Assembly: GCF_000686525.1 (NCBI RefSeq)
Contig: NZ_JMKT01000009.1
Location: 1 to 64,000, forward strand
Origin: Desulfonatronovibrio hydrogenovorans DSM 9292
GTDB lineage: Bacteria > Desulfobacterota > Desulfovibrionia > Desulfovibrionales > Desulfonatronovibrionaceae
Direction: 5' to 3'
Length of the DNA stretch: 64,000 bases
In this document: in pieces, positions 1 to 64,000 of the stretch
How the letters are laid out: every line of letters begins with the position of its first letter
Numbering within the stretch: the first letter of the stretch is position 1
Program-made: the position numbers and the translations under genes
The notes under the pieces: model-generated
The model's input: the letters and a program-made list of their open reading frames with translations, nothing else
Database searches by the model: none
What the model was told of the DNA's origin: nothing

Positions 1-270
1 CCGCTGCTCCCGCCACCTCTTGATGTTTGAGTGATAAAGACCTTCTCTGCGCAGCAGGGCTCCGAATTGGCCTTGGCTGGTACACTCATCAGCCTCCTGG
101 AGGATGCGAAGCTTGTAGTTGGCGGTGTAATAACGTCTTTTTTTCTTGGGAACCACCTCAGGATCGTTTTGGTTCCCGTTTCCCACCCCCTTCCGGAAGG
201 GGGTGGGACTGCCCTGGCAGCTGCCAGAGGTTAACTTGAAAACATCATGTTCATTCTTCTTGTGCATCAT
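1..270 (-). CDS. IS3-type transposase OrfA-like protein, N-terminal part (runs off the window)
   Basis: Reading leftward from an ATG at 270, 90 codons stay open to the window edge, so the 3' part is missing. The start follows an AAGGTGG ribosome site. The first 45 residues are low-complexity and polar; then comes a basic stretch with the pattern KKKRRYYTANYKLRILQEAD, followed by GALLRREGLYHSNIKRWREQR. This is the helix-turn-helix DNA-binding region of IS3/IS911-like OrfA transposases, which bind the element ends. The catalytic OrfB would lie outside the window. Family call is by motif; the IS name is not recognised. Confidence 0.8.
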   Translation of the reverse strand, partial: MMHKKNEHDVFKLTSGSCQGSPTPFRKGVGNGNQNDPEVVPKKKRRYYTANYKLRILQEADECTSQGQFGALLRREGLYHSNIKRWREQR

Positions 271-335
271 GTGAGCCACCTTAACCGCCCTTGCTTAAAT
301 TCTCAAATGGTCGGTGTCTCACTCTCATTGGCACA
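1..335 (-). mobile_element. Insertion sequence, right-hand fragment visible
   Basis: Contains the OrfA-like gene. On the minus strand a plausible element end begins TGTGCCAATGAGAGTGAGAC near 335, starting with TG as IS3-type ends do, about 65 bp before the OrfA start. The opposite end is outside the window, so the terminal inverted repeat cannot be confirmed; the boundary is inferred. Confidence 0.5.
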
Positions 336-389
336 GAGGGGGCAGGGAATCAGCATGATCAACGTGCAACCCGGAAGACAACAGTGATA

Positions 390-428
390 CCCCCTGTGTT
401 TGTGACTTTAAATTGCAAACACAGGGGG
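390..428. terminator. 13-bp perfect hairpin downstream of the choline-sulfate operon
   Basis: CCCCCTGTGTTTG at 390-402 pairs exactly with CAAACACAGGGGG at 416-428, with a 13-nt loop. It lies 26 bp after the stop of the leftward binding-protein gene, where an operon terminator is expected. There is no strong T-run on either side, so it may be a weak or factor-dependent terminator or an mRNA-stabilising hairpin. Confidence 0.6.
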
Positions 429-453
429 TTGACGGGTAGTTAAAGAATAATAT

Positions 454-1380
454 TTACTTGAATTTGTTTTGAATAAGTTCCATGGCCGGAGTTCCTGCAG
501 GGGTTGTGATTCCGGCAAACCAGCTGGAAACAATGTCCATATTGTCTTTTATCCAGGTAGTGGCCACTTCTTTGGCAAGCAGGTTTTTCTGACCATACTC
601 ATTGATCCAATAGCTCTGGATCTCAGAGGTGACCTGCATTCGTTGTAAGAACTGATATGCATCCGGGTACTGGGCAGCAAAACCGTCACGAACAACCGTG
701 TGGATAAGTGACTCGCTGGCAAAACTTTCTGTTCCGTCCACCGGTTCAAGATACTTCATGTCAATTCTGATGTTCATCCAATGCGGCCTCCAGCAGGCAA
801 ATGCAACCCACTGATCATTGTTGATCAGATTCATGACCTCGGTGAGCATAATGGGAGTGGTGGTTCCTGTCTGATCCCAGTCGCCCAGTCCTGCCACATC
901 ATTGGCGATGATATCCTCCATGGCAGTGTGCATAGGCGATCCCACCTCAATATTGTAAATATGGCGTCTGAACTTGTCAGCATGAGGGTTGAGATCGGCA
1001 AAGCTTTGTACTCCTGCTTCGGCCACGAAATCAGGTACGCACAAACCGATAAGGGCGTCGTCCAAATTGGTCTGAACTATTTCCACAGCTCCCGTGTCAA
1101 GCAAGGGCTCCAGAAGAGGGTTCTGCTGCGGAGTCCAGACCCCGAGAAAAACATCCACCTCACCGTCTTCCATGCCTTTGTACACTACTGGAGGACCGAT
1201 CTGCAGCTGGTCTGAATCATACCCCAGTGCATCCAAAAGCTGTGCAGTGATCTCGGTTTTGACCTCTACACCCGGCCAGGGCGGCACACCAAAGCGAATC
1301 GGGTCTTTAGCCATCGAAACTGAACCCAGCCCCAGGAAAAGGATAACTGCCAAGCATAAGGTGATAGTCGATTTTTTCAT
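454..1380 (-). CDS. Choline/glycine betaine ABC transporter substrate-binding protein
   Basis: 308 aa. Residues 1-24 are a clear signal peptide ending SVSMA, so the mature protein is periplasmic. The rest matches the OpuAC/ProX-type fold: IRFGVPPWPGVEVKTEI at the mature N-terminus, then MEDGEVDVFLGVWTP and a Trp-rich CWRPHWMN segment, which in choline and betaine binders supplies the aromatic box around the quaternary amine. Start chosen at 1380 because AAGGAGG lies just upstream. It is the last gene of a leftward operon with choline sulfatase and its maturase, so choline or choline-O-sulfate is the likely ligand (inference). No permease or ATPase gene is visible next to it. Confidence 0.88.
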   Translation of the reverse strand: MKKSTITLCLAVILFLGLGSVSMAKDPIRFGVPPWPGVEVKTEITAQLLDALGYDSDQLQIGPPVVYKGMEDGEVDVFLGVWTPQQNPLLEPLLDTGAVEIVQTNLDDALIGLCVPDFVAEAGVQSFADLNPHADKFRRHIYNIEVGSPMHTAMEDIIANDVAGLGDWDQTGTTTPIMLTEVMNLINNDQWVAFACWRPHWMNIRIDMKYLEPVDGTESFASESLIHTVVRDGFAAQYPDAYQFLQRMQVTSEIQSYWINEYGQKNLLAKEVATTWIKDNMDIVSSWFAGITTPAGTPAMELIQNKFK

Positions 1381-1425
1381 TCTGCCTCCTTGTTAAAATT
1401 CATGAGAATGATCCTGTCTGGACCA

Positions 1426-2523
1426 TCACCCGGATATGTTGCGGGTGATATGCATAAAGCGAGGAAGTGATTTGTCGTAAAAATACTTCCACCCCCCGCA
1501 CAGAACGCTTTTTTGATTGTTTTGTTTTAAACGGAATCCAGGGCAGTCTCCCTGGCATAGTTCAAGATAGGGGCACTGGCTGCACTCTGGGTTCCGGTCT
1601 GATTTGAGACTGGAAAACTCTAAACTCTTGGCTGAATGAAAAATCTGTGCAAAAGAATCCTTGTATATATTTCCCAGCCTGTACCCAGGCTGAACAAAAA
1701 AATCACACGGATAGACATCCCCATTGTATTCCACAACCAGGTATTGACCACAGAGGTCTGCCATGCGGCACTCGGCTGCCTGGCCCATGATCAGTTTAGC
1801 CAGGATCGACTCAAAATTGCGGATGCTGACCTTAAAGACATCGTCTGCAAACCATTGGTCAAAAACCCGGATCAGGAATTGTCCCCACTCTTTCCCGGTT
1901 ATGCCCGGGTCAGGCCCATTGCTCCTGGTTTCTTGCTGCAGGCAGGGTATAAACTGGATGTGTCTGAAGCCAAGATTTTTCAGGTGGGCATAGACTTTCC
2001 CGGGATGATCCACGTTGGCCGATGAAACCAGGCAGACCGCATTTACAGCTACCCCATGCTCGATAAAGGTCCTGATCCCCTGGACAACCTTTGCGTGAGT
2101 GGCCTTGCCTGCCAGGGTTTTGCGAAAGGAGTCATGCACTGCAGCCGGGCCGTCAATGCTGCATCCGGCAAGAAACCTGTACCTGGCCATGTGTGCGGCC
2201 ATTTCCGGGGTGACCCGGGTGGCATTGGTCTGAATACAGTTGACAATTCTTGAGCCTTTAGGCGCAATTTGTTTTTGCAGCTCAGTGACCCGCCTGAAAA
2301 AATCAGCTCCCATCAGGCAGGGCTCCCCTCCCTGCCAGGTCAGCGAGTAGACCTCTTGATCCCAGGCAAAATAACTCTGCAGCAGACGTTCAAGGGTATT
2401 TTCAGACATGCGGTGCTCCTGCTCTTCTGGATAGAGTTTTTTCTTGTCCAGATAAAAGCAGTAGTTGCACTTGAGATTGCAGTCAGCAGAAGCCGGTTTG
2501 ACCAGCAGGGAGAACTCACGCAT
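1426..2523 (-). CDS. Anaerobic sulfatase-maturating radical SAM enzyme (anSME)
   Basis: 365 aa. The N-terminus carries the radical SAM cluster site C15-x3-C19-x2-C22 within ADCNLKCNYCFYLDKK, the hallmark of anSME/AslB-like maturases. The C-terminal third has the SPASM-type cysteines for auxiliary 4Fe-4S clusters (CRMADLCGQY, YPCDFF, CSQCPYLELCQGDCPGF). The family oxidises the active-site Cys or Ser of sulfatases to formylglycine without oxygen. It lies 33 bp after the choline sulfatase gene, whose nascent product is the obvious substrate. The ribosome site is weak, suggesting translation linked to the gene before it. Confidence 0.92.
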   Translation of the reverse strand: MREFSLLVKPASADCNLKCNYCFYLDKKKLYPEEQEHRMSENTLERLLQSYFAWDQEVYSLTWQGGEPCLMGADFFRRVTELQKQIAPKGSRIVNCIQTNATRVTPEMAAHMARYRFLAGCSIDGPAAVHDSFRKTLAGKATHAKVVQGIRTFIEHGVAVNAVCLVSSANVDHPGKVYAHLKNLGFRHIQFIPCLQQETRSNGPDPGITGKEWGQFLIRVFDQWFADDVFKVSIRNFESILAKLIMGQAAECRMADLCGQYLVVEYNGDVYPCDFFVQPGYRLGNIYKDSFAQIFHSAKSLEFSSLKSDRNPECSQCPYLELCQGDCPGFRLKQNNQKSVLCGGWKYFYDKSLPRFMHITRNISG

Positions 2524-2556
2524 TACTTGCTAAGGCCAGGCAGTCTGGCAGATTAA

Positions 2557-4089
2557 TTATGTTTTTGATGTGATCCTGGCGCAACGCTCAACATCGTTGA
2601 GATTCAGGTGGTTGCGCATGTATTTCTGGGACGCATCCTGAACAGGTTGAAAATCCCATGAAGTATGCTTTCCAGACATGTGCGCCCGGAAGACGAGCCT
2701 TCTTTTTTTCTGGCTGTCTAAGATGTCTTTGTTCAGTTCGTCCAGATCCTGATGTTCTGAGATGATTTTTTCAAACTCCAGACACAAATCATGGTGTCCT
2801 GATTCCAGGGCAAGATTTTCCAGCTCGTCAGGATCAGCCTCAAGGTCAAAAAGAAGTGGTGGATCAGCAGGACTGTGAATATACTTGTATCTGCCCTGTC
2901 TGACCATGATCATGGGCGCAACTGCTCCTTCGCCCAGGTATTCAGAAATGACCGGCCTTTTAAATTCTTTTGCTTCACCCCTAAGCAGAGTCAGCAGACT
3001 GTTGCCGTCCAGCCTGTCCGCTGGATCTTGCATATGAGGGTCAGCAGTCAAATCAAGCAGGGTGGGCAAAAGATCAACCAGAGAAACAGGGGTGGTGATC
3101 CTGCCCGGTTGAAAGAATTGTGGACTGGATACAATAAAGGGCACCCTGGCTGACCATTCATGGAAAGACATCTTATACCACAGCCCACGCTCGCCAAGCA
3201 TGTCACCATGGTCAGCCGTAAAGATGACTACTGTGTTTTCCTTGAGTCCGCTATGCTCAAGGGCTTTAAGGATGCGCCCGATCTTGTCGTCGATGTAACT
3301 GATCTGGCCGTAGTAGGCATGTCTGGCATTGCGGATGTAGTGTTCATCTATTTTCTGCCTGTCCATTTTACAGGCGTGGCGCAGTCTCTGACTGTGCGGG
3401 TCACATTGTTCATAGTCAATATGCTCCACCTTAGGCAGATCAATGTCTTCGTGGTTATAGCGGTCCCAGTATTCTTTTGGACAGGCATAGGGGTCATGCG
3501 GATCAGTGAATGATACTGCCATACAGAATGGACGCTTATCATTGTCCCTGGCCAGATCGTAAATGTGTCGCTCGGCCAGAAAGCCGACTTCATCGTCAAA
3601 ATCAATCTGGTTGGTCCGCTCACACGGTCCGGCCTGATAGACACTGTCCATATTGTGATACCACCAGTCAAAACGATGCGTTGGCCTTGTCCAGTCCGGG
3701 GTCCAGCCATGGTCAGCCGGGTAGACGTCTGTGGTCAGGCGTTCTTCAAAGCCGTGCAGCTGGTCGGCTCCGACAAAATGCATCTTTCCGCACAGGGTTG
3801 TCCTGTATCCGTTGGCCCTGAGATAATGGGCAAAAGTCGGAATGTCAGCCGGGAACTCAGCTCCGTTGTCATAAGCCCCTATTTTTGATGAATGCTGTCC
3901 GGACAACATGGAGAACCTTGAAGGAGCGCACAATGGGTTGTTGCAGTAGGCGCTGTCAAAAATTACTCCACCTTCGGCCAGGGAGTCTATGTTGGGGGTT
4001 TTGGTCACCTTGTGCCCATAGCATGACAGGGCAGGCGCTGCCAGCTGGTCAGCCTGGATAATCAGAATATTCGGTTTTGGTTCAGCCAT
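2557..4089 (-). CDS. betC: Choline-sulfatase
   Basis: 510 aa, the usual length. It hydrolyses choline-O-sulfate to choline and sulfate. The start NILIIQADQLAAPALSCYGH gives the metal-binding Asp14; the formylglycine site is C54-A-P-S-R58 in CNNPLCAPSRFSM, the cysteine type. A second metal/catalytic block reads FTADHGDMLGERGLWYK. The C-terminus has the choline-sulfatase signature SWDFQPVQDASQKYMRNH, which separates BetC from other arylsulfatases. No signal peptide, so cytoplasmic. It starts 2 bp after the IclR-type gene (AAGGA ribosome site) and is followed by its maturase. Confidence 0.95.
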   Translation of the reverse strand: MAEPKPNILIIQADQLAAPALSCYGHKVTKTPNIDSLAEGGVIFDSAYCNNPLCAPSRFSMLSGQHSSKIGAYDNGAEFPADIPTFAHYLRANGYRTTLCGKMHFVGADQLHGFEERLTTDVYPADHGWTPDWTRPTHRFDWWYHNMDSVYQAGPCERTNQIDFDDEVGFLAERHIYDLARDNDKRPFCMAVSFTDPHDPYACPKEYWDRYNHEDIDLPKVEHIDYEQCDPHSQRLRHACKMDRQKIDEHYIRNARHAYYGQISYIDDKIGRILKALEHSGLKENTVVIFTADHGDMLGERGLWYKMSFHEWSARVPFIVSSPQFFQPGRITTPVSLVDLLPTLLDLTADPHMQDPADRLDGNSLLTLLRGEAKEFKRPVISEYLGEGAVAPMIMVRQGRYKYIHSPADPPLLFDLEADPDELENLALESGHHDLCLEFEKIISEHQDLDELNKDILDSQKKRRLVFRAHMSGKHTSWDFQPVQDASQKYMRNHLNLNDVERCARITSKT

Positions 4090-4091
4090 GA

Positions 4092-4844
4092 TTAATCCTT
4101 ATTTGAATAGTCGTTGAACACTTCCTCCAGGCTGGACCTTGTTTGTTCCAGTCTGGAGGCTATTTTTCCGCACAGGTCGTTTTTAAGCATGCGCGCTTCA
4201 AGCACCCCAAGCCCCAGGACCATTACGGTCTGGTCCTGTTCCCTGATGGGAATGGCAAATCGCCTCATTCCCGGATAGAACAAAGCCCTGTCATCCTGCA
4301 TTTGTGTATTCCCGGCCTTCCGGATCATTACCTGCACATCATCTAAGGAGATTGGTTCATGATGTGCTGCAAGCTCTTGCTTTAAAAAAGTTTCATCAGT
4401 GAGCGTTGCAGGATCATAGAAAAAAATCGAGCCCACCACAGGCAGGCTTAAGGCCAGGCTCTGCCCGGCAGGCCACATGGCAGGCGATTCAGGGGCTACA
4501 AAGCTCTCTAAACAGAACAGTCTGCCCTGAGACAAGGTAAACAGATTCACAGATGCCTGGAATTCATCATGAAGCCAGCGCATATGTGCTCTGACGACCT
4601 GCATGGGCTGGTTTCTTTTAGCTGCTGCCTTGCCCCAGAAATAGGTTTTGGTTCCCAGAACGTATGTTCTCCTGGATGTTTTGTGCAGAACATCCACAGC
4701 TACCAGCTCCTTGAGTATCTTGTTCACCGTGGTCGGACTGGGGTTGCCCAGAAATATTCGGATTGCTGAAAATCCCAGTCCATTCTGATGTTTGCTTATT
4801 TCGTCAATTACCCGGAGTGCTCTGGCCAGGGTTGTTTCACTCAT
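4092..4844 (-). CDS. IclR-family transcriptional regulator of the choline-sulfate operon
   Basis: 250 aa. Residues about 5-70 form a winged helix-turn-helix (GFSAIRIFLGNPSPTTVNKILKEL, then RTYVLGTKTY), and about 75-245 match the IclR effector-binding domain. It is the first gene of the leftward operon and abuts betC, so it most likely controls the operon and itself in response to choline, choline-O-sulfate or a breakdown product (inference). In aerobic bacteria choline-sulfate genes are usually under BetI or LysR-type control, so the regulator type here is unusual. Confidence 0.88.
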   Translation of the reverse strand: MSETTLARALRVIDEISKHQNGLGFSAIRIFLGNPSPTTVNKILKELVAVDVLHKTSRRTYVLGTKTYFWGKAAAKRNQPMQVVRAHMRWLHDEFQASVNLFTLSQGRLFCLESFVAPESPAMWPAGQSLALSLPVVGSIFFYDPATLTDETFLKQELAAHHEPISLDDVQVMIRKAGNTQMQDDRALFYPGMRRFAIPIREQDQTVMVLGLGVLEARMLKNDLCGKIASRLEQTRSSLEEVFNDYSNKD

Positions 4845-5656
4845 AAATTATACTCATTTATGTAGTTTGGTATCTAAATATGTATTGCGTAGCACTTGCA
4901 AACTGAGCTGTCAAATCCTTAAACAAAACTTCCTCCCTTATTATGGAAAGGGCTGACAGTATGTCGGACTCAGATTGACATCTTCAGGGGTTTTATTAAT
5001 GAGAATATTATGAACCCCTTACAAGGAAGCACCTATGAAAGTGCAACCTACTAGAAGGCTTGTTTTTATTATCACTGGCATTAAGTAATGTCATGGATGC
5101 TGAAGCACAAAGAGGGTGGTAGGTGCCGGGATATCAACAGAATCAGGATGTCGAAGGCACGTGGGGCTCTAGGAAAAATCCAATAGATTCGGAATGATGG
5201 GGACGGGTATGATGACTGGATCAGGCATGATCCGGTGAAAACACCAATTTTTTCGGAAGCATGCGGCTTGTGGCTCAGGCCCGGCACTCCAAGTCCCGGG
5301 GCCAATACCTGGCCGACCGGGCCGCTCATATCCTTGCCAGGGCAGCGCTTGGTGCTGGAGTTTGCCCCTTATCACTTGGCAACTCTTGGGCGTTCCCCTT
5401 TTTGTTTGCCCCGCTTTAGGCTGGAAGTTTGCTAATATTCGCCAGAGGGGGGGAACTGCCCCCTTCGGACACTTAACAATTTGGTTGCAAACGCGGGGCA
5501 TCAAAAAGATATTTATTGCTGAAGCCCATGCCCGGCAGTACTGGATTAGAACTGCCGGCAACTGTTCAACACATGGAGACAAGATCAGATATCAGTCACA
5601 ACCGTCTTTACAAAAATAATGCTCTGATCAGGGTGGATACGGATTGTAATTCAGGT
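4845..5656. other. 812-bp intergenic region: operon promoter side, otherwise no gene seen
   Basis: The 4845-4920 end is AT-rich and must hold the promoter and operator of the leftward iclR-betC operon; no clear -35/-10 pair stands out. A short perfect hairpin lies at 5532-5558 (CCGGCAGT, 11-nt loop, ACTGCCGG). Several open frames cross 5080-5620 on both strands, but their translations have no recognisable fold, no good ribosome sites and a proline/glycine-rich composition, so I do not call them. Confidence 0.5.
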
Positions 5657-6778
5657 TCAGGAAACATTGTCAATAAGTTCCATGAATCTTCTGAAAAAGT
5701 ATCTGCTGTCATGAGGGCCTGAACTGGCCTCAGGATGATGCTGGACAGCAATTATTGGCTTGGTTTTGTGCCGGAAGCCTTCCAGGGTCTGGTCATTCAG
5801 GTTGACATGGGTCTGTTCCAGAAAATCGAGCTGGCTTATATCAACGCAGAATCCGTGGTTTTGGGATGAAATCTCAATTTTTTCTGTAACCAGGTCCTTG
5901 ACTGGATGGTTGGCCCCGTGATGGCCGAATTTCAGTTTAAAGCTCTTGCCGCCCAGGGCCAGTCCCAGAAGCTGGTGTCCCAGACAGATGCCGGCTATTG
6001 GAAATCTGTCCGCCAGTTTGGCTATGGTTTCTATGCTGCTGGTCATGGCAGCCGGATCACCTGGTCCATTGGTCAGGAAAATCCCGTCAGGATCAACTGC
6101 GCAGGCCTCATCAAAAGTAAAGGAAGCCGGGACCACCAGCAGGTCAACCCCCTGGGCCTTGAGCAGCCTTAGGATATTCCATTTTGTTCCATAGTCGTAG
6201 ACAAGGACTTTAGGTCCGTGGCCAGGCCAGTTGTATTTGCCCTTGTCCAGCCTGGCCGGGATGGGTCCATCATCGGTCCAGGCATAGGGAGCTTTGCAGC
6301 CGGCCTGTTCTCCAAGGTTCAGGCCTTCCATATGAGGGAGTTCTTTTGCCCTTTGGCTCAGTTTTTCTGGATCAAGTTCTGTTGTGGACATGATGCCCCG
6401 CATGGCCCCGTGAATTCTCAGATGGGTGGTCAGAGCCCTGGTGTCAATCCCCTCAATGCCCATGACATTGTTCCGGGAAAGGTAATCCGGCAGGTTTTCT
6501 GTTGACCGCCAGTTGGATGGTTCTTTGCAGCATTCCTTGACAATAAGGGCGGCAGCCTGAACTTTATCCGATTCTACATCTTCTGGATTGACCCCGTAAT
6601 TACCGATCAAAGGATAGGTCATGCAAACCATCTGCCCTACATAGGAAGGGTCTGTAATGATTTCCTGATATCCGGTCATGCCAGTATTGAATATCACTTC
6701 TCCGCCGGACTCTCCAGGTCCGGTAAAAGACTGTCCTTCAAACCAGGTACCATCCTCAAGTGCCAGAATAGCTTTCAT
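5657..6778 (-). CDS. carA: Carbamoyl-phosphate synthase small subunit
   Basis: 373 aa, normal length. N-terminal CPSase small-chain domain ([37 protein letters not shown]) followed by a class I glutamine amidotransferase domain with the nucleophile elbow in [17 protein letters not shown] and the catalytic His/Glu in VQHHPEAS near the C-terminus. It hydrolyses glutamine and channels ammonia to CarB for pyrimidine and arginine synthesis. No carB lies nearby. Its start overlaps the end of kdsB by 23 bp, so it is translationally coupled to that envelope gene. Confidence 0.97.
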
Positions 6779-7520
6779 TATGTTTCTCCTGAATCAGTTT
6801 AGTTACGTTTATGATATCATTGGGAGTATCTACTCCATGACATTTTAATTCGGTCACCACCACATGAATGGGAATATCAGCCTCAAGCAGTCTTAATTGT
6901 TCAAGTTTTTCCGTAAGTTCCAGCCTGCCCTGGCTCAGGCTGCTGAAAAGCTCCAGGTGGCTCATCCTGAAAGCATAGAGTCCGATGTGGGCAAACTGGA
7001 CAGCTTTATTGCCCCGGGAAAAGGGAATGGGACTCCTGGAAAAATATAATGCCCTGTTGCTTTGGGAAAAGACCACCTTGACAACATTTGGGTTTTCCAC
7101 CTCGTTTTGGGCGGCCTTTCTGGCCAGGGTACAGATGTTGACATGGGGATCTGATACAAAGGGAGACAGAAGCTGTTCCAGCATCCGGGGATCAAGGGCC
7201 GGTTCATCTCCCTGGATGTTGACAACTATTGCCTTGGAGGAAATATCGAGCATTCTTGAAGCCTCAAGGACTCTATCGGTCCCGCTGCGGTGGGAGACAG
7301 CAGTCATGACTGCAGGTACCCCCAGCTCTCTGGCTGCATTTAAGATCTTTGGATGGTCAGTAGCCAGGACAATATGGTCCAGAAGGGTGCACTCAGCAGC
7401 CCTCTGATAGACATGCCAGAACATTGGCTTGCCAAGGATGCTGGCCAGGGGTTTTCCAGGAAATCTTGAAGACTCGTACCTTGCAGGAATGATTCCTATC
7501 ATATCGGGTTTGCTGCTCAT
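6756..7520 (-). CDS. kdsB: 3-deoxy-manno-octulosonate cytidylyltransferase
   Basis: 254 aa. The N-terminus [20 protein letters not shown] is the nucleotide-binding loop of the family, with [11 protein letters not shown] (metal/substrate site) in the middle and GVDTPNDI at the C-terminus. It activates Kdo as CMP-Kdo in the cytoplasm for lipopolysaccharide inner-core assembly. The next gene upstream in the same leftward run is waaA, which uses CMP-Kdo, so donor synthesis and transfer are co-expressed. It overlaps carA by 23 bp. Confidence 0.97.
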
Positions 7521-7538
7521 GTCAGAACCAGGTCCTTG

Positions 7539-8783
7539 CTATCTTTCCAGGGAATTAATGAGATCCAGGCTACCACCTTGGCGTTCCTCAACATATTTGC
7601 TGAACCCGGCAAAGACCTTGTCCCGGGAAGAGGAAGCATACCTGGTCAGCTTGTGATACAGGTCCTTTTCGTCTTTGACCATCCAGACCAGGCCCGATGA
7701 TACCAGTTCTTGACCGACCCAGTGGAAATTTTCCCAGAATGGGCCTATGCAGGGAGAAACTCCCTGAGAAAGCGGTTCCAGAAAGTTCTGCCCTCCGCAA
7801 GGAACAAGGCTTCCTCCGACATAAACAGATTTGGCCAGGGCATAGGCAGACAAGAGTTCTCCAAATTTATCCCAAAGTACAACCTGGGGCAGGGTTGTGT
7901 CAGCAGAAAGTGAGCTTCGCAATGACCAGCTGATGGTGCATTGTTCAAAAAAGGTCTTCCAGGCCGGAAGACGCTGCATATGCCTGGGAAAAAGGGCAAT
8001 GGTTGTTTTGGGACGGTTCTGGATGATCTTTTCAATCACCCACTGAATTTTTGATTCCTCCTGTTCCCGGATTGAGGCCAGTACAATCAGAGGGTGACCT
8101 GGCTTGAAAAAGGATGAAAGAGGGTTTTGCACATAGGGTATGGGTTTAGTACTGGCAGTGATATCAAACTTAATATTGTGCATGGATTCAACGCGGGCTC
8201 CAGGGAATATCCAGGAGAATCTCTTTTGGTCCCGATCCGAAACTGCCAGAATCCTGCCGGGCGCCATGGTATTGAGGATGCCGGAAATGGAGTAGTATCT
8301 GCAGAAACTTTTGAGACTGACCCGGGCATTGCCAATGGTCACCGGGATTTTTTGCTTTTGGCAGGCCTGGAGAAGAGCAGGCCATATCTCGGTTTCCATG
8401 AGTATCAACCGGGCAGGTTTGATTTTTCTGAGGGCCGCTGCCCAGACCAGGGGAATGTCAAAAGGAAAGAAAGACAGTTCAGCCCTTCCCTGGACCTGAT
8501 CCTGGAGGGTTTCCATTCCCTGCCTGGTATTGGTGGTGATGAGCACTCTGGGATATTTGTCTGGAGGCAGCTTAAGGAGCATGTGCAGGGCCAGCCTGGC
8601 TTCACCAACAGAGGCTGCCTGGATCCAGAGATCAAAAGGACCCTGAGGCAGCTGAATGCCGAATCGTTGGGCAGCTATGGGCCTGAGCCTCTTTATGAAC
8701 ACCAGGATCGGAAGGGCAATTATCCAGATAATGGCGTAGGCAAAGTTGAACAGGCCGATGGTAAGGCAATTTGACTTATTCAT
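7539..8783 (-). CDS. waaA: Kdo transferase (3-deoxy-D-manno-octulosonic acid transferase)
   Basis: 414 aa. A hydrophobic N-terminal anchor (about 8-30, FNFAYAIIWIIALPILVF) is followed by the family block WIQAASVGEARLALHML and a GT-B type two-domain layout. Late motifs GGSLVPCGGQNFLEPLSQGVSPCIG mark the nucleotide-sugar site. It transfers Kdo from CMP-Kdo to lipid IVA at the inner membrane. It overlaps ddl by 8 bp and lies 18 bp before kdsB in one leftward unit. Whether it adds one or two Kdo residues cannot be told from sequence. Confidence 0.95.
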   Translation of the reverse strand: MNKSNCLTIGLFNFAYAIIWIIALPILVFIKRLRPIAAQRFGIQLPQGPFDLWIQAASVGEARLALHMLLKLPPDKYPRVLITTNTRQGMETLQDQVQGRAELSFFPFDIPLVWAAALRKIKPARLILMETEIWPALLQACQKQKIPVTIGNARVSLKSFCRYYSISGILNTMAPGRILAVSDRDQKRFSWIFPGARVESMHNIKFDITASTKPIPYVQNPLSSFFKPGHPLIVLASIREQEESKIQWVIEKIIQNRPKTTIALFPRHMQRLPAWKTFFEQCTISWSLRSSLSADTTLPQVVLWDKFGELLSAYALAKSVYVGGSLVPCGGQNFLEPLSQGVSPCIGPFWENFHWVGQELVSSGLVWMVKDEKDLYHKLTRYASSSRDKVFAGFSKYVEERQGGSLDLINSLER

Positions 8784-9702
8784 ATCGTCCTTGGGGTCTT
8801 TTGTCCCGGTCCCTGGCCATGGAGATGAGGCGCTGGATCAAGGCATTGAAATCCAGACCGGCTGCCTGGGCGGACTTTGGGACAAGGCTGGTTTGGGTCA
8901 TCCCGGGCAGGGTATTAACCTCGAGAATATATGGTACTCCCTGTGGATCCACAAGAAAGTCTGTTCGACTGTAATCCCTGAGTCCCAGAATATGGTGAAC
9001 CTTAAGAGATAAACTGGTGATCTGCTCAGTCAATTCTGGTGATACCGGGGCAGGGCAGATTTCCTTGGCTCCATCAATGTCATATTTGCTGGCATAGTTA
9101 AAGAATGACCCTTTTACTGGTTGAATTAAAATAGGAGGCAGGGGCCTGTCATCCAGCACAGCGCAGGTCAGTTCTGTTCCAGTGATATATTTTTCCAGAA
9201 TCACTTCAAATTTCTGGGCCGGGATATCTTTCAAGTAAAAGTCAAGATCCTGCTGGTTTTCCAGGACAGCCATGCCCAGACTGGATCCTCCGGTATTGGG
9301 CTTGGCCACCAGAGGAAACTCCAGACCTTCCGGGACCGGCTGGTTGGGGCCGGTGATCAGGGTCCAGTCCGGTGTGGGCAGGTGGTGGTTGCGAAAAATC
9401 TGTTTGGAAAGAGCCTTGTTCAGGGCAAGATATGACCCCATGGGGCCAGTGCCTTGATATGGGAGGCCAATATCATCCAAAAGGGCCTGGATGGTTCCAT
9501 CCTCGCCAGGCAGGCCGTGAAGATTGATAAAAGCAAGGTCAAAGTCCCTGGCCATGGCCGCAAGCTTACCCAGGTCCGGAGACAGGTCCAGGAAAAAAAC
9601 CTGGTGGCCCAGGTTGTTCAAGGCTTTTTCGATCTGGGCGGCTCCCTTCAGGGAGACCTCTCTTTCCTCAGACCATCCGCCGGCTATTAAAAGTACACGC
9701 AT
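8776..9702 (-). CDS. ddl: D-alanine--D-alanine ligase
   Basis: 308 aa, typical of DdlB. Starts with VLLIAGGWSEEREVSLKGA (GG-S-E-x-E-VS motif), then HGLPGEDGTIQALLDDIGLPYQG, and the ATP-grasp domain with GGSSLGM and EVNTLPGMTQTSLVPK at the C-terminus. It joins two D-Ala in the cytoplasm for peptidoglycan. It overlaps the upstream HD-domain gene by 35 bp and the downstream waaA by 8 bp, showing tight coupling of the envelope genes. Confidence 0.97.
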   Translation of the reverse strand: MRVLLIAGGWSEEREVSLKGAAQIEKALNNLGHQVFFLDLSPDLGKLAAMARDFDLAFINLHGLPGEDGTIQALLDDIGLPYQGTGPMGSYLALNKALSKQIFRNHHLPTPDWTLITGPNQPVPEGLEFPLVAKPNTGGSSLGMAVLENQQDLDFYLKDIPAQKFEVILEKYITGTELTCAVLDDRPLPPILIQPVKGSFFNYASKYDIDGAKEICPAPVSPELTEQITSLSLKVHHILGLRDYSRTDFLVDPQGVPYILEVNTLPGMTQTSLVPKSAQAAGLDFNALIQRLISMARDRDKRPQGRYE

Positions 9703-10258
9703 TAAGATCTATTCCGGTTTTTTGATTGAGTTGGTCCTGAATAGTCAGGGCCTGATCAAGGGACCTTTGAATTAATCCCTTCATTCTATGGTTTGTGCCG
9801 TATCTTGCAAACAGGTCTTCAAATCTGGCCTCAAGGGAGACTATCCGGTCATGCATGACTCTTTTGTCGCTGTAAATAAGCACCAGGGGCAGAAAAAATT
9901 TCTCAACATCAACCTCTCCGGGCCAGTAGACATGGTGCATCACTCCCTGGGCAATGGCCGGGTTGCCGGAAATCTCCATGACCAGACTGGCCCCAAGCTG
10001 ATGGTGGTAGCCTCCATGTTCTATGCAGTATAGTTTCCCCAAATCGTGCAGAAGGGCAGAAGCTACAACAGCCTCAATGGGAACATTGAGCCAGGATTTT
10101 GAAAGCAGGCAGATCTCCTGAGCAATAATGGCCACCAAGCGGCTGTGCTCTCTTATGTGCTCGGGAAGATTGAATTCCTGCCAGTATCTGAAGCACTGGT
10201 CTTTGTCAGGGATTTTCCAGCTTGAGTCGTAAGGGTAATATGAAGGCTTAAAGCTCAT
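9668..10258 (-). CDS. HD-domain protein (putative metal-dependent phosphohydrolase)
   Basis: 196 aa. The HD motif is in ASALLHDLGKLYCIEHGGYHH, with an earlier His in LPEHIREHSRLVAIIAQEI and a later one in QGVMHHVYWPG, the ligand order of small HD-superfamily hydrolases. The substrate is unknown; nucleotides or cyclic dinucleotides are typical of the superfamily. It heads the leftward envelope run and overlaps ddl by 35 bp. It is divergent from hypC across about 160 bp. Confidence 0.85.
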   Translation of the reverse strand: MSFKPSYYPYDSSWKIPDKDQCFRYWQEFNLPEHIREHSRLVAIIAQEICLLSKSWLNVPIEAVVASALLHDLGKLYCIEHGGYHHQLGASLVMEISGNPAIAQGVMHHVYWPGEVDVEKFFLPLVLIYSDKRVMHDRIVSLEARFEDLFARYGTNHRMKGLIQRSLDQALTIQDQLNQKTGIDLNACTFNSRRMV

Positions 10259-10420
10259 AGTTTGATACAGACGGTTGAAACCTTACCGATAACAATCAAA
10301 TTTACCATCATGATGGTTAAAAGGCAAAATAAAAGTTTCAGCCTTTTTGACTGCTCATGTTGACCTTTGGGCATTGCCTGACTATGTAAATTGACTGCCA
10401 AAAAAAACCGGGAGGTTCTT

Positions 10421-10651
10421 ATGTGTCTTGCCGTGCCCATGGAAATAATGTCCATCGAAGATAACGTGGCCCACGTGGAAGTAGGGGGGGTGAAAAACCA
10501 GGTTCGTCTGGACATCATTGATGAACCTCCTCAGGTGGGCGATTTTGTCATTGTCCATGCAGGCTTTGCCTTGCGCCGGATTGACCGGGAGGAAGGACTT
10601 GAAACCCTGAAATTATTTCAGGAGGGGCTGGGCCTTGAACTTATTAAATAA
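10421..10651 (+). CDS. hypC: Hydrogenase maturation chaperone HypC
   Basis: 76 aa. Starts with the invariant MCLAVP; Cys2 carries the Fe(CN)2CO precursor together with HypD and docks on the large subunit of [NiFe] hydrogenase. The start is fixed by this motif and by a GGGAGG ribosome site at 10410-10415. It also has VGDFVIVHAGFALRRID, the usual C-terminal strand-helix. It overlaps hypD by 17 bp. Confidence 0.97.
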   Translation: MCLAVPMEIMSIEDNVAHVEVGGVKNQVRLDIIDEPPQVGDFVIVHAGFALRRIDREEGLETLKLFQEGLGLELIK

Positions 10652-11717
10652 ATTCAAGGATCCTGAGCTCTGTCTGAATATTCTGGACCAGATAAAATCA
10701 GAGATTCAGGGCGAGTTCAGGTTTATGGAAGTTTGCGGGACCCATACGGTGGCCATTTTTCAAAGCGGAATAAGGACTCTTCTGCCTGAGTCCATTATCC
10801 ATGTATCAGGGCCGGGTTGTCCGGTCTGCGTTACCCATGATCGGGAAATTGCCTCTTATCTTGCTCTGGCTGAAAAGGATCTGATTCTGGCCACGTTTGG
10901 CGACCTGATCAAAGTCCCTGGTCCCGGGGGGAAGAATCTGAAAGCAGCCCAGGCCGAGGGGGCCCGGATAAAGATAGTTTATTCAGCCTTTGACGCCTTA
11001 AAGCTGGCCCTGGATCATCCCCAAGACAAAGTGGTCTTCCTGGGAGTCGGCTTTGAAACCACTGCCCCTACGGTTGCAGCAACCATCAAGATGGCGGCTG
11101 AACAAGGGGTCAGGAATTTTTCAGTCCTGTCCTTTCACAAGCTTGTTCCGCCGGCCCTGAAGGCCCTGGCAGCTGACAGGGACATCCAGGTGGACGGTCT
11201 GCTTCTGCCCGGGCACGTTTCAACCATTATCGGGCTTGAGCCGTACAGATTTCTGGCAGAGGAGTATCAGGTTCCTTCAGTCATCGGAGGATTCGAGCCT
11301 CTGGACATTCTCCAGGCAATTCTGATCATGATCAAGCAGAAAAACAAGGGCAGGCCCGAGGTTGTCAACAACTATAAGCGGGTGGTTCCGGATCAGGGCA
11401 ATGCCAAAGCCATTGAGACCATGTATGAAGTATTCAGGCCTGCAGATGCCCTGTGGCGCGGACTTGGAATCATTCCAGGCAGTGGGCTGGCTGTTGCTCA
11501 AAGGTATGAACAGTTTGACGCAGCCCTGGTCTTTGACCAGGAACTGCCCCAGGTGGATGAAATACCTGGATGTAAATGCGGTGAAGTCCTGAAGGGACTG
11601 ATATCTCCGGACCAGTGCCCCCTCTTTAGTACCAGGTGTACACCGGCCAACCCAGTGGGACCCTGCATGGTATCCACTGAGGGGTCATGTGCAGCCTACC
11701 ATAAATACAGATTGTAG
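10635..11717 (+). CDS. hypD: Hydrogenase maturation protein HypD
   Basis: 360 aa. Contains the family cysteine signatures FMEVCGTHTVAIFQSGIR, VSGPGCPVCVTH and the C-terminal 4Fe-4S ligand set CKCGEVL, CPLFSTRCTPANPVGPCMVS. HypD, with HypC, is the scaffold on which the Fe(CN)2CO moiety is assembled in the cytoplasm. It overlaps hypC and is followed 62 bp later by hypE. HypF, HypA and HypB are not in the window. Confidence 0.97.
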   Translation: MNLLNKFKDPELCLNILDQIKSEIQGEFRFMEVCGTHTVAIFQSGIRTLLPESIIHVSGPGCPVCVTHDREIASYLALAEKDLILATFGDLIKVPGPGGKNLKAAQAEGARIKIVYSAFDALKLALDHPQDKVVFLGVGFETTAPTVAATIKMAAEQGVRNFSVLSFHKLVPPALKALAADRDIQVDGLLLPGHVSTIIGLEPYRFLAEEYQVPSVIGGFEPLDILQAILIMIKQKNKGRPEVVNNYKRVVPDQGNAKAIETMYEVFRPADALWRGLGIIPGSGLAVAQRYEQFDAALVFDQELPQVDEIPGCKCGEVLKGLISPDQCPLFSTRCTPANPVGPCMVSTEGSCAAYHKYRL

Positions 11718-11779
11718 CCTGCTTCTGACCGGCAGATCTTCTGCAGAACTTCCAAGACTTAAAAAAAATGGAATACTAA

Positions 11780-12787
11780 ATGCCTGAAAGAATAATCCTT
11801 GATTACGGCAGTGGTGGAAAAGCTTCACAAAGACTGATCAAGAATCTGTTCATGAAGCACTTTGCCAACCCGGGTTTGAACAGGATGGATGATGCAGCAT
11901 TGATTTTGGATCTGCAGGGCCCTCTGTCCATGAGCACGGACACCTTTACAGTGGATCCTGTCTTTTTCCCAGGCGGGGACATCGGGTCCCTGGCTGTGCA
12001 TGGCACTGTCAATGATGTAGCCATGCTGGGAGCTGTGCCAAAATATATCAGCTGTGCTTTTATTCTGGAGGAAGGGCTGGTCATGGATGACCTTGAGAGG
12101 ATTGTCCAGTCCATGGCCCGGGCTTCTTCACATGCAGGAGTGCAGATAATTACTGGAGACACCAAGGTCGTGCCCAGGGGGGCTGTGGACAAGATCTTCA
12201 TAAACACCACCGGCATAGGTCTGGTGGTTGCTGACCCTGCACCTTCAGGTCACCGGGCAGAGCCAGGAGATGCCATCCTGATCAGTGGAAGCATGGGTGA
12301 TCATGGTCTGGCCATCTTGTCTCACCGCCAGGGTATTGCTTTTGAAACTGATGTGCTGAGCGATTCCCAGGCCTTGAACCATCTTATCCTGAGGCTGATC
12401 CGGGAAGTCGGAGACATTCATGTCCTCCGGGATCCTACCAGGGGAGGGCTGGCCACTACTTTGAATGAAATAGCTCAGCAGTCAGATCTTGAATTCATCA
12501 TTGATCAGGAGTTGATTCCCATCAAGGAGGCTGTTGAAGGCGGCTGTTCTTTTCTGGGTCTGGACCCACTTTATCTGGCCAATGAAGGCAAGTTCATCTG
12601 CATCTTGCCCGAATCTCTGGCTACCAAGGCCCTGGACATCATGCGCAATGATCCGGCTGGGCAGGATGCAGCCTTTATCGGGCGGGTGGCAGAAGGCAGA
12701 AATGGAAAGGTGGTGCTGAAGACTGCACTGGGTGGACACAGACTGCTGGATATGCTGGAGGGGGAGCAGCTGCCAAGGATTTGTTGA
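11780..12787 (+). CDS. hypE: Hydrogenase maturation protein HypE
   Basis: 335 aa. A PurM-like ATPase: LDYGSGGKASQRLIKNLF at the N-terminus, MDDAALI, SMSTDTFTVDPVFFPGGDIG and DPTRGGLATTLNEIA. It ends with PRIC; the terminal Cys is carbamoylated by HypF and dehydrated to thiocyanate, the source of the cyanide ligands. The intact C-terminus argues that the gene is functional. It sits after hypCD and 10 bp before a small membrane gene. Confidence 0.97.
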   Translation: MPERIILDYGSGGKASQRLIKNLFMKHFANPGLNRMDDAALILDLQGPLSMSTDTFTVDPVFFPGGDIGSLAVHGTVNDVAMLGAVPKYISCAFILEEGLVMDDLERIVQSMARASSHAGVQIITGDTKVVPRGAVDKIFINTTGIGLVVADPAPSGHRAEPGDAILISGSMGDHGLAILSHRQGIAFETDVLSDSQALNHLILRLIREVGDIHVLRDPTRGGLATTLNEIAQQSDLEFIIDQELIPIKEAVEGGCSFLGLDPLYLANEGKFICILPESLATKALDIMRNDPAGQDAAFIGRVAEGRNGKVVLKTALGGHRLLDMLEGEQLPRIC

Positions 12788-12797
12788 GGATCAAGCT

Positions 12798-13022
12798 ATG
12801 AACGACTGGTCCGCAATAGGCAAGGCCATCATTTTGGCCGGAGTGGTGCTGGTAATCATTGGGCTGGCAGTCCTGTTCAAAGACAAGCTGCCCCTGGGCA
12901 TGGGACGGCTGCCAGGGGACATTACCATTGAAAGGGATAACTTCAGGTTTTATTTTCCACTGGGCACAAGCATTGTCATCAGCATCATCCTGACCCTTAT
13001 TTTTTCCATATGGAAAAAATAA
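12798..13022 (+). CDS. DUF2905-type small membrane protein
   Basis: 74 aa with two membrane segments, about 9-27 (AIILAGVVLVIIGLAVLF) and 54-72. Between them is LPLGMGRLPGDITIERDNFRFYFPLG, the conserved DUF2905 block. Function unknown. The start is the ATG at 12798, after hypE. The last 12 codons and the stop lie inside a 48-bp perfect palindrome. Confidence 0.85.
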   Translation: MNDWSAIGKAIILAGVVLVIIGLAVLFKDKLPLGMGRLPGDITIERDNFRFYFPLGTSIVISIILTLIFSIWKK

Positions 13023-13033
13023 GGGTCAGGATG
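12986..13033. terminator. 48-bp perfect palindrome between convergent genes (probable bidirectional terminator)
   Basis: The 24 bases 12986-13009 (CATCCTGACCC, then TTATTTTTTCCAT) are the exact reverse complement of 13010-13033. The centre is CCATATGG with no required loop. It straddles the DUF2905 stop and lies between the convergent DUF2905 (+) and gltX (-) genes. The T6/A6 runs are inside the arms rather than after them; a further T6 follows at about 13058 on the + strand. Termination in both directions is the simplest reading. Confidence 0.6.
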
Positions 13034-13099
13034 TGCCCGGGATATGGCCGGTCATTTTTTCAACATTTGACCTTAATTCACACCGCTTCTCTAAAATAA

Positions 13100-14491
13100 T
13101 CAGCCGGAAGCCCGCTTTAAACGGTTCAGTACTTTTTCTCTGCCAAGGACCTCCATGGTTTCAAAAAGGCCTGGACTGGCGGTTTTTCCGCTGATGGCAA
13201 CCCGTAAAGGCTGGGCAATGGCCTTGAATTTGATCTTTTTCTCCTGGATATAGGCACTGAATTCCTGTTCAAGACTGTTCTGGTCGAATTCATTCAGATT
13301 ATTATCCAGTCTGAAAGCAATTTCCTTTAGATATTCTTTGGCTTCAGGGGTCAGGAATTTGGCCACGGCCTTGTTATCAAAGGCCAGGTTTGTGTCTTCA
13401 ACCAGAAAAAACTCTGCCATCTCAGCCATTTCCTGCATGGTTCCGGCTCTGGTCTGAAGCAGGGGGATGATTTGCTCCAGGTAGCTGCGATCATTCGGGA
13501 TCAGCTCCGGAGCAAGATGCTCTGTCAGGATATCAGCCAGCCTGGAGATGGCTGTTTCCTTGATGTAGTGGGAATTGAGCCAGGTCAGTTTGTTCACATC
13601 AAAGACACAGGCTGAAGATCCCAGATTGTCCAGTGAGAATTTTTCAATCAGGTCCTGTCTGGAAAAAATTTCCTCATCCTGGTACGACCAGCCAAGACGG
13701 ACCAGGTAATTAAGCATGGCCTCAGGCAAATAGCCCATTTCCTTGTAGGCCATGACTGAAAGAGCTCCGTGTCTCTTGGACAGTTTTTTCTTATCCGGTC
13801 CCAGGATCATGGGGACATGACCGAACAGGGGGAGGTCTGCTCCCAGGGCCTGGTAGATCAGTATCTGTTTGGGTGTATTGTTGATGTGATCGTCCCCGCG
13901 CAGGATATGGGTCATTTTCATCTCAATGTCATCTACTACCACAGCCAGGTTATAAGTGGGAGAGCCGTCCTTTCTCTGGAGCACAAAGTCATCAAGCTCC
14001 TGGTTGTCAAAAGAGATGGGCCCCTTGACCAGGTCCCGGAACATGGTCCGGCCGGTCAGGGGGGCCTTGAGCCTGACAACAGTGTCCGGCCCGGGTTTGA
14101 TCCCAGCGTCTCTGCATTGCCCATTGTATTTGGGTTTTTGTCCCTTTTGTCTGGCCTGTTCGCGCATCCTCTCCACCTCTTCCGGGGTGCAGGTGCAGTG
14201 GTAGGCGTTACCGCTTTCAACAAGTTTCTGGATATATTCTAAATATAAGCTGGTCCGTTCACTCTGGAAAAATGGTCCTTCATCGCAATCCAGCCCCAGC
14301 CAGTTCATGGCGTCAAGGATGGCTCCGGTCATTTCCGGGGTGGACCTTTGCTGGTCTGTGTCCTCTACTCTCAGGATGAAGCGTCCTTTGTTTTTTCTGG
14401 CAAAGAGCCAGCAGAAAATTGCGGTTCTGGCTCCTCCGATGTGCAGGTAACCGGTTGGACTGGGGGCAAACCTGGTTGCAATGGTCGTCAT
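13100..14491 (-). CDS. gltX: Glutamate--tRNA ligase
   Basis: 463 aa. Class I synthetase: HIGH-type motif in FAPSPTGYLHIGGARTAIF, zinc-like CTCTPEE / C region at about 100-130, and the KLSKR motif in KKLSKRHGALSVMAY. It charges tRNA-Glu (and possibly tRNA-Gln in organisms that use transamidation). I place the start at 14491, because a GAGG ribosome site lies 10 bp upstream; an ATG five codons earlier would put that site inside the gene. Leftward, convergent with the hyp cluster. Confidence 0.97.
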   Translation of the reverse strand: MTTIATRFAPSPTGYLHIGGARTAIFCWLFARKNKGRFILRVEDTDQQRSTPEMTGAILDAMNWLGLDCDEGPFFQSERTSLYLEYIQKLVESGNAYHCTCTPEEVERMREQARQKGQKPKYNGQCRDAGIKPGPDTVVRLKAPLTGRTMFRDLVKGPISFDNQELDDFVLQRKDGSPTYNLAVVVDDIEMKMTHILRGDDHINNTPKQILIYQALGADLPLFGHVPMILGPDKKKLSKRHGALSVMAYKEMGYLPEAMLNYLVRLGWSYQDEEIFSRQDLIEKFSLDNLGSSACVFDVNKLTWLNSHYIKETAISRLADILTEHLAPELIPNDRSYLEQIIPLLQTRAGTMQEMAEMAEFFLVEDTNLAFDNKAVAKFLTPEAKEYLKEIAFRLDNNLNEFDQNSLEQEFSAYIQEKKIKFKAIAQPLRVAISGKTASPGLFETMEVLGREKVLNRLKRASG

Positions 14492-14520
14492 AAAAATGTG
14501 CCTCAATCTACAGGATTATG

Positions 14521-14549
14521 AAAAAAATGGCGGACCATAAAGGCCCGCC
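14521..14549 (-). terminator. Rho-independent terminator of the nfu gene
   Basis: On the minus strand GGCGGGCC-TTTAT-GGTCCGCC forms an 8-bp stem with one G-U pair and a 5-nt loop, followed by ATTTTTTT. It lies 26 bp after the nfu stop and ahead of gltX. Confidence 0.85.
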
Positions 14550-14574
14550 CGTGACTTTTAATAAAAAGATTCTA

Positions 14575-14805
14575 TTAGGATACCGGCTCTACACCCTTGA
14601 TCTCGGGCAGCTCCTTTAAAATCAAGCGTTCAATTCCATTTTTCAGGGTCATCTGGGACATGGGGCAACCCTTGCAGGCCCCAGTCAGGCGGACCTTGAC
14701 AATATTCTGGTCAGTTACTTCCACCAGTTCCACATCTCCACCATCGGCCTGCAGGGAAGGCCTTATCTTGTCGAGTACAGCCTGAACTTTTTCCTTCATT
14801 TTCAT
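14575..14805 (-). CDS. NifU C-terminal-domain (Nfu-type) iron-sulfur scaffold/carrier
   Basis: 76 aa, a stand-alone Nfu domain: QADGGDVELVEVTDQNIVKVRL, then the CxxC cluster site in GACKGCPMSQMTLKNGIE. Two monomers bind one 4Fe-4S cluster through this CxxC and hand it to target proteins. It is monocistronic in appearance, closed by its own terminator. An organism with many Fe-S enzymes, as here, would need such a carrier. Confidence 0.93.
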   Translation of the reverse strand: MKMKEKVQAVLDKIRPSLQADGGDVELVEVTDQNIVKVRLTGACKGCPMSQMTLKNGIERLILKELPEIKGVEPVS

Positions 14806-14891
14806 CCTCCGTATAAAGTTAATTAATAATTCTGATGCTCAGGTTTGTCAAAACAGCCGGATCAAGTAGCCAGGAAGCGCTGTTGAAGATA

Positions 14892-15539
14892 CTATGTTCT
14901 GGATATGGCCTGAACAACCTCGTCGGCTGTGTCCACCAGCTGAAACATGGCAAAATCTTTTTCGCTGATGTAGCCATTGGTCAGGAGTTGATCCTTGAAC
15001 CAGTCAACTATTCCAGACCAGAAATCCTTGCCCACAAGAATTATGGGAAAGGGCTTGATGCGTTTGGTCTGGGTCAGGACCAGGGCTTCACTCAATTCGT
15101 CCAGGGTGCCGAACCCTCCGGGCATGACAACGTAGGCCTTGGCATACTTGATGAACATGACTTTTCTGACAAAAAAATACCGGAACTCACACCGAATATC
15201 GATAAAGTCGTTGGACTTCTGCTCAAAGGGCAGGTGGATGTGAAGACCTACTGAGCTGCCGTCACCTTCCATGGCTCCTCTGTTTCCGGCCTCCATCAGG
15301 CCTGGCCCCCCGCCGGTAATGACATTGAACCCGGATTCAGTAAGTTTTTTAGCGATATCAAAAGTCAGTCTGTAAACCGGATCGTTTTCCTTGACTCTGG
15401 CTGAGCCGAAAATGGAAACAGCCGGTCCCAGGTCGTTGAGCTTTTCAAAGGCATCCACGAATTCGGCCATGATTTTGAAAAGCCGCCAGGAATTAGCCTG
15501 GGACAGATCGTCAATAAGGTATTGTCTGGAATTTGCCAT
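14892..15539 (-). CDS. LOG-family (TIGR00730-type) nucleotide hydrolase
   Basis: 215 aa. Rossmann-like fold with VSIFGSARVKENDP, VITGGGPGLMEAGNRGAMEGDG and the family signature MPGGFGTLDELSEALVLTQT (PGGxGTxxE). Relatives cleave nucleoside monophosphates to the base and ribose 5-phosphate, and are called LONELY GUY proteins from the plant cytokinin pathway. The physiological substrate in this bacterium is unknown. Leftward, following the methyltransferase gene after about 165 bp. Confidence 0.9.
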   Translation of the reverse strand: MANSRQYLIDDLSQANSWRLFKIMAEFVDAFEKLNDLGPAVSIFGSARVKENDPVYRLTFDIAKKLTESGFNVITGGGPGLMEAGNRGAMEGDGSSVGLHIHLPFEQKSNDFIDIRCEFRYFFVRKVMFIKYAKAYVVMPGGFGTLDELSEALVLTQTKRIKPFPIILVGKDFWSGIVDWFKDQLLTNGYISEKDFAMFQLVDTADEVVQAISRT

Positions 15540-15704
15540 TATCTCTCCTGAAAGGATTTATTCTCAGCAGCTTGCTCTGCAGAATCAAGGCCTGTCCCGG
15601 GAACAGCCGGTGCTGGACAGGCGCTGTCCTGCAAACCGGTCCTATTACCGGCAATTTCCTGATAATTCAAGTCCTGGACAGTGGCGGGCCCGGTGGTGGC
15701 TGTT

Positions 15705-16688
15705 TCACCATCTCCGGGACAGGACAGACGGCCATGGGTCCTCCAGGTACGGTCTGAAATCACAGCCGATATCAGGCAGCGAATAAAGCCTGCCTTTCAG
15801 TTCTATGGCTCTGGGGTACATGAGATGCAAAGGTTTTCCAGGGATCTGGTGAAAATGGTTATCCTGGTTAAGAATAACCGCGTTTTTTCCAGAAATTTCT
15901 GCAGCAATGACCCGGGCCGGGAAGAAAAAGGCCTTGGCCAGCAGGTGGGAAAAGTTGGCAAAAAGAACTCGGTTGATTTTGATGAAGTCCTCTTTCCAGA
16001 GCCTGGCTGATGCTCCGGGCAGGGTTTCATTGGTCACACAGGTCACAGGCCTGTTTTTCAGACAATCATAAGAAGACACTTTTCTGGCATCTGCCATGGA
16101 CACTTTGCCCAGCCGCAGTGTCCGGGCAATAAGGGAGGTCCGCTCACAGGTGGGCTGATCTCTTTCCAGGCCAATGATTTCCATCCGGCTGAACCTGTTC
16201 CGGCGGGCTGCGATCTGCTGGGCAAGCATGAGGATCCCGGTACCGGCACCGATGTCCAGACCGAGAAATGTATCTTTGTATTCATCCGGGTTCAGGGTCT
16301 GGCCTGCGATTTCCCGGAAAATGGCGGCGGACTTGGGAATATCCGCCAGCATGGCCAGGGCGAAGCCGTACTTTAAGAGGGTGGCCCGAAGTTCCTTTTG
16401 ATCCCAGAGCAGCTCGCTTCCCAGTCTTCGATGCACAAAAGCATCAAAGCCGGCAGAAATTTCTTTGAGGCTGATTACTGTTTCAATGCTGCCGGGATGG
16501 ATATAAGCATGGAAATACTTGACCAGGATGTTCATGATGTCCTGGTCTGTAACCAGGTGGTCCGGACATGACGCTTTTTCTATGTCCTGGACCAGGGAAG
16601 TGGGCGAGTATATACCGGGTTTGAGTATGTTCCGGTCAAGAGGTGGACGGAGCAAGAGCCTGAGGCTGGCGGACTGAATACTGTTCAA
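15705..16688 (-). CDS. SAM-dependent methyltransferase-like protein
   Basis: 327 aa. Residues 1-130 are an uncharacterised helical region. At about 140-155 lies the SAM-binding motif I in TFLGLDIGAGTGILMLAQQ, followed by an acidic motif II strand ending MEIIGLERDQ and a later MADARKV. The post-motif IV element is not the NPPF/NPPY of DNA or protein-N methyltransferases, so the target is unclear. It is 15 bp downstream of the TPR gene in a leftward pair. I do not recognise a named family. Confidence 0.7.
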   Translation of the reverse strand: MNSIQSASLRLLLRPPLDRNILKPGIYSPTSLVQDIEKASCPDHLVTDQDIMNILVKYFHAYIHPGSIETVISLKEISAGFDAFVHRRLGSELLWDQKELRATLLKYGFALAMLADIPKSAAIFREIAGQTLNPDEYKDTFLGLDIGAGTGILMLAQQIAARRNRFSRMEIIGLERDQPTCERTSLIARTLRLGKVSMADARKVSSYDCLKNRPVTCVTNETLPGASARLWKEDFIKINRVLFANFSHLLAKAFFFPARVIAAEISGKNAVILNQDNHFHQIPGKPLHLMYPRAIELKGRLYSLPDIGCDFRPYLEDPWPSVLSRRW

Positions 16689-16703
16689 GCCTGGTCCTTC
16701 TGT

Positions 16704-17516
16704 TTATTCCTTGTTTTTCCTGGTCTTGTTCATGGTGAAGTTGAGCATCTTCCTGGCCTGGTCAAAGTCCGGATTGATCTTCAGGGCTTTCTCAGCACAA
16801 AGTCTGGCCTCTGTTAATTTCCCGGCATCAATGTAAAGCCTGCCCAGGTTGAAGTGCAGGTATTCGTCCTTGGAATGAATCTGGATGGCCTGCTGATAGG
16901 CCTTTTCCGAATCTTCAAAACGTCCGAGCTTTCTAAGGGCCATTCCCAGGCGGTTATAAATATGAACTGAACCTGGATTGTCCTTGTAGGCCAGTTTAAG
17001 ATACTCAATGGCCTTCTGGTATTCCTGGGCATTGATGAGCAGGTCGGTGATGTCGATTTTCAGTTCAAAGTCTTTGTCAAAATCCCGGACCAGTTTTTTG
17101 AAGATGGCCTGGGCATTATCAATATCTTTTTCATCCAGGCGCTGCCTGGCCTGGGCAAGGGATTCTCTTTTTCTTTTTTCCAGCTCGGCCAGGGTGTCCT
17201 TGGCATTGTCCGCCAGGGAATTCTGCATGGCATTCAGGAGTTCCCGCAGATTTTCAACCAACTCTTTTTCTTTGCCTGACTCAAAGGTCAAAAGGATAGG
17301 ATAAATTTCCCTGACTTTGGGATGGCTGTTCACCAGGTAGACGGTTTTGTCCAGAAGATCGGCAAATTCTTTTTTTTCATTTTGCAGCAGATTGCCTTTG
17401 AGATAGGTCAGCAGACCATCATAAAATGCGTTTACAGCCGGCAGGATCTTGTTCTGCTTGAGAAGGGAAGATACACTGTTCAGATTTTTACGGGCTTTGG
17501 TTATTTCGTTGGACAT
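16704..17516 (-). CDS. TPR-repeat protein
   Basis: 270 aa. The N-terminal half is helical and charged (KARKNLNSVSSLLKQNKILP, then EKRKRESLAQARQRLDEKD). From about 135 there are three to four tetratricopeptide repeats, such as AIEYLKLAYKDNPGSVHIYN, KAYQQAIQIHSKDEYLHFNL and CAEKALKINPDFDQARKML. No signal peptide. Such proteins are adaptors; the partner is unknown, perhaps the methyltransferase encoded immediately downstream. Confidence 0.85.
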   Translation of the reverse strand: MSNEITKARKNLNSVSSLLKQNKILPAVNAFYDGLLTYLKGNLLQNEKKEFADLLDKTVYLVNSHPKVREIYPILLTFESGKEKELVENLRELLNAMQNSLADNAKDTLAELEKRKRESLAQARQRLDEKDIDNAQAIFKKLVRDFDKDFELKIDITDLLINAQEYQKAIEYLKLAYKDNPGSVHIYNRLGMALRKLGRFEDSEKAYQQAIQIHSKDEYLHFNLGRLYIDAGKLTEARLCAEKALKINPDFDQARKMLNFTMNKTRKNKE

Positions 17517-17660
17517 TACGGGTGGCTCCGGATCCGGCTGGTTGAGATTACCTGGGTGCCTATGGCCGGAAATTTTGCTTATGGCTCAGATTAGGTGTTA
17601 CCGATGTCTTTGTCAAAAGGTGGATTAATCCCTAACACGTCCTTCATCATGGTGCCAGGA

Positions 17661-18452
17661 TTAAATATGATCTTCCCGGACCAGTCTGCACAGGATTTTT
17701 TTGAGGTCCAGGCCGGCAGCTTTAAATCCCTGGGTGCCGAACTTCATATTGGCTTCCAGAACATAAAACTTTCCTTCTGATTCGCAGATATCCATGCCTG
17801 TATAATTGAATCCGCATAAATGGCAGGCGGTCAGGGCCAGGTTCTCGGCCTGTTCAGGTATGTCCTCAAAGCAAAGGGTGGCTCCCAGGGAAACATTGGC
17901 CCTGAAGTCATCCTCCTGGGGAATACGCTGATAGGAGTGAATAATTTTTTCCCCGGCAACAACGATCCGGAAGTCTCTTATCCGGGGAAGAAATTCCTGG
18001 ATATAGGCCGGTTGGTTGCTCTCCAGGTAGGAGCTGAGTTCTTCTCTGTTTTTGACGAGCCAGACCCCGTTGCCCCTGGATGAGTACCTGGGGGTTTTGG
18101 CGATGAAGGGAAAAGAAAAATCCCTGCTGATATTCTGCTGCTGGACTGGTCCGTAATAAAATCTTGTTCTGGGCACTGGAAGGCCCACAAGCTGGAACAT
18201 GATCGTCTGCTTTATCTTGTCTCCAACAAAGCGGTACGATTCTATGGATGGAAAGATTTCCTTGCCCATGGCCGAGAACATCTCCGCATAAAGGGAAGTG
18301 GGAAAGAATATTTTTTTGGAATCCAGGATCAGCTGGAGTTTCCACTGGGGATAGTGGCTCAGGTTGGGACAGACTCCCAGGGTGGTGATCTGGGGACAGT
18401 GTTTAAGCTGTGATCCAATTGCCACCTTGGGCAGGCCGCAAGGTTCGGTCAT
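17661..18452 (-). CDS. ATP-grasp (RimK-like) ligase
   Basis: 263 aa. The region from about 75 to 260 matches an ATP-grasp fold of the RimK/GshB type: QLVGLPVPRTRFYYG, FPFIAKTPRYSSRGNGVWLV (ATP-binding Lys and glycine loop), YIQEFLP, and the metal site near the C-terminus in FYVLEANMKFGTQGF (E-x-N). Members join an amino acid or carboxylate to an amine. The substrate is unknown. The N-terminal GVCPNLSHYP segment is not typical. It starts 5 bp after mscS in the same leftward unit. Confidence 0.8.
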   Translation of the reverse strand: MTEPCGLPKVAIGSQLKHCPQITTLGVCPNLSHYPQWKLQLILDSKKIFFPTSLYAEMFSAMGKEIFPSIESYRFVGDKIKQTIMFQLVGLPVPRTRFYYGPVQQQNISRDFSFPFIAKTPRYSSRGNGVWLVKNREELSSYLESNQPAYIQEFLPRIRDFRIVVAGEKIIHSYQRIPQEDDFRANVSLGATLCFEDIPEQAENLALTACHLCGFNYTGMDICESEGKFYVLEANMKFGTQGFKAAGLDLKKILCRLVREDHI

Positions 18453-18457
18453 TGTGG

Positions 18458-19399
18458 TTATCCCCGGCTGTCTGCCGGGCCGGACCCGGGGGAGAGGCCG
18501 GATGAATTTTCCAGGAGCTTGATGTCCATGGGCTTGCTGGCAGATCCGAAGTAGACTGATCTGTGGGGAAAGGGGATTTCGATCCGGTTTTCATCAAAGG
18601 TCTTTTTGATCCTGCGTAGAAATTCCCTGCCTACTTCCCATTGTTTAATGGGTCTGGTCTTGATGCGTCCCCTGATCATGACTGCAGAGTCTGCAAACTT
18701 GTCCACTCCAAAGACTTCCAGGTTGTCCACCATCAAGGGACCAAAATACTCGTCTGTTTTAAGGGACTCACCAACTTTTTTGATGAGTTCCACCACCTTG
18801 TCGGTGTCTTCCTTGTAGGCCACGCCAAGGTCAAAGATATAGGCCGACCAGGTGTTGGTCATGTTGGAAAGGGTGTTGATGGTGCCATTGGGGAAAACAT
18901 GGACTGTCCCGGTCAAATCGCGAAGAACAATGGTCCTGAAATTCACTTTTTCCACCAGTCCTCCGGTGCCGTTGATTACAGCCACATCTCCCACCCGGAT
19001 CTGGTCTTCCAGGATAATGAAAAAACCGGAAATAACGTCCCGGACCAGGTTCTGGGCTCCAAACCCCACTGCCAGCCCGATAATGCCTGCTCCGGCCAGG
19101 ATGGGAGCTATTTCAAAGCCCAGTTGGCGCAGCAGGACCAGCAGAGCCAGGACCCATATGGCAGCATAGATACCCTGGCGTAAAAGTTTGATCAGGGTCT
19201 CAGACCTCTTCTGGACTTCAGACGGAGGCTCGCCGGTTGTTTTCCCGCGCTGGACCAGTCTGCCTTCCAGACGTTCCAGGGCTGAGCGGACAACTTTTTT
19301 GATCAGATATACAATGAATAAAATGACCAGCACCCTGAGGGTGGTTGGGATTATGGATTCCCATCCGATCTCCTGGATGATCTGCTGAAGCATATCCAT
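18458..19399 (-). CDS. Small-conductance mechanosensitive channel (MscS family)
   Basis: 313 aa. Three membrane helices in the first 130 residues; the pore-lining TM3 is glycine/alanine-rich (GIIGLAVGFGAQNLVRDVISGFF), followed by the beta domain (EDQIRVGDVAVINGTGGLVEKVNFRTI). The channel opens under membrane tension to release solutes on osmotic downshock, which fits an organism that handles choline osmolytes. The C-terminal tail past 290 is short and serine/glycine-rich. Between cysS and the ATP-grasp gene. Confidence 0.95.
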   Translation of the reverse strand: MDMLQQIIQEIGWESIIPTTLRVLVILFIVYLIKKVVRSALERLEGRLVQRGKTTGEPPSEVQKRSETLIKLLRQGIYAAIWVLALLVLLRQLGFEIAPILAGAGIIGLAVGFGAQNLVRDVISGFFIILEDQIRVGDVAVINGTGGLVEKVNFRTIVLRDLTGTVHVFPNGTINTLSNMTNTWSAYIFDLGVAYKEDTDKVVELIKKVGESLKTDEYFGPLMVDNLEVFGVDKFADSAVMIRGRIKTRPIKQWEVGREFLRRIKKTFDENRIEIPFPHRSVYFGSASKPMDIKLLENSSGLSPGSGPADSRG

Positions 19400-19430
19400 G
19401 CATACCTCCTGTGGTTCAGTTCCAGGTCTG

Positions 19431-20888
19431 TCAGGTAAAATCCCATTTAGGACCTTCAGGAGTATCCATTACTTCAATGCCCAGTTCTGTCAACTTGCCC
19501 CGCAAGTTATCAGCCAGCTCAAAGTCTCTGGATTTTCTGGCAGCCTGTCTCTGCTCGACCAGGGCCTGGATTTCAGCCGGGTCAATGTTCCTTCGTTTGC
19601 AGATGATCTCCTTGATGCGGTCCAGAAAAGTCAGGGAGTGCAGGCTGAGCAGTCCCAGGACTTGTCCCCATTTTTGATAGAGTCCCAGAATGTCTTTCAT
19701 AAGCTTGCGTCCGGCCTCTGATTTGCGAAAGGACTTGGTCTCAAGCATTCTGTTGGCCAGCCTGGTCAGACTGAAGACATGGCCCAGGGCTTCAGCCGTG
19801 TTCAGGTCATCGTTCATGGCCTGATCCCATTTGGCCGAGATTTCGCTTATTTCCTGCTCAGTTTCTGGAAATTCGGGTCCCCTGGTCCATTTGGTCTTAG
19901 CCAGTTCCCCTTCCAAAAGAGAAATGGTCTGGTATATCCTTTTAATGGCCTTTTCAGCTTCCTCCAGATAGGAAGTGGAGTAGTCAAGAGGACTTCTGTA
20001 ATGCTTGGTCAGAAGAAAAAAGCGGAGAACTTCTTCATGGCAACTGGAAAGGATATCCTTAATGGTGATGAAATTTCCCAATGACTTGGACATCTTTTCA
20101 GAGTTGACCCGGACGAATCCATTATGGACCCAGTAGTTGACAAATTTGGTCCCAAAGGCGGCTTCGCTCTGGGCCATTTCGTTTTCATGGTGAGGAAAGG
20201 CCAGGTCCTGCCCGCCACCGTGAATGTCAAAAGGAATTCCCAGGTATTTTTCACTCATGGCAGAGCATTCAAGATGCCATCCGGGCCTGCCCGGACCCCA
20301 GGGACTGTCCCATTGGGGCTCACCAGGTCTGGACGACTTCCACAGGGCAAAGTCCAGAGGGTCTTCTTTTTCTTCGCCTGGAGCCACCCTGGCCCCGGAA
20401 TTCAATTCTTCAATGTTGCGGCCGGAAAGCTTGCCGTAGTGTTCCATCTTTCTTACCCGGAAATAGACATCTCCGGATTTTGTGGAATAGGCAAAGCCTT
20501 TATCTTCCAGGAGCCGGATAAGACTGATCATTTCAGGAATGTGTTCAGTAGCCTTGGGTTCAATGTCTGCCCGTAAGATATTCAGCCGGTCCATGTCCTG
20601 ATAGAAGGCCTGGATGTATTTTTCAGCCACCTGGTCAGAAGTCAGACCTTCCTGACGGGCTCTGTTGATTATCTTGTCGTCTATGTCAGTGAAATTGCGG
20701 ACAAAGGTAACTTTGTACCCAATGTGGCGCAGGTATCTGACCAGGACGTCAAAGACCACGGTGGACCGGGCATGTCCGATATGACAATAATCATAGGCAG
20801 TTATGCCGCAGACATACATTTTGACATGGTTGTCTTCAATGGGAGTGAGTTCCTGTTTTTTTCTCAAAACCGTGTTGTAGATGAGCAT
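19431..20888 (-). CDS. cysS: Cysteine--tRNA ligase
   Basis: 485 aa. Zinc ligand Cys in YVCGITAYDYCHIGHARST (also the HIGH motif, with HIGH exact), then GWHLECSAM and HGGGQDLAFPHHENE for zinc and substrate, and the KMSKS loop in SEKMSKSLGNFITI. Charges tRNA-Cys. It begins 2 bp after the ispDF stop, so the two are co-transcribed, an arrangement common in this lineage. Confidence 0.98.
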   Translation of the reverse strand: MLIYNTVLRKKQELTPIEDNHVKMYVCGITAYDYCHIGHARSTVVFDVLVRYLRHIGYKVTFVRNFTDIDDKIINRARQEGLTSDQVAEKYIQAFYQDMDRLNILRADIEPKATEHIPEMISLIRLLEDKGFAYSTKSGDVYFRVRKMEHYGKLSGRNIEELNSGARVAPGEEKEDPLDFALWKSSRPGEPQWDSPWGPGRPGWHLECSAMSEKYLGIPFDIHGGGQDLAFPHHENEMAQSEAAFGTKFVNYWVHNGFVRVNSEKMSKSLGNFITIKDILSSCHEEVLRFFLLTKHYRSPLDYSTSYLEEAEKAIKRIYQTISLLEGELAKTKWTRGPEFPETEQEISEISAKWDQAMNDDLNTAEALGHVFSLTRLANRMLETKSFRKSEAGRKLMKDILGLYQKWGQVLGLLSLHSLTFLDRIKEIICKRRNIDPAEIQALVEQRQAARKSRDFELADNLRGKLTELGIEVMDTPEGPKWDFT

Positions 20889-20890
20889 GG

Positions 20891-22087
20891 TCAGCTCCGT
20901 GGTTGTTTTTTGGTTTTAATGGCCGTTACTGCGGCCATGGCCTTGATTCCCTGCTTGGCCCCTGTAAAGCCGAGCTTTTCCTCTGTGGTGGCCTTGATGT
21001 TCACCTGATGAGGGGCAAGCCCGGTCAGACCCAGCAAATTGGACTTGATCTGTTCTTTATACGGGGCGAGTCGGGGCACCTGGGCTATGACGGTGATGTC
21101 CATGTGCTGGATCAAAAGGCCTTCTTTCTGGGCAAGATGAAGGACTTCAGCAAGAAAAACCGTGCTGCTCATGCCTGCAAACCGGTTGTCGCTGTCTGGA
21201 AAGAGATCTCCGATGTCCCCTTTGCCCAGACATCCCAGGATGGCGTCCACCAGGGCATGTAACAGGACATCACCATCAGAATGGGCAGATACTGAAGGAG
21301 CTCCGGGAATGGGGATTCCCCCCAGTACCATGGGTCGCTCACCGCCGTAACGGTGTACATCATAGCCAAGGCCGGTGCAGGTCAGAGGAGGCTCAGGATT
21401 TTTAACAAGCATGTTCAGATCTTCACAGGTAGTGATTTTAATATTGTTTTCCAGGCCGGAAACAGTCCTGACTTTGTGTCCAGCCAACTCAACCATGGAT
21501 GCGTCATCCGTGACCTGCAGGCTGGAAGATTTAGCCCTGGCATGGGCCTGGACCAGGATTTTTCTGGGAAAGAACTGGGGGGTCTGGACGAGAAAGAGTT
21601 TGTCCCTGTTCAGGGTCTCAACCACCTCTTGAGACTCAACTTTTTTGACCGTATCTTTGCAGGGGATGACCGGGATGGTACCGCCTAGGCCGGGGCCGAA
21701 TGCCTGCACCAGTTCCCGGACAAGGCCGGCTGTAAAAAAAGGCCTTGCTGCATCATGGACCATGATGTGGTCGCATTCATCCGGCAGAACAGATAGGGCG
21801 CTTTGGACCGAGTCCTGGCGGAGGATTCCGCCCTGGACGCAGTGAACCGGAATTCCCGGATGCCTGCTGTTCAGCAGATCTTCTACCTGTTGCCTGCACC
21901 AGGACATTTCATCAGCAGGAAAAGCTATTACTGTTCCGGAAATAATGCCTGAACGGGCAAAGGTGAGGACGCTGTGCCAAAACAGGGGCAGACCTTGATG
22001 GTCCAGGAACTGTTTTTTTTTCCCAAGTCCGCTTCGGCCAAGTCTTGTGCTTTGGCCGGCGGCCAGGATTACGGCCCATATATTCAT
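20891..22087 (-). CDS. ispDF: Bifunctional IspD/IspF isoprenoid enzyme
   Basis: 398 aa fusion. Residues 1-230 are IspD (AVILAAGQSTRLGRSG, HDAARPFFTAGLV, TDDASMVE), forming CDP-methylerythritol. Residues about 238-395 are IspF (GLGYDVHRYGGERPMVLGGI with metal ligands D and H, SAHSDGDVLLHALVDAILG, TTEEKLGFTGAKQGI), making the cyclodiphosphate. The two non-consecutive steps of the MEP pathway sit on one chain, as in many delta- and epsilonproteobacteria. It is immediately downstream of rnpB and upstream of cysS. Confidence 0.97.
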   Translation of the reverse strand: MNIWAVILAAGQSTRLGRSGLGKKKQFLDHQGLPLFWHSVLTFARSGIISGTVIAFPADEMSWCRQQVEDLLNSRHPGIPVHCVQGGILRQDSVQSALSVLPDECDHIMVHDAARPFFTAGLVRELVQAFGPGLGGTIPVIPCKDTVKKVESQEVVETLNRDKLFLVQTPQFFPRKILVQAHARAKSSSLQVTDDASMVELAGHKVRTVSGLENNIKITTCEDLNMLVKNPEPPLTCTGLGYDVHRYGGERPMVLGGIPIPGAPSVSAHSDGDVLLHALVDAILGCLGKGDIGDLFPDSDNRFAGMSSTVFLAEVLHLAQKEGLLIQHMDITVIAQVPRLAPYKEQIKSNLLGLTGLAPHQVNIKATTEEKLGFTGAKQGIKAMAAVTAIKTKKQPRS

Positions 22088-22102
22088 AAGCAGATATTTG
22101 AT

Positions 22103-22629
22103 GGAGTCGGACTGTAAGCCGGGTTCTGTAGGCGGCTGGCTCCAAAGGAAATCAGCCGCTGATTGTCATTCATCTGGGATCTGGATTACTCCAGACCTCA
22201 AGCAGCCTACCCGAAGACATTGGCCGGGCCGGCCTCGTACGTCTTCCTATTTGGCCTTGCTCCGGACGGGGTTTACCTAGCTTGCTGCGTCACCGCAGCA
22301 ACTGGTGGGCTCTTACCCCACCGTTTCACCCTTACCCTGCACTTACTTCAGCAATGGATTTTTGGTCTGCTGTTTGGTCACCACCAATTGTGGATCCGAC
22401 TGATCAAGTAAGTGCAGGGCGGTCTGTTTTCTGTGGCACTGTCCCAGGGTTGCCCCTGCTGGACGTTATCCAGCGTCCTGCCCTGCGGAGCCCGGACTTT
22501 CCTCCCTCCGGCACCCGCTTTAATCGTGGAAAAACAATAAAGACCGGCTCCTGAATTCTGCAGGATTTAATCAGGGGCCATATTCCGCTATTAAAGCAGG
22601 TGCCGGACAGCGACAATCCGTCCGACTCC
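22103..22629 (-). ncRNA. rnpB: RNase P RNA, large form with expanded P3 and P12
   Basis: The minus strand begins GGAGTCGGAC and ends GTCCGACTCC, pairing as helix P1. It contains the universal blocks GGGAGGAAAGTCCGGGCTCC, GGTAAGGGTGAAACGGTGGG with TAAGAGCCCACC, and AACCCGGCTTACAG near the 3' end. About 527 nt against the usual 350-420. The extra length is in P3 (22508-22606, closed by CCGGCACC/GGGTGCCGG, with an internal hairpin) and in P12 (22335-22419, closed by CCCTGCACTTACTT/AAGTAAGTGCAGGG). The core that matures tRNA 5' ends is intact. It lies just upstream of ispDF. Confidence 0.97.
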
Positions 22630-22685
22630 AAAATTAATTATAAGTTATTCTGCAGACATTGCAAGGCAATACCTGAATCCGGGTT

Positions 22686-23414
22686 CTAGTTTTCGCAGAA
22701 GTGCTCTTCCCAGAAAATCAGCCTCTGGCAGTTGGGGCAGCTCAGAATCTGTTCCCCTTTCTGGATTTCAATGAAAGACTGGGGGGGGATACTTATGTAG
22801 CATCCTGTGCATACACCTCTTTTGACAGATACGATGACCGGGTTGTTCAGCCTGTCTTTGATGAAATTATATCTGGAAAGGATGGGTACCGGGACATTGG
22901 CGCAGGCTTTTTTTCTGCTTTTTTCCAGCTCATTTATCCTTTTATTGATTTTGTCCATTTCAGAATCAAGGGTGGACTGGCTGATGGTCAACTCCTCCCT
23001 CAGAGACTCGATACGGGTGGTCAAATCTTCTTTTTTGTCCTGATGAATATTAATATCCTCGATGAGGTTGGTCATCTCTTCTTCCCGGAACCGGTTCAGT
23101 TTTTCCAGGTTGTCCATCTCGCGCATCATGGCGTGGTATTCTTTGGTATTGTTGACCATCATCAACTTGTTCTTGCTTTTCTTGACCTTGTTGGAGTCCT
23201 CCCCGATATCATGCTCCAGCTTGCTCTTCTGCTGGTTCAAGAGGTCCAGACGTTCCTGGACCTGGCTTTTCTGGTCTTCCAGGGCCTCCAGAGTGGACTG
23301 CAGCTCTTCAAGATGCTTAGGGGCCTCAATCAGTCTGGTTTTGAGCTGAATCATTTCAGAATCAACTTGCTGAAGTTCCACCAGTTTTTTAATTTGGTCA
23401 ATATACTTGCTCAA
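22686..23414 (-). CDS. Coiled-coil zinc-ribbon protein (DUF164 / zf-RING_7 type)
   Basis: 242 aa. Residues about 1-180 are a long antiparallel coiled coil (heptads rich in Leu, Glu, Lys). The C-terminus is a four-cysteine zinc ribbon: GVCTGCYISIPPQSF then LSCPNCQRLIFWE. Family members occur widely, often beside Nif3 as here (the Nif3 gene ends 1 bp upstream), and are thought to act on nucleic acids, but no defined role is known to me. Confidence 0.88.
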   Translation of the reverse strand: MSKYIDQIKKLVELQQVDSEMIQLKTRLIEAPKHLEELQSTLEALEDQKSQVQERLDLLNQQKSKLEHDIGEDSNKVKKSKNKLMMVNNTKEYHAMMREMDNLEKLNRFREEEMTNLIEDINIHQDKKEDLTTRIESLREELTISQSTLDSEMDKINKRINELEKSRKKACANVPVPILSRYNFIKDRLNNPVIVSVKRGVCTGCYISIPPQSFIEIQKGEQILSCPNCQRLIFWEEHFCEN

Positions 23415-23415
23415 C

Positions 23416-24438
23416 TTAATCCTCCCCTGAAAAAGATTTCAGTATGTCTTTATCAAAAATTCTGTAAGGGTTTTTCCCTCTTATAAAATGGATCTCAACC
23501 TGGCTCAGCCTTTTGAACAGGGCTTCATGCCAGGAGAGCATCATTTTTTCCTCCAAAATAAAATGCCCAGGATCCAGGGTGCACCCCTGGTCAAAGACTT
23601 CCTGGGCCTGGTGATACTTGAGATCACCGGTAATAAATATGTCTGCACCCAGGGAAAAAGCCCTGGCAGCCAGATCGCCTCCTGATCCAGGGCAGTAGGC
23701 CACCCTGGTTACGGTTTCAGGAATTTGGCCCGCGCAGATGATTCTTTCCATGCCCAGGATTTTTTGCAAACCGGCCATGAAGTCAGCAAAGAGAGCCGGG
23801 CCTGGCAGATCCCCGATAAGGCCCAGTCCGTATTCCTTGCCTGGGGAACTGCTTTCCAGAATCTGAAAGGAAAAAGGTCCGATTTTTTCCTCCAGGCTGC
23901 TGATGAAAGGTTCAACCTGGTCACAGGGCAGGGTCAGCCCCTTCAGCAGACCCTGGGGGGTATGCTGGAGGTGGCGGATATATCGGCCATGGGGGATATC
24001 CTCCAAAGGAAGCTCCACAGGGGAATCCAGGACCAAGCAGGTATTTTTCTGGGTAAAAGTTGGAAAGAGGACCGCAGTGTTCTGCATGCCCAGGTCCCTG
24101 GCCAGCCACGATACCGGTCCGGCCGGGTTGACATCCAGGCTGGTGTGGGCGCTGTAAAGAATGGTGTTGGTGGACAGCAGTCGGGACAGGATACGGTGGA
24201 AGGAATCCACCTTGTCAGGAAGCTTTGGCTTGAGAGTAAGAGGGTGGTGAGTCAGCAGGAAATCCACCTTGAGCCTGACAGCCTGGTCAATTGTTTCTTC
24301 ATCAGGGTCAAGGGCCACAGCCATGCTTTTTATCTGCTGTTTTGTCCCGGCAACCTGGACTCCGCATCTGTCCCAGTCCAGGGCAAGCTGGGAAGGAGCA
24401 AAGGATTCAATTGTTTCAATCAGTCTTTTTAATTCCAT
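23416..24438 (-). CDS. Nif3-like dinuclear metal centre protein
   Basis: 340 aa. Nif3/YbgI/YqfO family: SQLALDWDRCGVQVAG, VDFLLTHHPLTLKPK (metal His pair), LYSAHTSLDVNPAGPVSWLA, and the C-terminal GADIFITGDLKYHQAQEV with ligands to the dinuclear site. About 340 aa because it has the PII-like insertion (about 125-230) between the two metal-binding halves. Biochemical role unsettled. Start at 24438, followed leftward by the zinc-ribbon gene. Confidence 0.9.
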   Translation of the reverse strand: MELKRLIETIESFAPSQLALDWDRCGVQVAGTKQQIKSMAVALDPDEETIDQAVRLKVDFLLTHHPLTLKPKLPDKVDSFHRILSRLLSTNTILYSAHTSLDVNPAGPVSWLARDLGMQNTAVLFPTFTQKNTCLVLDSPVELPLEDIPHGRYIRHLQHTPQGLLKGLTLPCDQVEPFISSLEEKIGPFSFQILESSSPGKEYGLGLIGDLPGPALFADFMAGLQKILGMERIICAGQIPETVTRVAYCPGSGGDLAARAFSLGADIFITGDLKYHQAQEVFDQGCTLDPGHFILEEKMMLSWHEALFKRLSQVEIHFIRGKNPYRIFDKDILKSFSGED

Positions 24439-24454
24439 TGAGGTCCAGGGGCAT

Positions 24455-24500
24455 AAAAAAAAGGTGCTTCCCTGTCCTGTTCGTGGGAAGCACCTTTTTT
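24455..24500 (-). terminator. Terminator after tRNA-Met
   Basis: GGTGCTTCCC and GGGAAGCACC pair over 10 bp around a 12-nt loop, flanked by A8 and T6. On the minus strand it ends in a T-run and lies 75 bp downstream of the tRNA-Met gene, before the Nif3 gene. The structure would also work on the + strand. Confidence 0.9.
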
Positions 24501-24575
24501 CGGTTTTGACTTAAGCCGGTCAAAGGGCATTGTTTTATTATTTTGTTTTAAAGCCAGCAATTTCACTCCCTGAAA

Positions 24576-24651
24576 TGGTGGGCCAACCAGGATTTGAACC
24601 TGGGACCTTCCGGTTATGAGCCGGTGGCTCTGCCAACTGAGCTATTGGCCC
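24576..24651 (-). tRNA. tRNA-Met (CAU anticodon)
   Basis: 76 nt including an encoded CCA. Acceptor GGGCCAA pairs with TTGGCCC, D arm AGCTCAGTTGGCAGAGC, anticodon loop CTCATAA with anticodon CAT, T arm CCAGGTTCAAATCCTGG. The first base pair is G-C and the anticodon stem lacks the three G-C pairs of initiator tRNA, so it is elongator Met, unless modified to tRNA-Ile2 (lysidine), which sequence alone does not exclude. Confidence 0.95.
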
Positions 24652-24733
24652 AAAAAAACTTGAAGAGGACTTATTTAATTTTTATAAAGAGCACTGTCAA
24701 TGATTTTTTGGTCAGGTTTTTCTTTAGAACAAA

Positions 24734-24761
24734 AAAAGACCCGGAAGATACCGGGTCTTTT
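24734..24761 (-). terminator. Terminator of ppaC
   Basis: AAAAGACCCGG and CCGGGTCTTTT form a perfect stem around a 6-nt loop (AAGATA), with A/T runs on both sides. It lies about 40 bp after the ppaC stop on the minus strand. Confidence 0.9.
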
Positions 24762-24802
24762 AAAGAAGCAGCAAAGCTGAAATTCAGCTTATTCTGCAGA
24801 TG

Positions 24803-25726
24803 TTAGCCGGCAAAGGCCTTTTCAAAGTTGGGAACAACCTGCTTTTTGCGGCTCATTACTCCATCCAGCCAGACAGAGGTTCCATCAACGCCTTTACCAA
24901 ATGCCTTTTCTACAACAGCCGGGTCATCGGAAATGACCAGCATTTCTGAACCTTCCTTCATGATATCTGTCAAAAGCAGGAATACAGAATGCCTTCCGCC
25001 TTCGTCCTTGACCTTTTTCATTTCTTCATAAAGGGCGTCCTTGACCGGCTCCAGGATGGAGAGGTCAACAACTTCCAGCTGGCCGATACCGACTTTGTTT
25101 CCGCTCATATTGAAATCCTTGTAGTCTCTGAACAGGAGCTCCCTGGTGGGAGTTCCGTCAACTGCGGACTTCACTTTGAACATTTCCATGCCCAGGTCCA
25201 TCATGTCGGAGACACCGGCTATTTTGGCCAGGGCTTCACAGGCCTTCTTGTCAGCGTCAGTGCAGGTGGCGGACTTGAATATAACTGTATCGCTCAGGAT
25301 GGCGCAAAGCATGATCCCAGCAATATTTTTGGGAATTTCAACGCCGTAGAAGTCATACATGGATTTAATGACTGTGCAGGTGCAACCCACCGGCCATATC
25401 CAGCATTCAAGGGGGTTGGGTGTTGTTACGTCGCCAAGCTTGTGGTGGTCGACAATGCCGACGATTTCAGCTTTGGACAGGTCATCCAGGCTCTGGGCAA
25501 GATCAGAATGGTCCACCAGGATTACTTTTTTGCCTTCTCCGGAAGTGATAACTTCAGGAGCATTAAGGCCGAATTTGTCCAGAACGAACTTGCTTTCAGG
25601 ATTCAGCTCTCCCTGGGCAGCAGCAGTTGCGGATACGCCCAGCTTGCTCTTGAGATCGGCTACGGCAATGGCTGCGCATACTGAATCACTGTCTGGGTTT
25701 TTGTGACCAAAAACGATTACGGACAT
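24803..25726 (-). CDS. ppaC: Manganese-dependent inorganic pyrophosphatase
   Basis: 307 aa, DHH-family type II pyrophosphatase. N-terminal VIVFGHKNPDSDSVCAAIA gives the metal-binding His/Asp set, then VDHSDLAQSL, GIVDHHKLGDV (DHH motif), and a C-terminal DHHA2 domain ending SRKKQVVPNFEKAF with the substrate-binding Arg-Lys-Lys. The start is ATG 25726, preceded by AGGAGG; the upstream extension has no ribosome site. It pulls biosynthetic reactions forward by removing pyrophosphate; in sulfate reducers this matters for sulfate activation. Confidence 0.96.
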   Translation of the reverse strand: MSVIVFGHKNPDSDSVCAAIAVADLKSKLGVSATAAAQGELNPESKFVLDKFGLNAPEVITSGEGKKVILVDHSDLAQSLDDLSKAEIVGIVDHHKLGDVTTPNPLECWIWPVGCTCTVIKSMYDFYGVEIPKNIAGIMLCAILSDTVIFKSATCTDADKKACEALAKIAGVSDMMDLGMEMFKVKSAVDGTPTRELLFRDYKDFNMSGNKVGIGQLEVVDLSILEPVKDALYEEMKKVKDEGGRHSVFLLLTDIMKEGSEMLVISDDPAVVEKAFGKGVDGTSVWLDGVMSRKKQVVPNFEKAFAG

Positions 25727-25771
25727 AAAGTACCTCCTACAGATTGGTTGTTTCAGCTTGTCGTTTTCAAA

Positions 25772-25805
25772 AAAACACTTTGTGCAATTTAGCACAAAGT
25801 GTTTT
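25772..25805. promoter_or_regulatory. 14-bp perfect inverted repeat upstream of ppaC
   Basis: AAAACACTTTGTGC and GCACAAAGTGTTTT pair exactly around AATTTA, 46 bp upstream of the ppaC start codon. It could be an operator, or a hairpin in the 5' leader. It is too AT-rich for a classic terminator and no gene reads into it. Confidence 0.45.
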
Positions 25806-25933
25806 CACTGCCAAGCTTAAATTTGGCTAAATAAGGCTTGCCCTTGACTTGAGTAAGTGCCAGAAACAGGCTTTTCATAGGACAATCTTATATAAGATTA
25901 TTTTTTTGTCCAGTCCTGCAGGGTAATTTGTAA

Positions 25934-26866
25934 ATGAGACGTAACACCGGAAATTTAAAGGCCTATCTGGCTCTGATCACAGCCATGTTTTTGTGGGGCA
26001 GTTCATATATTGCCCTGAAAATAGCTTTTATGGCCTTTGACCCCATGACTGCGATCTTCGGGAGGATGCTTTCAGCCGCACTGGTCCTGGCCCTGATTTT
26101 CCCAAGATTCCGGAGGGTCAGGAGGCAATCCGGAGACTTGAAGCTCCTTTTGCTCATGGGCTTTTTTGAGCCCTGTCTGTACTACATCTTCGAAGGATAT
26201 GCCCTGGTTTATACCAGCGCTTCCCAGGCCGGGATGGTCAGTGCCATGCTTCCGCTTATTGTGACCGTAAGTGCCTTTTACCTGCTTAAGGAGCGGGTAT
26301 GTACCAGGACCGTGGCGGGATTCATGCTGGCCGTGGCTGGCGGGATATGGATAAGCCTGTTCAGTGAAGTCACCCATGGTGCACCAAGGCCTGTTCTGGG
26401 CAATTTCCTGGAATTTCTGGCTATTTGCTGTGCAGCCGGTTATACCATCTGTGCCAAATATCTCAGTGCAAGATATAATCCTCTTTACCTGACCGCAGTT
26501 CAGTCATTTCTGGGAACTCTCTTCTTTTTTCCCTTGATGCTCATTTCCCCGGCCGGCATTCCGTCCGAATTTCCGGCTGCTCCCTCCTTAGCCGTCCTCT
26601 ATCTGGGAGTGGTGGTCACATTGGTGGCCTATACCTGCTATAATTACGGGGTCAGCAAGATTTCAGCGGGTCAGGCATCTTCTTTTATCAACTTTGTGCC
26701 GGTTTTCACCATATTACTGGGCTGGACCATTCTGGGTGAGAGGTTCAGTTCGATCCAGGTTGTGGGCGTGGTCATGGTTTTTGCCGGGGTGATACTCAGT
26801 CAGATTACAAGGGCCGGGACCAGAAAAGGTGATTTTGAGCGGATTGCCGGGATAAACAAGGCCTAA
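25934..26866 (+). CDS. EamA/DMT-superfamily transporter
   Basis: 310 aa with ten hydrophobic segments in two EamA repeats. The first repeat opens ALITAMFLWGSSYIALKIAF, the second ends ASSFINFVPVFTILLGWTILGERF, a typical EamA signature. Such proteins export amino acids or metabolites across the inner membrane; the substrate cannot be told. It stands alone between divergent ppaC and convergent umuC. Confidence 0.92.
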   Translation: MRRNTGNLKAYLALITAMFLWGSSYIALKIAFMAFDPMTAIFGRMLSAALVLALIFPRFRRVRRQSGDLKLLLLMGFFEPCLYYIFEGYALVYTSASQAGMVSAMLPLIVTVSAFYLLKERVCTRTVAGFMLAVAGGIWISLFSEVTHGAPRPVLGNFLEFLAICCAAGYTICAKYLSARYNPLYLTAVQSFLGTLFFFPLMLISPAGIPSEFPAAPSLAVLYLGVVVTLVAYTCYNYGVSKISAGQASSFINFVPVFTILLGWTILGERFSSIQVVGVVMVFAGVILSQITRAGTRKGDFERIAGINKA

Positions 26867-26884
26867 CTGCTCCGGTCTGAGGGT

Positions 26885-28159
26885 TCAGGCGATGACAACT
26901 GGCAGATCTTTCCAGGAAGTGGTGTAGGACGGTGTCACTGCCTGTCCCGGGGCCTTCCATTCTTTTTTTCTGCCTGCAGCGGCCGGATAAATGGTGTTGC
27001 TGCCCCAGCGGGCATTAATCCGGTCCATTGTCTCCATGACCTTGTCCTGCTTGCGGATCTCATCTCTGTCCGGCATGAAAAAGGAGAGCTGTCTCTGCCC
27101 CTGGGGTTCTATTCCGGACAGCATTACTCCGGCTTTTTTATAGGGGTAGCCTTTTTGATAAATTTTTCTGAGAACAGTCAGGGCCTGCCTGATCAGGGTG
27201 GGGGTGTGGGCAGTGGAGTACATCAGGCTGGCGGAACTGTGTCCAGAGTACTGGGGCAGGCTGGCCTGATGTTTGCTGGTGCGGATAAAGACCGTAAGTG
27301 TGGAACAGGCTGTTCTCTGGGAGCGGAGTTTTTCCGCTGCCCTGGCAACGAAGCAGGCCACAGCCTCTGACAGAGGTTCCAGGTCCGATACAGGTCGGCC
27401 AAATGACCTTGAACTGATGATTGTCTTGTTGGGCCTGGGTGCAACATGCAGGTCAAGGCAGGGAATCCCCTGGATTTCCATAAGGATCTCCAGGCCGGTC
27501 ACGCTCATTCGGTCCTTGACCCAGTCTCTGGAGAGCTTTGCGAACTGCCGGGCATTGCTGATGCCGTAGCTTCTGAGGAACAGGGCGCTTTTCCTGCCTA
27601 TTCCCCAGACATCCTGAATAGGGGTCTGCTCAAGGTAGTGATTAAGGCCGGGGCCATGGCTCAAATCCATGACTCCGCCATGTTCAGGGTGTTTTTTGGC
27701 GAACCGGTTGGCTATCTTGGCCAGGGTCTTTGTGGGTCCAATGCCTATGGAAACAGGAAGTCCGAGCCATTTGAGCATTTTTTGGCGGATTTCCCTGGAA
27801 TACTGTTCAGGCCCCTGGTTGATCCCTTTCAGATCAAGAAAAGCCTCATCAATGGAATAGACCTCCATGGACGGTGCCAGGCCGGAGAGAAGATTCATGG
27901 CCCGGCAGGACATGTCTCCATACAGGGGGTAGTTGGATGAAAGGACCTTGACTCCATGTTTTTCAAAAAAATCCCTGTACTTGAAAGCCGGGACACCCAT
28001 CCCCACCCCCAGGGCCTTGGCCTGATCCGATCTGGCGATTACACAGCCGTCATTGTTTGACAGGACCACCACGGGTATGTCCTCCAGACCGGGATTGAAA
28101 ACCCTTTCACAGGAGACATAAAAATTGTTGCAGTCCACCAGGGCGAATATTTTGGTCAT
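26885..28159 (-). CDS. umuC: Y-family DNA polymerase UmuC-like (Pol V catalytic subunit)
   Basis: 424 aa. N-terminal [18 protein letters not shown] (metal Asp), [20 protein letters not shown], and the catalytic SIDEAFLDL. Then the HhH region ([19 protein letters not shown]) and little-finger domain; the C-terminus is the DUF4113-like tail of UmuC. It copies past DNA lesions in the SOS response. No umuD-like gene is adjacent, and no LexA box was recognised upstream in the 160 bp before the next gene. Convergent with the DMT gene (18 bp apart). Confidence 0.93.
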
Positions 28160-28319
28160 GACAAGCTGAGGTTCTTTTTTTTGCCAGGGAATGTCAAGAT
28201 GGACCAGCTGGAGAGAACCGGCTGAAACTAACCCTGCAGGACCGGACTTGATCTTTTAGATTCAAAATTCCATGATCTGGATGGGCAGGTCTGGAAATAT
28301 ATAAATAGGGAGGTTTGCA

Positions 28320-28643
28320 ATGGATGATACTGTTAAGGCCAGGAATGGAATTTTGACCAGGTTCTGGCTGGGCCGGACAGAATTATGGAAAGCCTTCTGG
28401 GTGCTGGGGTTATTGGTGCTGCTGTTGAAAATTCCGGGCATTTATGCCCTTGATCTTGATCCACCCCTGGCCTGGTGGTATGGATATGTAGTGATTATTG
28501 CAGGAGCCCAGGTATTCTGGATCGTTTCGGTCTGGAGATGCGCAGCCAATGCCTCCATGAAACTGTGGACCTTCCTGGCCAGAGGGGTGGCGTCCCTGGT
28601 GGGGATCAATCTGGGATTGAGCCTTATTCTGCTGTTTACATGA
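28320..28643 (+). CDS. Small inner-membrane protein, unknown function
   Basis: 107 aa. A short N-terminal cytoplasmic stretch then three hydrophobic segments at about 22-40, 50-70 and 82-105. The first is preceded by LTRFWLGRTELWKAFWVLG, resembling small DUF805-like membrane proteins, but the match is loose. A GGGAGG ribosome site precedes the start. It ends 13 bp before the J-domain gene, so the two are likely co-transcribed. Confidence 0.65.
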   Translation: MDDTVKARNGILTRFWLGRTELWKAFWVLGLLVLLLKIPGIYALDLDPPLAWWYGYVVIIAGAQVFWIVSVWRCAANASMKLWTFLARGVASLVGINLGLSLILLFT

Positions 28644-28656
28644 TCTGGAGAACCGG

Positions 28657-29679
28657 ATGTATCTTGCCCAGAAAGTTATAAGCGGTGAAAGACACTATTT
28701 TATCCGTGAATCAGTCCATCGGGACGGGGTGTATGTTTCCAGGGAGCTGATGAGCCTTGGGACGGACCCGTCAGGTTATCTTGTTTATCCCGGAGGAAGA
28801 AGTTTTTATATCCATGAGCAGGTGGAGGAGTGCCTGGCCCGGTCCGGAGCTGATCCGGACTATGATGAACTGGAGGAACTTTTCTGGCCGTTTGTCAGGC
28901 CGGATATCAGACACTCCATCCAGGGTTTCAGAAGCAGGGGCAGAAAACGGTTTTCCGAGTTGACCAGGCAGGAGGAGGACTTTATTGCCAACCACCTGCA
29001 CCCGGTGGACAGAAGACGTTACAACTATCTTCGTACAGGCGAGCTGGACCAGTCAAAGCAGGCCGCCATTTCTTACAAGTTTTACAGGAGTCTTGCCTTT
29101 AAATCCAGGGATGAGCTTGAGCACAGGTTCATGGACATGGAAAAAGAATTGGAACCAGATGAATTCAGCCTTTATGTTTATTCTTTCTTATATCTGCGCA
29201 GACATTTCTCCGAGATCATTGCCGGGAAAATGCCTCAGGGCCTGGACCCAGAAAAGCTGGACCGGCTGTTCCTGGAGGAATTATGCGGACTGAACAGGGA
29301 TGACCTGTTCTGGAAGGGAGCTGGAAAACCTGAAGATCTCCATCCATATCTGCTTCGTTATGTGATCATGTTCTTTGATCATCCCCTGGGCTCGGAAAGC
29401 TTCATGCAGGACCATCTGCGGGATTTTTTTGCCAGGACCAGGAGAAGGTTTGGAGATTTTCCAGTTAAAAAGCCAGATCTCAGCCCGGATGAGGCAGGCA
29501 GGATCATGGGTATTTCATCAGCCATTCTCAGTTCCATGAGCCAGAGGGAGCTGACCAGGATATACAGGGGGCTGGCCATGAAAATGCATCCGGACAGGGG
29601 CGGTGATCATGACCAGTTCATCAGGCTGACTCAGGCCTACAAAATGCTTTTGAGTAAAAAGACCACAGGAGGCATTTAG
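28657..29679 (+). CDS. Protein with C-terminal J domain (DnaJ-like)
   Basis: 340 aa. Residues 1-270 have no recognised fold; they are charged and helical (for example FSELTRQEEDFIANHLHPVD). The last 55 residues are a J domain: SQRELTRIYRGLAMKMHPDRGGDHDQFIRLTQAYKML, with the HPD tripeptide that stimulates Hsp70 ATPase. J domains usually lie at the N-terminus, so the order is reversed, as in a few DnaJ-like adaptors. Likely a DnaK co-chaperone for a specific client (inference). Confidence 0.8.
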   Translation: MYLAQKVISGERHYFIRESVHRDGVYVSRELMSLGTDPSGYLVYPGGRSFYIHEQVEECLARSGADPDYDELEELFWPFVRPDIRHSIQGFRSRGRKRFSELTRQEEDFIANHLHPVDRRRYNYLRTGELDQSKQAAISYKFYRSLAFKSRDELEHRFMDMEKELEPDEFSLYVYSFLYLRRHFSEIIAGKMPQGLDPEKLDRLFLEELCGLNRDDLFWKGAGKPEDLHPYLLRYVIMFFDHPLGSESFMQDHLRDFFARTRRRFGDFPVKKPDLSPDEAGRIMGISSAILSSMSQRELTRIYRGLAMKMHPDRGGDHDQFIRLTQAYKMLLSKKTTGGI

Positions 29680-29816
29680 CCTTTTTCGCCATTGCCAGGT
29701 CCAAAGGAGCAGGATTCTTTAATTTTCTTGATTTGCGGATCCTGACCGGTCAGCTGGTCCGGCTCCAAATAATTCCAAACCTGTACTGCCCGGCAAGTGC
29801 TAAGTGCCTGTTTTTC

Positions 29817-31187
29817 TCAGGTAACCACAATTTTACAGATCCCGGTGGAGCAGGCCCGGATGGAGCCGAAGCAGTTCTCCACCTGATCAAAACCCAGCCT
29901 TTTCAGGATCGAGGCAGCAATGACAGCCCGCTGTCCACTGCCGCAAAAGCAGGTCAAAGGCCGCTCAGCTCCAATCTCCCTGAATCTTTTTTCAAGATCG
30001 CCCAGGAACATGTGCTGGGCTCCGGGCAGGTGCCCCTGGTCAAACTCCTTTTGGGTCCTGACATCCAGGAGAGTGAATTTTTCATTGCTGCTGATCCTTT
30101 TCTGAACCTCCTTGGCATGCACGGCCCGGATGCTTTGGAAGGGTTTTCCCAGGACTTCCCATGCATGGAGACCCTGATCCAGATAGCCCGTTATCCGGTC
30201 GAACCCGATCCTGGCCAGATAACGCAAGGCTGGATCCAGACGGTTTCTGGAGGAGACAATTAGGCCGATATCCTTTTTATAGGAGAGAAACCACCCGGCG
30301 TACAAGGGAATCATGTCCAGAGGGATGGAAAGGCTTCCTGGGATGTGAACCCCGGCAAAGGCCTGGGCGCTTCTTGTGTCCAGAATCAGCATCCCCTGAC
30401 TGGCTCTGTCCTCAAACTCGTCCGCATCCATGGGTTGAGGGAGATTAATGCAGCCAAGGGCAGGTGGACCGTTCAGGTTGAACTCTTCCATTTTAGAGAA
30501 GTAAGGGGGAAGGGTGTGTTTTTCCCTGGTCTTGATCCTGATGAATTCATCCCGGTCCATTCCCTTGAGCATTGGATTGGTGCGCTTTTCAAAACCCAGG
30601 GTTGAAAATTCGCGCTGGGCCATGCCTGAGCCGCAGACTGACCCTGCTCCGTGGGCCGGGTAAAGAATGACCTGATCTCCCAGGGGTAGAATTTTTTGGA
30701 AGATACTGTTGTAAAGCAGACCGGCCATCTTTTCTTCCTGCCCTGGAAAGAAGTCTGTCCTCCCTACATCGCCGATGAAGAGAGCGTCACCTGTGAATAC
30801 CCCTACCGGGTCATTGCCAAAGCCGGCATCAGACAGGACCATGGAAATGCTTTCAGGGGTGTGTCCGGGTGTTTCCAGGGTCTTCAGACGGATGTCCCCA
30901 AGTTCAAATTCATCTCCTTCACGGGTTGTCCGGCCATAGGTAAAGGGTAGTCCTGCTCCGTGATAGATTTCTGCCCTGGTCAGCATGGACAGTTCCTTTG
31001 ATCCCACCACATAGTCCTCGTTGCGATGAGTTTCAAAGATATGGGTTATTCTGCAGCCGTGTTCACCGGCGATTTTCAGGTAAACCCGGCAGTCCCGCCT
31101 GGGATCAATGACTGCTGCCCGGCCCTTGTGGCCGATGATGTACGAGAGATGGGAAAGTCCCTGGGACTTTATCTTTTTTAAAAACAT
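29817..31187 (-). CDS. Persulfide-dioxygenase-like MBL protein with two rhodanese domains
   Basis: 456 aa. Residues 1-235 are a metallo-beta-lactamase fold of the ETHE1 type: THRNEDYV (54-60), TPGHTPES (His109), FTGDALFIGDVGRTDFFPG (Asp134) and YPAHGAGS (His179). ETHE1's single iron uses the counterparts of H54, H109 and D134, all kept, while the second-site residues of HxHxDH are N56 and Y59. Residues about 255-345 are a rhodanese domain lacking the Cys; about 365-450 are an active-looking one with Cys415 in CFCGSGQRA. Start at 31187 has GAGG. Likely sulfane-sulfur oxidation or transfer. Confidence 0.88.
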   Translation of the reverse strand: MFLKKIKSQGLSHLSYIIGHKGRAAVIDPRRDCRVYLKIAGEHGCRITHIFETHRNEDYVVGSKELSMLTRAEIYHGAGLPFTYGRTTREGDEFELGDIRLKTLETPGHTPESISMVLSDAGFGNDPVGVFTGDALFIGDVGRTDFFPGQEEKMAGLLYNSIFQKILPLGDQVILYPAHGAGSVCGSGMAQREFSTLGFEKRTNPMLKGMDRDEFIRIKTREKHTLPPYFSKMEEFNLNGPPALGCINLPQPMDADEFEDRASQGMLILDTRSAQAFAGVHIPGSLSIPLDMIPLYAGWFLSYKKDIGLIVSSRNRLDPALRYLARIGFDRITGYLDQGLHAWEVLGKPFQSIRAVHAKEVQKRISSNEKFTLLDVRTQKEFDQGHLPGAQHMFLGDLEKRFREIGAERPLTCFCGSGQRAVIAASILKRLGFDQVENCFGSIRACSTGICKIVVT

Positions 31188-31209
31188 GGTTGCCTCGAGT
31201 TCCAGATTT

Positions 31210-31617
31210 TTATCTGGTTTTTTTGACCGGACCGGGCTTTTCACTGGTCTTTTTGGCAGTTTTCGGGGAATGGGCCGGTTTAGGGACCAGCTTGATCTGG
31301 GGCACCAGGATTTTGCTGACAAAGAGAACCTCATCAACATCCTGAAGTTCTTCCCATCCCGGATTCTGCTGGTCAAAGCTGTCCGGAGCAGGGGTCAGGG
31401 TGCCGTCCTTTTTTTTGAATAGATACATCTTAACTCTCCTTGTTTTAAATCCAGTCATGATTTTGATTACAAAACCCTGTTCAATATATCGATCAATCTC
31501 CTCGTCCGAGAACAGGTCGCATGGAAACTTTGGGCAGGCCCTGATACACCGGGCAGGGGTTGTGTAATAGCTGCCCGATATTTTGTGCTGGGCCGGGCAA
31601 TAGATATTTCGGTACAT
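31210..31617 (-). CDS. Uncharacterised small protein with N-terminal cysteine cluster
   Basis: 135 aa. The first 35 residues hold five cysteines (YCPAQ, ARCIRACPKFPC), compatible with a metal site. The middle is a compact beta-rich section (FVIKIMTGFKTRRVKMYLF), and the C-terminal 30 residues are a Pro/Lys-rich tail. Not recognised. It lies 22 bp upstream of the persulfide-dioxygenase/rhodanese gene and 4 bp after a coiled-coil gene, so the three probably share a transcript. Confidence 0.6.
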   Translation of the reverse strand: MYRNIYCPAQHKISGSYYTTPARCIRACPKFPCDLFSDEEIDRYIEQGFVIKIMTGFKTRRVKMYLFKKKDGTLTPAPDSFDQQNPGWEELQDVDEVLFVSKILVPQIKLVPKPAHSPKTAKKTSEKPGPVKKTR

Positions 31618-31621
31618 TCAG

Positions 31622-32944
31622 TTATTCACCCACCAGAACCTCGATTTCTGCTTCCTGAATGGTGACCCCATTGTGCCGGATAAGCGGCCTGATAACCCTG
31701 GACACGACCTGTTCCCCAGGCATGAGTTCATGGGTCAGGAAAAATTCTGCCTTGGCCTCCATGTCTTCCTGGTAGGGTTTATTTTCCAGATCAATAAGCT
31801 CATAGCCTTTTTCCTTAAAGAGCTTCCAGAGTCTTTGAATGGCTGTCTTTAATTCTTCGACAGCCGGACCATCTTTGGTCAGCTCTTTTTTTCTGCGGGA
31901 TATTCTGTATATTTCCTCTCCCAGGACAATGGCCAGGGTGTGGTCTGGCCTGGTTTCGGGGCCAGGTCCGGGCCGGTCCGGATCAGGATCCTGATCCGGA
32001 AGCAGTACGGTCTGCTTTTCCAGCAGGTTGACAAGTTTTGAATCCAGCATTGCTGACTGCTCTTCAAGTCTTTCAGTGAGGGACCGGCTGTTTTCCTGAA
32101 CCAGCTGCTGGATTTTCCCGGATTTAAGTCTGGCTGCAAGGCCCAAGACAAGGGCAGCCAGCCCCAGGGCCAGTGCTCCCAGGGCAGCGGCTCCAGCCTG
32201 AACTTCCCGTTTTTCCAGACGTTGCCCAAGTTCAGATACCCCTGACTCAGTCTGGAGCATTTTTTCAGCCAGCCCCTGGTCTGTGTAGGTTATTCTTTCA
32301 GCCAAAACGGAAAGCTCTTTTTTTAAAGATTCTTCAAAATCTGAAAAATCAGTTTGGTATTCCTGGAAACGCTGATCCACCGACGCAGCCAGGCTGCTTA
32401 TTTCAGATTCCAGGGCAGCTTTTTTTTGGGAAAGACCGGCTACAGCATCTTCAGTCTGTTCCAGCCGGTCCATCCTAGCAGCCTGTTCAGCCAGGGTGTT
32501 TTCAAGGGAGGCCATTTGAGGCCGGGTTTCCTGCCAGTCCTGGACATGATCAGCCATGGCCTGTTCAATGCTGGAAAGTTCTGAATTTATGAGCCTCATA
32601 TCTTCTTCAAAATTTTTCAGTCTGGTTTCCAGGGAACCAATGAGTTCATTAAGGATTTCAATATGTTTTTTTAAGGAGTCCTGGTCTCTGGAAGTTTCCG
32701 AGCGAACAGCGGATATATTCTGGGCCAGCTCCTGTCTGACTGTCCTTATTTCATCTTCCAGGTTGATGATCCGGGAGGCCTGCTGGTCGCGCAGAGTGGA
32801 CTCCCGCTGCGAGATTTCATCGATCTTGCGGCTCAGCTCCAGTATTTCTGCTGACAGGGGGGCGAGTTCATCCGCTTTAACCGGGCTGGCTGTAAAACTG
32901 CCCAAGAGGATCAAGACGGATATGAAGCAGGCTGATTTTTTCAT
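31622..32944 (-). CDS. Exported coiled-coil membrane protein
   Basis: 440 aa from the ATG at 32944, which has GGAG upstream and opens a clean signal peptide (MKKSACFISVLILLGSFTA, cut after VKA). Residues about 30-220 are coiled coil with many Glu/Gln/Leu heptads. A hydrophobic Ala/Leu-rich segment at about 245-268 is a membrane anchor. After a Pro/Asp-rich linker the C-terminus has a small folded domain. Orientation and function are unknown; an envelope-spanning tether is possible. Confidence 0.65.
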   Translation of the reverse strand: MKKSACFISVLILLGSFTASPVKADELAPLSAEILELSRKIDEISQRESTLRDQQASRIINLEDEIRTVRQELAQNISAVRSETSRDQDSLKKHIEILNELIGSLETRLKNFEEDMRLINSELSSIEQAMADHVQDWQETRPQMASLENTLAEQAARMDRLEQTEDAVAGLSQKKAALESEISSLAASVDQRFQEYQTDFSDFEESLKKELSVLAERITYTDQGLAEKMLQTESGVSELGQRLEKREVQAGAAALGALALGLAALVLGLAARLKSGKIQQLVQENSRSLTERLEEQSAMLDSKLVNLLEKQTVLLPDQDPDPDRPGPGPETRPDHTLAIVLGEEIYRISRRKKELTKDGPAVEELKTAIQRLWKLFKEKGYELIDLENKPYQEDMEAKAEFFLTHELMPGEQVVSRVIRPLIRHNGVTIQEAEIEVLVGE

Positions 32945-33157
32945 AAGTACTCCAGATATGGAGCCAGGCTGGATGGCTTTCTGTGTACGGTTCAGCATGA
33001 AGTCCATAGTTGGCCCGGCTTTGGCTTGTTGGAATTAGAAAATCATGTTTATGGATCTGATGGATTGATCAAGTCCAATTCAGGGCCTTTTATGACAGGG
33101 AGCAACAGCTTGGTCCAGAAGGATTATTTTGAAAGCTTATTCAAGGCTTGCACGTGT

Positions 33158-34354
33158 TCATCCTGATTCCGGATTAACCCTGATTCCCGGTCTGATCCGG
33201 TCTCCAGGGTGGGTGATGATCAGCTCACCAGGTTCAAGACCTTCCAGGATCTGGGTATTCAGCCCGCTGCGCCTGCCGGGAACAACCTGTCGGAGCCCGG
33301 CGCGTTCTCCCTGGACAACAAATACATGCCAGTTGTTGTCCAGGCGGAAAAGGGAGCTGGTGGGAATGAATGTGGTCTGGTCGTCTTCCCAGAGGATGAA
33401 TTTGGCTTCCACCCGGTAGCCGTGCCCCAGACCCAGCCATTCATCCCTGGCCGAGGTAATCTCCACAAGAACGGGAACCCGCTGCTCGTCAACCCCCAAG
33501 GCTGACACCTTTTTAAATCCGGCTGGTTCCACCAGGCGTACCTTTCCTTCAAGATCACCTGGTCCGCCCCAGTGCTCAAGGATCACCCGCATGCCGGGAC
33601 GAACCCGGACAGCATGTATGGACAAAAGGTCAACCTGAACTTCGAGTTCGTCCAGCCTTCCCATTTCCAGAATAAATTCTCCGGCATGGATTACACCTTC
33701 CTGGTATCGCTCCCTGTTCAGAATCACAGCATTAACCGGTGACTTGACAGTCAGGAGCTGGTTTTCCCCGGACCTGGCCCCACTGGCAACTTCCAGGGCT
33801 GCCCTGGCATTTTCCATCTCATAGCCGGCAGCCTGAACATTGGCCTGGGCTGCATCTTGAGCTGAAATGCTCCGGTCCAGATCATTCCGGACCCGATCCA
33901 GGGTGGCCAGGGAGATGACACCCTGCTCATAAAGTCTGGCATGGCGTTCCAGCTCTTTTCGGGCAAGGCTGGTGCCATGTTCAAGGTTTTCATGTTCAGC
34001 CTTGGCAGCCATGAATCTGGCCCTGGCAGCTTCGAGGTTTTCCCTGGCCTGATCCCGGGCCCTCCTGTCCAGGGCCGGAGCTGGCAGGGATTCCATGGCC
34101 AGGAGGGTATCCCCGGCAGCCACCACATCCCCAGGTTCAAGGGTTATCCTGTGCAGGTATCCGCTGATGGGGGCGGATATGGCATGGGTGAACCTGAGTG
34201 AGGTAAACCCTTCATCCTCAACGTATTCGGCAAAATAGCCCAGCTGGACCCGGTCGACATTGACCGGAACAGGAGAAGGCAGGACCGCAACAACCAGAAG
34301 GCTGATCATGACTGCGCCAGCCAGGAAAAGGAATATTTTCTTTTTTATGCTCAT
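33158..34354 (-). CDS. HlyD-family membrane-fusion (periplasmic adaptor) protein
   Basis: 398 aa. N-terminal membrane anchor (about 5-25), then a biotinyl-lipoyl half (SAPISGYLHRITLEPGDVVAAGDTLLAMES), a coiled-coil hairpin at about 90-190, the second lipoyl half (TVKSPVNAVILNRERYQEG), and a beta-barrel. It links an inner-membrane pump to the outer membrane. It is last in a leftward operon after an ABC ATPase and permease. The start is the ATG at 34354; no outer-membrane TolC gene is nearby. Confidence 0.9.
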   Translation of the reverse strand: MSIKKKIFLFLAGAVMISLLVVAVLPSPVPVNVDRVQLGYFAEYVEDEGFTSLRFTHAISAPISGYLHRITLEPGDVVAAGDTLLAMESLPAPALDRRARDQARENLEAARARFMAAKAEHENLEHGTSLARKELERHARLYEQGVISLATLDRVRNDLDRSISAQDAAQANVQAAGYEMENARAALEVASGARSGENQLLTVKSPVNAVILNRERYQEGVIHAGEFILEMGRLDELEVQVDLLSIHAVRVRPGMRVILEHWGGPGDLEGKVRLVEPAGFKKVSALGVDEQRVPVLVEITSARDEWLGLGHGYRVEAKFILWEDDQTTFIPTSSLFRLDNNWHVFVVQGERAGLRQVVPGRRSGLNTQILEGLEPGELIITHPGDRIRPGIRVNPESG

Positions 34355-34448
34355 GTGCTGCTCTGATATCAAAAAAAGGTGTCGGATTCCAATGTCATTT
34401 TCCTGCCATAACAGCGGGTCAAGGTTGCTTAAATTGTAAGTTCATCCT

Positions 34449-34584
34449 TAACTTGAGCGATTTTTCTTGGTGATTGCGAACAAAGCGAACCAATCTAAGT
34501 TAGCTGTCCATGAGATTGCCACTCACCCTCCGGGTGCTCACAATGACAGTGAGACCGGGAAGTTATATTAAAAATCGCTTAGTT
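34449..34584. repeat. MITE/REP-like element with imperfect terminal inverted repeats
   Basis: AACTTGAGCGATTTTT near 34450-34465 is inverted as AAAAATCGCTTAGTT at 34570-34584. Inside are GATTGCGAACAAAGCGAACC and GAGATTGCC with an inner hairpin CACCCTCCGGGTG, ending CTCACAATGACAGTG. This composition resembles short dispersed repeats seen in other genomes. It lies between the HlyD and permease genes of one operon. Copy number cannot be checked here. Confidence 0.55.
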
Positions 34585-34606
34585 CAGGTTTAGAGCATAG
34601 TGGTGC

Positions 34607-36967
34607 TCACTCGGTTTTTAAGGCCAGGACCATATCCAGTTTGTTTATCTTTCTGGTAATGGAGAACAGGGACAGGGCTGAGGCCAGCAATACCCCTCCG
34701 GCAGAAAAAGCAAATATTTCAGGTTCCATGACAAAGGGCAGCCGGAAAAGGTCGGAGCTCATGGCCTGGTTCAGCAGCAGGGCAAAGCCGGCACCCAGCA
34801 ACCATCCCAGGGGAATGGAAATTATGGAAATCAGGATAATCTCCCCAATGAGTATCCAGGCCACTTCTGTCCTGGTAAAGCCCAGCACCCTTAAGGTGGC
34901 AAGCTCTCTGGCTCTTTCAGCAAAGGCAATCCGGGCATTATTGTACACCATGGCAAAGGCTATTGATCCGGCCAGGATCAGGAGAATGAGCATGAAATAG
35001 AGTACAGTATCCTGGATGTAGCCCCTTATATTGTCCTCAGACCTGGAAAGGATACTTATTCCTGCCACCCCTGGAAACTCCCAGAGTCTGGCAAAAAGGT
35101 CCGGATGCATGGACTGGTCGGTCAGGAGCCAGGCTCCAGAAATGGCCGGACCTTCACGCATGACCCTGTTCAGGGCAATTCTGTTCATGTATGCGCTGAC
35201 GCCTATGGGCTCTTCCACGATCCCGGCCAGGGGGATGTCAATGGTCTTTCTGTGGCCTTCCATTACTTCGACCCTGACCAGGTCTCCCAGGGCCAGGCCC
35301 AGGTAATCAGCCAGATACCATGTAAGCAGGAGTCCTTCCTGGGGAATGTCCACAGATTGGAGACTTGAGTCAAGTACAGGCCTGAGTTCAGGATTTTTGT
35401 CCAGACCCAGGATGGAGGTCCTGTAGTCCCTTTGTCCGTGGCTCAGGCGGACCTGGACACTGCGGTAGGTTTCAACATGGTGGACTCCGGGCAGGGCCAG
35501 GAGGGTGGATTTGGCCCTTTGGGAGACCACGTCGTTGAAGCTCAGGTGCAGATCCATCTTTTGAATCTTGCGGTACTGGATGTCCAGCATATGGTTGACC
35601 GAACCGAACTGATAGCTTCCCAGGAGGAGCAGGGATCCGGAAAGGGCAATGCCCAGTATGGACATGGAAGTTTTGAGCCTGTGCCGGGAAATGTTCCTAA
35701 TGATGATTTTTCCGGGTTGATCCAGGAGTTTTCCCAGAAAGGATCTTTCAATCAGACCCAGGGAAAACCGTTCCGGAGACGGGGGACGCATTGCTTCAGC
35801 CGGAGCCTGGCCAGTGGCTTCAATAACCGCCCTGGCAGCACCCAGCAGCCCGGCACCCAAAGCTACCAGCACGGCCAGGCCGACAGTTCCGGGCCTGATC
35901 CTGAAACTCATCTCCGGAAACCTGAAGTATTCTGCGTAAAGCTCTGATATTCCGTCGGCTGCCCAGGCTCCAAATGCAACGCCAAGGACCGAACCTATGA
36001 CAACTATCAGCCCGGTGAACAGAGCGTAGTGCAGCCCTATTGCAGCATTGCCGTAACCAAAGGCTTTGAGAACAGCGATTTGCTGCCTCTGGGTCCGGAC
36101 GATGCGGGCCAGGAGTATGTTCAGCAGAAATGCTGAAACACCGAGAAATATCGCTGGAAGGACAATGGCCATGGTTCTGAGCTGTTGAAGTTCATCAGTG
36201 AGGATCCGGTTTGAAGGCTGATCCTCCCGGTCATATGATCCCACACCTCCGTAAGGAGCCAGGATCTGGTCCAGAGCATCCATGACCTGTTTTTCTTGGG
36301 CCCTGGTCTGAACGGTCAGGCTGACACTGTTAAAGGCACCGTCAAGGTCAAAGGCATTGGCCAGTTCCCGGCGGTTCATCCAGAGGACAGCATACCTTTC
36401 ATAGTCCGGGATCAGATCAGCTGGGCCTATCTGGTAGACAAACTCAGGAGACAGGGCCAGACCGGTGATGGTCAGGGTCTGCATGCGCCCCTTGATGATG
36501 GCCCGGATCCGGTCTCCGGTATTCAGATCATGGGCCAGGGCAAAGGCCTCGCTGACCACTGCCTGCCCCAGCTGATCAGGCTGGGGCAGAGAACCCTGAC
36601 GCAGATGGAGACGGTTGAGATCAGGCTGACGACCCTGGGGAATGGACAGGATGGTCGCAGTAATGGGGTCTTGGAATCCCTGGACTTCCAGGCGGGCCGA
36701 AGCCCTGACCCTGGTTTCGACAATATTGACTCCGGGAATTTCTTTGAGGCGCTGGGCCATGATTTCCGGGGCACGCTTGGCTTCACTGAAGATATGGGCA
36801 AAATTGTGGGTCTGGTAGAAGTGGTTTCTGGACTGGGTTACAGCATCCAGGGATGTGGCAAAAAAAATCAGGACCATCACCCCGCTGCCGATGACAATGG
36901 CAATGGCCAGGACCTGGCCCTTCATGGTCAGGATATCCCGGACGAGTTTTTGGTGAATGGCCCTCAC
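34607..36967 (-). CDS. ABC transporter permease, MacB/FtsX-type
   Basis: 786 aa. N-terminal helix ([21 protein letters not shown]) followed by a large periplasmic domain, then two FtsX blocks of three helices each at about 265-400 and 660-780. The C-terminal half repeats the layout, giving the long double-domain permease. MacB/LolC-like proteins move substrates by mechanotransmission instead of a channel through the pump. It overlaps its ATPase by 4 bp and precedes the HlyD gene. Substrate unknown. Confidence 0.9.
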
Positions 36968-37689
36968 CAGCTTATTTCTCCGGGTGGTATTTTGTCCGGA
37001 TTTTCAGTTATGCCTGATATCTTTCCATCGCTTATTCTTATGACCCGGTCAGCCATTCGGCTTATGGCTTCGTTATGAGTGATGATCACAGTTGTGGTGC
37101 CAAGCTGCTGATTGATCCGGCTGATGACTTCCAGGACCCTGACCCCGGTTCTGGAATCAAGGGCACCGGTGGGCTCGTCACACATGAGTACGGCCGGTCT
37201 TTTGGCTATTGCCCTGGCTATGGCCACCCTCTGCTGTTCACCGCCGGACATCTGGGCCGGAAAATGATCCATTCTTGAGCCCAGTCCGACCATGTCCAGA
37301 GCTTCTTCCGGCGGCATGGGGTCCTGGCTGATTTCGGTGATTACAGCAATGTTTTCCCTGGCCGTGAGGCTGGGGATGAGGTTGTAGAACTGAAACACAA
37401 AACCAACGTGCTCCCGTCTGAACCTGGTCAGGACCTTGTCCCCGGCATTGGTCAGGGGCTGGTCATGGTACCTGATGTCACCACTGGTGGCTGAATCGAG
37501 TCCTCCCAGGATATTGATCAGGGTTGACTTGCCTGAGCCCGAAGCACCCAGAAGGACCACCAGTTCGCCTGGATAAAGCTCCATGTCCACACCCCGCAGG
37601 GCGTGAATGGTGACTTCCCCCATGGTATAGGTTTTGGTCAGCCCCCTGATCTGGAAAACTGGTTTTTTGAATCTGGAATTCCGGCTCAT
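36964..37689 (-). CDS. ABC transporter ATP-binding protein, LolD/MacB type
   Basis: 241 aa. Walker [20 protein letters not shown]-loop [10 protein letters not shown], signature [19 protein letters not shown], Walker [13 protein letters not shown] and the switch His in [10 protein letters not shown]. Drives the permease whose gene it overlaps by 4 bp. With the HlyD gene this forms a three-gene export system. The first 10 residues are basic and atypical. Confidence 0.95.
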
Positions 37690-37832
37690 GCAGAACCCGG
37701 GGTTGTGGGTTTTAGCGTGGATGCTTCAGTCCGGTTTGAGCGGTCAGGATTTGAATATAGGTCGGGCTGGTTAAAAAATCAAACAGGGCTTGGGTCCATA
37801 TTAAGGAGAATGGATCACTTCTGGTTAATGCC

Positions 37833-38675
37833 TTATGTTGACAGGGTGAATGTGGAACCGACCCGGCAGGAAAGGAAAGCAGAACAGAATTTTTGTCTGA
37901 TCATGGTTATAGCTCTGGTTCCGGTGCAGTGACCGGGGGCGATAATTTTTGGGGATATTTTTCTCAAAAGGCTTAAGGTCAGGTCCAGACGGGGCTGGTT
38001 TGCATTTAAGAGGTGAAGGCCCCCAACAACAGCTGCAATTTTCTGCCTTGAAGTGATTTTCTGGATGTAGGTCAGGGTGTTGATAATGCCTGAATGGGCA
38101 CACCCTGATACAACTATCAGACCGTCAGGCGCATTGATCCATAGTGCCTGGTCATCCCAGAGCGGATCTTCATTTTTGGCTTCTGGATCAGTATAGAATT
38201 CACCTCCGGTGTTCTCAAAGTGACAGATCCTGGGTATAGTTCCGGTGAGCCCAATTCCTGGAGCCAGCATGGTCGGTTTTGACACCCAGCATACCTGGAT
38301 ATCCGGAAGATCAGCCAGGCAGGCAAGGGTTTTTCTGGGCAAGCCTATTGACCTGACCTGTCCGTCCCTGTCCAGAGCGTACCTTGGGATTACTGCACCG
38401 GGATGAAGGTGGAGCACTGCTTTGCCAGCCTGTTCTGTTACCATGGGGATGCCTCCGCCGTGGTCGTAGTGTCCATGACTCAAGACCAGATGGCTGGTCT
38501 GGTCCAGATGGATACCCAGTTTGGCTGCATTACCGGCCAGAGCAAGACCCTGGCCGGTATCAAAGAGGATGTTAATGCCAAACGCTTTAATCCAGGCGGA
38601 AAATCCGTGCTCTGACTTCAGTCCGGGAGCTGCAGAGTTATCCACCAGAATGGTGATTCTGATTCTGTTGTCCAT
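37833..38675 (-). CDS. Metallo-beta-lactamase-fold hydrolase
   Basis: 280 aa. Contains the metal motif in HLVLSHGHYDHGGGIPM (HxHxDH), then a further His in VVSGCAHSGIINTL and the C-terminal HCTGTRAI. The fold and the EHGFSAWIKAFGINILFDTG opening match the group annotated as dihydropterin-ribofuranosylaminobenzene-phosphate synthase-like. The substrate is not defined. It begins where the CGGC gene ends, so they are co-transcribed. Confidence 0.85.
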   Translation of the reverse strand: MDNRIRITILVDNSAAPGLKSEHGFSAWIKAFGINILFDTGQGLALAGNAAKLGIHLDQTSHLVLSHGHYDHGGGIPMVTEQAGKAVLHLHPGAVIPRYALDRDGQVRSIGLPRKTLACLADLPDIQVCWVSKPTMLAPGIGLTGTIPRICHFENTGGEFYTDPEAKNEDPLWDDQALWINAPDGLIVVSGCAHSGIINTLTYIQKITSRQKIAAVVGGLHLLNANQPRLDLTLSLLRKISPKIIAPGHCTGTRAITMIRQKFCSAFLSCRVGSTFTLST

Positions 38676-39043
38676 TACGGGCCGGCAAATATTTTTTCTG
38701 GAATATATTCGTGAGTTCCTGAAATAACCTTTATCCCGGCTTTGTTTTTTATTTTTGCGGTAATTTCATCAGCATGGGGACAATGGTCAGTTATACATGG
38801 GCTGATATGGACCCTGGTGGGCACTTCCTGCATGGGAGAGTTCCACAGCTTAACCTGGGCCAGTCTGGTGACTATGGTTGAACCTGGACAGTCTCCACAG
38901 CTGAGCAGACCCAGGATCTGGGCGTCCTTAGGATAATCCCCAAACTTTCCCTCCCGCCGGTTAAAGGCTACAAGACATCTTGAACACCCGATACAGACTT
39001 CATTCATGGCTCGCTTGCAGCCGATGATCAGTATTTTTTCCAT
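38675..39043 (-). CDS. CGGC-domain-like protein
   Basis: 122 aa from the ATG at 39043, which has GGAG upstream. Cysteines: GCKRAMNEVCIGCSRCLVAF at the start, then LLSCGDCPGSTIV, a variant of the CGGC motif, and SPCITDHCPH. These domains are common in anaerobes and are thought to bind metal. Function unknown. It overlaps the MBL gene by 1 bp. Confidence 0.75.
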   Translation of the reverse strand: MEKILIIGCKRAMNEVCIGCSRCLVAFNRREGKFGDYPKDAQILGLLSCGDCPGSTIVTRLAQVKLWNSPMQEVPTRVHISPCITDHCPHADEITAKIKNKAGIKVISGTHEYIPEKIFAGP

Positions 39044-39242
39044 GGGATCTCCGCATATTTTTATACTCAGGGTGGTGGCAGTCAGTTGAAGCTGTCTGCA
39101 TCTCTGCAATCTTGATGGCAAAGTTCAGAATAATGGCTGGGCAGAGTTTGCAGTCCAGCCGGACAACTGCGGGATTACCCTGCAACAGCCTGTCCGGCCC
39201 GGATGCAGCACTTTATCATGGTTAAATGGCATTGGAAATGTT

Positions 39243-39446
39243 TCAGTTGCTCATCCTGGTATCCCTGAATCCTTGACCTGCTGCCCGGCCTTGTCCACGG
39301 CACCTTGCATGGGCGGACTTTTCTTGCCTCCTGGCTGGCCGGTCCGGAAAATCTCGGTCATTCTCCATTTTTTTACCGCAAAAACCTTCCCTCAAGCCTG
39401 TTTTTGGTCCCTTTCCCAAAGGCCCTGTCCTGTCTTTTCCTGGCAT
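39243..39446 (-). CDS. DUF5320-like small protein
   Basis: 67 aa. The opening MPGKDRTGPLGKGPKTGLREG is close to the small MPxGDGTGPxGxGPxTGR proteins (DUF5320), found near NifX/NifB-like and Mrp genes in anaerobes. The rest is charged and does not clearly match. A GGGGGA ribosome site precedes the ATG. Its position near the CGGC gene fits the usual company of such proteins. Confidence 0.55.
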   Translation of the reverse strand: MPGKDRTGPLGKGPKTGLREGFCGKKMENDRDFPDRPARRQEKSAHARCRGQGRAAGQGFRDTRMSN

Positions 39447-39609
39447 GTCTGTTCCCCCTTTAAGGTGTAACTGTTAGTTATGACCATGAACTGAACTCTG
39501 ACTTTCCACATTAAGAGCACTAACCATGCCAGGAACAATCGGTGTTCCTGTCAATATAATTAACTGAAATTGATTAGTTATTTTTTATTATCAGAATCGG
39601 GACTCGGAA

Positions 39610-39804
39610 ATGCGTTGCATTTATGAAATGGTTGCTGGAAGGTATAGTCTTAAAAATGAGCATGATGATCTGTTTTATCCTGTCCCAGGAACGGATGTGT
39701 TTTTAAAACACGTTATAGAAACAATGCTGACCAAAGGGCTGCTGGTGCAATCCGGGTCTGTCTGGTTGGGGACAGAACAGGAACCAGGACGTAAACTGGT
39801 TTAG
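39610..39804 (+). CDS. Hypothetical small protein
   Basis: 64 aa, MRCIYEMVAGRYSLKNEHDD opening. It lies on the + strand in a gap between leftward genes. No domain is recognised and no strong ribosome site is visible (GGGACTCGG upstream). Codon use looks plausible but the evidence is thin. Confidence 0.3.
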   Translation: MRCIYEMVAGRYSLKNEHDDLFYPVPGTDVFLKHVIETMLTKGLLVQSGSVWLGTEQEPGRKLV

Positions 39805-39919
39805 TGAATACCAGTGGTAATTCTACTGAGTAAGCAGGAAAAGAGACCTGGTCAGGCTGAAAGGGGCAGGGTCCGGGCTGCAATGGAACTGGAAGCTCCC
39901 GCAGCCCGGGTCATGTCCG

Positions 39920-40651
39920 TTACTCCAGTCTGGCAATGGCCAGACACAGGTTATCTCTGCTGTTATTTTTAATGGCCTGTTTGAGCAGTATGTCAGCAGT
40001 TTCGTCCAGGGCCCGGGTGGGTAAAAATGCAGAAACCATCTGACTGGCCTGGACATGGTCATGCAGGCCATCGGTAGTCAGGAGGATATGATCCCCAGGT
40101 GAGAGTTTGATCCTTCCAGTATCTGGTTTCAAATCCGGACAGCCCAGGCACTGGTCCAGAATGTTTTTCATGGGATGGGTCAATGCCTGGGCCGGGCTTA
40201 ATTCTCCGGTATTGATCAGTTCCTGGATAAATCTATGATCCTGAGTGATGGTTTCAAGAGAGCCTTTAACCCTCAACTGGTGGACCCTGGAGTCTCCCAC
40301 ATGAACCCATCCAGCTTCAAGGCCATCAACAGCCACAGCCGTCAGGGTTGTTCCCATGGGGTCACTGTCGGCCCGGGCAGTATTGAGGGCAGTAATCATC
40401 TCACCGGCCTTGCTTGCCACATCAGCCATCTGTCTCAGGTCTAAAGGAAACCTGGTTAGGTGTTTATTAATGAAATCCACAGCAGAAAATGCAGCCAGTT
40501 TTCCATTCTTTGAGCCGCCCACCCCGTCAGCCACTGCCAGGATGGCCCGGGTTGGGCTGATCATTTTGACCAGGAAAAAATCCTGATTTTCCTGTCGAAA
40601 ATTACCTTTGCAGCTCCTGGCATAAAGGCTGATTGATGAATACACTGGCAT
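39920..40651 (-). CDS. PP2C-family protein phosphatase
   Basis: 243 aa. Metal-binding motifs of the family appear in order: NQDFFLV, AVADGVGGSKNGKLAA, GTTLTAVAVDGLEAGWVHVGDSRVH and LLTTDGLHDHV. It removes phosphate from Ser/Thr residues in a Mn/Mg-dependent way. It starts 3 bp after the protein-kinase gene, so the two almost certainly counteract each other on the same targets. Confidence 0.93.
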   Translation of the reverse strand: MPVYSSISLYARSCKGNFRQENQDFFLVKMISPTRAILAVADGVGGSKNGKLAAFSAVDFINKHLTRFPLDLRQMADVASKAGEMITALNTARADSDPMGTTLTAVAVDGLEAGWVHVGDSRVHQLRVKGSLETITQDHRFIQELINTGELSPAQALTHPMKNILDQCLGCPDLKPDTGRIKLSPGDHILLTTDGLHDHVQASQMVSAFLPTRALDETADILLKQAIKNNSRDNLCLAIARLE

Positions 40652-40654
40652 TCC

Positions 40655-42409
40655 CTAAAAATCACTGAATTGGGTCATATGGATACTGATGCCCATCCCT
40701 GCTGCTTTTGACCCCAGTTCTCTGATGAGTTCATCCAGGGCGATTTTCTGTTCAGGAGAATGTGAGATCAGCAGGGATGTAACTGAACGAGGGGCGATTT
40801 TTTTGAAAGGCTGATCAGGGAGAGAGCAGGAAAGTTTCTGGAGCATTTTCCCGGCTTCTTCTGCACACTGGAAACGCAGGTCAGGATCTCGCCGGCAGCA
40901 TTTCAATATAAAATTGCGCAAATCGCATGGAATGTCCGGCATAAGGTTGCAGGGATCAGGAATATCGGCATGGCAATGCATGTCCATGAGTTTAGCTATG
41001 TCATCTTCAGGATAAGGTCTGGCACCGATGAGCATTTCATAGGCCATGATGCCCAGGGAATATAAATCAGACCTGTGGTCGACTGGAGATCCCTGGATCT
41101 GCTCTGGCGGTGAGTAGAATACAGTGCCTGCGATACTCATATCTTCTGTGCCTGAAGGGCAGGCCAGTCCGAAGTCAAGGATTTTGACCTGGTTGTTTTC
41201 CAGAAGAAAGATGTTTTCAGGTTTGATGTCCCGGTGGACGATACTGTAACTATGGGCACAGCTGAGGCCTTGGCATATCTGGAGGAGGATTTTGACACAC
41301 AGTTCCACTGGGAGCTGACCGATTTTCTTAAGGTATTCCCTCAAAGGCATTCCCTCAAGATACTCCATGATGATGAAGATGGTCCTGTATATTTCCTCAA
41401 TATCATAGACACAGACAACATTCTGATGCCTGATCCGGGCAATGGTTTCAGCTTCCTGCCTGAATATCTTCAGGAAATGAGGCTCCATGGCCAGATCATG
41501 CTTCATCATTTTTATGGCTGCCGGCATCTTGAGCAGCCTGTGCATTCCAAGATAAACAATACCCCAGCTTCCTTTGCCAATCCTTCTGGTCAAAATGTAT
41601 TTTCCGACGGTCCTGTCTCCGATGAACAGACTTGTGTCAAAGCGGTTAGCCATGACTTCAGTCAAAAACATTCTCAGGTCAGGATTGGTCAGAGCCAGGC
41701 CGTTGAACTGATCCTTTTCCAGCTTCCAGATGACCCCCTGGGTTTCAGCATCCACATTGGCTGTCCTGGGTTCACCGGTCAGGACAGACATTTCTCCGAC
41801 CACATCCCCAGGTCTAAGCCTGGCAATAACCTGAAAAGCCTCTTCCCTGGTTTCTACAAAAACCAGGAAACTGCCTTCCTGAATAAGATAGAGACAGTCT
41901 CCTGGTTCACCTCTGGTGATCAGTCTCTGGCCCGGGCTGACCCGGATCTTGACAAGGGCATTAAGCAGGGCACTCAGGCTGACCCGGGAAATGGATCTGA
42001 ACAGCTCGAGATTCATCAAAAAGAGCAGGTCAGAAGGTGAGGGGCTTTTGATTCCGGAAGGATAATCCTTCCTGGTTTTCTCTGGAGCCTTGCCTGTGAA
42101 CTGGACTCCCATGTGATGCTCTTCAGTTCCTTTGGCAGCTGTCCAGGCCACCCTGGCCTGGTGGTGGATCCAGCTGCTGCCAAGCTTTTCAGGTAATGAA
42201 ACAATGTGGTCTGTGCCTTGAGGCAGATGAAAAGGACATTGTAAAAGAGCCCCTCCAGGAGAATAGTTCAGCAGGTCAGCATAAAGGAGAAATAGATCAT
42301 CCCCGCACCGGTCCGTACTGGCCGGAAGGGTATTAGTCTGCACAACGCAGACCGGCCAGTCCGATGGATGGGTTCTGTCCCAGTTTCGCCGGTCATCAAA
42401 AGACGCCAT
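40655..42409 (-). CDS. PilZ - cyclic-nucleotide-binding - Ser/Thr protein kinase
   Basis: 584 aa, three domains. Residues about 5-108 are PilZ-like, with RxxxR (R8-R12) and N48-Y-S50-P-G-G53, the c-di-GMP contact pattern. Residues about 135-255 are a cyclic-nucleotide-binding domain (GDCLYLIQEGSFLVF, GDVVGEMSVLTGEPRTANV). Residues about 270-540 are a Hanks-type kinase: GKGSWGIVYLG, Lys300, HRDIKPEN (392-399), DFG (412-414). Both ligand domains lie before the kinase, suggesting second-messenger control of phosphorylation (inference). Partner phosphatase 3 bp downstream. Confidence 0.92.
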   Translation of the reverse strand: MASFDDRRNWDRTHPSDWPVCVVQTNTLPASTDRCGDDLFLLYADLLNYSPGGALLQCPFHLPQGTDHIVSLPEKLGSSWIHHQARVAWTAAKGTEEHHMGVQFTGKAPEKTRKDYPSGIKSPSPSDLLFLMNLELFRSISRVSLSALLNALVKIRVSPGQRLITRGEPGDCLYLIQEGSFLVFVETREEAFQVIARLRPGDVVGEMSVLTGEPRTANVDAETQGVIWKLEKDQFNGLALTNPDLRMFLTEVMANRFDTSLFIGDRTVGKYILTRRIGKGSWGIVYLGMHRLLKMPAAIKMMKHDLAMEPHFLKIFRQEAETIARIRHQNVVCVYDIEEIYRTIFIIMEYLEGMPLREYLKKIGQLPVELCVKILLQICQGLSCAHSYSIVHRDIKPENIFLLENNQVKILDFGLACPSGTEDMSIAGTVFYSPPEQIQGSPVDHRSDLYSLGIMAYEMLIGARPYPEDDIAKLMDMHCHADIPDPCNLMPDIPCDLRNFILKCCRRDPDLRFQCAEEAGKMLQKLSCSLPDQPFKKIAPRSVTSLLISHSPEQKIALDELIRELGSKAAGMGISIHMTQFSDF

Positions 42410-42813
42410 TCAGCCTGCCTCCATGGATGTGTTTATTGCGGGCATCCTTTCATAACAAAGAGCCTTAACTGGAAGTGCAGCTGGTAAAAAGACGAATCAG
42501 TGAAGGTGATGGAATGATACTAAAAAATACCTGATTAATCATTTGATTGTCCAGTAAAAAAATATTCACAGACAAAGAAAAAAGAAAAGCAGAGGGGGTG
42601 AAAAGAGAAAAGCTGGGTTGGTTCAAAGAACCTGTCTTTTTGGCAGGAAAAACTGGCCTTTGGATTCGGGCAGAGCGCAGTTGACCGGCCAGCCACCTCA
42701 ACAGCCGGTTAACCGAGCCCTGCCCGGCGCATGTCAAAAATTATTCAGGAGAGTGCAGATCTCAACTGTTATCAATTATTCAACATTTGTCCGGATGACA
42801 TCCCTGCAACCAT
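42410..42813. other. 404-bp intergenic region, no gene seen
   Basis: AT-rich near 42520-42610 with polypurine runs. A 90-codon leftward open frame (42465-42737) has no ribosome site and no recognisable protein. The kinase promoter should lie near 42410-42500 but no clear boxes stand out. Confidence 0.4.
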
Positions 42814-43146
42814 TTATCTTGTCAAGCCCGGCTGAGGGCCGCCAGCCCTCCAGTGCGGGCAGTCAAAGTCCCGCATGTCCTGCATGAGGCAATCGTTTCT
42901 GGTCATCACGCAGGAGTCAAGACAGTCCATGTCCCCAGGGGGGCACAGGGCTTCGCACTGGTCCCGTTTACCATCGCAAGCTCCCAAAATGCTGCGGAAG
43001 GTCTCGTTGCAGCAGTTGGTGCAGACGATGAGGTCAGGGCAGCCTTGCATGCAGTCGACGTAGGTGCCGGTGACGGCATAAAGGTTGGGCGTTGCCATGA
43101 ACAAGAGGGCCAGGGCCAGGCAAGGGGTCAGGAATAGTTTCTTCAT
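42814..43146 (-). CDS. Secreted 12-cysteine protein A
   Basis: 110 aa from the ATG at 43146 (AAGGAG upstream). A signal peptide of about 24 residues is followed by a short mature protein with 12 cysteines: C32, C36, C42, C45, C46, C57, C64, C68, C75, C79, C86 and C96. Several are spaced CxxxC (32/36, 64/68, 75/79), a pattern seen in disulfide-stapled helical hairpins. No CxxCH. Not recognised. A second 12-cysteine gene lies upstream, and a broken copy of this gene's 3' end lies at 45371-45456. Confidence 0.75.
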   Translation of the reverse strand: MKKLFLTPCLALALLFMATPNLYAVTGTYVDCMQGCPDLIVCTNCCNETFRSILGACDGKRDQCEALCPPGDMDCLDSCVMTRNDCLMQDMRDFDCPHWRAGGPQPGLTR

Positions 43147-43315
43147 TTTCAAGCTCCTTATGGCGAGGTCAGTGTGAAAAGTGTTGATCAACCAAATACT
43201 TCGAAAGGCCAAAGCTCCAAAGCACTTAACTGTCCGGCGTGGACTGGCCACACGTGGCAGGTGAGGATCTTGACGTCGGATGTAATTGTAGTGGTTCATT
43301 ATGAGTTATTAGAGA

Positions 43316-43663
43316 TTATTCCCTGCAGACGCCATGAAAGCACTCATCCAAACATGCTCGTGCATCCTCACCACTCACCATGTTGCGGCATTTCCATGTG
43401 CAGGCCAGGCAAGGATCATCCTGAGGCATGACTGTGGTACTTCTGGTCAGGCCAGACTGAGGCACGGAACAGAACGGTTGGCACATTTCCTTGCATTTTT
43501 TGTGATCATTCGCGGGTATGCTCCGGCAGACGTTATGGCATTCGGCGCAATGGGAGGTGTCCAGGGGTGGATCCTCGTTTTGTGCATGGCTGGAGGTGAT
43601 GGGCTGGCAGAGCAGGGCAGCTATTGCTGTGATAGTGAAGTACTTTTTGCTCCAGATATTCAT
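43316..43663 (-). CDS. Secreted 12-cysteine protein B with internal repeat
   Basis: 115 aa from ATG 43663; a GTG 9 bp upstream is possible. Signal peptide to about residue 28. Twelve cysteines in two matching six-Cys units: C39-x2-C42-x3-C46-x10-C57-x3-C61-x3-C65 and C85-x2-C88-x3-C92-x11-C104-x3-C108-x4-C113, so an ancient internal duplication. One CxxCH (CAECH, 39-43) could bind a c-type heme but the second unit lacks the His, which argues for a disulfide or metal role. Related in style to protein A, which follows it. Confidence 0.72.
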   Translation of the reverse strand: MNIWSKKYFTITAIAALLCQPITSSHAQNEDPPLDTSHCAECHNVCRSIPANDHKKCKEMCQPFCSVPQSGLTRSTTVMPQDDPCLACTWKCRNMVSGEDARACLDECFHGVCRE

Positions 43664-44058
43664 GAGAATCACCCGTGTTGAGTGTTGATGTTTTTCATAT
43701 ACTAAGCACTATCTATGCCACATAATAAAATCATTAAATATCAGCATATTATTAGAATTGCCAACAGGGCTGGCCCTTAAGTTGGCACCAATATGGTTGG
43801 CAGTAATTGGCACTTCATCTTGTGGTCCAGGGTGCTGAATTGCAAGAGAGGGCTGAGTTCTGCCCTTAGCTGGACATTATCCTGCTTTGGGGGGAGGTTA
43901 CAAGAATTATATCGTGACTGTGGTGGGGATGATGGAAGCTGCAAGGCCAGATACCCTGCCTAAGCCCGGAGCATGGCCTCTGGATCAGCAGCTCCGGGAG
44001 GCAGGTAGTCTTCAAAATTCAGGGGACAGGACTACTGCAGGAAAATAGCCGTAGGCTT
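43664..44058. other. 395-bp intergenic region, no gene seen
   Basis: Contains closely spaced TTGGCAC / TTGGCA repeats near 43785-43813, possibly a regulatory cluster for the Cys-rich genes. No open frame with a recognisable product. The right side meets the integron cassette. Confidence 0.4.
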
Positions 44059-44143
44059 GGATAACGTCTAAGCTAAGCGGCGCGGCGTTAGCCGCGTCCG
44101 GTGGAGCGCGAAGCGCGGAACGAACTTGAGCGACTTGTTAGGC
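44059..44143 (-). other. Integron attC site (59-base element) of the AbiV cassette
   Basis: On the minus strand GCCTAAC (inverse core, 44143-44137) is followed by AAGTCGCTCAAG, an imperfect inner palindrome rich in CGCG, CGCCGCGCCGCTTAGCTTAGAC, and the core GTTATCC (44065-44059). The outer boxes, the spacing (85 bp) and the inner arms fit the attC pattern recombined by IntI as a folded bottom strand. The AbiV stop codon lies inside the inverse core, typical of gene cassettes. Confidence 0.85.
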
Positions 44144-44841
44144 TTCGTTTGATTTTGGCTGAGCATTGACAAATCTTTTGAACTTTTCCGAATCATCCAT
44201 CAGGCCGTTTGCGACCATATCCTCACCCCATTGCACAAGAGCTTTCTTCATCCAGCGCATGTCCCCTTTCCAAACAGGCCCAACGTGCTTTTTCCAAAGT
44301 TCAACCTCCAGCTCTGTAAACTGTCGAGAAGGTGAAAGCAGCTCCGCGGTTGATACAAGATACATTGCAAGGCTTTCGTCAATGACCTCCGCTGGAATAG
44401 ACCAGTGCGCTTCACCAAGGCAATCAGTATAGAATCCAATTTGTTTAATGCGATCCAGCAGTGCTGGGTGGTCTGATTTAGGGTCAACGACTTGGCGAAG
44501 CTCCTCCAAATTGGAAGCACCGGAAGCTGCAAGCTGCGGCAGAATCCAATGTGTGTTTTTGGACCGATGAGAGCGATACCGCTTCCAGGCGTCTTTGAGA
44601 TCCTCCTGATTGCGAGCGAGTGCGAGTTCTCGAAGAATAGAAACCTTCCCGGCCTCTTCAATTGCAAGAGCTGCGAGGGAGGCCCCGGAGGCAAGACCTC
44701 CTGAGTCCACTAGAATCCTAGCGTCATTGGCCAATCGGCGCGCATTCATTGCCGCCGCATTCATTCCAGCTACGATCCGGCTTGTCTCTAGTGGTCCCTT
44801 GTATTGCTTTAGGTCAGTAGACATATGTACCCAAGGCTAAC
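44065..44841 (-). mobile_element. Complete integron gene cassette carrying AbiV, without an integrase nearby
   Basis: The upstream boundary is GTTAGCC at 44841-44835, and the downstream boundary is the attC core GTT at 44065, giving a cassette of about 776 bp. Excision would rejoin ...ACATTG with TTATCC..., leaving a G|TT secondary-type site. No other attC and no intI gene is seen in the window, so it is either a stray cassette inserted at a secondary site or a leftover of a larger array. Confidence 0.75.
44138..44824 (-). CDS. AbiV-family abortive infection protein
   Basis: 228 aa. The N-terminal half matches the HEPN-like AbiV family: AMNARRLANDARILVDSGG, then SLAALAIEEAGKVSILREL. A HEPN-type R-x4-H motif is visible at R87-SKNT-H92, the pattern of metal-independent RNases. 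The C-terminal half carries helices ending WMKKALVQWGEDM. In Lactococcus AbiV stops phage by blocking translation late in infection. It lies in an integron cassette, a common carrier of defence genes, next to a large Mu-like prophage. Confidence 0.8.
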   Translation of the reverse strand: MSTDLKQYKGPLETSRIVAGMNAAAMNARRLANDARILVDSGGLASGASLAALAIEEAGKVSILRELALARNQEDLKDAWKRYRSHRSKNTHWILPQLAASGASNLEELRQVVDPKSDHPALLDRIKQIGFYTDCLGEAHWSIPAEVIDESLAMYLVSTAELLSPSRQFTELEVELWKKHVGPVWKGDMRWMKKALVQWGEDMVANGLMDDSEKFKRFVNAQPKSNEA

Positions 44842-44847
44842 AATGTT

Positions 44848-44853
44848 ATTATA
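44848..44853 (-). promoter_or_regulatory. Perfect -10 box directly upstream of the AbiV cassette
   Basis: TATAAT on the minus strand, 6 bp outside the cassette boundary, so transcription would begin about at the junction. The -35 is poor (AAGAGT at 17-bp spacing, after a T8 run). If active, a host promoter drives the cassette gene. Confidence 0.4.
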
Positions 44854-45199
44854 CGGAATTCAAAAAAAATACTCTTACATGTTTTTCCAAAAATTACTTA
44901 ACAATTTCATACTATTTTTCTAAACTCAGTATCTGTCGAAAATCATATTTTTCAATACATTATAATGCCTAATCAATTTATCTCCTAGGGCCCAGGTCAG
45001 CTTTATGCTTAATGTCCAGGTCAGTTTTGTACAGCATTCATTTGCTCATCATGTTCTGTGGAACATAAAGCCAACCTCGGAGAAAAACCAAGGATGCAAC
45101 TGTGATCATTTTTTAGGGTTAAAGTAAGGTCTTGAAAGACAGATGCCGTCTGAATCGTTACTAAGCATATCTGTAAGCCATTATCAAGTCAGTACTGGC
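44854..45199. other. About 350-bp AT-rich intergenic region
   Basis: Two direct repeats of CCAGGTCAGYTTT lie at 44995-45007 and 45019-45031. Otherwise AT-rich with no open frame of interest; probably decayed mobile DNA. Confidence 0.35.
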
Positions 45200-45370
45200 T
45201 CAGGGAAACTGAAAAATCACCCTGTGGTGTGCAAGACTACGGGCATGCTCTGAGAGAAATTTAAGCCCGTCTGAATAATCAATTTTTCTTCTGTATTTTA
45301 CAATGTCTGACTGCAGCTTCAGAGCGTCAGGGTCTGAGTATGTCAATGACAGAACTGACAGCCGGTCTTT
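45200..45370 (-). pseudogene. C-terminal remnant of an unknown protein
   Basis: Leftward, a 57-codon frame runs to a TGA at 45200 and reads like genuine protein (LSVLSLTYSDPDALKLQSDI, then YRRKIDYSDGLKFLSEHARS). It has no start codon context and its upstream edge is the border of the displaced Cys-rich gene fragment at 45371, so it is a truncated 3' end. The parent family is not recognised. Confidence 0.35.
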
Positions 45371-45457
45371 GTCACGCCCGGCTGAGGGCCGCCGGCCTTC
45401 CAGTGCGGGCAGTCAAAGTCCCACATGTCCTGCATGAGGCAATCGTTTCTGGTCATC
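45371..45457 (-). pseudogene. Displaced copy of the 3' end of Cys-rich gene A
   Basis: 87 bp aligned to 42821-42907 with 4 mismatches. It encodes MTRNDCLMQDMWDFDCPHWK and the Gly/Pro tail of protein A, without the rest of the gene. Both ends of the match are abrupt. It shows a duplication or a recombination scar involving the Cys-rich locus across the integron cassette. Confidence 0.8.
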
Positions 45458-45524
45458 GATCGGGTCGAACCTAACCATCATACTCAAATATCAGGATAAA
45501 TTTCCCAAATTAGCCTGTTTTCAG

Positions 45525-46291
45525 TCACGCGCTTCGCGTGATTAGAAGCCCCTTTTTACCATCAAAAACATCATTGTAAGCCGACAATGGTTCTTTCAAA
45601 GCATATAATCCAGCCTTGCCTACTTCATGAACCTTGCGGCCACAAGCTCTTCCGCCAAGCATCTCCTTGACCTTTTCTACAAAATCCTTGCAGCCCACAG
45701 CAACACTTTCAGTCCAACCGGCTTGTCTGGGAGTGCGCTCATCCACTGCTGCCTGAACCCATCCAGAGTAAACCTTGGATAAATGATCGTCGATATCCAG
45801 TAGTCTATTCAAAAGATCCCTGCTGATAATCCGGTATCTTTGCTGTGGCTCGATTATCTCATGGTATCCGCCATGACTCCATTCTTTGGGATGTTTAACT
45901 ACTTTGTTCCTGACCATATTTAAGTCAATGTAAACCAGGAACTTTACCAGGTGCTCGTCCACATCCACTGCTGTGGCGTGATACCTGTCTTCCCAAAAAG
46001 CACCCTTCCGCTTTTTCCTTTGATTATATTCCTGGCCAGTCCTGCCAGCTATCAATTGCAAAGATCTGGGAATAAATCTTTGTCTTCATGTCCGTGCACC
46101 AACAAATGAATGTGATTTGAGGTGACAGTATAATTCAATACCTGCAGTCCATACCTCTTTTTCGCTTCGAACAACCATTTGATCCAAGCTGACCGGTCCT
46201 TGGCGAATTTCAGCAGGAATTCTTTTTTGTGGCATCTATGGGTTATATGCCAAACATGATCAGGCAATAAATATCTGCTGGCTCTGGGCAT
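45525..46291 (-). pseudogene. REP-associated tyrosine transposase (RAYT, Y1_Tnp type), frameshifted
   Basis: The 5' part, from ATG 46291, reads MPRASRYLLPDHVWHITHRC and has the HUH-like pair in SNHIHLLVHG. It stops at 46052 after DKDLFPDLCN. In the next frame the protein resumes SLQLIAGRTGQEYNQRKKRK, GAFWEDRYHATAVD and YIDLNMVRN, which should hold the catalytic Tyr, and ends at 45525. A one-base shift near 46060-46070 splits the gene, so it is probably inactive unless recoded. Such enzymes act on REP hairpins. Confidence 0.85.
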
Positions 46292-46449
46292 AATATGGTT
46301 ACACCTATATTTTTGGCCCCAAAAAAGGCATCCTAAGGCATTTTTTTGGCCCTGTAGAGACCCTTTACTCAATTAGTTAAATAGGTTGGTTAGGTCCGAC
46401 CCCATGCCCGCATGCCCGTCTTCCCATTTCCATCTCCTTGCTTATGAAT

Positions 46450-47601
46450 TCATGGTTCAGCATCTGGTTGCAGGTACTTTTTCCTGACCAGGCGCCATGC
46501 CACCACAAAAAAGGCGGTCAGAGGAATGGCCAGGATCATTCCCAGTATTCCGCCAAATGCCTTGCCCCAAAAAAGTATGGCAATAATTATGGCCAGAGGA
46601 TGAAGTCCTGTGCTTCGCCCCATTATTTTTGGAGTTAGCAGGTAGCTTTCCACAAGCTGCACAGCAACAAATATTCCCAGTACCATAAGCAGTAGCATCA
46701 GTCCCCCGCCATCCTGCATGTAAGCCAGAGGAAGAACTGTAAGCAGGCCGAGAATGCTCCCCAGATAAGGAATTATGTTCATAATTCCGATAAACAGACC
46801 GAGAAATGCCCCAAATTTGAGATTGACTGAGGAAAAACCCGCTGCCATGAGAACTCCCATGATCAGCCCGATGAGAATCTGACCCCGGAAAAAGGCAACC
46901 ATGATCCTGGCGAATTCCCGGGCAAGGAAGGCCGTGTCCTTGCGGATATTGTCTGGTATGAATGAGAGCTGTTCATCCATAATGCTGACCGGATTCTTAT
47001 CAGCCAGCAGGAAAAAAAACAGATAAACAGGAATGATTACAAGGCCGACAGCCAGTGTAATAAAGCCGCCCACAAATTCTCCAACACTGCTCAGGGCCGG
47101 CTGGGAAGCCTCATAAACATCCTGAAACTGCCCGAACATGCTCTGCACAATGCCTGAAGCACTGATTGAGTCCAGAAAATTGTCCATCCATTCAGAAAAA
47201 ACAGGAAGAAACTTTTTCAGGTAACTACCCGATTTTTCCAGTAGAACCGGCAGGTACTCCATAAAGGCCTGGGCCTGGGCTAATATCACCGGCAGTACCA
47301 TGGCCGTAACCAGCAATAAAAAAACAATAACCAGGCCGTAAAGCATGGCTATGGCCCCTATGCGTCCGGTTTTAAGTCTATGCTCAAGCCAGAGCACTGA
47401 AGGCCTTAGCAGCAGAGCCAGGATTCCGGCAATGGCCAGAGGCCAGAGTATATCTGAAAAATATGTTACAACCCAGCGCAGGCCAAGGAAGATAACAACG
47501 ATGAATGCAGCAATAAGAGCAAATGCCGTAATCATCAGGGCATAGCTAATCACCTTGCGCTGAAAGGAATTGAGAATTGATGGATCTTCCTGTTTTGTCA
47601 T
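46450..47601 (-). CDS. AI-2E family transporter (YdiK/PerM-like)
   Basis: 383 aa with about eight membrane helices; the N-terminal pair (ISYALMITAFALIAAFIVVIFLG) and the conserved core PYLGSILGLLTVLPLAYMQDGGG mark the AI-2E/PerM family. Some members export autoinducer-2, others act as Na+/H+ antiporters in alkaliphiles; the role here is open. It is the last host gene before the prophage. Confidence 0.92.
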   Translation of the reverse strand: MTKQEDPSILNSFQRKVISYALMITAFALIAAFIVVIFLGLRWVVTYFSDILWPLAIAGILALLLRPSVLWLEHRLKTGRIGAIAMLYGLVIVFLLLVTAMVLPVILAQAQAFMEYLPVLLEKSGSYLKKFLPVFSEWMDNFLDSISASGIVQSMFGQFQDVYEASQPALSSVGEFVGGFITLAVGLVIIPVYLFFFLLADKNPVSIMDEQLSFIPDNIRKDTAFLAREFARIMVAFFRGQILIGLIMGVLMAAGFSSVNLKFGAFLGLFIGIMNIIPYLGSILGLLTVLPLAYMQDGGGLMLLLMVLGIFVAVQLVESYLLTPKIMGRSTGLHPLAIIIAILFWGKAFGGILGMILAIPLTAFFVVAWRLVRKKYLQPDAEP

Positions 47602-47947
47602 GACTCACTGATGCTTAAATGTAATAGTTCGTATAGAAAACAGACTTGGATTGGTAAATAAAACTGTCGCTAAAAGCAATCTTAATTGAGACTTTGCTTC
47701 AAAAGTGGGATTAAAGATGCGGCAGGGTCAAGACTACGGGCATAAGTCTTATGCTGTCCATTTTTCCCAATACTTCTGCCAGTCCGGATTTTCCAGACCA
47801 AAGGATATCTTCCCTGGTCTGTCTGGGCCTGGAAGAGCTTAGTAAGGGCAATTGAGTTTCTAGGTCAGGATTCAAGAATAGAGATTTTTTGGAAGCAGGG
47901 CAGGGACGGTCCGGGTATACCATTCAATAAATATCCCTTTCCATTTC
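47602..47947. other. 346-bp host intergenic region up to the prophage
   Basis: Holds the promoter side of the AI-2E gene and a small hairpin GCATAAG-T-CTTATGC at 47740-47754. A 15-bp word CAAGACTACGGGCAT (47729-47743) also occurs at 45232-45246. A 70-codon leftward frame (47711-47923) has no ribosome site and no recognisable product. Confidence 0.35.
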
Positions 47948-47950
47948 TGC

Positions 47951-48196
47951 ATATCCCATTTTTCTCATAATAAGTGGCAAGGCATACTGGGAAAGGCGTT
48001 TTTTTGTGTGTATGACTTAGCAGGTATTATGAGAAAAATGGGATATGGCGAAATGAAGAGGGACATTGTGGGATGAACTTAGGAGTGGGGCGGGTTTTAG
48101 AAGGTTGGAACGACATGAAAACAGGCCATCTTTAAAATGAGAAAAATGAGCAGAAATCGCCCTGGTTTTGCACGTGACTTGAGAAAAACGCTGACA
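47951..48196. repeat. Prophage left-end repeats (probable transposase-binding sites)
   Basis: The 22-mer TATTATGAGAAAAATGGGATAT occurs perfectly at 48025-48046 and inverted at 47951-47972. Related copies with the core ATGAGAAAAATG lie at 48137-48150 and, as TTGAGAAAAACG, at 48179-48190. Multiple same-core sites, the outermost starting a few bases from the element end, recall the L1-L3 sites bound by MuA, which has its own N-terminal DNA-binding domain here. Confidence 0.65.
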
Positions 48197-48231
48197 GATA
48201 TCCGGGACGCAATACCAGCGACCCGGATATC
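48197..48231 (-). terminator. Hairpin downstream of the prophage repressor
   Basis: GATATCCGGG and CCCGGATATC pair over 10 bp around a 15-nt loop. On the minus strand a TTTTTC run follows after 8 nt. It could end the repressor transcript before the phage end sites. The gap 48232-48376 holds a second small hairpin (48263-48278) and an open frame of about 40 codons with no ribosome site. Confidence 0.45.
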
Positions 48232-48376
48232 TTAACACATAATCAGCCCCCTACTGAATTAAGCAGCCGCCTGGCTGCGTGGTCTGGGTAGTCAGGCCAC
48301 GTTTAAAAACTCTACATATATAATGTTACCCACCCGCTTGATGATGCGGGAGCGGATCAGGGCGTGGTAGTGCAGA

Positions 48377-49057
48377 TCAATCCGAGTTCGCAGCCTTGCT
48401 GCCGGACTCATCATCATCCGGATCTTGAAGCTGACGCCGGAGCTGGCTGTTCTCCTCCCTGATAGCTTGATTCTCCTGCCGTATCTCCTGGAGCATACCG
48501 AGTATATGCTCCAGGTTGTCCTGAAAATTCTCCTGCCGCTTTTGCATCTCATCAAGCTGATCCTCAAGGATCACCGACTGATAGAACGCATCGATATTGC
48601 TCTTTAGTGCCTCAGAGTAGACAGTCTCAGAACGAAGCACCGTTGATGTTTTTTCCATATACTCTGAATGTTCATGGTTGGCCTTATCTTTTTGAGGCTT
48701 TTCGTCCGTCGATTTATTGTTTTGGGATTTGCACGTCCACGCTGCAAAGTCATGCAACATATTAATGTCTTGATCGGACTGCGTCTGTGCTTCCCGTGTC
48801 TTCTTTGGACTCTGATCCGCCACGGCCTGCTCCAGGTTCGACTCAAACCCCTTACCAGTCAGCAGCCAGTCAACGGAACAGCCCAACGCTTGAGACAGAG
48901 CAATCAGATTGTCACCTTTTGGAATCTTACCACCCTCATAGTTTTGGATAGTTGTTTTAGACAGTCCGGTTTTTTGGGCTAACTTACCTTGTGTCATTCC
49001 TGCTTTTTCTCTCAGAAAAATTAGCCTGCTGGCAAACGAATCTTGGTTGCAGTTCAT
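48377..49057 (-). CDS. Mu-like prophage repressor, XRE-type HTH
   Basis: 226 aa from ATG 49057, which has AGGGG upstream. A longer reading from 49108 adds 17 residues, but has no ribosome site and covers operator-like repeats. HTH domain at about 8-65 (LREKAGMTQGKLAQKTGLSKTTIQNYEGGKI), a charged linker, then a coiled coil at about 150-215 (MQKRQENFQDNLEHILGMLQEIRQ), fit for oligomerisation. It should silence the early genes and keep lysogeny. Confidence 0.85.
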   Translation of the reverse strand: MNCNQDSFASRLIFLREKAGMTQGKLAQKTGLSKTTIQNYEGGKIPKGDNLIALSQALGCSVDWLLTGKGFESNLEQAVADQSPKKTREAQTQSDQDINMLHDFAAWTCKSQNNKSTDEKPQKDKANHEHSEYMEKTSTVLRSETVYSEALKSNIDAFYQSVILEDQLDEMQKRQENFQDNLEHILGMLQEIRQENQAIREENSQLRRQLQDPDDDESGSKAANSD

Positions 49058-49185
49058 GTCCCCTGAAATGCAACCGGAAGTGCAACCGTTTTTTTGGTAA
49101 TCTTTCATGTCGTAATTTCTTGTAATAATTAATATTAATTAAATTAAAAAGAAAAATTTGCTCAAAATCGAAATGCAACCAAGAT
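49040..49185. promoter_or_regulatory. TGCAACC operator repeats at the early control region
   Basis: TGCAACCAAGAT at 49174-49185 is repeated inverted as ATCTTGGTTGCA at 49040-49051, and the core TGCAACC recurs at 49069-49075 and 49081-49087. Three of these lie in the repressor leader, one upstream of the rightward early genes. This places repressor or Ner-like sites over both divergent promoters. Confidence 0.6.
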
Positions 49186-49191
49186 TTCTTG

Positions 49192-49286
49192 TTGACAGCT
49201 AAGAATTCTTTGTCTAGTCCTCTGACTAAAGGGACAATGGATTGTCCACATAGGACTTTTAATAAACCAAAAAAAAGAGGCCTGCA
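49192..49286 (+). promoter_or_regulatory. Probable early promoter region of the prophage
   Basis: TTGACA at 49192-49197 is a perfect -35; the best -10 in range (TAGTCC at 49215) is poor, as is common for activated or repressed phage promoters. The gene starts at 49287 with AGAGG upstream. Confidence 0.35.
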
Positions 49287-49736
49287 ATGACAAGTCTGAC
49301 CAAGAAAACCAGGCAGAGGGAGGTTCAGCTGACCATTCCTATGTCAGAAATTCCCAGCCGGAAGCGCAGAGCCGGGAGCCTGCGCCGGTGTGAGGCTGTC
49401 CAGGAGTCTATATACGACGCTCTGAAGCAGTGCGCCTTGGGCAGAGATTTTATTGCCGAAGAAATGTCCAGGCTGACCGGCGACAAGATATCGGTAAACC
49501 ACATCAACAACTGGACAGCTGAAAGCAAAAACGGCTGGAAGCTGCCCCTGGAGTATGCAGCAGCCCTGGCAGTGATCACCGGAGACGACCGGATACTGAG
49601 GGCAGCCTTGGCAGGTTCAGGGCTGCACGTGATCAACCAGGAAGAAAGGGACCTGCTGGACCTGGGCCGGATCACAGCTGACGAGATGCAGCGACGCAAG
49701 AAAAAGAGAGATATCATCAGGAGGCTGGACATATGA
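49287..49736 (+). CDS. Prophage early protein, likely DNA-binding
   Basis: 149 aa. Basic N-terminus (RKRRAGSLRRCEAVQESIYD), then a helix-turn-helix-like stretch IAEEMSRLTGDKISVNHINN and an Asp/Glu/Arg-rich tail. The layout resembles proteins at the Ner position of Mu-like phages that limit early transcription. AGAGG ribosome site. It overlaps the next gene by 4 bp. Confidence 0.6.
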   Translation: MTSLTKKTRQREVQLTIPMSEIPSRKRRAGSLRRCEAVQESIYDALKQCALGRDFIAEEMSRLTGDKISVNHINNWTAESKNGWKLPLEYAAALAVITGDDRILRAALAGSGLHVINQEERDLLDLGRITADEMQRRKKKRDIIRRLDI

Positions 49737-49930
49737 GACGGCTGGACGTGCGGATCTGGATGCTCAGAAACGATGTCAGCGTGGCCCAGGTTGCCAGGGA
49801 TCTGGATGTGTACCCATCTATTGTGTCCCGATGGCTTGACGGAAAAAAGTCTTCCAGCCGGGTTGAGAGGTGGTTCCTTGATCATGGTTGCCCGGCACGG
49901 GTTATTGAGCGCAGGGAGCAGGCCGCATGA
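49733..49930 (+). CDS. Small HTH protein (Ner/Cro-like)
   Basis: 65 aa, nearly all one HTH domain: IWMLRNDVSVAQVARDLDVYPSIVSRWLDGKK. At this position Mu has Ner, which represses the early and repressor promoters after induction. Overlaps the neighbours by 4 bp on each side, so translation is coupled through to MuA. Confidence 0.7.
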   Translation: MRRLDVRIWMLRNDVSVAQVARDLDVYPSIVSRWLDGKKSSSRVERWFLDHGCPARVIERREQAA

Positions 49931-52077
49931 AAGAGCACTACACCGCCCAGGAGCTTTCGGAGCTATTAAACATCACACGCCAAGCAGTGCAGAAAAGAGC
50001 CAAAAAGGAAGCCTGGAAAACAACTAAGGACGGACGTAAACGGCCGTATCTGGCTGAAACTCTCCCCCCGGACATAAAGAAAAAAATCACCCTGGCTCAG
50101 GTTGAACACGCTGCCAGGACTACTCCAGCCCACCCGCCAAGCGAAGTCAATCCGATGCCGGTACCGCCTCGGGATATCCAGCGCACCGGTCTGGATCGGT
50201 ACTCAGTAGTCATGGCCTGGAGAATGTATATCCAGGCAGCCGGACATGGCAAAAAGGGTGAGGCAACCCAGGCTTTTCTGCTGGCCTATCACAGCGGCCA
50301 GGAAGTGCCGGAAGTATTCCCCAGGCTGGGCAGAATCAGTGAAAAATCAATCTACCGCTGGGACAAGCAGCTCAGGGAAAACAGGGACGACTACCTTATA
50401 TTATGTACCCAGAAAGGAAAGTGGCTGCAGAATGAAGAGCCTGCCCAGGGCCAGCTGAGCAAGAAGCAGGCAGAGACATTCCTTCAGTTATGGCTGAATG
50501 CCAACAAGCCTTCCATTCGCCTGGCCTGTACTGCAGCAACGAATATCCTGAAAAAGCAGGAGGAAGAGCCTCCATCATACACCACATTTTACCGCTTTGC
50601 CACGAGGTGGAAAAAAGAAAACGCCAACATCTACACCTTGATGCGTAACGGGGAAAAGGCCCTGAAAGACAAGATCATCAGCTATATCACTCGTGATCCG
50701 GGCCTGCTTCAGGTCGGGGATGTACTGGTGGCTGACGGACACAAGCTGAACTTTCTGATCCGGCACCCCCAGACCGGCAAGCCCTGCCGGATGCAGCTGA
50801 TCATGTTTTATGACTGGGCATCACGCTGGCCTGCAGGATGGCAGCTCATGCCCACGGAAGATACAGTGGCCATCCATGCGGCCTTTCGGCATGCCTGCAT
50901 GAATCTGGGCAAATATCCCCTGGCGGTTCTGCTGGACAACGGCAAGGCATTCAAGGCCAAAATCTTCACAAAAACTGCTCCGGACCTGAGAGAGTTCCAG
51001 GGCCTGTATGCCCGGCTGGGCGTAGAGCCATACTTTGCAGCCCCATACAATGCCAGGGCTAAAGTTGTGGAACGCTTTTTCGGGACATTTAATGAGCAGT
51101 TTGAGCGTTTGGTGCCCTCATACACGGGATCATCCATCGGGGATAAGCCTGCCTGGATGCTCCGGAATGAAACCTTTCACCAGCAGCTGCACAAGGAAGA
51201 CCACCAGGATTGGGTCCCGGACATCAGAGAAGCAGCCCACATCATCAACACATATATCATGTGGTACGGGGACCAGCCCCATTCCGGCATGAATGGCCGC
51301 AAGCCTGGCGATGTGTTCGTATCCGGGCGTGGTCCGGGCATTGATCCGGCAGAACTAAATTATCATTTCCTTTGGACTGAAATGAAAAAGCCCCGCAACT
51401 GCAGGATTACCCTGTGGGGCATCGACTACGAATCAGACTGCCTGCTGAGCATCGGCCACAAGATTGAAGTCAAGTATGACACTGCGGATCTGAGCCGGGT
51501 GCTTTTCTATAAAGGTGGGCGGTTCCTAGGTGAAGGCCTGCCGGTCAGGGCGCTCAGCCCATTGGCCAGGCTTTTCGGTGATAAGGTTGGAATGCAGGAA
51601 GTTAAGGCCCAGCTTAAACGTCAAAAAAATCTGATCAAAAAGACTCAGGACGGAGCCAGGGCCATCCTGGGCAAAGACAGTCAGGCAATGGTTGAGGCCC
51701 TGCCCTGGACCAGAAAAGAGGCAGTGGCCAGGCCAGAGTTGCCAGAGTTGGAACATGGCCAGCCGGTCAGGGCTATAGAGGCCGAACCCATGACCGAGGC
51801 TGAGCGCACCAGGCTGGAGAAGATCCAGGCTGAGGCAATCCAGGAGATGGAACAGGAAGAATGGGCTCCGGAACGGCCCAGATTCTTCCGGTCAGACTGG
51901 GAAAGATATGAATGGTGCCTGAGGCACAGTCTGGAATACGGCTGCAGGCTGAATCCGGAAGATCAGATATTCATGTCTGATTTCAGAAATTCACCGGAAT
52001 GGCCGGACTATGCCCAGAGGGCTGAGGATCTGGAACTGGTGCTTGGCCTGCTGCAGCAGAAAGAAGCTTCAAATTAA
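49927..52077 (+). CDS. Mu-type transposase MuA
   Basis: 716 aa. N-terminal Mu-type DNA-binding HTH (YTAQELSELLNITRQAVQKRAKKEAW) for the transposition enhancer, further end-binding helices, then the DDE catalytic core with D270 (VGDVLVADGHKL), D337 (VLLDNGKAF) and E382 (AKVVERFFGTFNEQF). These line up with D269, D336 and E392 of MuA. The C-terminal domain after about 560 should bind MuB. It cuts and joins the phage ends for integration and replicative transposition. Confidence 0.95.
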   Translation: MKEHYTAQELSELLNITRQAVQKRAKKEAWKTTKDGRKRPYLAETLPPDIKKKITLAQVEHAARTTPAHPPSEVNPMPVPPRDIQRTGLDRYSVVMAWRMYIQAAGHGKKGEATQAFLLAYHSGQEVPEVFPRLGRISEKSIYRWDKQLRENRDDYLILCTQKGKWLQNEEPAQGQLSKKQAETFLQLWLNANKPSIRLACTAATNILKKQEEEPPSYTTFYRFATRWKKENANIYTLMRNGEKALKDKIISYITRDPGLLQVGDVLVADGHKLNFLIRHPQTGKPCRMQLIMFYDWASRWPAGWQLMPTEDTVAIHAAFRHACMNLGKYPLAVLLDNGKAFKAKIFTKTAPDLREFQGLYARLGVEPYFAAPYNARAKVVERFFGTFNEQFERLVPSYTGSSIGDKPAWMLRNETFHQQLHKEDHQDWVPDIREAAHIINTYIMWYGDQPHSGMNGRKPGDVFVSGRGPGIDPAELNYHFLWTEMKKPRNCRITLWGIDYESDCLLSIGHKIEVKYDTADLSRVLFYKGGRFLGEGLPVRALSPLARLFGDKVGMQEVKAQLKRQKNLIKKTQDGARAILGKDSQAMVEALPWTRKEAVARPELPELEHGQPVRAIEAEPMTEAERTRLEKIQAEAIQEMEQEEWAPERPRFFRSDWERYEWCLRHSLEYGCRLNPEDQIFMSDFRNSPEWPDYAQRAEDLELVLGLLQQKEASN

Positions 52078-52097
52078 CAATATATAAGGAGGAAAAA

Positions 52098-52805
52098 TTG
52101 AAGAACTATTTTCTGGAGACCAAAAATGTTCTGGCCTTTCGGGAGGCCATGAAAGTGTTGTCAGATGCGAAAAAAGGACAGCCCGGCCTCGGCGTGGTCT
52201 GGGGGCAAGCGGGACGTGGTAAGACCGAATGCGCCAGAGAATACTGCGTCAAGACCGGGGCTGTCTATGTCCGAGTAATGCAAGACTGGACACCAAGAGC
52301 AATGTTAGCCGCGATCTGCTTTGAGGTCAACGGTTCTGATCCGTCCAGGTCAGATGTGGCCAAGCGAACCATAATCAATTTCCTGGAGTCAGAACGGCTG
52401 CCCCTGCTCATAGATGAGGCTGACAGGCTCAGGCCAGCATTGATCGAGCATCTCAGGGATCTGCACGACATGTCCGGGGCTCCGGTGGTCATGGTCGGGG
52501 AGGAAGCGCTGTTACCCATGATTGAGTCCAGGCGCAGGCTGTGGAGCCGGGTTACTCAATGTGTTGAGTTCGGTCCAATAGAGCAGGAGGATATCCTGCT
52601 GTTTGCCCTGAAAGCGGCCAGCCTCAAGTTAAATCCGGAAGCAGCCCAGGCAGTGCGCAAAAGATCAGGCGGTGATTTTCGCCTGGTCTGGCGTGACGTG
52701 CAGACATTGGAGCGCCTGGCCAGAGCAAACAAGCTGGAAATTATCGGGCAGGATGCAGTTGAGTCTCTGCCCAGCCACAGGCAGGCCCGGAGGGTGGCAA
52801 GATGA
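52098..52805 (+). CDS. MuB-like AAA ATPase, transposition target selector
   Basis: 235 aa. TTG start with a strong AAGGAGG. Walker A in GVVWGQAGRGKTECA (Lys42), Walker B LPLLIDEADRL, arginine-finger region SRRRLWSRVTQCVEFG. MuB polymerises on target DNA and feeds it to MuA while protecting the phage from self-insertion. 21 bp after MuA. Confidence 0.92.
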   Translation: MKNYFLETKNVLAFREAMKVLSDAKKGQPGLGVVWGQAGRGKTECAREYCVKTGAVYVRVMQDWTPRAMLAAICFEVNGSDPSRSDVAKRTIINFLESERLPLLIDEADRLRPALIEHLRDLHDMSGAPVVMVGEEALLPMIESRRRLWSRVTQCVEFGPIEQEDILLFALKAASLKLNPEAAQAVRKRSGGDFRLVWRDVQTLERLARANKLEIIGQDAVESLPSHRQARRVAR

Positions 52806-53383
52806 GTCAACATGAACAGGTCAGACAGTTCTGTGCTGCTCACGGCACAGTCAGGAATGCACAGATCCGCCAGGCCCTGGGCATCCCTTCGACTGTGCTG
52901 AGCAAGATCTTGAGAGACCTGGCCAAGCAGGGCTGGCTGAAGAAGATTTCCAGAGCGACATGGGCCTGGCAGGAAAAACAGCCTGAAGGCCGGGGCACGG
53001 TCTGGCAGCAGATCTGGACGGCAATGCGGATCAACCCGGTGTTTTGCGTGGCTGATCTGGCCAGGCAGGCTGGGACCTCTGATCATTATGTGCGCAAGGT
53101 GCTCAGGGAGTACAAAGACGCCGGACTGGTGGAGCCAGCAGGACGCAGGCCGACATATGGATCAGGATCGACAAAAATGTGGCGGCTGACCAGCAAGGCC
53201 AGGGCAGCCAGGGAAGCTCCAACAGTGGACAAGTTTCAGCCCAACCCCCTGGTTGAAAATGTGTGCAGGTTGACCAGGCTGATCTGCACTGGCCAGGCCA
53301 CCAGGTTTCCGGGGAAACGGGACCAGGCTCTGGAGCTGTGTGAAAAAATTGCAGGTGATTTGAGAAAAACGGAGGGACAATAG
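52802..53383 (+). CDS. Tandem winged-HTH prophage protein
   Basis: 193 aa with two wHTH units: residues about 5-55 (HGTVRNAQIRQALGIPSTVLSKILRDL) and 60-115 (NPVFCVADLARQAGTSDHYVRKVLREY). The C-terminal third (CRLTRLICTGQATRFPGKRD) is a separate helical piece. Overlaps MuB by 4 bp. An early regulator or DNA-handling protein; not one I can name. Confidence 0.65.
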   Translation: MSQHEQVRQFCAAHGTVRNAQIRQALGIPSTVLSKILRDLAKQGWLKKISRATWAWQEKQPEGRGTVWQQIWTAMRINPVFCVADLARQAGTSDHYVRKVLREYKDAGLVEPAGRRPTYGSGSTKMWRLTSKARAAREAPTVDKFQPNPLVENVCRLTRLICTGQATRFPGKRDQALELCEKIAGDLRKTEGQ

Positions 53384-53384
53384 G

Positions 53385-53624
53385 ATGGCAAAGGTAATCA
53401 TGGAGGTGACACAGATCGTCACTCACAAGAGGCAGGTTGAGATGGATGACACCGAACTGCAAGAGTTCGTCGATGAGTTTTCGGAGCACCTTAAGGCGGG
53501 CAAGCCTTATTTTGATGACAGCGTGGGTGACTGGATGGGGCCTGGCACAGAATATGACGGGGAATGGGAAGATGCTTCTATCCAGATAATCAAGGACGGC
53601 AACGTCGTTCATACCATAGAATAG
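53385..53624 (+). CDS. Hypothetical early prophage protein
   Basis: 79 aa, acidic; MEVTQIVTHKRQVEMDDTEL opening and DGEWEDASIQIIKDG near the end. Good spacing with the previous gene. No motif recognised. Confidence 0.6.
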   Translation: MAKVIMEVTQIVTHKRQVEMDDTELQEFVDEFSEHLKAGKPYFDDSVGDWMGPGTEYDGEWEDASIQIIKDGNVVHTIE

Positions 53625-53639
53625 CGGAGGAATAATAGA

Positions 53640-53915
53640 GTGATAGTGGTTATTGGGCAGTACGTTAAAACCTTTGCTGAGGCATCGCATGTGTTGTTTG
53701 ATGGTCCCCTGGATGAACCAAATTTCAGCCGAATTGCAATTCAGGCGATAGCCGATATCGGTGATGGCTTTATCGCCACCAGGAAGTCTGGAAAAATGCA
53801 GATAATCGGAACCAAACAAGAAAAAGTTTATCTGACATATGAATCCTTTTTGGGGAAAAAGATAAAGACCGCAGGCTATCCATTTAAAGACAACGTGACC
53901 AAGGCCATAAAATAA
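53640..53915 (+). CDS. Hypothetical early prophage protein
   Basis: 91 aa, GTG start with GGAGG upstream. Opens IVVIGQYVKTFAEASHVLFD; basic C-terminus. No motif recognised. Same codon and ribosome-site style as the gene before (both use GGAGGAATAA spacers). Confidence 0.6.
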   Translation: MIVVIGQYVKTFAEASHVLFDGPLDEPNFSRIAIQAIADIGDGFIATRKSGKMQIIGTKQEKVYLTYESFLGKKIKTAGYPFKDNVTKAIK

Positions 53916-53928
53916 CGGAGGAATAACA

Positions 53929-54171
53929 ATGCTGTACGAAAAAATCATGGGTGCAAGCAAGGCCCTGGGCGCACTCGGCGGCCAGGTAGAGGAAAATCAC
54001 TGGCAATTGATCCGCTTAGTAAAAAAGGAACTTCTTGACGCAGCTGATCAGGCCAGAGAGCTGGAAGGCGGCCTGGGTCCTGTCGACACTCCGCAGTGCC
54101 GGTGTGTCGTGAACCCTGCCTTGAAAAACACCAGAGAAAATGGAGGGGACGATGCAAGAGCGGCGTCATAG
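53929..54171 (+). CDS. Hypothetical early prophage protein
   Basis: 80 aa, helical, Ala/Leu-rich. Three cysteines near the end (CRCVVN and TPQ C). It overlaps the next gene by 20 bp. GGAGGAATAAC ribosome site, shared by its neighbour. No motif recognised. Confidence 0.55.
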   Translation: MLYEKIMGASKALGALGGQVEENHWQLIRLVKKELLDAADQARELEGGLGPVDTPQCRCVVNPALKNTRENGGDDARAAS

Positions 54172-54544
54172 CGAACAAGACAAGTATAAAGTCCTGGCTG
54201 TGCTCAGCAGGCATCCCGGGCCTGGCAGAGCTATCTCCATGCCGGACCTGTACCGTGCAGTGTACGGCGGTGATCCCAGGACCAGGATAAACGGCACGCG
54301 CAAGCTGCGCTCTCTCATTACTCAGCTAAGAAAAGAGGGGGTGGCTGTGGGATCCACAGCTACCAGGTCCGGCGGTGGGTATTACCTGGCCACTGCCGGA
54401 TCTGACCTGGCTGATTACTGCCGCAGGCTCAGAAGTCAAGGTCTGAAAAAGCTGGCCCTGGAAGCAAAGATTAGGAAGACGACACTGCACAAGCTTGTGG
54501 GCGAGATCCAGCTGAATCTTCAGGCGGAGGTTCCCCATGACTAA
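54152..54544 (+). CDS. Winged-HTH-like early prophage protein
   Basis: 130 aa from ATG 54152 (GGAGGGG upstream). The core GRAISMPDLYRAVYGGDPRT, LRSLITQLRKEGVAVGSTAT and GGGYYLATAGSDL follows a winged-helix plan: helix pair, recognition helix, wing. The C-terminal tail is basic. It could be a regulator of early or middle genes. Confidence 0.6.
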   Translation: MQERRHSEQDKYKVLAVLSRHPGPGRAISMPDLYRAVYGGDPRTRINGTRKLRSLITQLRKEGVAVGSTATRSGGGYYLATAGSDLADYCRRLRSQGLKKLALEAKIRKTTLHKLVGEIQLNLQAEVPHD

Positions 54545-55067
54545 AGATAGCAGCAAGCGTCCGGTAGTTAGGGGAATCACTCCAGTCAAATCTAGAGGAG
54601 CTGCGGGTAACAGCTTAAATGTCACGCCGCAAGAAAGAGCTGAAGAGCTCATGGAATGGATATCCGCCGCCTCAGCCGAGCTGCGCAGCGCCCAGGCCGA
54701 ATATCAGGAAGAGCTGGAAGGGTTAAAAGCAAAACATCAGCCCATCATTAATGAGTACAATGAAGTGCTTAAGGGTATGGAAAAGGAGCTTTTCACCCTG
54801 GCCAAAAAGAACAGGAAAGAGATTTTTGACGGGGCGGATTCGGTCCACCTGGAAACGGGATCTTTGTTCTATACTTGCCGCCTCATGGTTCGCAAGGCCA
54901 AGACCGTGAATGTGGAGCTGCTGAAAGGCCTGGAGTGGCATGACGGCATACGGATTGAAGAAAGTGTGGACTGGGACGTGATCCAGGACTGGCCGGATGA
55001 GCGCCTGGCAGCCATCGGCACGGAACGGAAGAAAAAGGAGGATATCAGTTATGAGCTCAAAGAATAA
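54537..55067 (+). CDS. Gam family host-nuclease inhibitor
   Basis: 176 aa. A long coiled-coil pair (AELRSAQAEYQEELEGLKAK and YNEVLKGMEKELFTLAKKN) and the Gam-type strand block IFDGADSVHLETGSLFYTCRL followed by VDWDVIQDWPDERLAAIGTE. Mu Gam binds DNA ends and shields them from RecBCD. Overlaps its neighbours by 8 and 17 bp. Confidence 0.9.
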   Translation: MTKDSSKRPVVRGITPVKSRGAAGNSLNVTPQERAEELMEWISAASAELRSAQAEYQEELEGLKAKHQPIINEYNEVLKGMEKELFTLAKKNRKEIFDGADSVHLETGSLFYTCRLMVRKAKTVNVELLKGLEWHDGIRIEESVDWDVIQDWPDERLAAIGTERKKKEDISYELKE

Positions 55068-55350
55068 ACCTGGAACTTGGCTTTGTGGAAGACAGGAGTT
55101 GCAGATCTTTAAGGCCGTCCAGGCCGAAAGGGTCAGGGCGGAGAATATACACCCGGACTGGCCTGATGATCCAGTCCATGCGGCAGGGATTGTGGCCGAG
55201 GAAGCCGGGGAGCTGATCCGGGCGGCAAACAGGTTTTATTATGAGGGCAAGCCTTTGGAAGATATGCGCAAAGAAGCCATCCAGACCGCTGCTACCTGCC
55301 TGCGCTTTCTGGCTGCAACGAGCAGCTACAGGAGGAAAGAGGATGCCTGA
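55051..55350 (+). CDS. MazG-like nucleotide pyrophosphohydrolase homologue
   Basis: 99 aa from ATG 55051 (AAGGAGG). Shows the MazG-type pattern AGIVAEEAGELIRAANRF with ExxE, then KEAIQTAATCLRFLA in the position of the second metal helix, where the usual ExxD is replaced by E-A-I-Q. So it may be an altered member. Phage MazG proteins change host nucleotide pools. Confidence 0.6.
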   Translation: MSSKNKPGTWLCGRQELQIFKAVQAERVRAENIHPDWPDDPVHAAGIVAEEAGELIRAANRFYYEGKPLEDMRKEAIQTAATCLRFLAATSSYRRKEDA

Positions 55351-55546
55351 ATTCACAAGAAAGAGAGCCCGTCAGCACACCAGAGCCAGGCTGGGAAAAA
55401 TTAAGAAAAGCCTGGAGCAGTGCGCGTATTATTGGGATGACCTGGATCTGACCGTAATGGGCGAAATCGAACGGATACATGGAGATGTCGAGGATCTGTA
55501 CGAACTAATGGATGACTCATGCGATGAGGAGGATGGGCTGATATGA
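55343..55546 (+). CDS. Hypothetical early prophage protein
   Basis: 67 aa. Basic N-terminus, acidic C-terminus (LYELMDDSCDEEDGL), with a central helix YYWDDLDLTVMGEIERIHGD. No motif recognised. Start set by GAGG overlap with the MazG-like gene. Confidence 0.55.
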   Translation: MPEFTRKRARQHTRARLGKIKKSLEQCAYYWDDLDLTVMGEIERIHGDVEDLYELMDDSCDEEDGLI

Positions 55547-55767
55547 AAGAAAAGCGCTGCAAACGCTGCAGGCAGATTAAGCCTGTAGATCCTCACTTTA
55601 TTGGGTCCAGGGGCCGAGATGTCAAGTTTTGTGACGATTGCCGGGCAAAGCTCAGGAAACACCACGCACAGTATGAGCCCAAAGGCAGAAATATTCCTCA
55701 CAGTCTTCAGCGCTGCCCCTGGGCAGCAGGTGAAGTTTCCCCCGTGCCCTACGGGGGGATCATGTAG
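55543..55767 (+). CDS. Prophage zinc-ribbon protein
   Basis: 74 aa. Four cysteines in two pairs: KRCKRCRQIK and KFCDDCRAK, a compact zinc ribbon. The C-terminal 30 residues are loose and probably unstructured. Such proteins bind DNA or an RNA polymerase subunit; role unknown. Confidence 0.6.
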   Translation: MKEKRCKRCRQIKPVDPHFIGSRGRDVKFCDDCRAKLRKHHAQYEPKGRNIPHSLQRCPWAAGEVSPVPYGGIM

Positions 55768-55907
55768 CTGCCGGTGCCGTGCAGGTCCGGGCGAATTGCC
55801 GGTAGTTGGCCGGTGAGAAGTAGCCCGGACAGAGAATAACGGACAGACCTCCTTCTGAGGCTTCGGAACTCTGGCATGTTCCGGAGCCGACTGAAGACAG
55901 GTGATTT
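55768..55907 (+). other. Non-coding gap inside the early operon
   Basis: 140 bp with a hairpin CTTCGGAAC / GTTCCGGAG at 55860-55885 and other GC-rich arms. No open frame. It may be a regulatory or attenuator site between early blocks. Confidence 0.35.
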
Positions 55908-56102
55908 ATGAAATACATCAAAAAAGAAAAGGCAAAGGCGCTGGGGTTTTGCAAGAGCAAGTGCACCCTGGGGATCAGGCCGGTGCGTCATCCGTTTTGT
56001 GCTGCACTGCACATATTCAGCGACAGCCCGCCTGAGGACTGCTGCCTGATCGAACCTGAGCAGCGGGAGCGCTGGATCAGAGAAATAAGGGAGGGAGAAT
56101 GA
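55908..56102 (+). CDS. Cys-cluster prophage protein
   Basis: 64 aa with five cysteines and a His cluster (GFCKSKCTLGIR, HPFCAALH, DCCLIEPEQ). A zinc or Fe-S site is likely. Ends ERWIREIREGE, then overlaps the next gene by 4 bp. Confidence 0.6.
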   Translation: MKYIKKEKAKALGFCKSKCTLGIRPVRHPFCAALHIFSDSPPEDCCLIEPEQRERWIREIREGE

Positions 56103-56296
56103 GCAGTCTGAGGTATCAGAAAATGACATCCTGGCCGGAGTATAAGCGGCTGCACAAAAGGATCCTGGCCTCAAATATCGATCACGGCAAAAAGATGGAT
56201 TTTTTGCGGGAGCTGCAGCAGTTCGGGCGTCGGGCTGTTCCAGGCGTGGCGCAGAGGCTTAAGCAGGCAAAAAAGGAGGCTAGCTGTGGACGCTGA
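56099..56296 (+). CDS. Hypothetical early prophage protein
   Basis: 65 aa, basic and helical (EYKRLHKRILASNIDHGKKM). Overlaps both neighbours. No motif recognised. Confidence 0.5.
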   Translation: MSSLRYQKMTSWPEYKRLHKRILASNIDHGKKMDFLRELQQFGRRAVPGVAQRLKQAKKEASCGR

Positions 56297-56996
56297 AAGA
56301 TTCCTGGCTGAGAACACCTTTTACTGCTCAGCGCTTAAGTGCCGGATGACTCCGGCAGCATGTGCAGAAACCAGGAGCAGGCCGGAAAGCCATGAGGGCG
56401 GTTTTGGCTATACCCCGCTCAAGCCTCATGCCTGCAAATCGTGTGATTGGGAAGAGATGCAGGGTGCTGAGAGTGAGTGGTCATGGGGGCCAGGCTTGAC
56501 GAGGAATTGGACTGCTCCCCGCGCCCATGATGAACCGGCAACAAATCAGGAGGTAGAAGACGTGGAAAAGAGCATTGCAGAAAAATTGAAGGAGATCCGA
56601 GGGGAACGAACCAAGGCTGAAATGGCCAGCCTGACAGGGGTCCACTTTACTGTTTGGGGCAAATGGGAAAAGGGGGAGTCCAGGCCCAACTATACGAACA
56701 TGATCAAAATTAAAGAAAAGCTGGGTGTTGACCTGGGCGTCCACGAACAAGAGTACACTGCCCAGGTGGCAAGGCCCAGGACTGAAGAGCTTAAGACTGC
56801 AGGCGGTTTTGCAGAGCTTAAACCGTCCGGCCCGACCCTGCACATTGATTTCAGCCAGATCCCGGATGGTCAGCGACTTTTTGATAAGATTGTCAACGAG
56901 GCAGATGAGCAGTTCAGAACTCCTGCCATGCACGCGGCGTATCTGTTGTCTATTCATGTTCAGGGTTCGTCTGAAAGGGAGGATGGCCATGCTTAG
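56286..56996 (+). CDS. Cys-cluster plus HTH prophage regulator
   Basis: 236 aa, GTG start with GGAGG. Residues 10-60 hold a six-cysteine cluster (YCSALKCRMTPAACAETR, ACKSCDW) that should bind a metal. Residues about 93-145 form an HTH (IAEKLKEIRGERTKAEMASL, TVWGKWEKGESRPNYTNMIK). The C-terminus is a helical dimer-like region. A metal-sensing or metal-stabilised regulator is suggested. Confidence 0.65.
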   Translation: MDAERFLAENTFYCSALKCRMTPAACAETRSRPESHEGGFGYTPLKPHACKSCDWEEMQGAESEWSWGPGLTRNWTAPRAHDEPATNQEVEDVEKSIAEKLKEIRGERTKAEMASLTGVHFTVWGKWEKGESRPNYTNMIKIKEKLGVDLGVHEQEYTAQVARPRTEELKTAGGFAELKPSGPTLHIDFSQIPDGQRLFDKIVNEADEQFRTPAMHAAYLLSIHVQGSSEREDGHA

Positions 56997-57378
56997 CAAG
57001 GAAGAGTGGGAAGAATTTGAGAAAAATCTGTCCTATCCATATGGCTGGGCTGAACTGTTTTGTGACGGGTACAAAGTGACCTTCAACGTTGAGAGAGAAG
57101 GAACTCTTAGATTCGCTATCGTGTGGTATATTGACAGAAAGTTTAAGGGTAAATGGCTATTGGAAGACTGCGAGATCCGGCGCAAATTCGCCCGGCCTTC
57201 TGTGCGTAATCGCTGGAAAAAGAATATGTGGAAAGGCCTGCCTAAAAGAATGCTTAAACGCATGAAGATAGATCCTGATGAAAAAGTAACCGTGCATCTC
57301 TGGCACTGGAACAGCGCCAAGTCTCTGCGTCGGCACTTGGTGAAGAATTGCGATAAAATAGAGTGGGTCAAACCATGA
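56989..57378 (+). CDS. Hypothetical prophage protein
   Basis: 129 aa from ATG 56989, the start with the better spacing from GGGAGG. Aromatic- and Lys-rich (FAIVWYIDRKFKGKWLLEDC, RNRWKKNMWKGLPKRMLKRM). No motif recognised. Overlaps both neighbours by a few bases. Confidence 0.55.
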   Translation: MLSKEEWEEFEKNLSYPYGWAELFCDGYKVTFNVEREGTLRFAIVWYIDRKFKGKWLLEDCEIRRKFARPSVRNRWKKNMWKGLPKRMLKRMKIDPDEKVTVHLWHWNSAKSLRRHLVKNCDKIEWVKP

Positions 57379-57941
57379 AAGCCACCTGCCCCATCTGCGG
57401 AAACTACGGCCCAGTGGAAAATTTCCTGGCCCAGGAGGACTATAAAAAAGCCCTGGCTGAGATGCTGAGCCTGCCCGGAGATCTGCCCAGGCAGGCGGTC
57501 AAATACCTGGCCATGTTTCGCAAGCCCGGATCTGACCGGGCCTTGACCGGACCCAGGGTGCTGAAAATCGTTTCTGAGCTGAAGCGGCTGGCCACAGACA
57601 GGAATATTCAGTGGAAATCAGGCCGGGTTTTGGAAAACAGCCCGGCTTACTGGTCCCAGGGTATTCAGACCGTCCTGGATATGGACTCATCAGGAAAGAT
57701 CGACCGGCCCCTGGACGGACACAACTATCTGAGAGCTATTGCTTACGGCCTGGCTGAAAAGGGCTTTGAGCTGGCCCACCGGGAAAAAGAGAAGTCCAGA
57801 ACGTACAGGCCGGATCCAGGCAGCAGGACCACACAGGATGACCAGCTTGAAGATGGGCCCAGGCGGATGGAGCCGGAAGAGATGAAGGCCAGGCTGCAGG
57901 AGTTAAGACAGAAACTGGGGGTAAGCAGTGAGAGGACATAG
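57375..57941 (+). CDS. Prophage protein with N-terminal zinc-finger CxxC
   Basis: 188 aa from ATG 57375. Opens KATCPICGNYGPVE (CPIC, part of a zinc finger), then a helical middle (LPRQAVKYLAMFRKPGSDRA) and a coiled-coil-like charged C-terminus. In Mu-like phages the gene before GemA is often of this type. It overlaps GemA by 14 bp. Confidence 0.65.
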   Translation: MKATCPICGNYGPVENFLAQEDYKKALAEMLSLPGDLPRQAVKYLAMFRKPGSDRALTGPRVLKIVSELKRLATDRNIQWKSGRVLENSPAYWSQGIQTVLDMDSSGKIDRPLDGHNYLRAIAYGLAEKGFELAHREKEKSRTYRPDPGSRTTQDDQLEDGPRRMEPEEMKARLQELRQKLGVSSERT

Positions 57942-58344
57942 AGCAAACAGACGGGCGCTGCTGGCTAAAGTGCATATTGCAAAAAAAGACCTGGGATTGC
58001 CGGAGGATATTTACCGTGGAATCCTGTCTGATCTGTTTGGATCTAGCAGCGCCGGGAAGCTTAAGAACCACGAGCTGGTTCAGCTTTGCACACATTTTGA
58101 GAAAATTGGCTGGGAGCCGAGACCCCGGAAAAGCCAGGTTAAGCCTGCCCCGGAAAAAGCCCAGCTGATCAAAAAGGTATGGGCTTTGTGCTATTGTTTG
58201 GAGCGGCCAGTTCCGGCCTATGCCCATGCCCTGGCAAAGCGAATGTATAAAACTGACCGGGTGGAGTGGCTGTATCCGGACCAGCTGCAGGGCATAGTAG
58301 CCGCCCTGGAGAGGCAGAAATCAAGAGAGGGGATGAACGCATGA
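57928..58344 (+). CDS. GemA-family regulatory protein (Mu gp16, DUF1018)
   Basis: 138 aa. Characteristic opening RRALLAKVHIAKKDLGLPED and YRGILSDLFGSSSAGKL, then the C-terminal VWALCYCLERPVPAYAHALAKRMY. GemA changes host gene expression and DNA supercoiling in Mu. Its position before the late control gene matches Mu. Confidence 0.9.
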   Translation: MRGHRANRRALLAKVHIAKKDLGLPEDIYRGILSDLFGSSSAGKLKNHELVQLCTHFEKIGWEPRPRKSQVKPAPEKAQLIKKVWALCYCLERPVPAYAHALAKRMYKTDRVEWLYPDQLQGIVAALERQKSREGMNA

Positions 58345-58547
58345 AGGTCAGCGACAAGGACCTATTAAGCACCAGGGTGCTGCTGCGCCCGGATGAGGTG
58401 GCCAGGATTTTGCGCCTGAGCAAAAAGTCCGTGTACAGGCTGGCCAGGACAGGGCAAATCAAGCCTACCAGCGACACCCCGGTACGCTATACTGCGCGAA
58501 GCGTAAGGGCATATATCAATTCCCAGACCGGAGACGAAATTTTATGA
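58341..58547 (+). CDS. Small HTH protein in the Mor position
   Basis: 68 aa. An excisionase/AlpA-like HTH: LLRPDEVARILRLSKKSVYRLARTGQIKPT, then VRYTARSVRAYINS. In Mu this slot holds Mor, the activator of the middle promoter, which is much larger. So this may be the phage's own late switch, or Mor is absent. Overlaps GemA by 4 bp. Confidence 0.65.
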   Translation: MKVSDKDLLSTRVLLRPDEVARILRLSKKSVYRLARTGQIKPTSDTPVRYTARSVRAYINSQTGDEIL

Positions 58548-58609
58548 TAGAAAAGGGAAGCCCCAGAGCCCCGCCTGCTCCAGGCAGAAGGTAGTGCTTA
58601 AAAGAAGTT

Positions 58610-58650
58610 TAAAGCCCGGCGCTCAAAATAGAGTGTCGGGCTTTTTTTTG
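58610..58650 (+). terminator. Terminator of the early region
   Basis: AAAGCCCGGCGCTC pairs with GAGTGTCGGGCTTT (with G-T pairs) around a short AAAATA loop, followed by T8. It separates the early operon from the lysis and structural genes, as expected before a late promoter. Confidence 0.85.
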
Positions 58651-58741
58651 TGCAAAAAAACTGTGTCAGAGGTGGACTGGGGAGGACTGAGAAGGACATC
58701 ACCCGCTTTAACATCTGCATCCCTCGATGTATGCTGAGGCC

Positions 58742-59038
58742 ATGAGTGTATCAAGATTTATCAATTTAAAGTTTGACCTCCTGCGCGCCTGGCCCTGGCT
58801 TTTTCTGGCCGGGGTCATGACTGTCTTTATCGGCATAACCAGCCCCCACCAGCTGGGGGTACTGCTCTGGATACTGACCAAAGTATCCCTGGCAGCGTTT
58901 CTAGGATACTGGATCTACCGCAGCCTGCATCCGTATGCACGGGTGCATGAGCTTACAGGCGAGGAACGGCGCAATGCCATGCTGGTCCGGGCCATATATG
59001 TGGGTGCGGCGATTATTGCGCTGGGCCTGGGCCTTTAA
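58742..59038 (+). CDS. Putative holin
   Basis: 98 aa from ATG 58742, chosen over 58727 for its GAGG spacing. Three membrane segments at about 15-33, 38-58 and 78-96, with a charged loop between the second and third. It heads the lysis block with the transglycosylase and spanins, so it should form the inner-membrane lesion that starts lysis. Confidence 0.75.
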   Translation: MSVSRFINLKFDLLRAWPWLFLAGVMTVFIGITSPHQLGVLLWILTKVSLAAFLGYWIYRSLHPYARVHELTGEERRNAMLVRAIYVGAAIIALGLGL

Positions 59039-59053
59039 TTGAGGGATTCAGGA

Positions 59054-59674
59054 ATGAAGAAACTGGCTGTTGGTTTTTTGCTGGCGTTGCTGGCTTTAGC
59101 GCTGAGTGCTCAGGCCGCAGCATCTCAGATACCCCAGGAGGCCAACAAGTATAAGCGGGACCTGGTGCGGGCGGTGCAGCATGAGTTCGGGCTGGACGGA
59201 CCGGTGGCCCTGCATGCCGCCCAGATCCACCAGGAAAGCACCTGGCGCGCGGGCGTGGATAGCCCGGTGGGCGCTCAGGGACTTGCTCAGTTCATGCCTG
59301 ACACCTCTTCCTGGATCTCCGAGATATACCCTGACCTGGGTAAGGCTGCCCCTTACTCTCCCGGCTGGGCCATGCAGGCAATGGCTCGGTACAACTACTG
59401 GCACAACCAGCGCATTAAGGCCGCAGATGCTTGCCACCTGTGGGCCATGTCCATGTCCGCATACAACGGCGGGCTGGGCTGGGTGAACAGGGACAAGAGG
59501 CTGGCAGCAGAAGCCGGGAAAGATCCTGAAAAGTGGTGGTGCAACGTGGAGCACCACACATCCAGGGCGGACTGGGCGGAGCAGGAAAACCGGCATTACG
59601 TGCGCCGGATAATCCAAGACCTGGAGCCGCTATATATCAGGGCCGGATGGCCGGGGAGGCGCACATGCCCATAA
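59054..59674 (+). CDS. Endolysin, SLT-type lytic transglycosylase
   Basis: 206 aa. An N-terminal signal or signal-anchor (LAVGFLLALLALALSAQAAA) then the goose-lysozyme/SLT fold: catalytic Glu61 in AAQIHQESTWRAG, QGLAQFMPDTSSWI, MARYNYWHN and MSAYNGGLGWVN. It cuts peptidoglycan between MurNAc and GlcNAc. Export by Sec would allow holin-controlled timing. Start at ATG 59054. Confidence 0.92.
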   Translation: MKKLAVGFLLALLALALSAQAAASQIPQEANKYKRDLVRAVQHEFGLDGPVALHAAQIHQESTWRAGVDSPVGAQGLAQFMPDTSSWISEIYPDLGKAAPYSPGWAMQAMARYNYWHNQRIKAADACHLWAMSMSAYNGGLGWVNRDKRLAAEAGKDPEKWWCNVEHHTSRADWAEQENRHYVRRIIQDLEPLYIRAGWPGRRTCP

Positions 59675-60036
59675 GATTTTTAAAACTTGGACCGGCTCTG
59701 AAGTGGGTGACCGGAGGCACCGCCGTCCTGGCCATGCTGGCCGGAGGCGCGTGGGCTTATCACTCCTGGAAGACTGGACAGCTGGAATCCCAGGTCATTG
59801 AAATACGCGACAGCCGCGACAGGTGGAAGGACGCTGCCAGGTCGCACGAGTCCAGGGCGGAAAAGATGGAACAGCAATACAAACAGGCCCGGCAGTCTGT
59901 CCGGGATTTGGAGCAGGAACTGAGCGCCCAGGAAGCGCACTACGAAAGCCTGCGCGAGCAGATCCGCCAGGCCCCGGACGAGGAAGACGGCCCAGTGGCC
60001 CCGGTGCTGCGGGATACTTTGGAGGCGCTGCAATAA
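59665..60036 (+). CDS. Inner-membrane spanin subunit (Rz-like)
   Basis: 123 aa. One membrane helix at about 15-32, followed by a periplasmic coiled coil (WKDAARSHESRAEKMEQQYK). This is the plan of Rz. Overlaps the lysin gene by 10 bp and the lipoprotein gene by 1 bp. Confidence 0.8.
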   Translation: MPIRFLKLGPALKWVTGGTAVLAMLAGGAWAYHSWKTGQLESQVIEIRDSRDRWKDAARSHESRAEKMEQQYKQARQSVRDLEQELSAQEAHYESLREQIRQAPDEEDGPVAPVLRDTLEALQ

Positions 60037-60320
60037 TGCGTCATATGGCTTTGACATTAATAGCCCTGGCCCTGCTGGCTGGGTGTGCATCCAGGCCGCA
60101 GCCGGTGCCGGACATCCTTCCAGCTCCGGTGCTGTGCACCGTGCCCGATGGGCTGACAATGCAGCAGCTGCCCCCGCAGCCCCCAAGCGGGGGATACAGC
60201 CAGCGCGACGTGGCCGAGTATATCACCCGGCTGCACCAGTGGGGCCGGGAAGGATGGACCAGAGTCGGGGAGATCAGAAAATACAGTGATTCATGCCTTG
60301 ATGAACTGGAGGACAGATAG
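60036..60320 (+). CDS. Outer-membrane spanin lipoprotein (Rz1-like)
   Basis: 94 aa. A lipobox LALLAGC at about 13-17 marks a lipoprotein, with a Pro-rich mature start (ASRPQPVPDILPAP). It is the partner of the inner spanin; together they fuse the outer and inner membranes in lysis. The start overlaps the Rz-like stop (TAATG). Confidence 0.8.
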   Translation: MRHMALTLIALALLAGCASRPQPVPDILPAPVLCTVPDGLTMQQLPPQPPSGGYSQRDVAEYITRLHQWGREGWTRVGEIRKYSDSCLDELEDR

Positions 60321-60544
60321 TGGCGGATATAGTGGACAGGGCACAACAGTCACAAAACTTTTTTATGGACCAGGCCCAGGCTGAAATGCAGAGAAGGTTG
60401 AGCCAGGCCCGGGCTGCAGCAACAAACAACACCCCGGAGTGTATCGAGTGCGGGGACATGATTCCCAAGGCCAGGAGAGCAGCGGTCCCCGGATGTCTCA
60501 GATGCATCGAATGCCAGAGAGAGGTTGAGGATGGACTTACTTGA
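60320..60544 (+). CDS. TraR/DksA-type zinc-finger protein
   Basis: 74 aa, GTG start after GGAGG. The C4 zinc finger is ECIECGDMIPKARRAAVPGC, followed by LRCIECQREVE. Helix-only N-terminus. TraR-like proteins bind RNA polymerase through the secondary channel and act like DksA plus ppGpp. In this phage it could reprogram host transcription. Confidence 0.85.
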   Translation: MADIVDRAQQSQNFFMDQAQAEMQRRLSQARAAATNNTPECIECGDMIPKARRAAVPGCLRCIECQREVEDGLT

Positions 60545-60878
60545 GACGCTGAGCAGGCTTTTACCGCCAATCATTTTGATTGTGCAGGGACTACTGGCGT
60601 GGGGAATGTGGAGTCTGTCAAAGAAGTTTGTGAGTAAAGAAGAGTGCCGGGAATGCCAGGAAGAGATGAGGGGTTCAGCAGGAAAAGCCATAGAAAAGCT
60701 TGCTGAGCTGGAAAAGTCGCATGCCGCAACTGATGCTTCCAAGGTTACCGCAGAAGACCTTTCAAAAATTTACGACAGAATAAACGACGTGGACCGCAAG
60801 GTTTCACAGCAGAGCGGCCAGATGTCTCAGGTGAGACGAAGCCTGGATATTATCAATCAACATTTGCTGGAGAAATAA
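60531..60878 (+). CDS. DUF2730-type prophage membrane protein
   Basis: 115 aa from ATG 60531 (GAGG upstream). One membrane helix at about 8-26 followed by a coiled coil. Mu-like phages carry a DUF2730 protein at this location. Overlaps TraR by 14 bp. Confidence 0.75.
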   Translation: MDLLETLSRLLPPIILIVQGLLAWGMWSLSKKFVSKEECRECQEEMRGSAGKAIEKLAELEKSHAATDASKVTAEDLSKIYDRINDVDRKVSQQSGQMSQVRRSLDIINQHLLEK

Positions 60879-61162
60879 TGGGCTACCAGGAAACAATCAC
60901 CAAAAACAGGCGGCTGGAAATTTTGCGGCTCCTGGCTGAAACGCCGGGGTACGAGGCCGGGCAGGGGATGATTTATCAGGCCCTTCCGGTGGCCGGATCA
61001 TTCGACCAGGTGGCCGGGGACCTCGACTGGCTGGAGGAGCAGCAGCTGGTAAAGATCAGCAGTCCGGGCGGATACAGGATTGCCAGGATAACCCAGCGCG
61101 GCCTAGACGTGGCAACGGGGAAATCCAGGGTTACCGGCGTGGCCAGGCCGCTGCCGGAATAA
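60878..61162 (+). CDS. Mu gp26-like wHTH protein
   Basis: 94 aa. A compact winged helix: RRLEILRLLAETPGYEAGQG, FDQVAGDLDWLEEQQLVKIS, RIARITQRGLDVATG. It matches the ArsR-like proteins between DUF2730 and gp27 of Mu-like phages. Function unknown. Confidence 0.75.
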   Translation: MGYQETITKNRRLEILRLLAETPGYEAGQGMIYQALPVAGSFDQVAGDLDWLEEQQLVKISSPGGYRIARITQRGLDVATGKSRVTGVARPLPE

Positions 61163-61165
61163 AGA

Positions 61166-61197
61166 TCCTTACGCAAAGACGCTAAGGCGCAAAGAGT
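61166..61197. repeat. Dispersed-type repeat CGCAAAG...CGCAAAG
   Basis: CCTTACGCAAAGACGCTAAGGCGCAAAGAG, with the word CGCAAAG twice. Similar words (ACGCAAAGACGC) are spread in many bacterial genomes. Here it lies between gp26 and gp27 genes, and its AAAGAG may serve as ribosome site of the next gene. Confidence 0.5.
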
Positions 61198-61199
61198 AC

Positions 61200-61736
61200 A
61201 TGCCTAGAAAGAGCACAGTACAGCAGATCAGCCCTGAGGCCCGGGAAGAACTGGACAAGATGGTCCGGGATGGCCGGGCCACAATAGATCAGATCCGGGA
61301 CAGGCTCCTGGAGCTGGAGGGCGAGGAGGCTCCGTCCAGATCGGCCATAGGACGCTATGTAAAATCCGCCCAGGAGCAGATGGAAAAGTACCGCCAGGCC
61401 CAGGAGATAGCCAGGACCTGGGTGGGTAAGCTGGAAGAAGAGCCGGACGGGGACGTGGGCAGGCTCTTGTCAGAAATGCTCAGGACCGTGGCCTTTTCCA
61501 CGATGGGCCAGATGGGTGAAAACGAAAAAGAAGCCGACCCCAAAGATATTTCTTACCTGGCCCGAACGATTAAGGACCTGGCCAGCGCGGACAAGATCAG
61601 CGCGGACAGGGAGCTGCGCATCAGGCAGGAGACCGCCAGCAGGGCAGCGGACAAGGCGGTCAAGGTGGCCAAAAAAGGCGGCCTGTCATCTGAAGCTGTG
61701 CAGGAAATACGCAAAGAGATTTTGGGAGTGGCATGA
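61200..61736 (+). CDS. DUF3486 protein (Mu gp27, small terminase)
   Basis: 178 aa. MPRKSTVQQISPEAREELDK opening and SRSAIGRYVKSAQEQMEKYR (HTH), then a helical dimer region, the pattern of Mu gp27. It should recognise phage DNA for packaging with gp28. Overlaps the terminase by 4 bp. Confidence 0.88.
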   Translation: MPRKSTVQQISPEAREELDKMVRDGRATIDQIRDRLLELEGEEAPSRSAIGRYVKSAQEQMEKYRQAQEIARTWVGKLEEEPDGDVGRLLSEMLRTVAFSTMGQMGENEKEADPKDISYLARTIKDLASADKISADRELRIRQETASRAADKAVKVAKKGGLSSEAVQEIRKEILGVA

Positions 61737-63343
61737 GCGATAAGTTGAAGCAGGACATACCAAATACCTCGAAGCAGAATGTAGACGCAAACCTGCCTGC
61801 GGTTCTACTTCCCTACCAAAGAGAATGGATTGCTGAAAAAAGCATGGTAAAGGTCTGCGAGAAAAGCAGGCGAATTGGTATAACATGGGCCGAAGCCGCT
61901 GATAATGCGTTGATAGCTGCTGCATCAAAAGAGGCTGGGGGGCAAAATGTGTACTATATTGGCTACAACCAAGACATGGCGGTTGAGTATATAGAGTATT
62001 GCGCCATGTGGGCCAGGTCATTCAACTACGCTGCTTCAGAGATTGAGGAAGGGATATGGGAAGAGGATAGCGAAGACAAGCACATCAAGACTTATACAGT
62101 ACGGTTTCCGGGAAGCAAGCATAGAATAGTGGCCCTGTCCTCCAGGCCGACAAATTTACGCGGGCGGCAGGGGGTTGCCGTCCTGGATGAGGCTGCCTAT
62201 CACGACCAGCTTCCCCGATTAATAAAAGCAGCCCTAGCTTTTTTGATATGGGGCGGCAAGGTCCGAATTCTCAGCACCCACGACGGAGAGGAAAACCCTT
62301 TTAACGAGTTTGTGCATGACATTAGATCCGGGAAGAGAAAAGGAACGGTGCACAAAACTACTTTCATGGAGGCTGTTGAGCAGGGGTTGTATAGCCGCGT
62401 TTGCCTCCGCCTGGGAAGAGACTGGGACAAGAAGCAAGAAGAGGAGTGGGTGCAGGGTGTCTACGACTTTTACGGGGAGGACGCAGGCGAAGAGCTTGAC
62501 GTTATTCCTTCCCGGGGCAGCGGGGCCTATCTGCCCATAACCATGATTGAAGCGGCAATGACGGATGAAATCCCGGTGCTGCGCTGGGAGCCCCCGGCCA
62601 GGGACTTTGTGGACTGGCCTGACGATACCCGGTTCCGGGATATGGCTGAATGGCTGGAAGTTAATGTGTTGCCGCACCTGTTGCGGCTGGACCGGGACAA
62701 GCCCGTCTGGTTCGGTGAGGACTTCGGCAGGGTGGCTGACCTCACGGATATATGGCCCATATTTGAAACCTTTGAAATGACATGGATGACCCCTTTTGTA
62801 TTGGAGCTGCGGGACTGCCCGTTCGCGCAGCAGGAGCAGGCACTGTTTTACACCGTCGGCAAATTCCCCCGACTGGGCGGAGGCGCGTTGGACAAGGGCG
62901 GCAATGGTGCTTTTCTGGCTGAGAGGGCCAGACAGAAATTCGGAGGGCCGGACAGGATTCACGAGATAAGCTTAAGCACCACCTGGTACACAACGCACAT
63001 GCCTCCTTTTAAGGCGGCTTTTGAAGACAAGACCTTCCCCATTCCCAGGGACCCTGAAATTCGAGACGACTACAGGGCCATAAAAAAAATCAAGGGTGTA
63101 CCTATGGTCCCCAGGGATGAGCGCACCGCAGTTACAACGCTGTCGGGGAAAAAGGCCAAGCGTCACGGAGACGCAGCCATAGCTGGATGCCTGGCTTACT
63201 ATGCAGCCAGGAACATAGAGTACGGGGGAGTAATCGAATACCAGTCCACAGGCAGGACCAGGGTGGGAGCGGAACCGCTGGAAAAAATGGAAAGAGTCGG
63301 CTTCGGAGCAGTAGGCGGAAACGTGGACACCGGAGGATTTTAG
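61733..63343 (+). CDS. Large terminase (Mu gp28)
   Basis: 536 aa. Walker A-like loop in VCEKSRRIGITWAEAAD (about 42-54), Walker B in GVAVLDEAAYHDQ, and the nuclease half after about 330 with acidic residues (WFGEDFGRVADLTDI, GDAAIAGCLAYYA). It packages DNA by headful and cuts it. The phage lacks a recognisable cos site, as Mu does. Confidence 0.92.
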   Translation: MSDKLKQDIPNTSKQNVDANLPAVLLPYQREWIAEKSMVKVCEKSRRIGITWAEAADNALIAAASKEAGGQNVYYIGYNQDMAVEYIEYCAMWARSFNYAASEIEEGIWEEDSEDKHIKTYTVRFPGSKHRIVALSSRPTNLRGRQGVAVLDEAAYHDQLPRLIKAALAFLIWGGKVRILSTHDGEENPFNEFVHDIRSGKRKGTVHKTTFMEAVEQGLYSRVCLRLGRDWDKKQEEEWVQGVYDFYGEDAGEELDVIPSRGSGAYLPITMIEAAMTDEIPVLRWEPPARDFVDWPDDTRFRDMAEWLEVNVLPHLLRLDRDKPVWFGEDFGRVADLTDIWPIFETFEMTWMTPFVLELRDCPFAQQEQALFYTVGKFPRLGGGALDKGGNGAFLAERARQKFGGPDRIHEISLSTTWYTTHMPPFKAAFEDKTFPIPRDPEIRDDYRAIKKIKGVPMVPRDERTAVTTLSGKKAKRHGDAAIAGCLAYYAARNIEYGGVIEYQSTGRTRVGAEPLEKMERVGFGAVGGNVDTGGF

Positions 63344-64000
63344 ATGCCTGAAAGACCGGAGATGAATGAAGTTGCAACCACCCAGGATGGCCGGGATATA
63401 ACCAGGGGTTACCTGTCTCCCCTGGAGCTGATGCAGCCCGAGGACAAGGTGCTGATGCGCCGGGGAGGCGGGGACCTGCAGGTTTACGAGGAGCTGAAGC
63501 GGGACGATCAGGTTTCAGCCAACTGGGGGAGCCGTCAGGACGCCCTGGTTCAGGCGGAATGGTATGTCGAGCCTGGGGGCGACACTGTACATGACAAGAC
63601 GGCTGCCGATTTTCTGCGCGAGCAGCTGCAGCAGATAAACTTTGATGCCTTGACAAAACGCATGCACTACGGGGTTTTCTACGGATATGCCGTGGCTGAA
63701 TGCCTCTATGTCAGAGACGGCAGGCACGTGGCCCTGGGGGATATCCGGGTGCGCAACAGGCGCAGGTTCGGCTTTGACGGAGCCGGACGGCTTCGGCTGA
63801 AAACACATTCCCAGCCAATGGGTGAGCTGATGCCGGAACGCAAGTTCTGGGTGTACAGCGCCGGAGCCGATCACGATGACGAACCCTACGGCCTGGGCCT
63901 GGGCCATTATCTTTACTGGCCGGTATTTTTCAAGCGCTCCGGTTTGCGGCTGTGGTTGATATTTCTGGACAAGTTCGGCCAGCCCACAGGCAAAGGCAAG
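63344..64000 (+). CDS. Portal protein (Mu gp29, DUF935), N-terminal part
   Basis: 219 codons stay open to the window edge. Opening: TRGYLSPLELMQPEDKVLMR, then YEELKRDDQVSANWGSRQDA and FGFDGAGRLRL. This matches the DUF935 portal N-terminus. It starts immediately after the terminase stop. Confidence 0.9.
   Translation, partial: MPERPEMNEVATTQDGRDITRGYLSPLELMQPEDKVLMRRGGGDLQVYEELKRDDQVSANWGSRQDALVQAEWYVEPGGDTVHDKTAADFLREQLQQINFDALTKRMHYGVFYGYAVAECLYVRDGRHVALGDIRVRNRRRFGFDGAGRLRLKTHSQPMGELMPERKFWVYSAGADHDDEPYGLGLGHYLYWPVFFKRSGLRLWLIFLDKFGQPTGKGK

Follow-up and report, generated by a model that had tools for sequence, protein, structure and literature searches.

The window, by which we mean the whole stretch of 64,000 nucleotides analysed here (contig NZ_JMKT01000009.1 of Desulfonatronovibrio hydrogenovorans DSM 9292), carries on its minus strand an open reading frame that starts with an ATG at 42409, with a ribosome-site-like GGAGG a short way ahead of it, ends with a stop codon at 40657–40655 and encodes a protein of 584 residues (Table 1). 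A preliminary description of this DNA had placed the gene at 40655–42409 without giving a strand, and the ends of the frame agree with these coordinates. It had also claimed a PP2C phosphatase 3 bp away, and such a frame indeed begins at 40651, 3 bp past the kinase stop. Promoter and terminator scans returned values barely above those of shuffled sequence (5 versus 3.6 and 7 versus 5.1, respectively). Upstream of the kinase gene and on its strand, the window encodes a HEPN_AbiV protein (44138–44824; 131.1 bits), by name of a phage-defence type.

Table 1. Positions of the kinase gene, its domains and motifs and the adjacent phosphatase gene in the window
Feature	Position	Strand	Evidence
PilZ-cNBD-Ser/Thr kinase gene	40655..42409	minus	ORF, 584 aa; three Pfam domains
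PilZ domain, residues 1–107	42089..42409	minus	Pfam 27.0 bits, match 39–106; separate AF2 model
RxxxR motif R8–R12 (R8-NWD-R12)	42374..42388	minus	both Arg in 20/20 alignable PilZ-type members
NxSxxG motif N48–G53 (NYSPGG)	42251..42268	minus	G53 20/20; full [DN]xSxxG 17/20
Cyclic-nucleotide-binding domain (cNBD), residues ~125–262	41624..42037	minus	Pfam 74.3 bits; best solved relatives PKG, PKA-R
Putative phosphate-binding cassette GEMSVLTGEPRTA, residues 205–217	41759..41797	minus	E206 21/21, R215 20/21 PilZ-type members
Hanks-type kinase domain, residues ~268–525	40835..41608	minus	Pfam 183.5 bits; PknB structural match
C-terminal tail, residues 541–584	40658..40789	minus	G573 in 37/37 members reaching it; helix 552–571 in model
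PP2C-type phosphatase, 243 aa	39920..40651	minus	Pfam PP2C_2 65.2 bits

Domain organisation of the kinase

PilZ, cNBD and Hanks-type kinase domains follow one another along the chain, ahead of a conserved C-terminal tail, and each scores above its own Pfam cut-off (PilZ, PF07238, 27.0 against 22.5 bits, E 5.8e-6; cNMP_binding, PF00027, 74.3 against 27.5 bits; Pkinase, 183.5 against 31.7 bits). The three domains are thus those that the preliminary description had read in a single chain; the RxxxR and NxSxxG motifs that it had named are present at R8–R12 and N48–G53, and the N-terminus passes the profile test for PilZ that had been set beforehand. A PilZ-family search of the source genome gave five other matches above the cut-off and missed the kinase gene at its first look, and when the PilZ region by itself was compared by sequence with solved structures, no match appeared up to an E-value of 10.

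An AlphaFold2 model of the whole protein, built from 15 sequences (those of the window and of related loci), reached a mean pLDDT of 82.3 and a pTM of 0.66 and contains a β-barrel (residues 20–107), a cNBD with its helices (125–259) and then the kinase. When this model was compared with the PDB by Foldseek, PKG occupied ranks 1–15 and PknB came next; the rmsd to PKG was ~20 Å across all domains, so the placement of the domains either differs from that in PKG or is not predicted. Because kinase and PKG chains filled the Foldseek and VIA lists for the whole model, the N-terminal 125 residues were modelled separately (AF2, pLDDT 83.4). Most of the top PDB rows for the PilZ-alone model were PilZ proteins (MotI, BcsA, Alg44, YcgR, PA0012, MrkH), several of them solved with c-di-GMP, with a modest best E-value of 1.0e-3 and a probability of 1.00. 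At the level of the predicted structure, a PilZ β-barrel fold is confirmed for the N-terminal region.

The best solved sequence relatives of the cNBD are PKG and PKA-R (E 6.5e-23). Its cassette GEMSVLTGEPRTA aligned over GERALLYDEPRTA of Plasmodium PKG, and E206 and R215, which we take to be the phosphate-binding Glu and Arg, align with the cassettes of both PKA and PKG.

The cNBD-kinase family and its N-terminal types

A scan of named genomes yielded 60 loci, 22 of which were read as family members; the remaining loci comprise a fragment (L039) and others that match in one domain. All 22 members come from MAGs, under names that include Desulfonatronovibrio, Desulfonatronum, Desulfovibrionaceae, Desulfarculaceae, Desulfobacteraceae, Desulfocapsaceae, Desulfofustis, Desulfomonile and Thermodesulfovibrionales, and one of these MAGs is labelled Nitrospira japonica. 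Matches over the full length, which begin within the first few positions of the profile and run through its last part, were found in at least 8 of the 297 class genomes and in at least 5 of the 395 phylum genomes, the source genome included in each case; these are lower bounds, since 3 or 4 candidates per genome were scored. The class count leaves aside 10 of 18 matching genomes (nine that matched in the kinase only, and G068, whose N-terminus is divergent), and the phylum count leaves aside 9 of 14; in all of these the match starts further along the profile.

For the family survey we kept sequences with a profile score above 480 bits, setting weaker kinases aside, and removed duplicates. The resulting 39 distinct cNBD-kinases comprise 21 members of PilZ type, seven with a two-CW domain, nine without an N-terminal domain, one divergent member (L084, which has no Pfam PilZ match) and one cut member (L109). 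These types were assigned by eye and checked with Pfam and with the NCBIfam two-CW model: all seven two-CW members scored above the NCBIfam cut-off, and of 20 members scanned for Pfam PilZ, among them 15 taken as PilZ-type, 14 gave a match (E up to 0.05, some below the cut-off). Hosts of the PilZ type are Desulfonatronovibrio, Desulfonatronum and other Desulfobacterota-type and Thermodesulfovibrionales MAGs. The search for other PilZ-cNMP-STK proteins proposed in the preliminary description has thus brought the number with this build to 21. That description had further called the three-part order unfamiliar, and in part this stands: no paper on the PilZ-cNBD-kinase order was found in the open-access library, to which the search was confined. 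Since the order is kept across many members, however, it marks a conserved family and not a one-off. The architecture is real and conserved; it has gained more support than the sequence alone could give the preliminary description, and as that of a family member it is less unusual than it first appeared.

A quick, unrooted tree spreads the PilZ-type members over several deep branches and gathers the two-CW members into one fully supported group. This pattern fits an ancestral PilZ form that would have undergone later losses and one replacement. The PilZ domain is dispensable in the wider family, as the nine members without an N-terminal domain attest.

Within the PilZ type, conservation was counted over the 20 alignable of the 21 members, at the 107 positions of the window protein. 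Identity to the window averages 24% in the PilZ region (range 16–35%, n=19), against 48% in the cNBD and 57% in the kinase, and only five of the 107 positions are invariant: R8, R12, G53, W80 and G101. Three of these fall among the five motif positions (hypergeometric 0.0005, a guide value since the sequences are related). In the cNBD, the single exception at R215 is L083, which has Gln at this position, and the nine members without an N-terminal domain keep both E206 and R215 (9/9 each), whereas the two-CW clade retains the cassette Glu in none of its seven members and the Arg in three. With the cassette near-invariant in PilZ members and decayed in the two-CW clade, the nucleotide site appears to have been kept by selection in the PilZ form and let go in the two-CW form. 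The residue that follows the cassette Arg was considered as a guide to cAMP versus cGMP and rejected: it is a PKG-like Thr in the window, but the position varies across the 21 PilZ-type members (T 7, S 7, N 3, A 2, L 2).

In the kinase domain, K300, E319, D394, N399 and D412-F-G are present in all 39 members; K300, D394 (of HxD), N399 and DFG are presumably the catalytic residues. At the position of the HRD Arg the family has R in 22 members, Q in 14 and L in three, so many members are non-RD kinases, which as a rule may need no activation-loop phosphorylation. The catalytic-loop Lys, K396, is replaced by Asn or Thr in all seven two-CW members. The C-terminal tail (~45 residues), kept family-wide, has no Pfam match; it is possibly a docking site or a regulator.

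Some sequences depart from the general build. In the two-CW sister clade (L035, L036 and L104–L108) the cysteine-rich two-CW domain takes the place of PilZ and the cNBD cassette is decayed. Genome G037 contains a remnant second copy at L012:4526-5232 (the same place in L039, which is labelled Desulfonatronum): a single frame passes from the cNBD and the start of the kinase to PP2C sequence, as would result from loss of most of the kinase. Finally, a Desulfonatronovibrio MAG (L004/L021, 276–2036) encodes a PilZ-cNBD-kinase whose cNBD is interrupted by an in-frame stop, either a broken gene or a sequencing error. This sequence was read as two frames: the C-terminal frame was used in the survey, the tree and the conservation counts, the PilZ type rests on the N-terminal frame, and no residue of it enters the PilZ counts.

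The phosphatase neighbour and the genomic setting

The PP2C of the window scores 167.8 bits with the NCBIfam Stp1 model, below the cut-off of 230, and its residues D24, D42, D120, D194 and D233 are invariant in the six aligned sequences, the window's included; such acidic residues presumably bind metal. A same-strand PP2C lies within 1.5 kb in 18 of the 39 family members (17 found by script, plus L106, whose PP2C frame overlap exceeded the script's limit), a lower bound because several contigs or fetched stretches stop near the gene. By type, these are 12 of the 21 PilZ members, five of the seven two-CW members and one of the nine without an N-terminal domain. With a neighbour in only 18 of 39, PP2C is a frequent but not a fixed partner of the kinase family.

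The source genome (2.94 Mb, 98.9% complete) has 17 GGDEF matches above the cut-off and one HAMP-linked class III cyclase, so that both kinds of cyclase are encoded. The nearest relative carries on the same strand, within 4 kb past its PP2C, a standalone PilZ gene together with a PAS-GGDEF-HD gene (L016:2367-4822), and in a PilZ-less member two class III cyclase-TPR genes lie directly 3' (L034:3918-7950). In a Nitrospira-labelled MAG, a gene for an AAA ATPase with a peptidoglycan-binding domain, which we take to resemble ExeA, comes directly after the PilZ-cNBD-kinase gene (L029:5968-7566; last coding base of the kinase, 5962). A metallo-beta-lactamase neighbour shared by two loci (window 37833–38675; L009 4123–4959) was considered as a kinase-linked cNMP phosphodiesterase and rejected, the similarity between the two proteins being confined to a short metal motif.

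Candidate mode of action and known systems

Conservation of the motifs across divergent relatives makes it likely that the PilZ-type kinase has two working ligand sites. We think it reasonably probable that a PknB-type Ser/Thr kinase is here placed under two ligand inputs in one chain, c-di-GMP through PilZ and cAMP or cGMP through the cNBD; most likely, this is a PKG-like bacterial kinase that would be gated by these messengers. The domain order, the intact ligand and catalytic motifs, their conservation and the presence of both kinds of cyclase in the genome are observed; we infer the identity of the ligands, the direction of regulation, the substrates and the partnership with the PP2C, and with them the kinase reading two second messengers and the phosphatase as off switch that the preliminary description had suggested. 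In such a scheme, c-di-GMP would be the ligand of PilZ, with the RxxxR tail closing over the barrel. Occupation of the cNBD by cAMP or cGMP would shift helix 245–259, which in the AlphaFold2 model reaches the kinase N-lobe almost straight after ~10 residues. In PKG, nucleotide binding moves the cNBD C-terminal helix that joins the kinase; in a similar manner, the sensors of the bacterial protein may hold the kinase in a basal state until movement of the cNBD helix releases or clamps it, and PilZ with c-di-GMP could act as a second condition that sets or vetoes the response of the cNBD. The kinase would phosphorylate itself and its substrates, and the adjacent PP2C would strip the phosphates and reset the output.

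Another arrangement, which we consider unlikely, has a single live sensor: the cNBD would gate the kinase and PilZ serve mainly in docking or localisation, or the reverse. The nine members that carry an intact cassette without any N-terminal domain indicate that the cNBD can work without PilZ, and the RxxxR of the window kinase sits at the extreme N-terminus, unlike that of YcgR, which is positioned between domains, so that a hinge mechanism is less obvious. Yet RxxxR and G53 have stayed invariant amid a PilZ identity of ~24%, and docking alone would not obviously need both Arg. More doubtful still is a kinase that responds to another ligand or to none, its cNBD sensing something else and its PilZ binding no nucleotide. 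Many CRP-fold domains bind no cNMP, CRP/FNR-type domains respond to other ligands, the PilZ of Myxococcus Pkn1 is predicted to bind no nucleotide, and the two-CW clade, having lost the cassette Glu in 7/7 and the Arg in 4/7, illustrates that the cNBD fold can outlive its site; the near-complete retention of both cassette residues in the PilZ-type members and the presence of both cyclase kinds in the source genome speak against it. It is highly improbable that the N-terminus is an unrelated β-domain called PilZ in error. Some relatives do score below the Pfam cut-off (L083, 14.4; L030, 16.5; L026, 17.1 bits) or have no match at all (L028 and L082), but the window passes it, L021 and L022 reach 35.5 and 32.2 bits, the separate fold model matches PilZ structures and the motifs are invariant.

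Replacement of PilZ by two-CW while the cNBD site decays makes the family core look like a kinase with exchangeable sensors. Whether the members form an undescribed, widespread PKG-like family in which c-di-GMP and cAMP or cGMP jointly control the kinase, so that one protein would serve as a logic gate for three signalling currencies, is in our judgement evenly balanced. In bacteria, c-di-GMP, cAMP/cGMP and Ser/Thr phosphorylation are mostly handled as separate, mutually influencing circuits; the PilZ-cNBD-kinase, which many sulfate reducers and related bacteria retain, may join two signalling systems directly. A single conserved kinase with both receptor sites, often near a likely phosphatase, would make direct integration testable on one protein and offers a bacterial case for comparison with PKG gating; if the reading holds, the family would be a tractable evolutionary parallel of PKG.

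The closest described systems are eukaryotic PKG and Myxococcus Pkn1. With PKG, the window protein shares the order of cNBD and then kinase in one chain; PKG, whose kinase domain belongs to the AGC group, has tandem cNBDs, whereas the window protein is bacterial, with a single cNMP_binding stretch, PilZ in front and a PknB-type kinase. The nearest folds to this kinase domain are PknB. The PknB/Stk1-type Hanks kinases have the kinase domain in common with it (VIA-align to PknB, Z 35.5, rmsd 1.5, 258 residues aligned; NCBIfam NF033483, 267.9 bits), but the NF033483 score lies below the cut-off of 450, the sensors precede the kinase rather than follow it, and PASTA is absent from the Pfam matches of the 584-residue protein. 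Myxococcus SpkA is reportedly a kinase paired with CbpB, a cNMP protein resembling the PKA regulatory subunit; those are two separate proteins, whereas here kinase and cNBD form one chain. Bd1971 of Bdellovibrio, described as a cAMP-sensing c-di-GMP phosphodiesterase in which the cNMP domain controls c-di-GMP breakdown (PMC6717892), likewise links cNMP to c-di-GMP signalling in a single chain, but the window kinase would read both messengers and its output would be phosphorylation. In the available text of a survey of planctomycetal kinases, cNBDs are listed among the associated domains and PilZ is not mentioned (PMC11032199), and the available text of two further papers holds nothing on a PilZ-cNBD-kinase build (PMC12943098, PMC11139211). 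Pkn1 of Myxococcus xanthus, which is needed for development, joins a Ser/Thr kinase and a PilZ domain in one chain, as the window protein does; in the available text of the two papers on it, this PilZ is described as C-terminal to the kinase and devoid of c-di-GMP motifs, and no cNMP domain is mentioned (PMC8316039, PMC8844925). Compared with this account of Pkn1, the window protein has its PilZ at the N-terminus with the motifs intact, and a cNBD between PilZ and kinase.

Follow-up and report, generated by a model that had tools for sequence, protein, structure and literature searches.

An AbiV-family gene cassette in the attI of a relic integron platform of Desulfonatronovibrio hydrogenovorans

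Related systems and layout of the locus

Integrase-less cassettes have several possible sources, namely decay, rearrangement and off-target insertion. Two kinds of system, the pseudo-integrons and the CALINs, are already known. CALINs resemble the locus described here in having an attC cassette without a neighbouring functional intI, and mobilisation of such cassettes in trans is possible in principle (PMC12444791); however, the definition of CALINs rests on attC clusters alone, with a usual threshold of two attC, whereas the present locus falls below it with one attC and possesses an attI and an intI stub besides. Pseudo-integrons share the decayed intI, and some of them arise by duplication within the genome (PMC2426708). 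The lineage described below differs from them in its many copies per genome, cut to the 5' part and keeping an almost unchanged attI core, and in orthologous relics that differ in their cassettes. Chromosomal integrons with a long IntI, such as those of deltaproteobacterial clade 15 (PMC2426708), can be likened to the present genome by length alone, its integrase being likewise clearly longer than usual, but they hold one array, while here the cassettes are split over several sites. Regarding the gene itself, it has the HEPN_AbiV domain and an R-x-H-x2-K motif in common with AbiV of Lactococcus abortive infection, although the PADLOC AbiV model gives only 16 bits on the window protein. As far as searchable papers show, the new features are the many platforms per genome consisting of attI plus stub and the turnover of cassettes after local integrase loss; no searchable paper names orphan attI platforms, which does not prove their absence.

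The window is a stretch of 64,000 nucleotides, the first of contig NZ_JMKT01000009.1 (C9:1-64000, other contigs of the same genome being designated in the same way). Its AbiV gene is a real mobile integron cassette, located in the attI of a relic second integron platform, as can be seen from the features in Table 1. The reading favoured here, with a probability of roughly 0.6, is that this mobile cassette at a relic attI would be served in trans by a distant integrase, would be expressed from the attI and leader region and would act in abortive defence.

Table 1. Features of the AbiV locus (positions in the window)
Feature	Position	Strand	Remarks
Distal flank of the cassette	43650..44058	+	Repeat family of a congener, there also ending at attC sites
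attC site	44059..44143	-	R'' GCCTAAC 44137-44143; L''/L' arms; R' GTTATCC 44059-44065
Integrated gene cassette (TTAGCC...attC...G)	44065..44840	-	776 bp; G^TT at both ends
AbiV-family HEPN gene	44138..44824	-	228 aa; starts with ATG, stop codon within R''
attI of the relic platform	44838..44910	-	70/73 positions identical to the live integron attI
attI core TAACAATGTTATTATACGGAATTC	44838-44861	+	Includes TATAAT 44848-44853
Decayed leader and intI 5' part	44911..45281	+	Recognisable for aa 1-45; all frames carry stops; no catalytic part
Direct repeat, 89 nt, of 42819-42907	45369..45457	+	96% identity; borders the transposase element
Fragmented Y1 (IS200/REP-type) transposase element	45459..46405	-	Inverted ends; PF01797 just under the cut-off

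The AbiV cassette and its attC site

The AbiV gene claimed in the earlier note was confirmed on the minus strand, its product scoring 131 bits against Pfam PF18728 (HEPN_AbiV; cut-off 27.1), and no second copy of it occurs in the genome. As also described there, GTTAGCC precedes the gene and GCCTAAC...GTTATCC follows it, with the stop codon within the inverse core. The locus thus has the make-up of an integron gene cassette, an ORF followed by an attC and delimited at either end by G^TT, in which the G of the upstream GTTAGCC is 44841 and the last G of the attC is 44065; the reading frame and both boundaries are intact. The boundary on the attI side has the same position as in the live platform of this genome and in some 20 others, and at the opposite end the flank supplies every base of R' except the G.

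The attC was recognised by its homology. It is 94.6% identical over 56 nt to an intergenic attC on a Shewanella plasmid, adjoining an annotated integron integrase, and 74-77% identical over its length to integron attCs of Salinivibrio and Providencia, and is of a kind that occurs in integrons of gammaproteobacteria. A strict scan for RYYYAAC...GTTRRRY found no match, and the pattern was then loosened. The generic attC covariance model left the site unscored and missed the near-identical Shewanella attC as well, while it detected the Salinivibrio homologue with 20.4 bits; since the model is insensitive to this type, its silence on the window is not counted as a refutation. In its integrated form the site does not fold better than shuffled sequences. 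When its own R' is put back, to match the excised circle, the site takes the canonical attC hairpin as its fold of lowest energy, but this arm pairing is equalled by 16% of shuffles, and therefore the case for the attC rests on homology and not on folding. This failure of both the generic model and folding to single out the site is what speaks for core motifs that flank an ordinary AbiV gene by chance, with no cassette, an explanation that is contradicted by the homologies and that we consider barely credible, because the attC has homologues in integrons elsewhere, an attI lies next door, and related AbiV genes at several other loci (Colwellia, Shewanella, Alteromonas, Salinicola, Idiomarina, Vibrio and Burkholderiales) also have attC-like sites behind them.

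Homologues of the protein were collected from 24 loci, 22 sequences being aligned at 45-60% identity. Residues R84, H86, K89 and N90 are invariant among these 22, giving the motif R84-x-H86-x2-K89, whereas R87 and H92, proposed earlier as an R87-x4-H92 HEPN motif, are variable in the same alignment, and the canonical HEPN RNase pattern Rx4-6H is thus not conserved. The R-x-H-x2-K arrangement is kept in the solved AbiV relatives 9bj5 and 9bj7. A survey of HEPN proteins describes AbiV as lacking the histidine of Rx4-6H and having an alternative one (PMC3710099), with which the residue pattern seen here agrees. No AbiV relatives were found in phage records, and plasmids gave two matches only (46-47%). 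A role in phage defence is suggested by family membership, according to which the product would be an effector of the HEPN type, predicted to bind RNA or to act as an RNase in abortive infection.

The attI, the integrase remnant and the intact integrase

The AbiV cassette directly adjoins the attI. A TATAAT is indeed present just beyond the upstream boundary, as previously reported, but its interpretation as a host promoter has to be abandoned: the hexamer is part of the conserved attI core, found in 22 copies at zero or one mismatch, and is therefore integron sequence. From the live copy, 390 nt running from attI into intI align to window 44837-45221 with 75% identity in the same order and orientation, and window 45064-45281 is 82% identical to a further copy at C11. 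An attI, a leader and a broken intI 5' stub beside the cassette identify the locus as a relic second integron platform. It is not a complete integron, as only a 5' remnant with stops, and no functional intI, lies beside the attI; the claim of a lone AbiV cassette without an adjoining functional integrase is accordingly borne out. The same facts, a single cassette with no functional integrase alongside, had been read as capture at a secondary site (attG) in plain chromosome. This is contradicted by the layout and very improbable, since an attG insertion lies outside any attI or attC, whereas here the attI core and the intI remnant adjoin the cassette in the order and orientation of the live integron. 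Nor does the locus require any link to a prophage.

The intI remnant is bounded by the Y1 transposase element, which has 32-nt inverted ends, is split into two frames in the window and is multicopy in two genomes of relatives (G009 and G002).

The statement that no intI is visible did not hold, both for the remnant in the window and for the contig, as a full-length integron integrase (TIGR02249, 365.7 bits against a cut-off of 265) is encoded at C9:385383-386312, 341 kb away. Its alignment to the solved IntI4 (2a3v) extends across the catalytic residues, and an array lies upstream of it, with attCs at 17304, 15390 and 13118 of locus L010 and weaker ones. Genome-wide, a complete integron is therefore present, with an intI above the curated cut-off, an attI and an attC array. 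The search for an integrase and further attC sites proposed in the earlier note thus yielded one intact intI and this array, while a DNA search of the genome gave no second copy of the window attC. At its N-terminus the integrase (L002 967-2475) is extended by about 170 aa that have no Pfam match, and it is to this part alone that the relic stubs correspond.

Compared with the live site (C9:384658), the window shows 3 differences in the 73 positions of the attI and 99 in the 314 positions beyond (Fisher p 1e-7). The divergence jumps from 4% to 31% at about +73 of the attI, an abrupt step which indicates either a functional attI of that length or two sites recently converted. The identity over 73 nt, together with the cassette, could have been acquired from another array by gene conversion or homologous recombination instead of site-specific recombination at the relic, in keeping with the sharpness of the step and with an attI conservation across the order at large of about 25 nt only. 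However, neither the window attC nor the AbiV gene has a second copy in the genome, the junction is exactly G^TT, and a functional attI of about 73 nt would also stay alike if one integrase served both sites. We regard this origin as rather improbable.

Dispersed relic platforms and cassette turnover

Relic platforms of the same construction, with an attI core and an intI 5' stub but with the catalytic part deleted, are dispersed in this genome and in its order. In the stretches read from both, the attI core TAACARTGTTATTATRCGGAAYTC occurs 13 times exactly, 9 times with one mismatch and 6 times with 3-5 mismatches, while three shuffles gave none at five mismatches or fewer; loci L010 and L011 overlap and both hold the live site, making the distinct attI sites one fewer. 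The copies in the genome itself lie at C9:44838, C9:384658, C2:4174, C2:5711, C12:169829 and C9:377022, with extra pieces of intI stub at C11 and C1, giving at least six attI or intI-stub copies. One relative (G025, a single contig) has six intI stubs and no intact intI at E<1e-40, and in one of them (G025:2808k) intI is deleted from +455 to the gene end. A protein search with the whole IntI returned, besides long copies and ordinary Xer-type recombinases, fragments from the first 100 or so residues only, and no relic with the catalytic part alone.

Most of these platforms carry attC cassettes. A covariance model was built from 24 attCs, leaving out that of the window, and run on the genome stretches read; 22 of its 25 matches lie within 6 kb of an attI, correctly oriented and on its cassette side. 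Outside the seeds, 15 of 18 matches are so placed, where area and strand would predict 12% (p=1e-11). The cassette genes at the relics encode, among others, a HEPN/DUF4145 protein, FRG, NYN-LOTUS, RES, KAP NTPase and PIN proteins, with an ART-like product just under its curated cut-off and a BrnT-like one under it; a ParE toxin lies beside the degenerate attI of C12 in the window's own genome. The list has a toxin and defence flavour, an impression from the genes and not a computed enrichment. A gene-less unit (TTCCCGCGACGC..GCGTCGCGGGAAC with a GC-rich stem) stands at the attI of several platforms (L072, L080, L082, L168, L165 and L171) and reappears within arrays, and looks like a mini cassette without a gene.

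Orthologous platforms of two relatives, G025:1099k and G049:C57, form one contiguous alignment of 95.7% from attI +1 to +1115, which spans the truncated intI and shows the truncation to be common to both. Their distal flanks, shared from G^TTCGGT, are 94-97% identical, whereas between the attI G^TT and the distal G^TTCGGTGAGCAG the contents are wholly different: HEPN and FRG cassettes in the former, the gene-less mini cassette and a NYN-LOTUS cassette in the latter. Another pair, G025:465k and G020:C20, has the end point of the intI deletion in common and a different cassette side, which in G020:C20 includes a transposase-like gene. The pair G020:C3 and G025:2808k was excluded, as its flanks are common but the ends of the intI deletion are not identical. 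As seen by these sequence comparisons, a platform with an already truncated intI can hold different cassettes in relatives, with exact G^TT boundaries. This points to cassette turnover after local integrase loss, probably in trans, and is most simply read as site-specific recombination by an integrase encoded elsewhere; homologous exchange with a strain bearing other cassettes between the same boundaries could also account for it. Neither G025 nor G049, one of which is an incomplete genome, has an intact intI today, implying that the trans integrase of this clean pair has since been lost or came from elsewhere.

This turnover bears on whether the AbiV cassette is a fossil in cis, inserted by the platform's own intact integrase and stranded when the intI body was later deleted. 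Such a history requires no trans action, and pseudo-integrons are common, amounting to about a third of intI genes (PMC2426708). On the other hand, the AbiV reading frame and cassette boundaries are intact beside a stub that is about 30% diverged and carries stops, the window attI has hardly diverged from the live one, and orthologous relics of sister genomes switched cassettes after intI loss. The fossil is an unlikely but serious competitor, more so than conversion. The order of events is read from the sister genomes, and the AbiV cassette itself may have come before or after the decay of its neighbouring intI.

Under the favoured reading of a mobile cassette served in trans, an integrase from elsewhere, here the IntI at C9:385 kb, would recombine the orphan attI as it does its own, and the retained attI and leader region would drive expression of the first cassette. 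More tentatively, the genome might hold a distributed integron, where one integrase serves dispersed orphan attI platforms with their own intI trimmed to a stub, selection keeps attI and leader, and each platform expresses its own, often defence-like, first-position cassette. Were an integrase to use orphan attI sites in trans, there would be several first-cassette slots per genome for one integrase, integron capacity would be counted differently, and scattered single defence cassettes, which are ignored by tools with a two-attC threshold, would be explained. In any case, an attI with an intI stub beside an integrase-less cassette names its origin, and the attI core, rather than attC clusters, offers a simple search target.

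On the distal side of the AbiV cassette, window 43650-44058 was considered as an empty-site comparator in a congener (G002) and rejected, because it belongs to a repeat family there, and no clean empty site is claimed for the window. The family has about 20 partial copies in that genome (loci L157, L158, L160 and L188) and a short form, TAACAACGGTTACCC; two of the copies (C34 and C51 of G002) stop exactly at an attC-like site. Further out, window 42814-43299 and 43316-43672 encode two small cysteine-rich, probably exported proteins without a Pfam match. Several relatives contain repeats of the DNA of the former, and 89 nt of this DNA recur next to the transposase.
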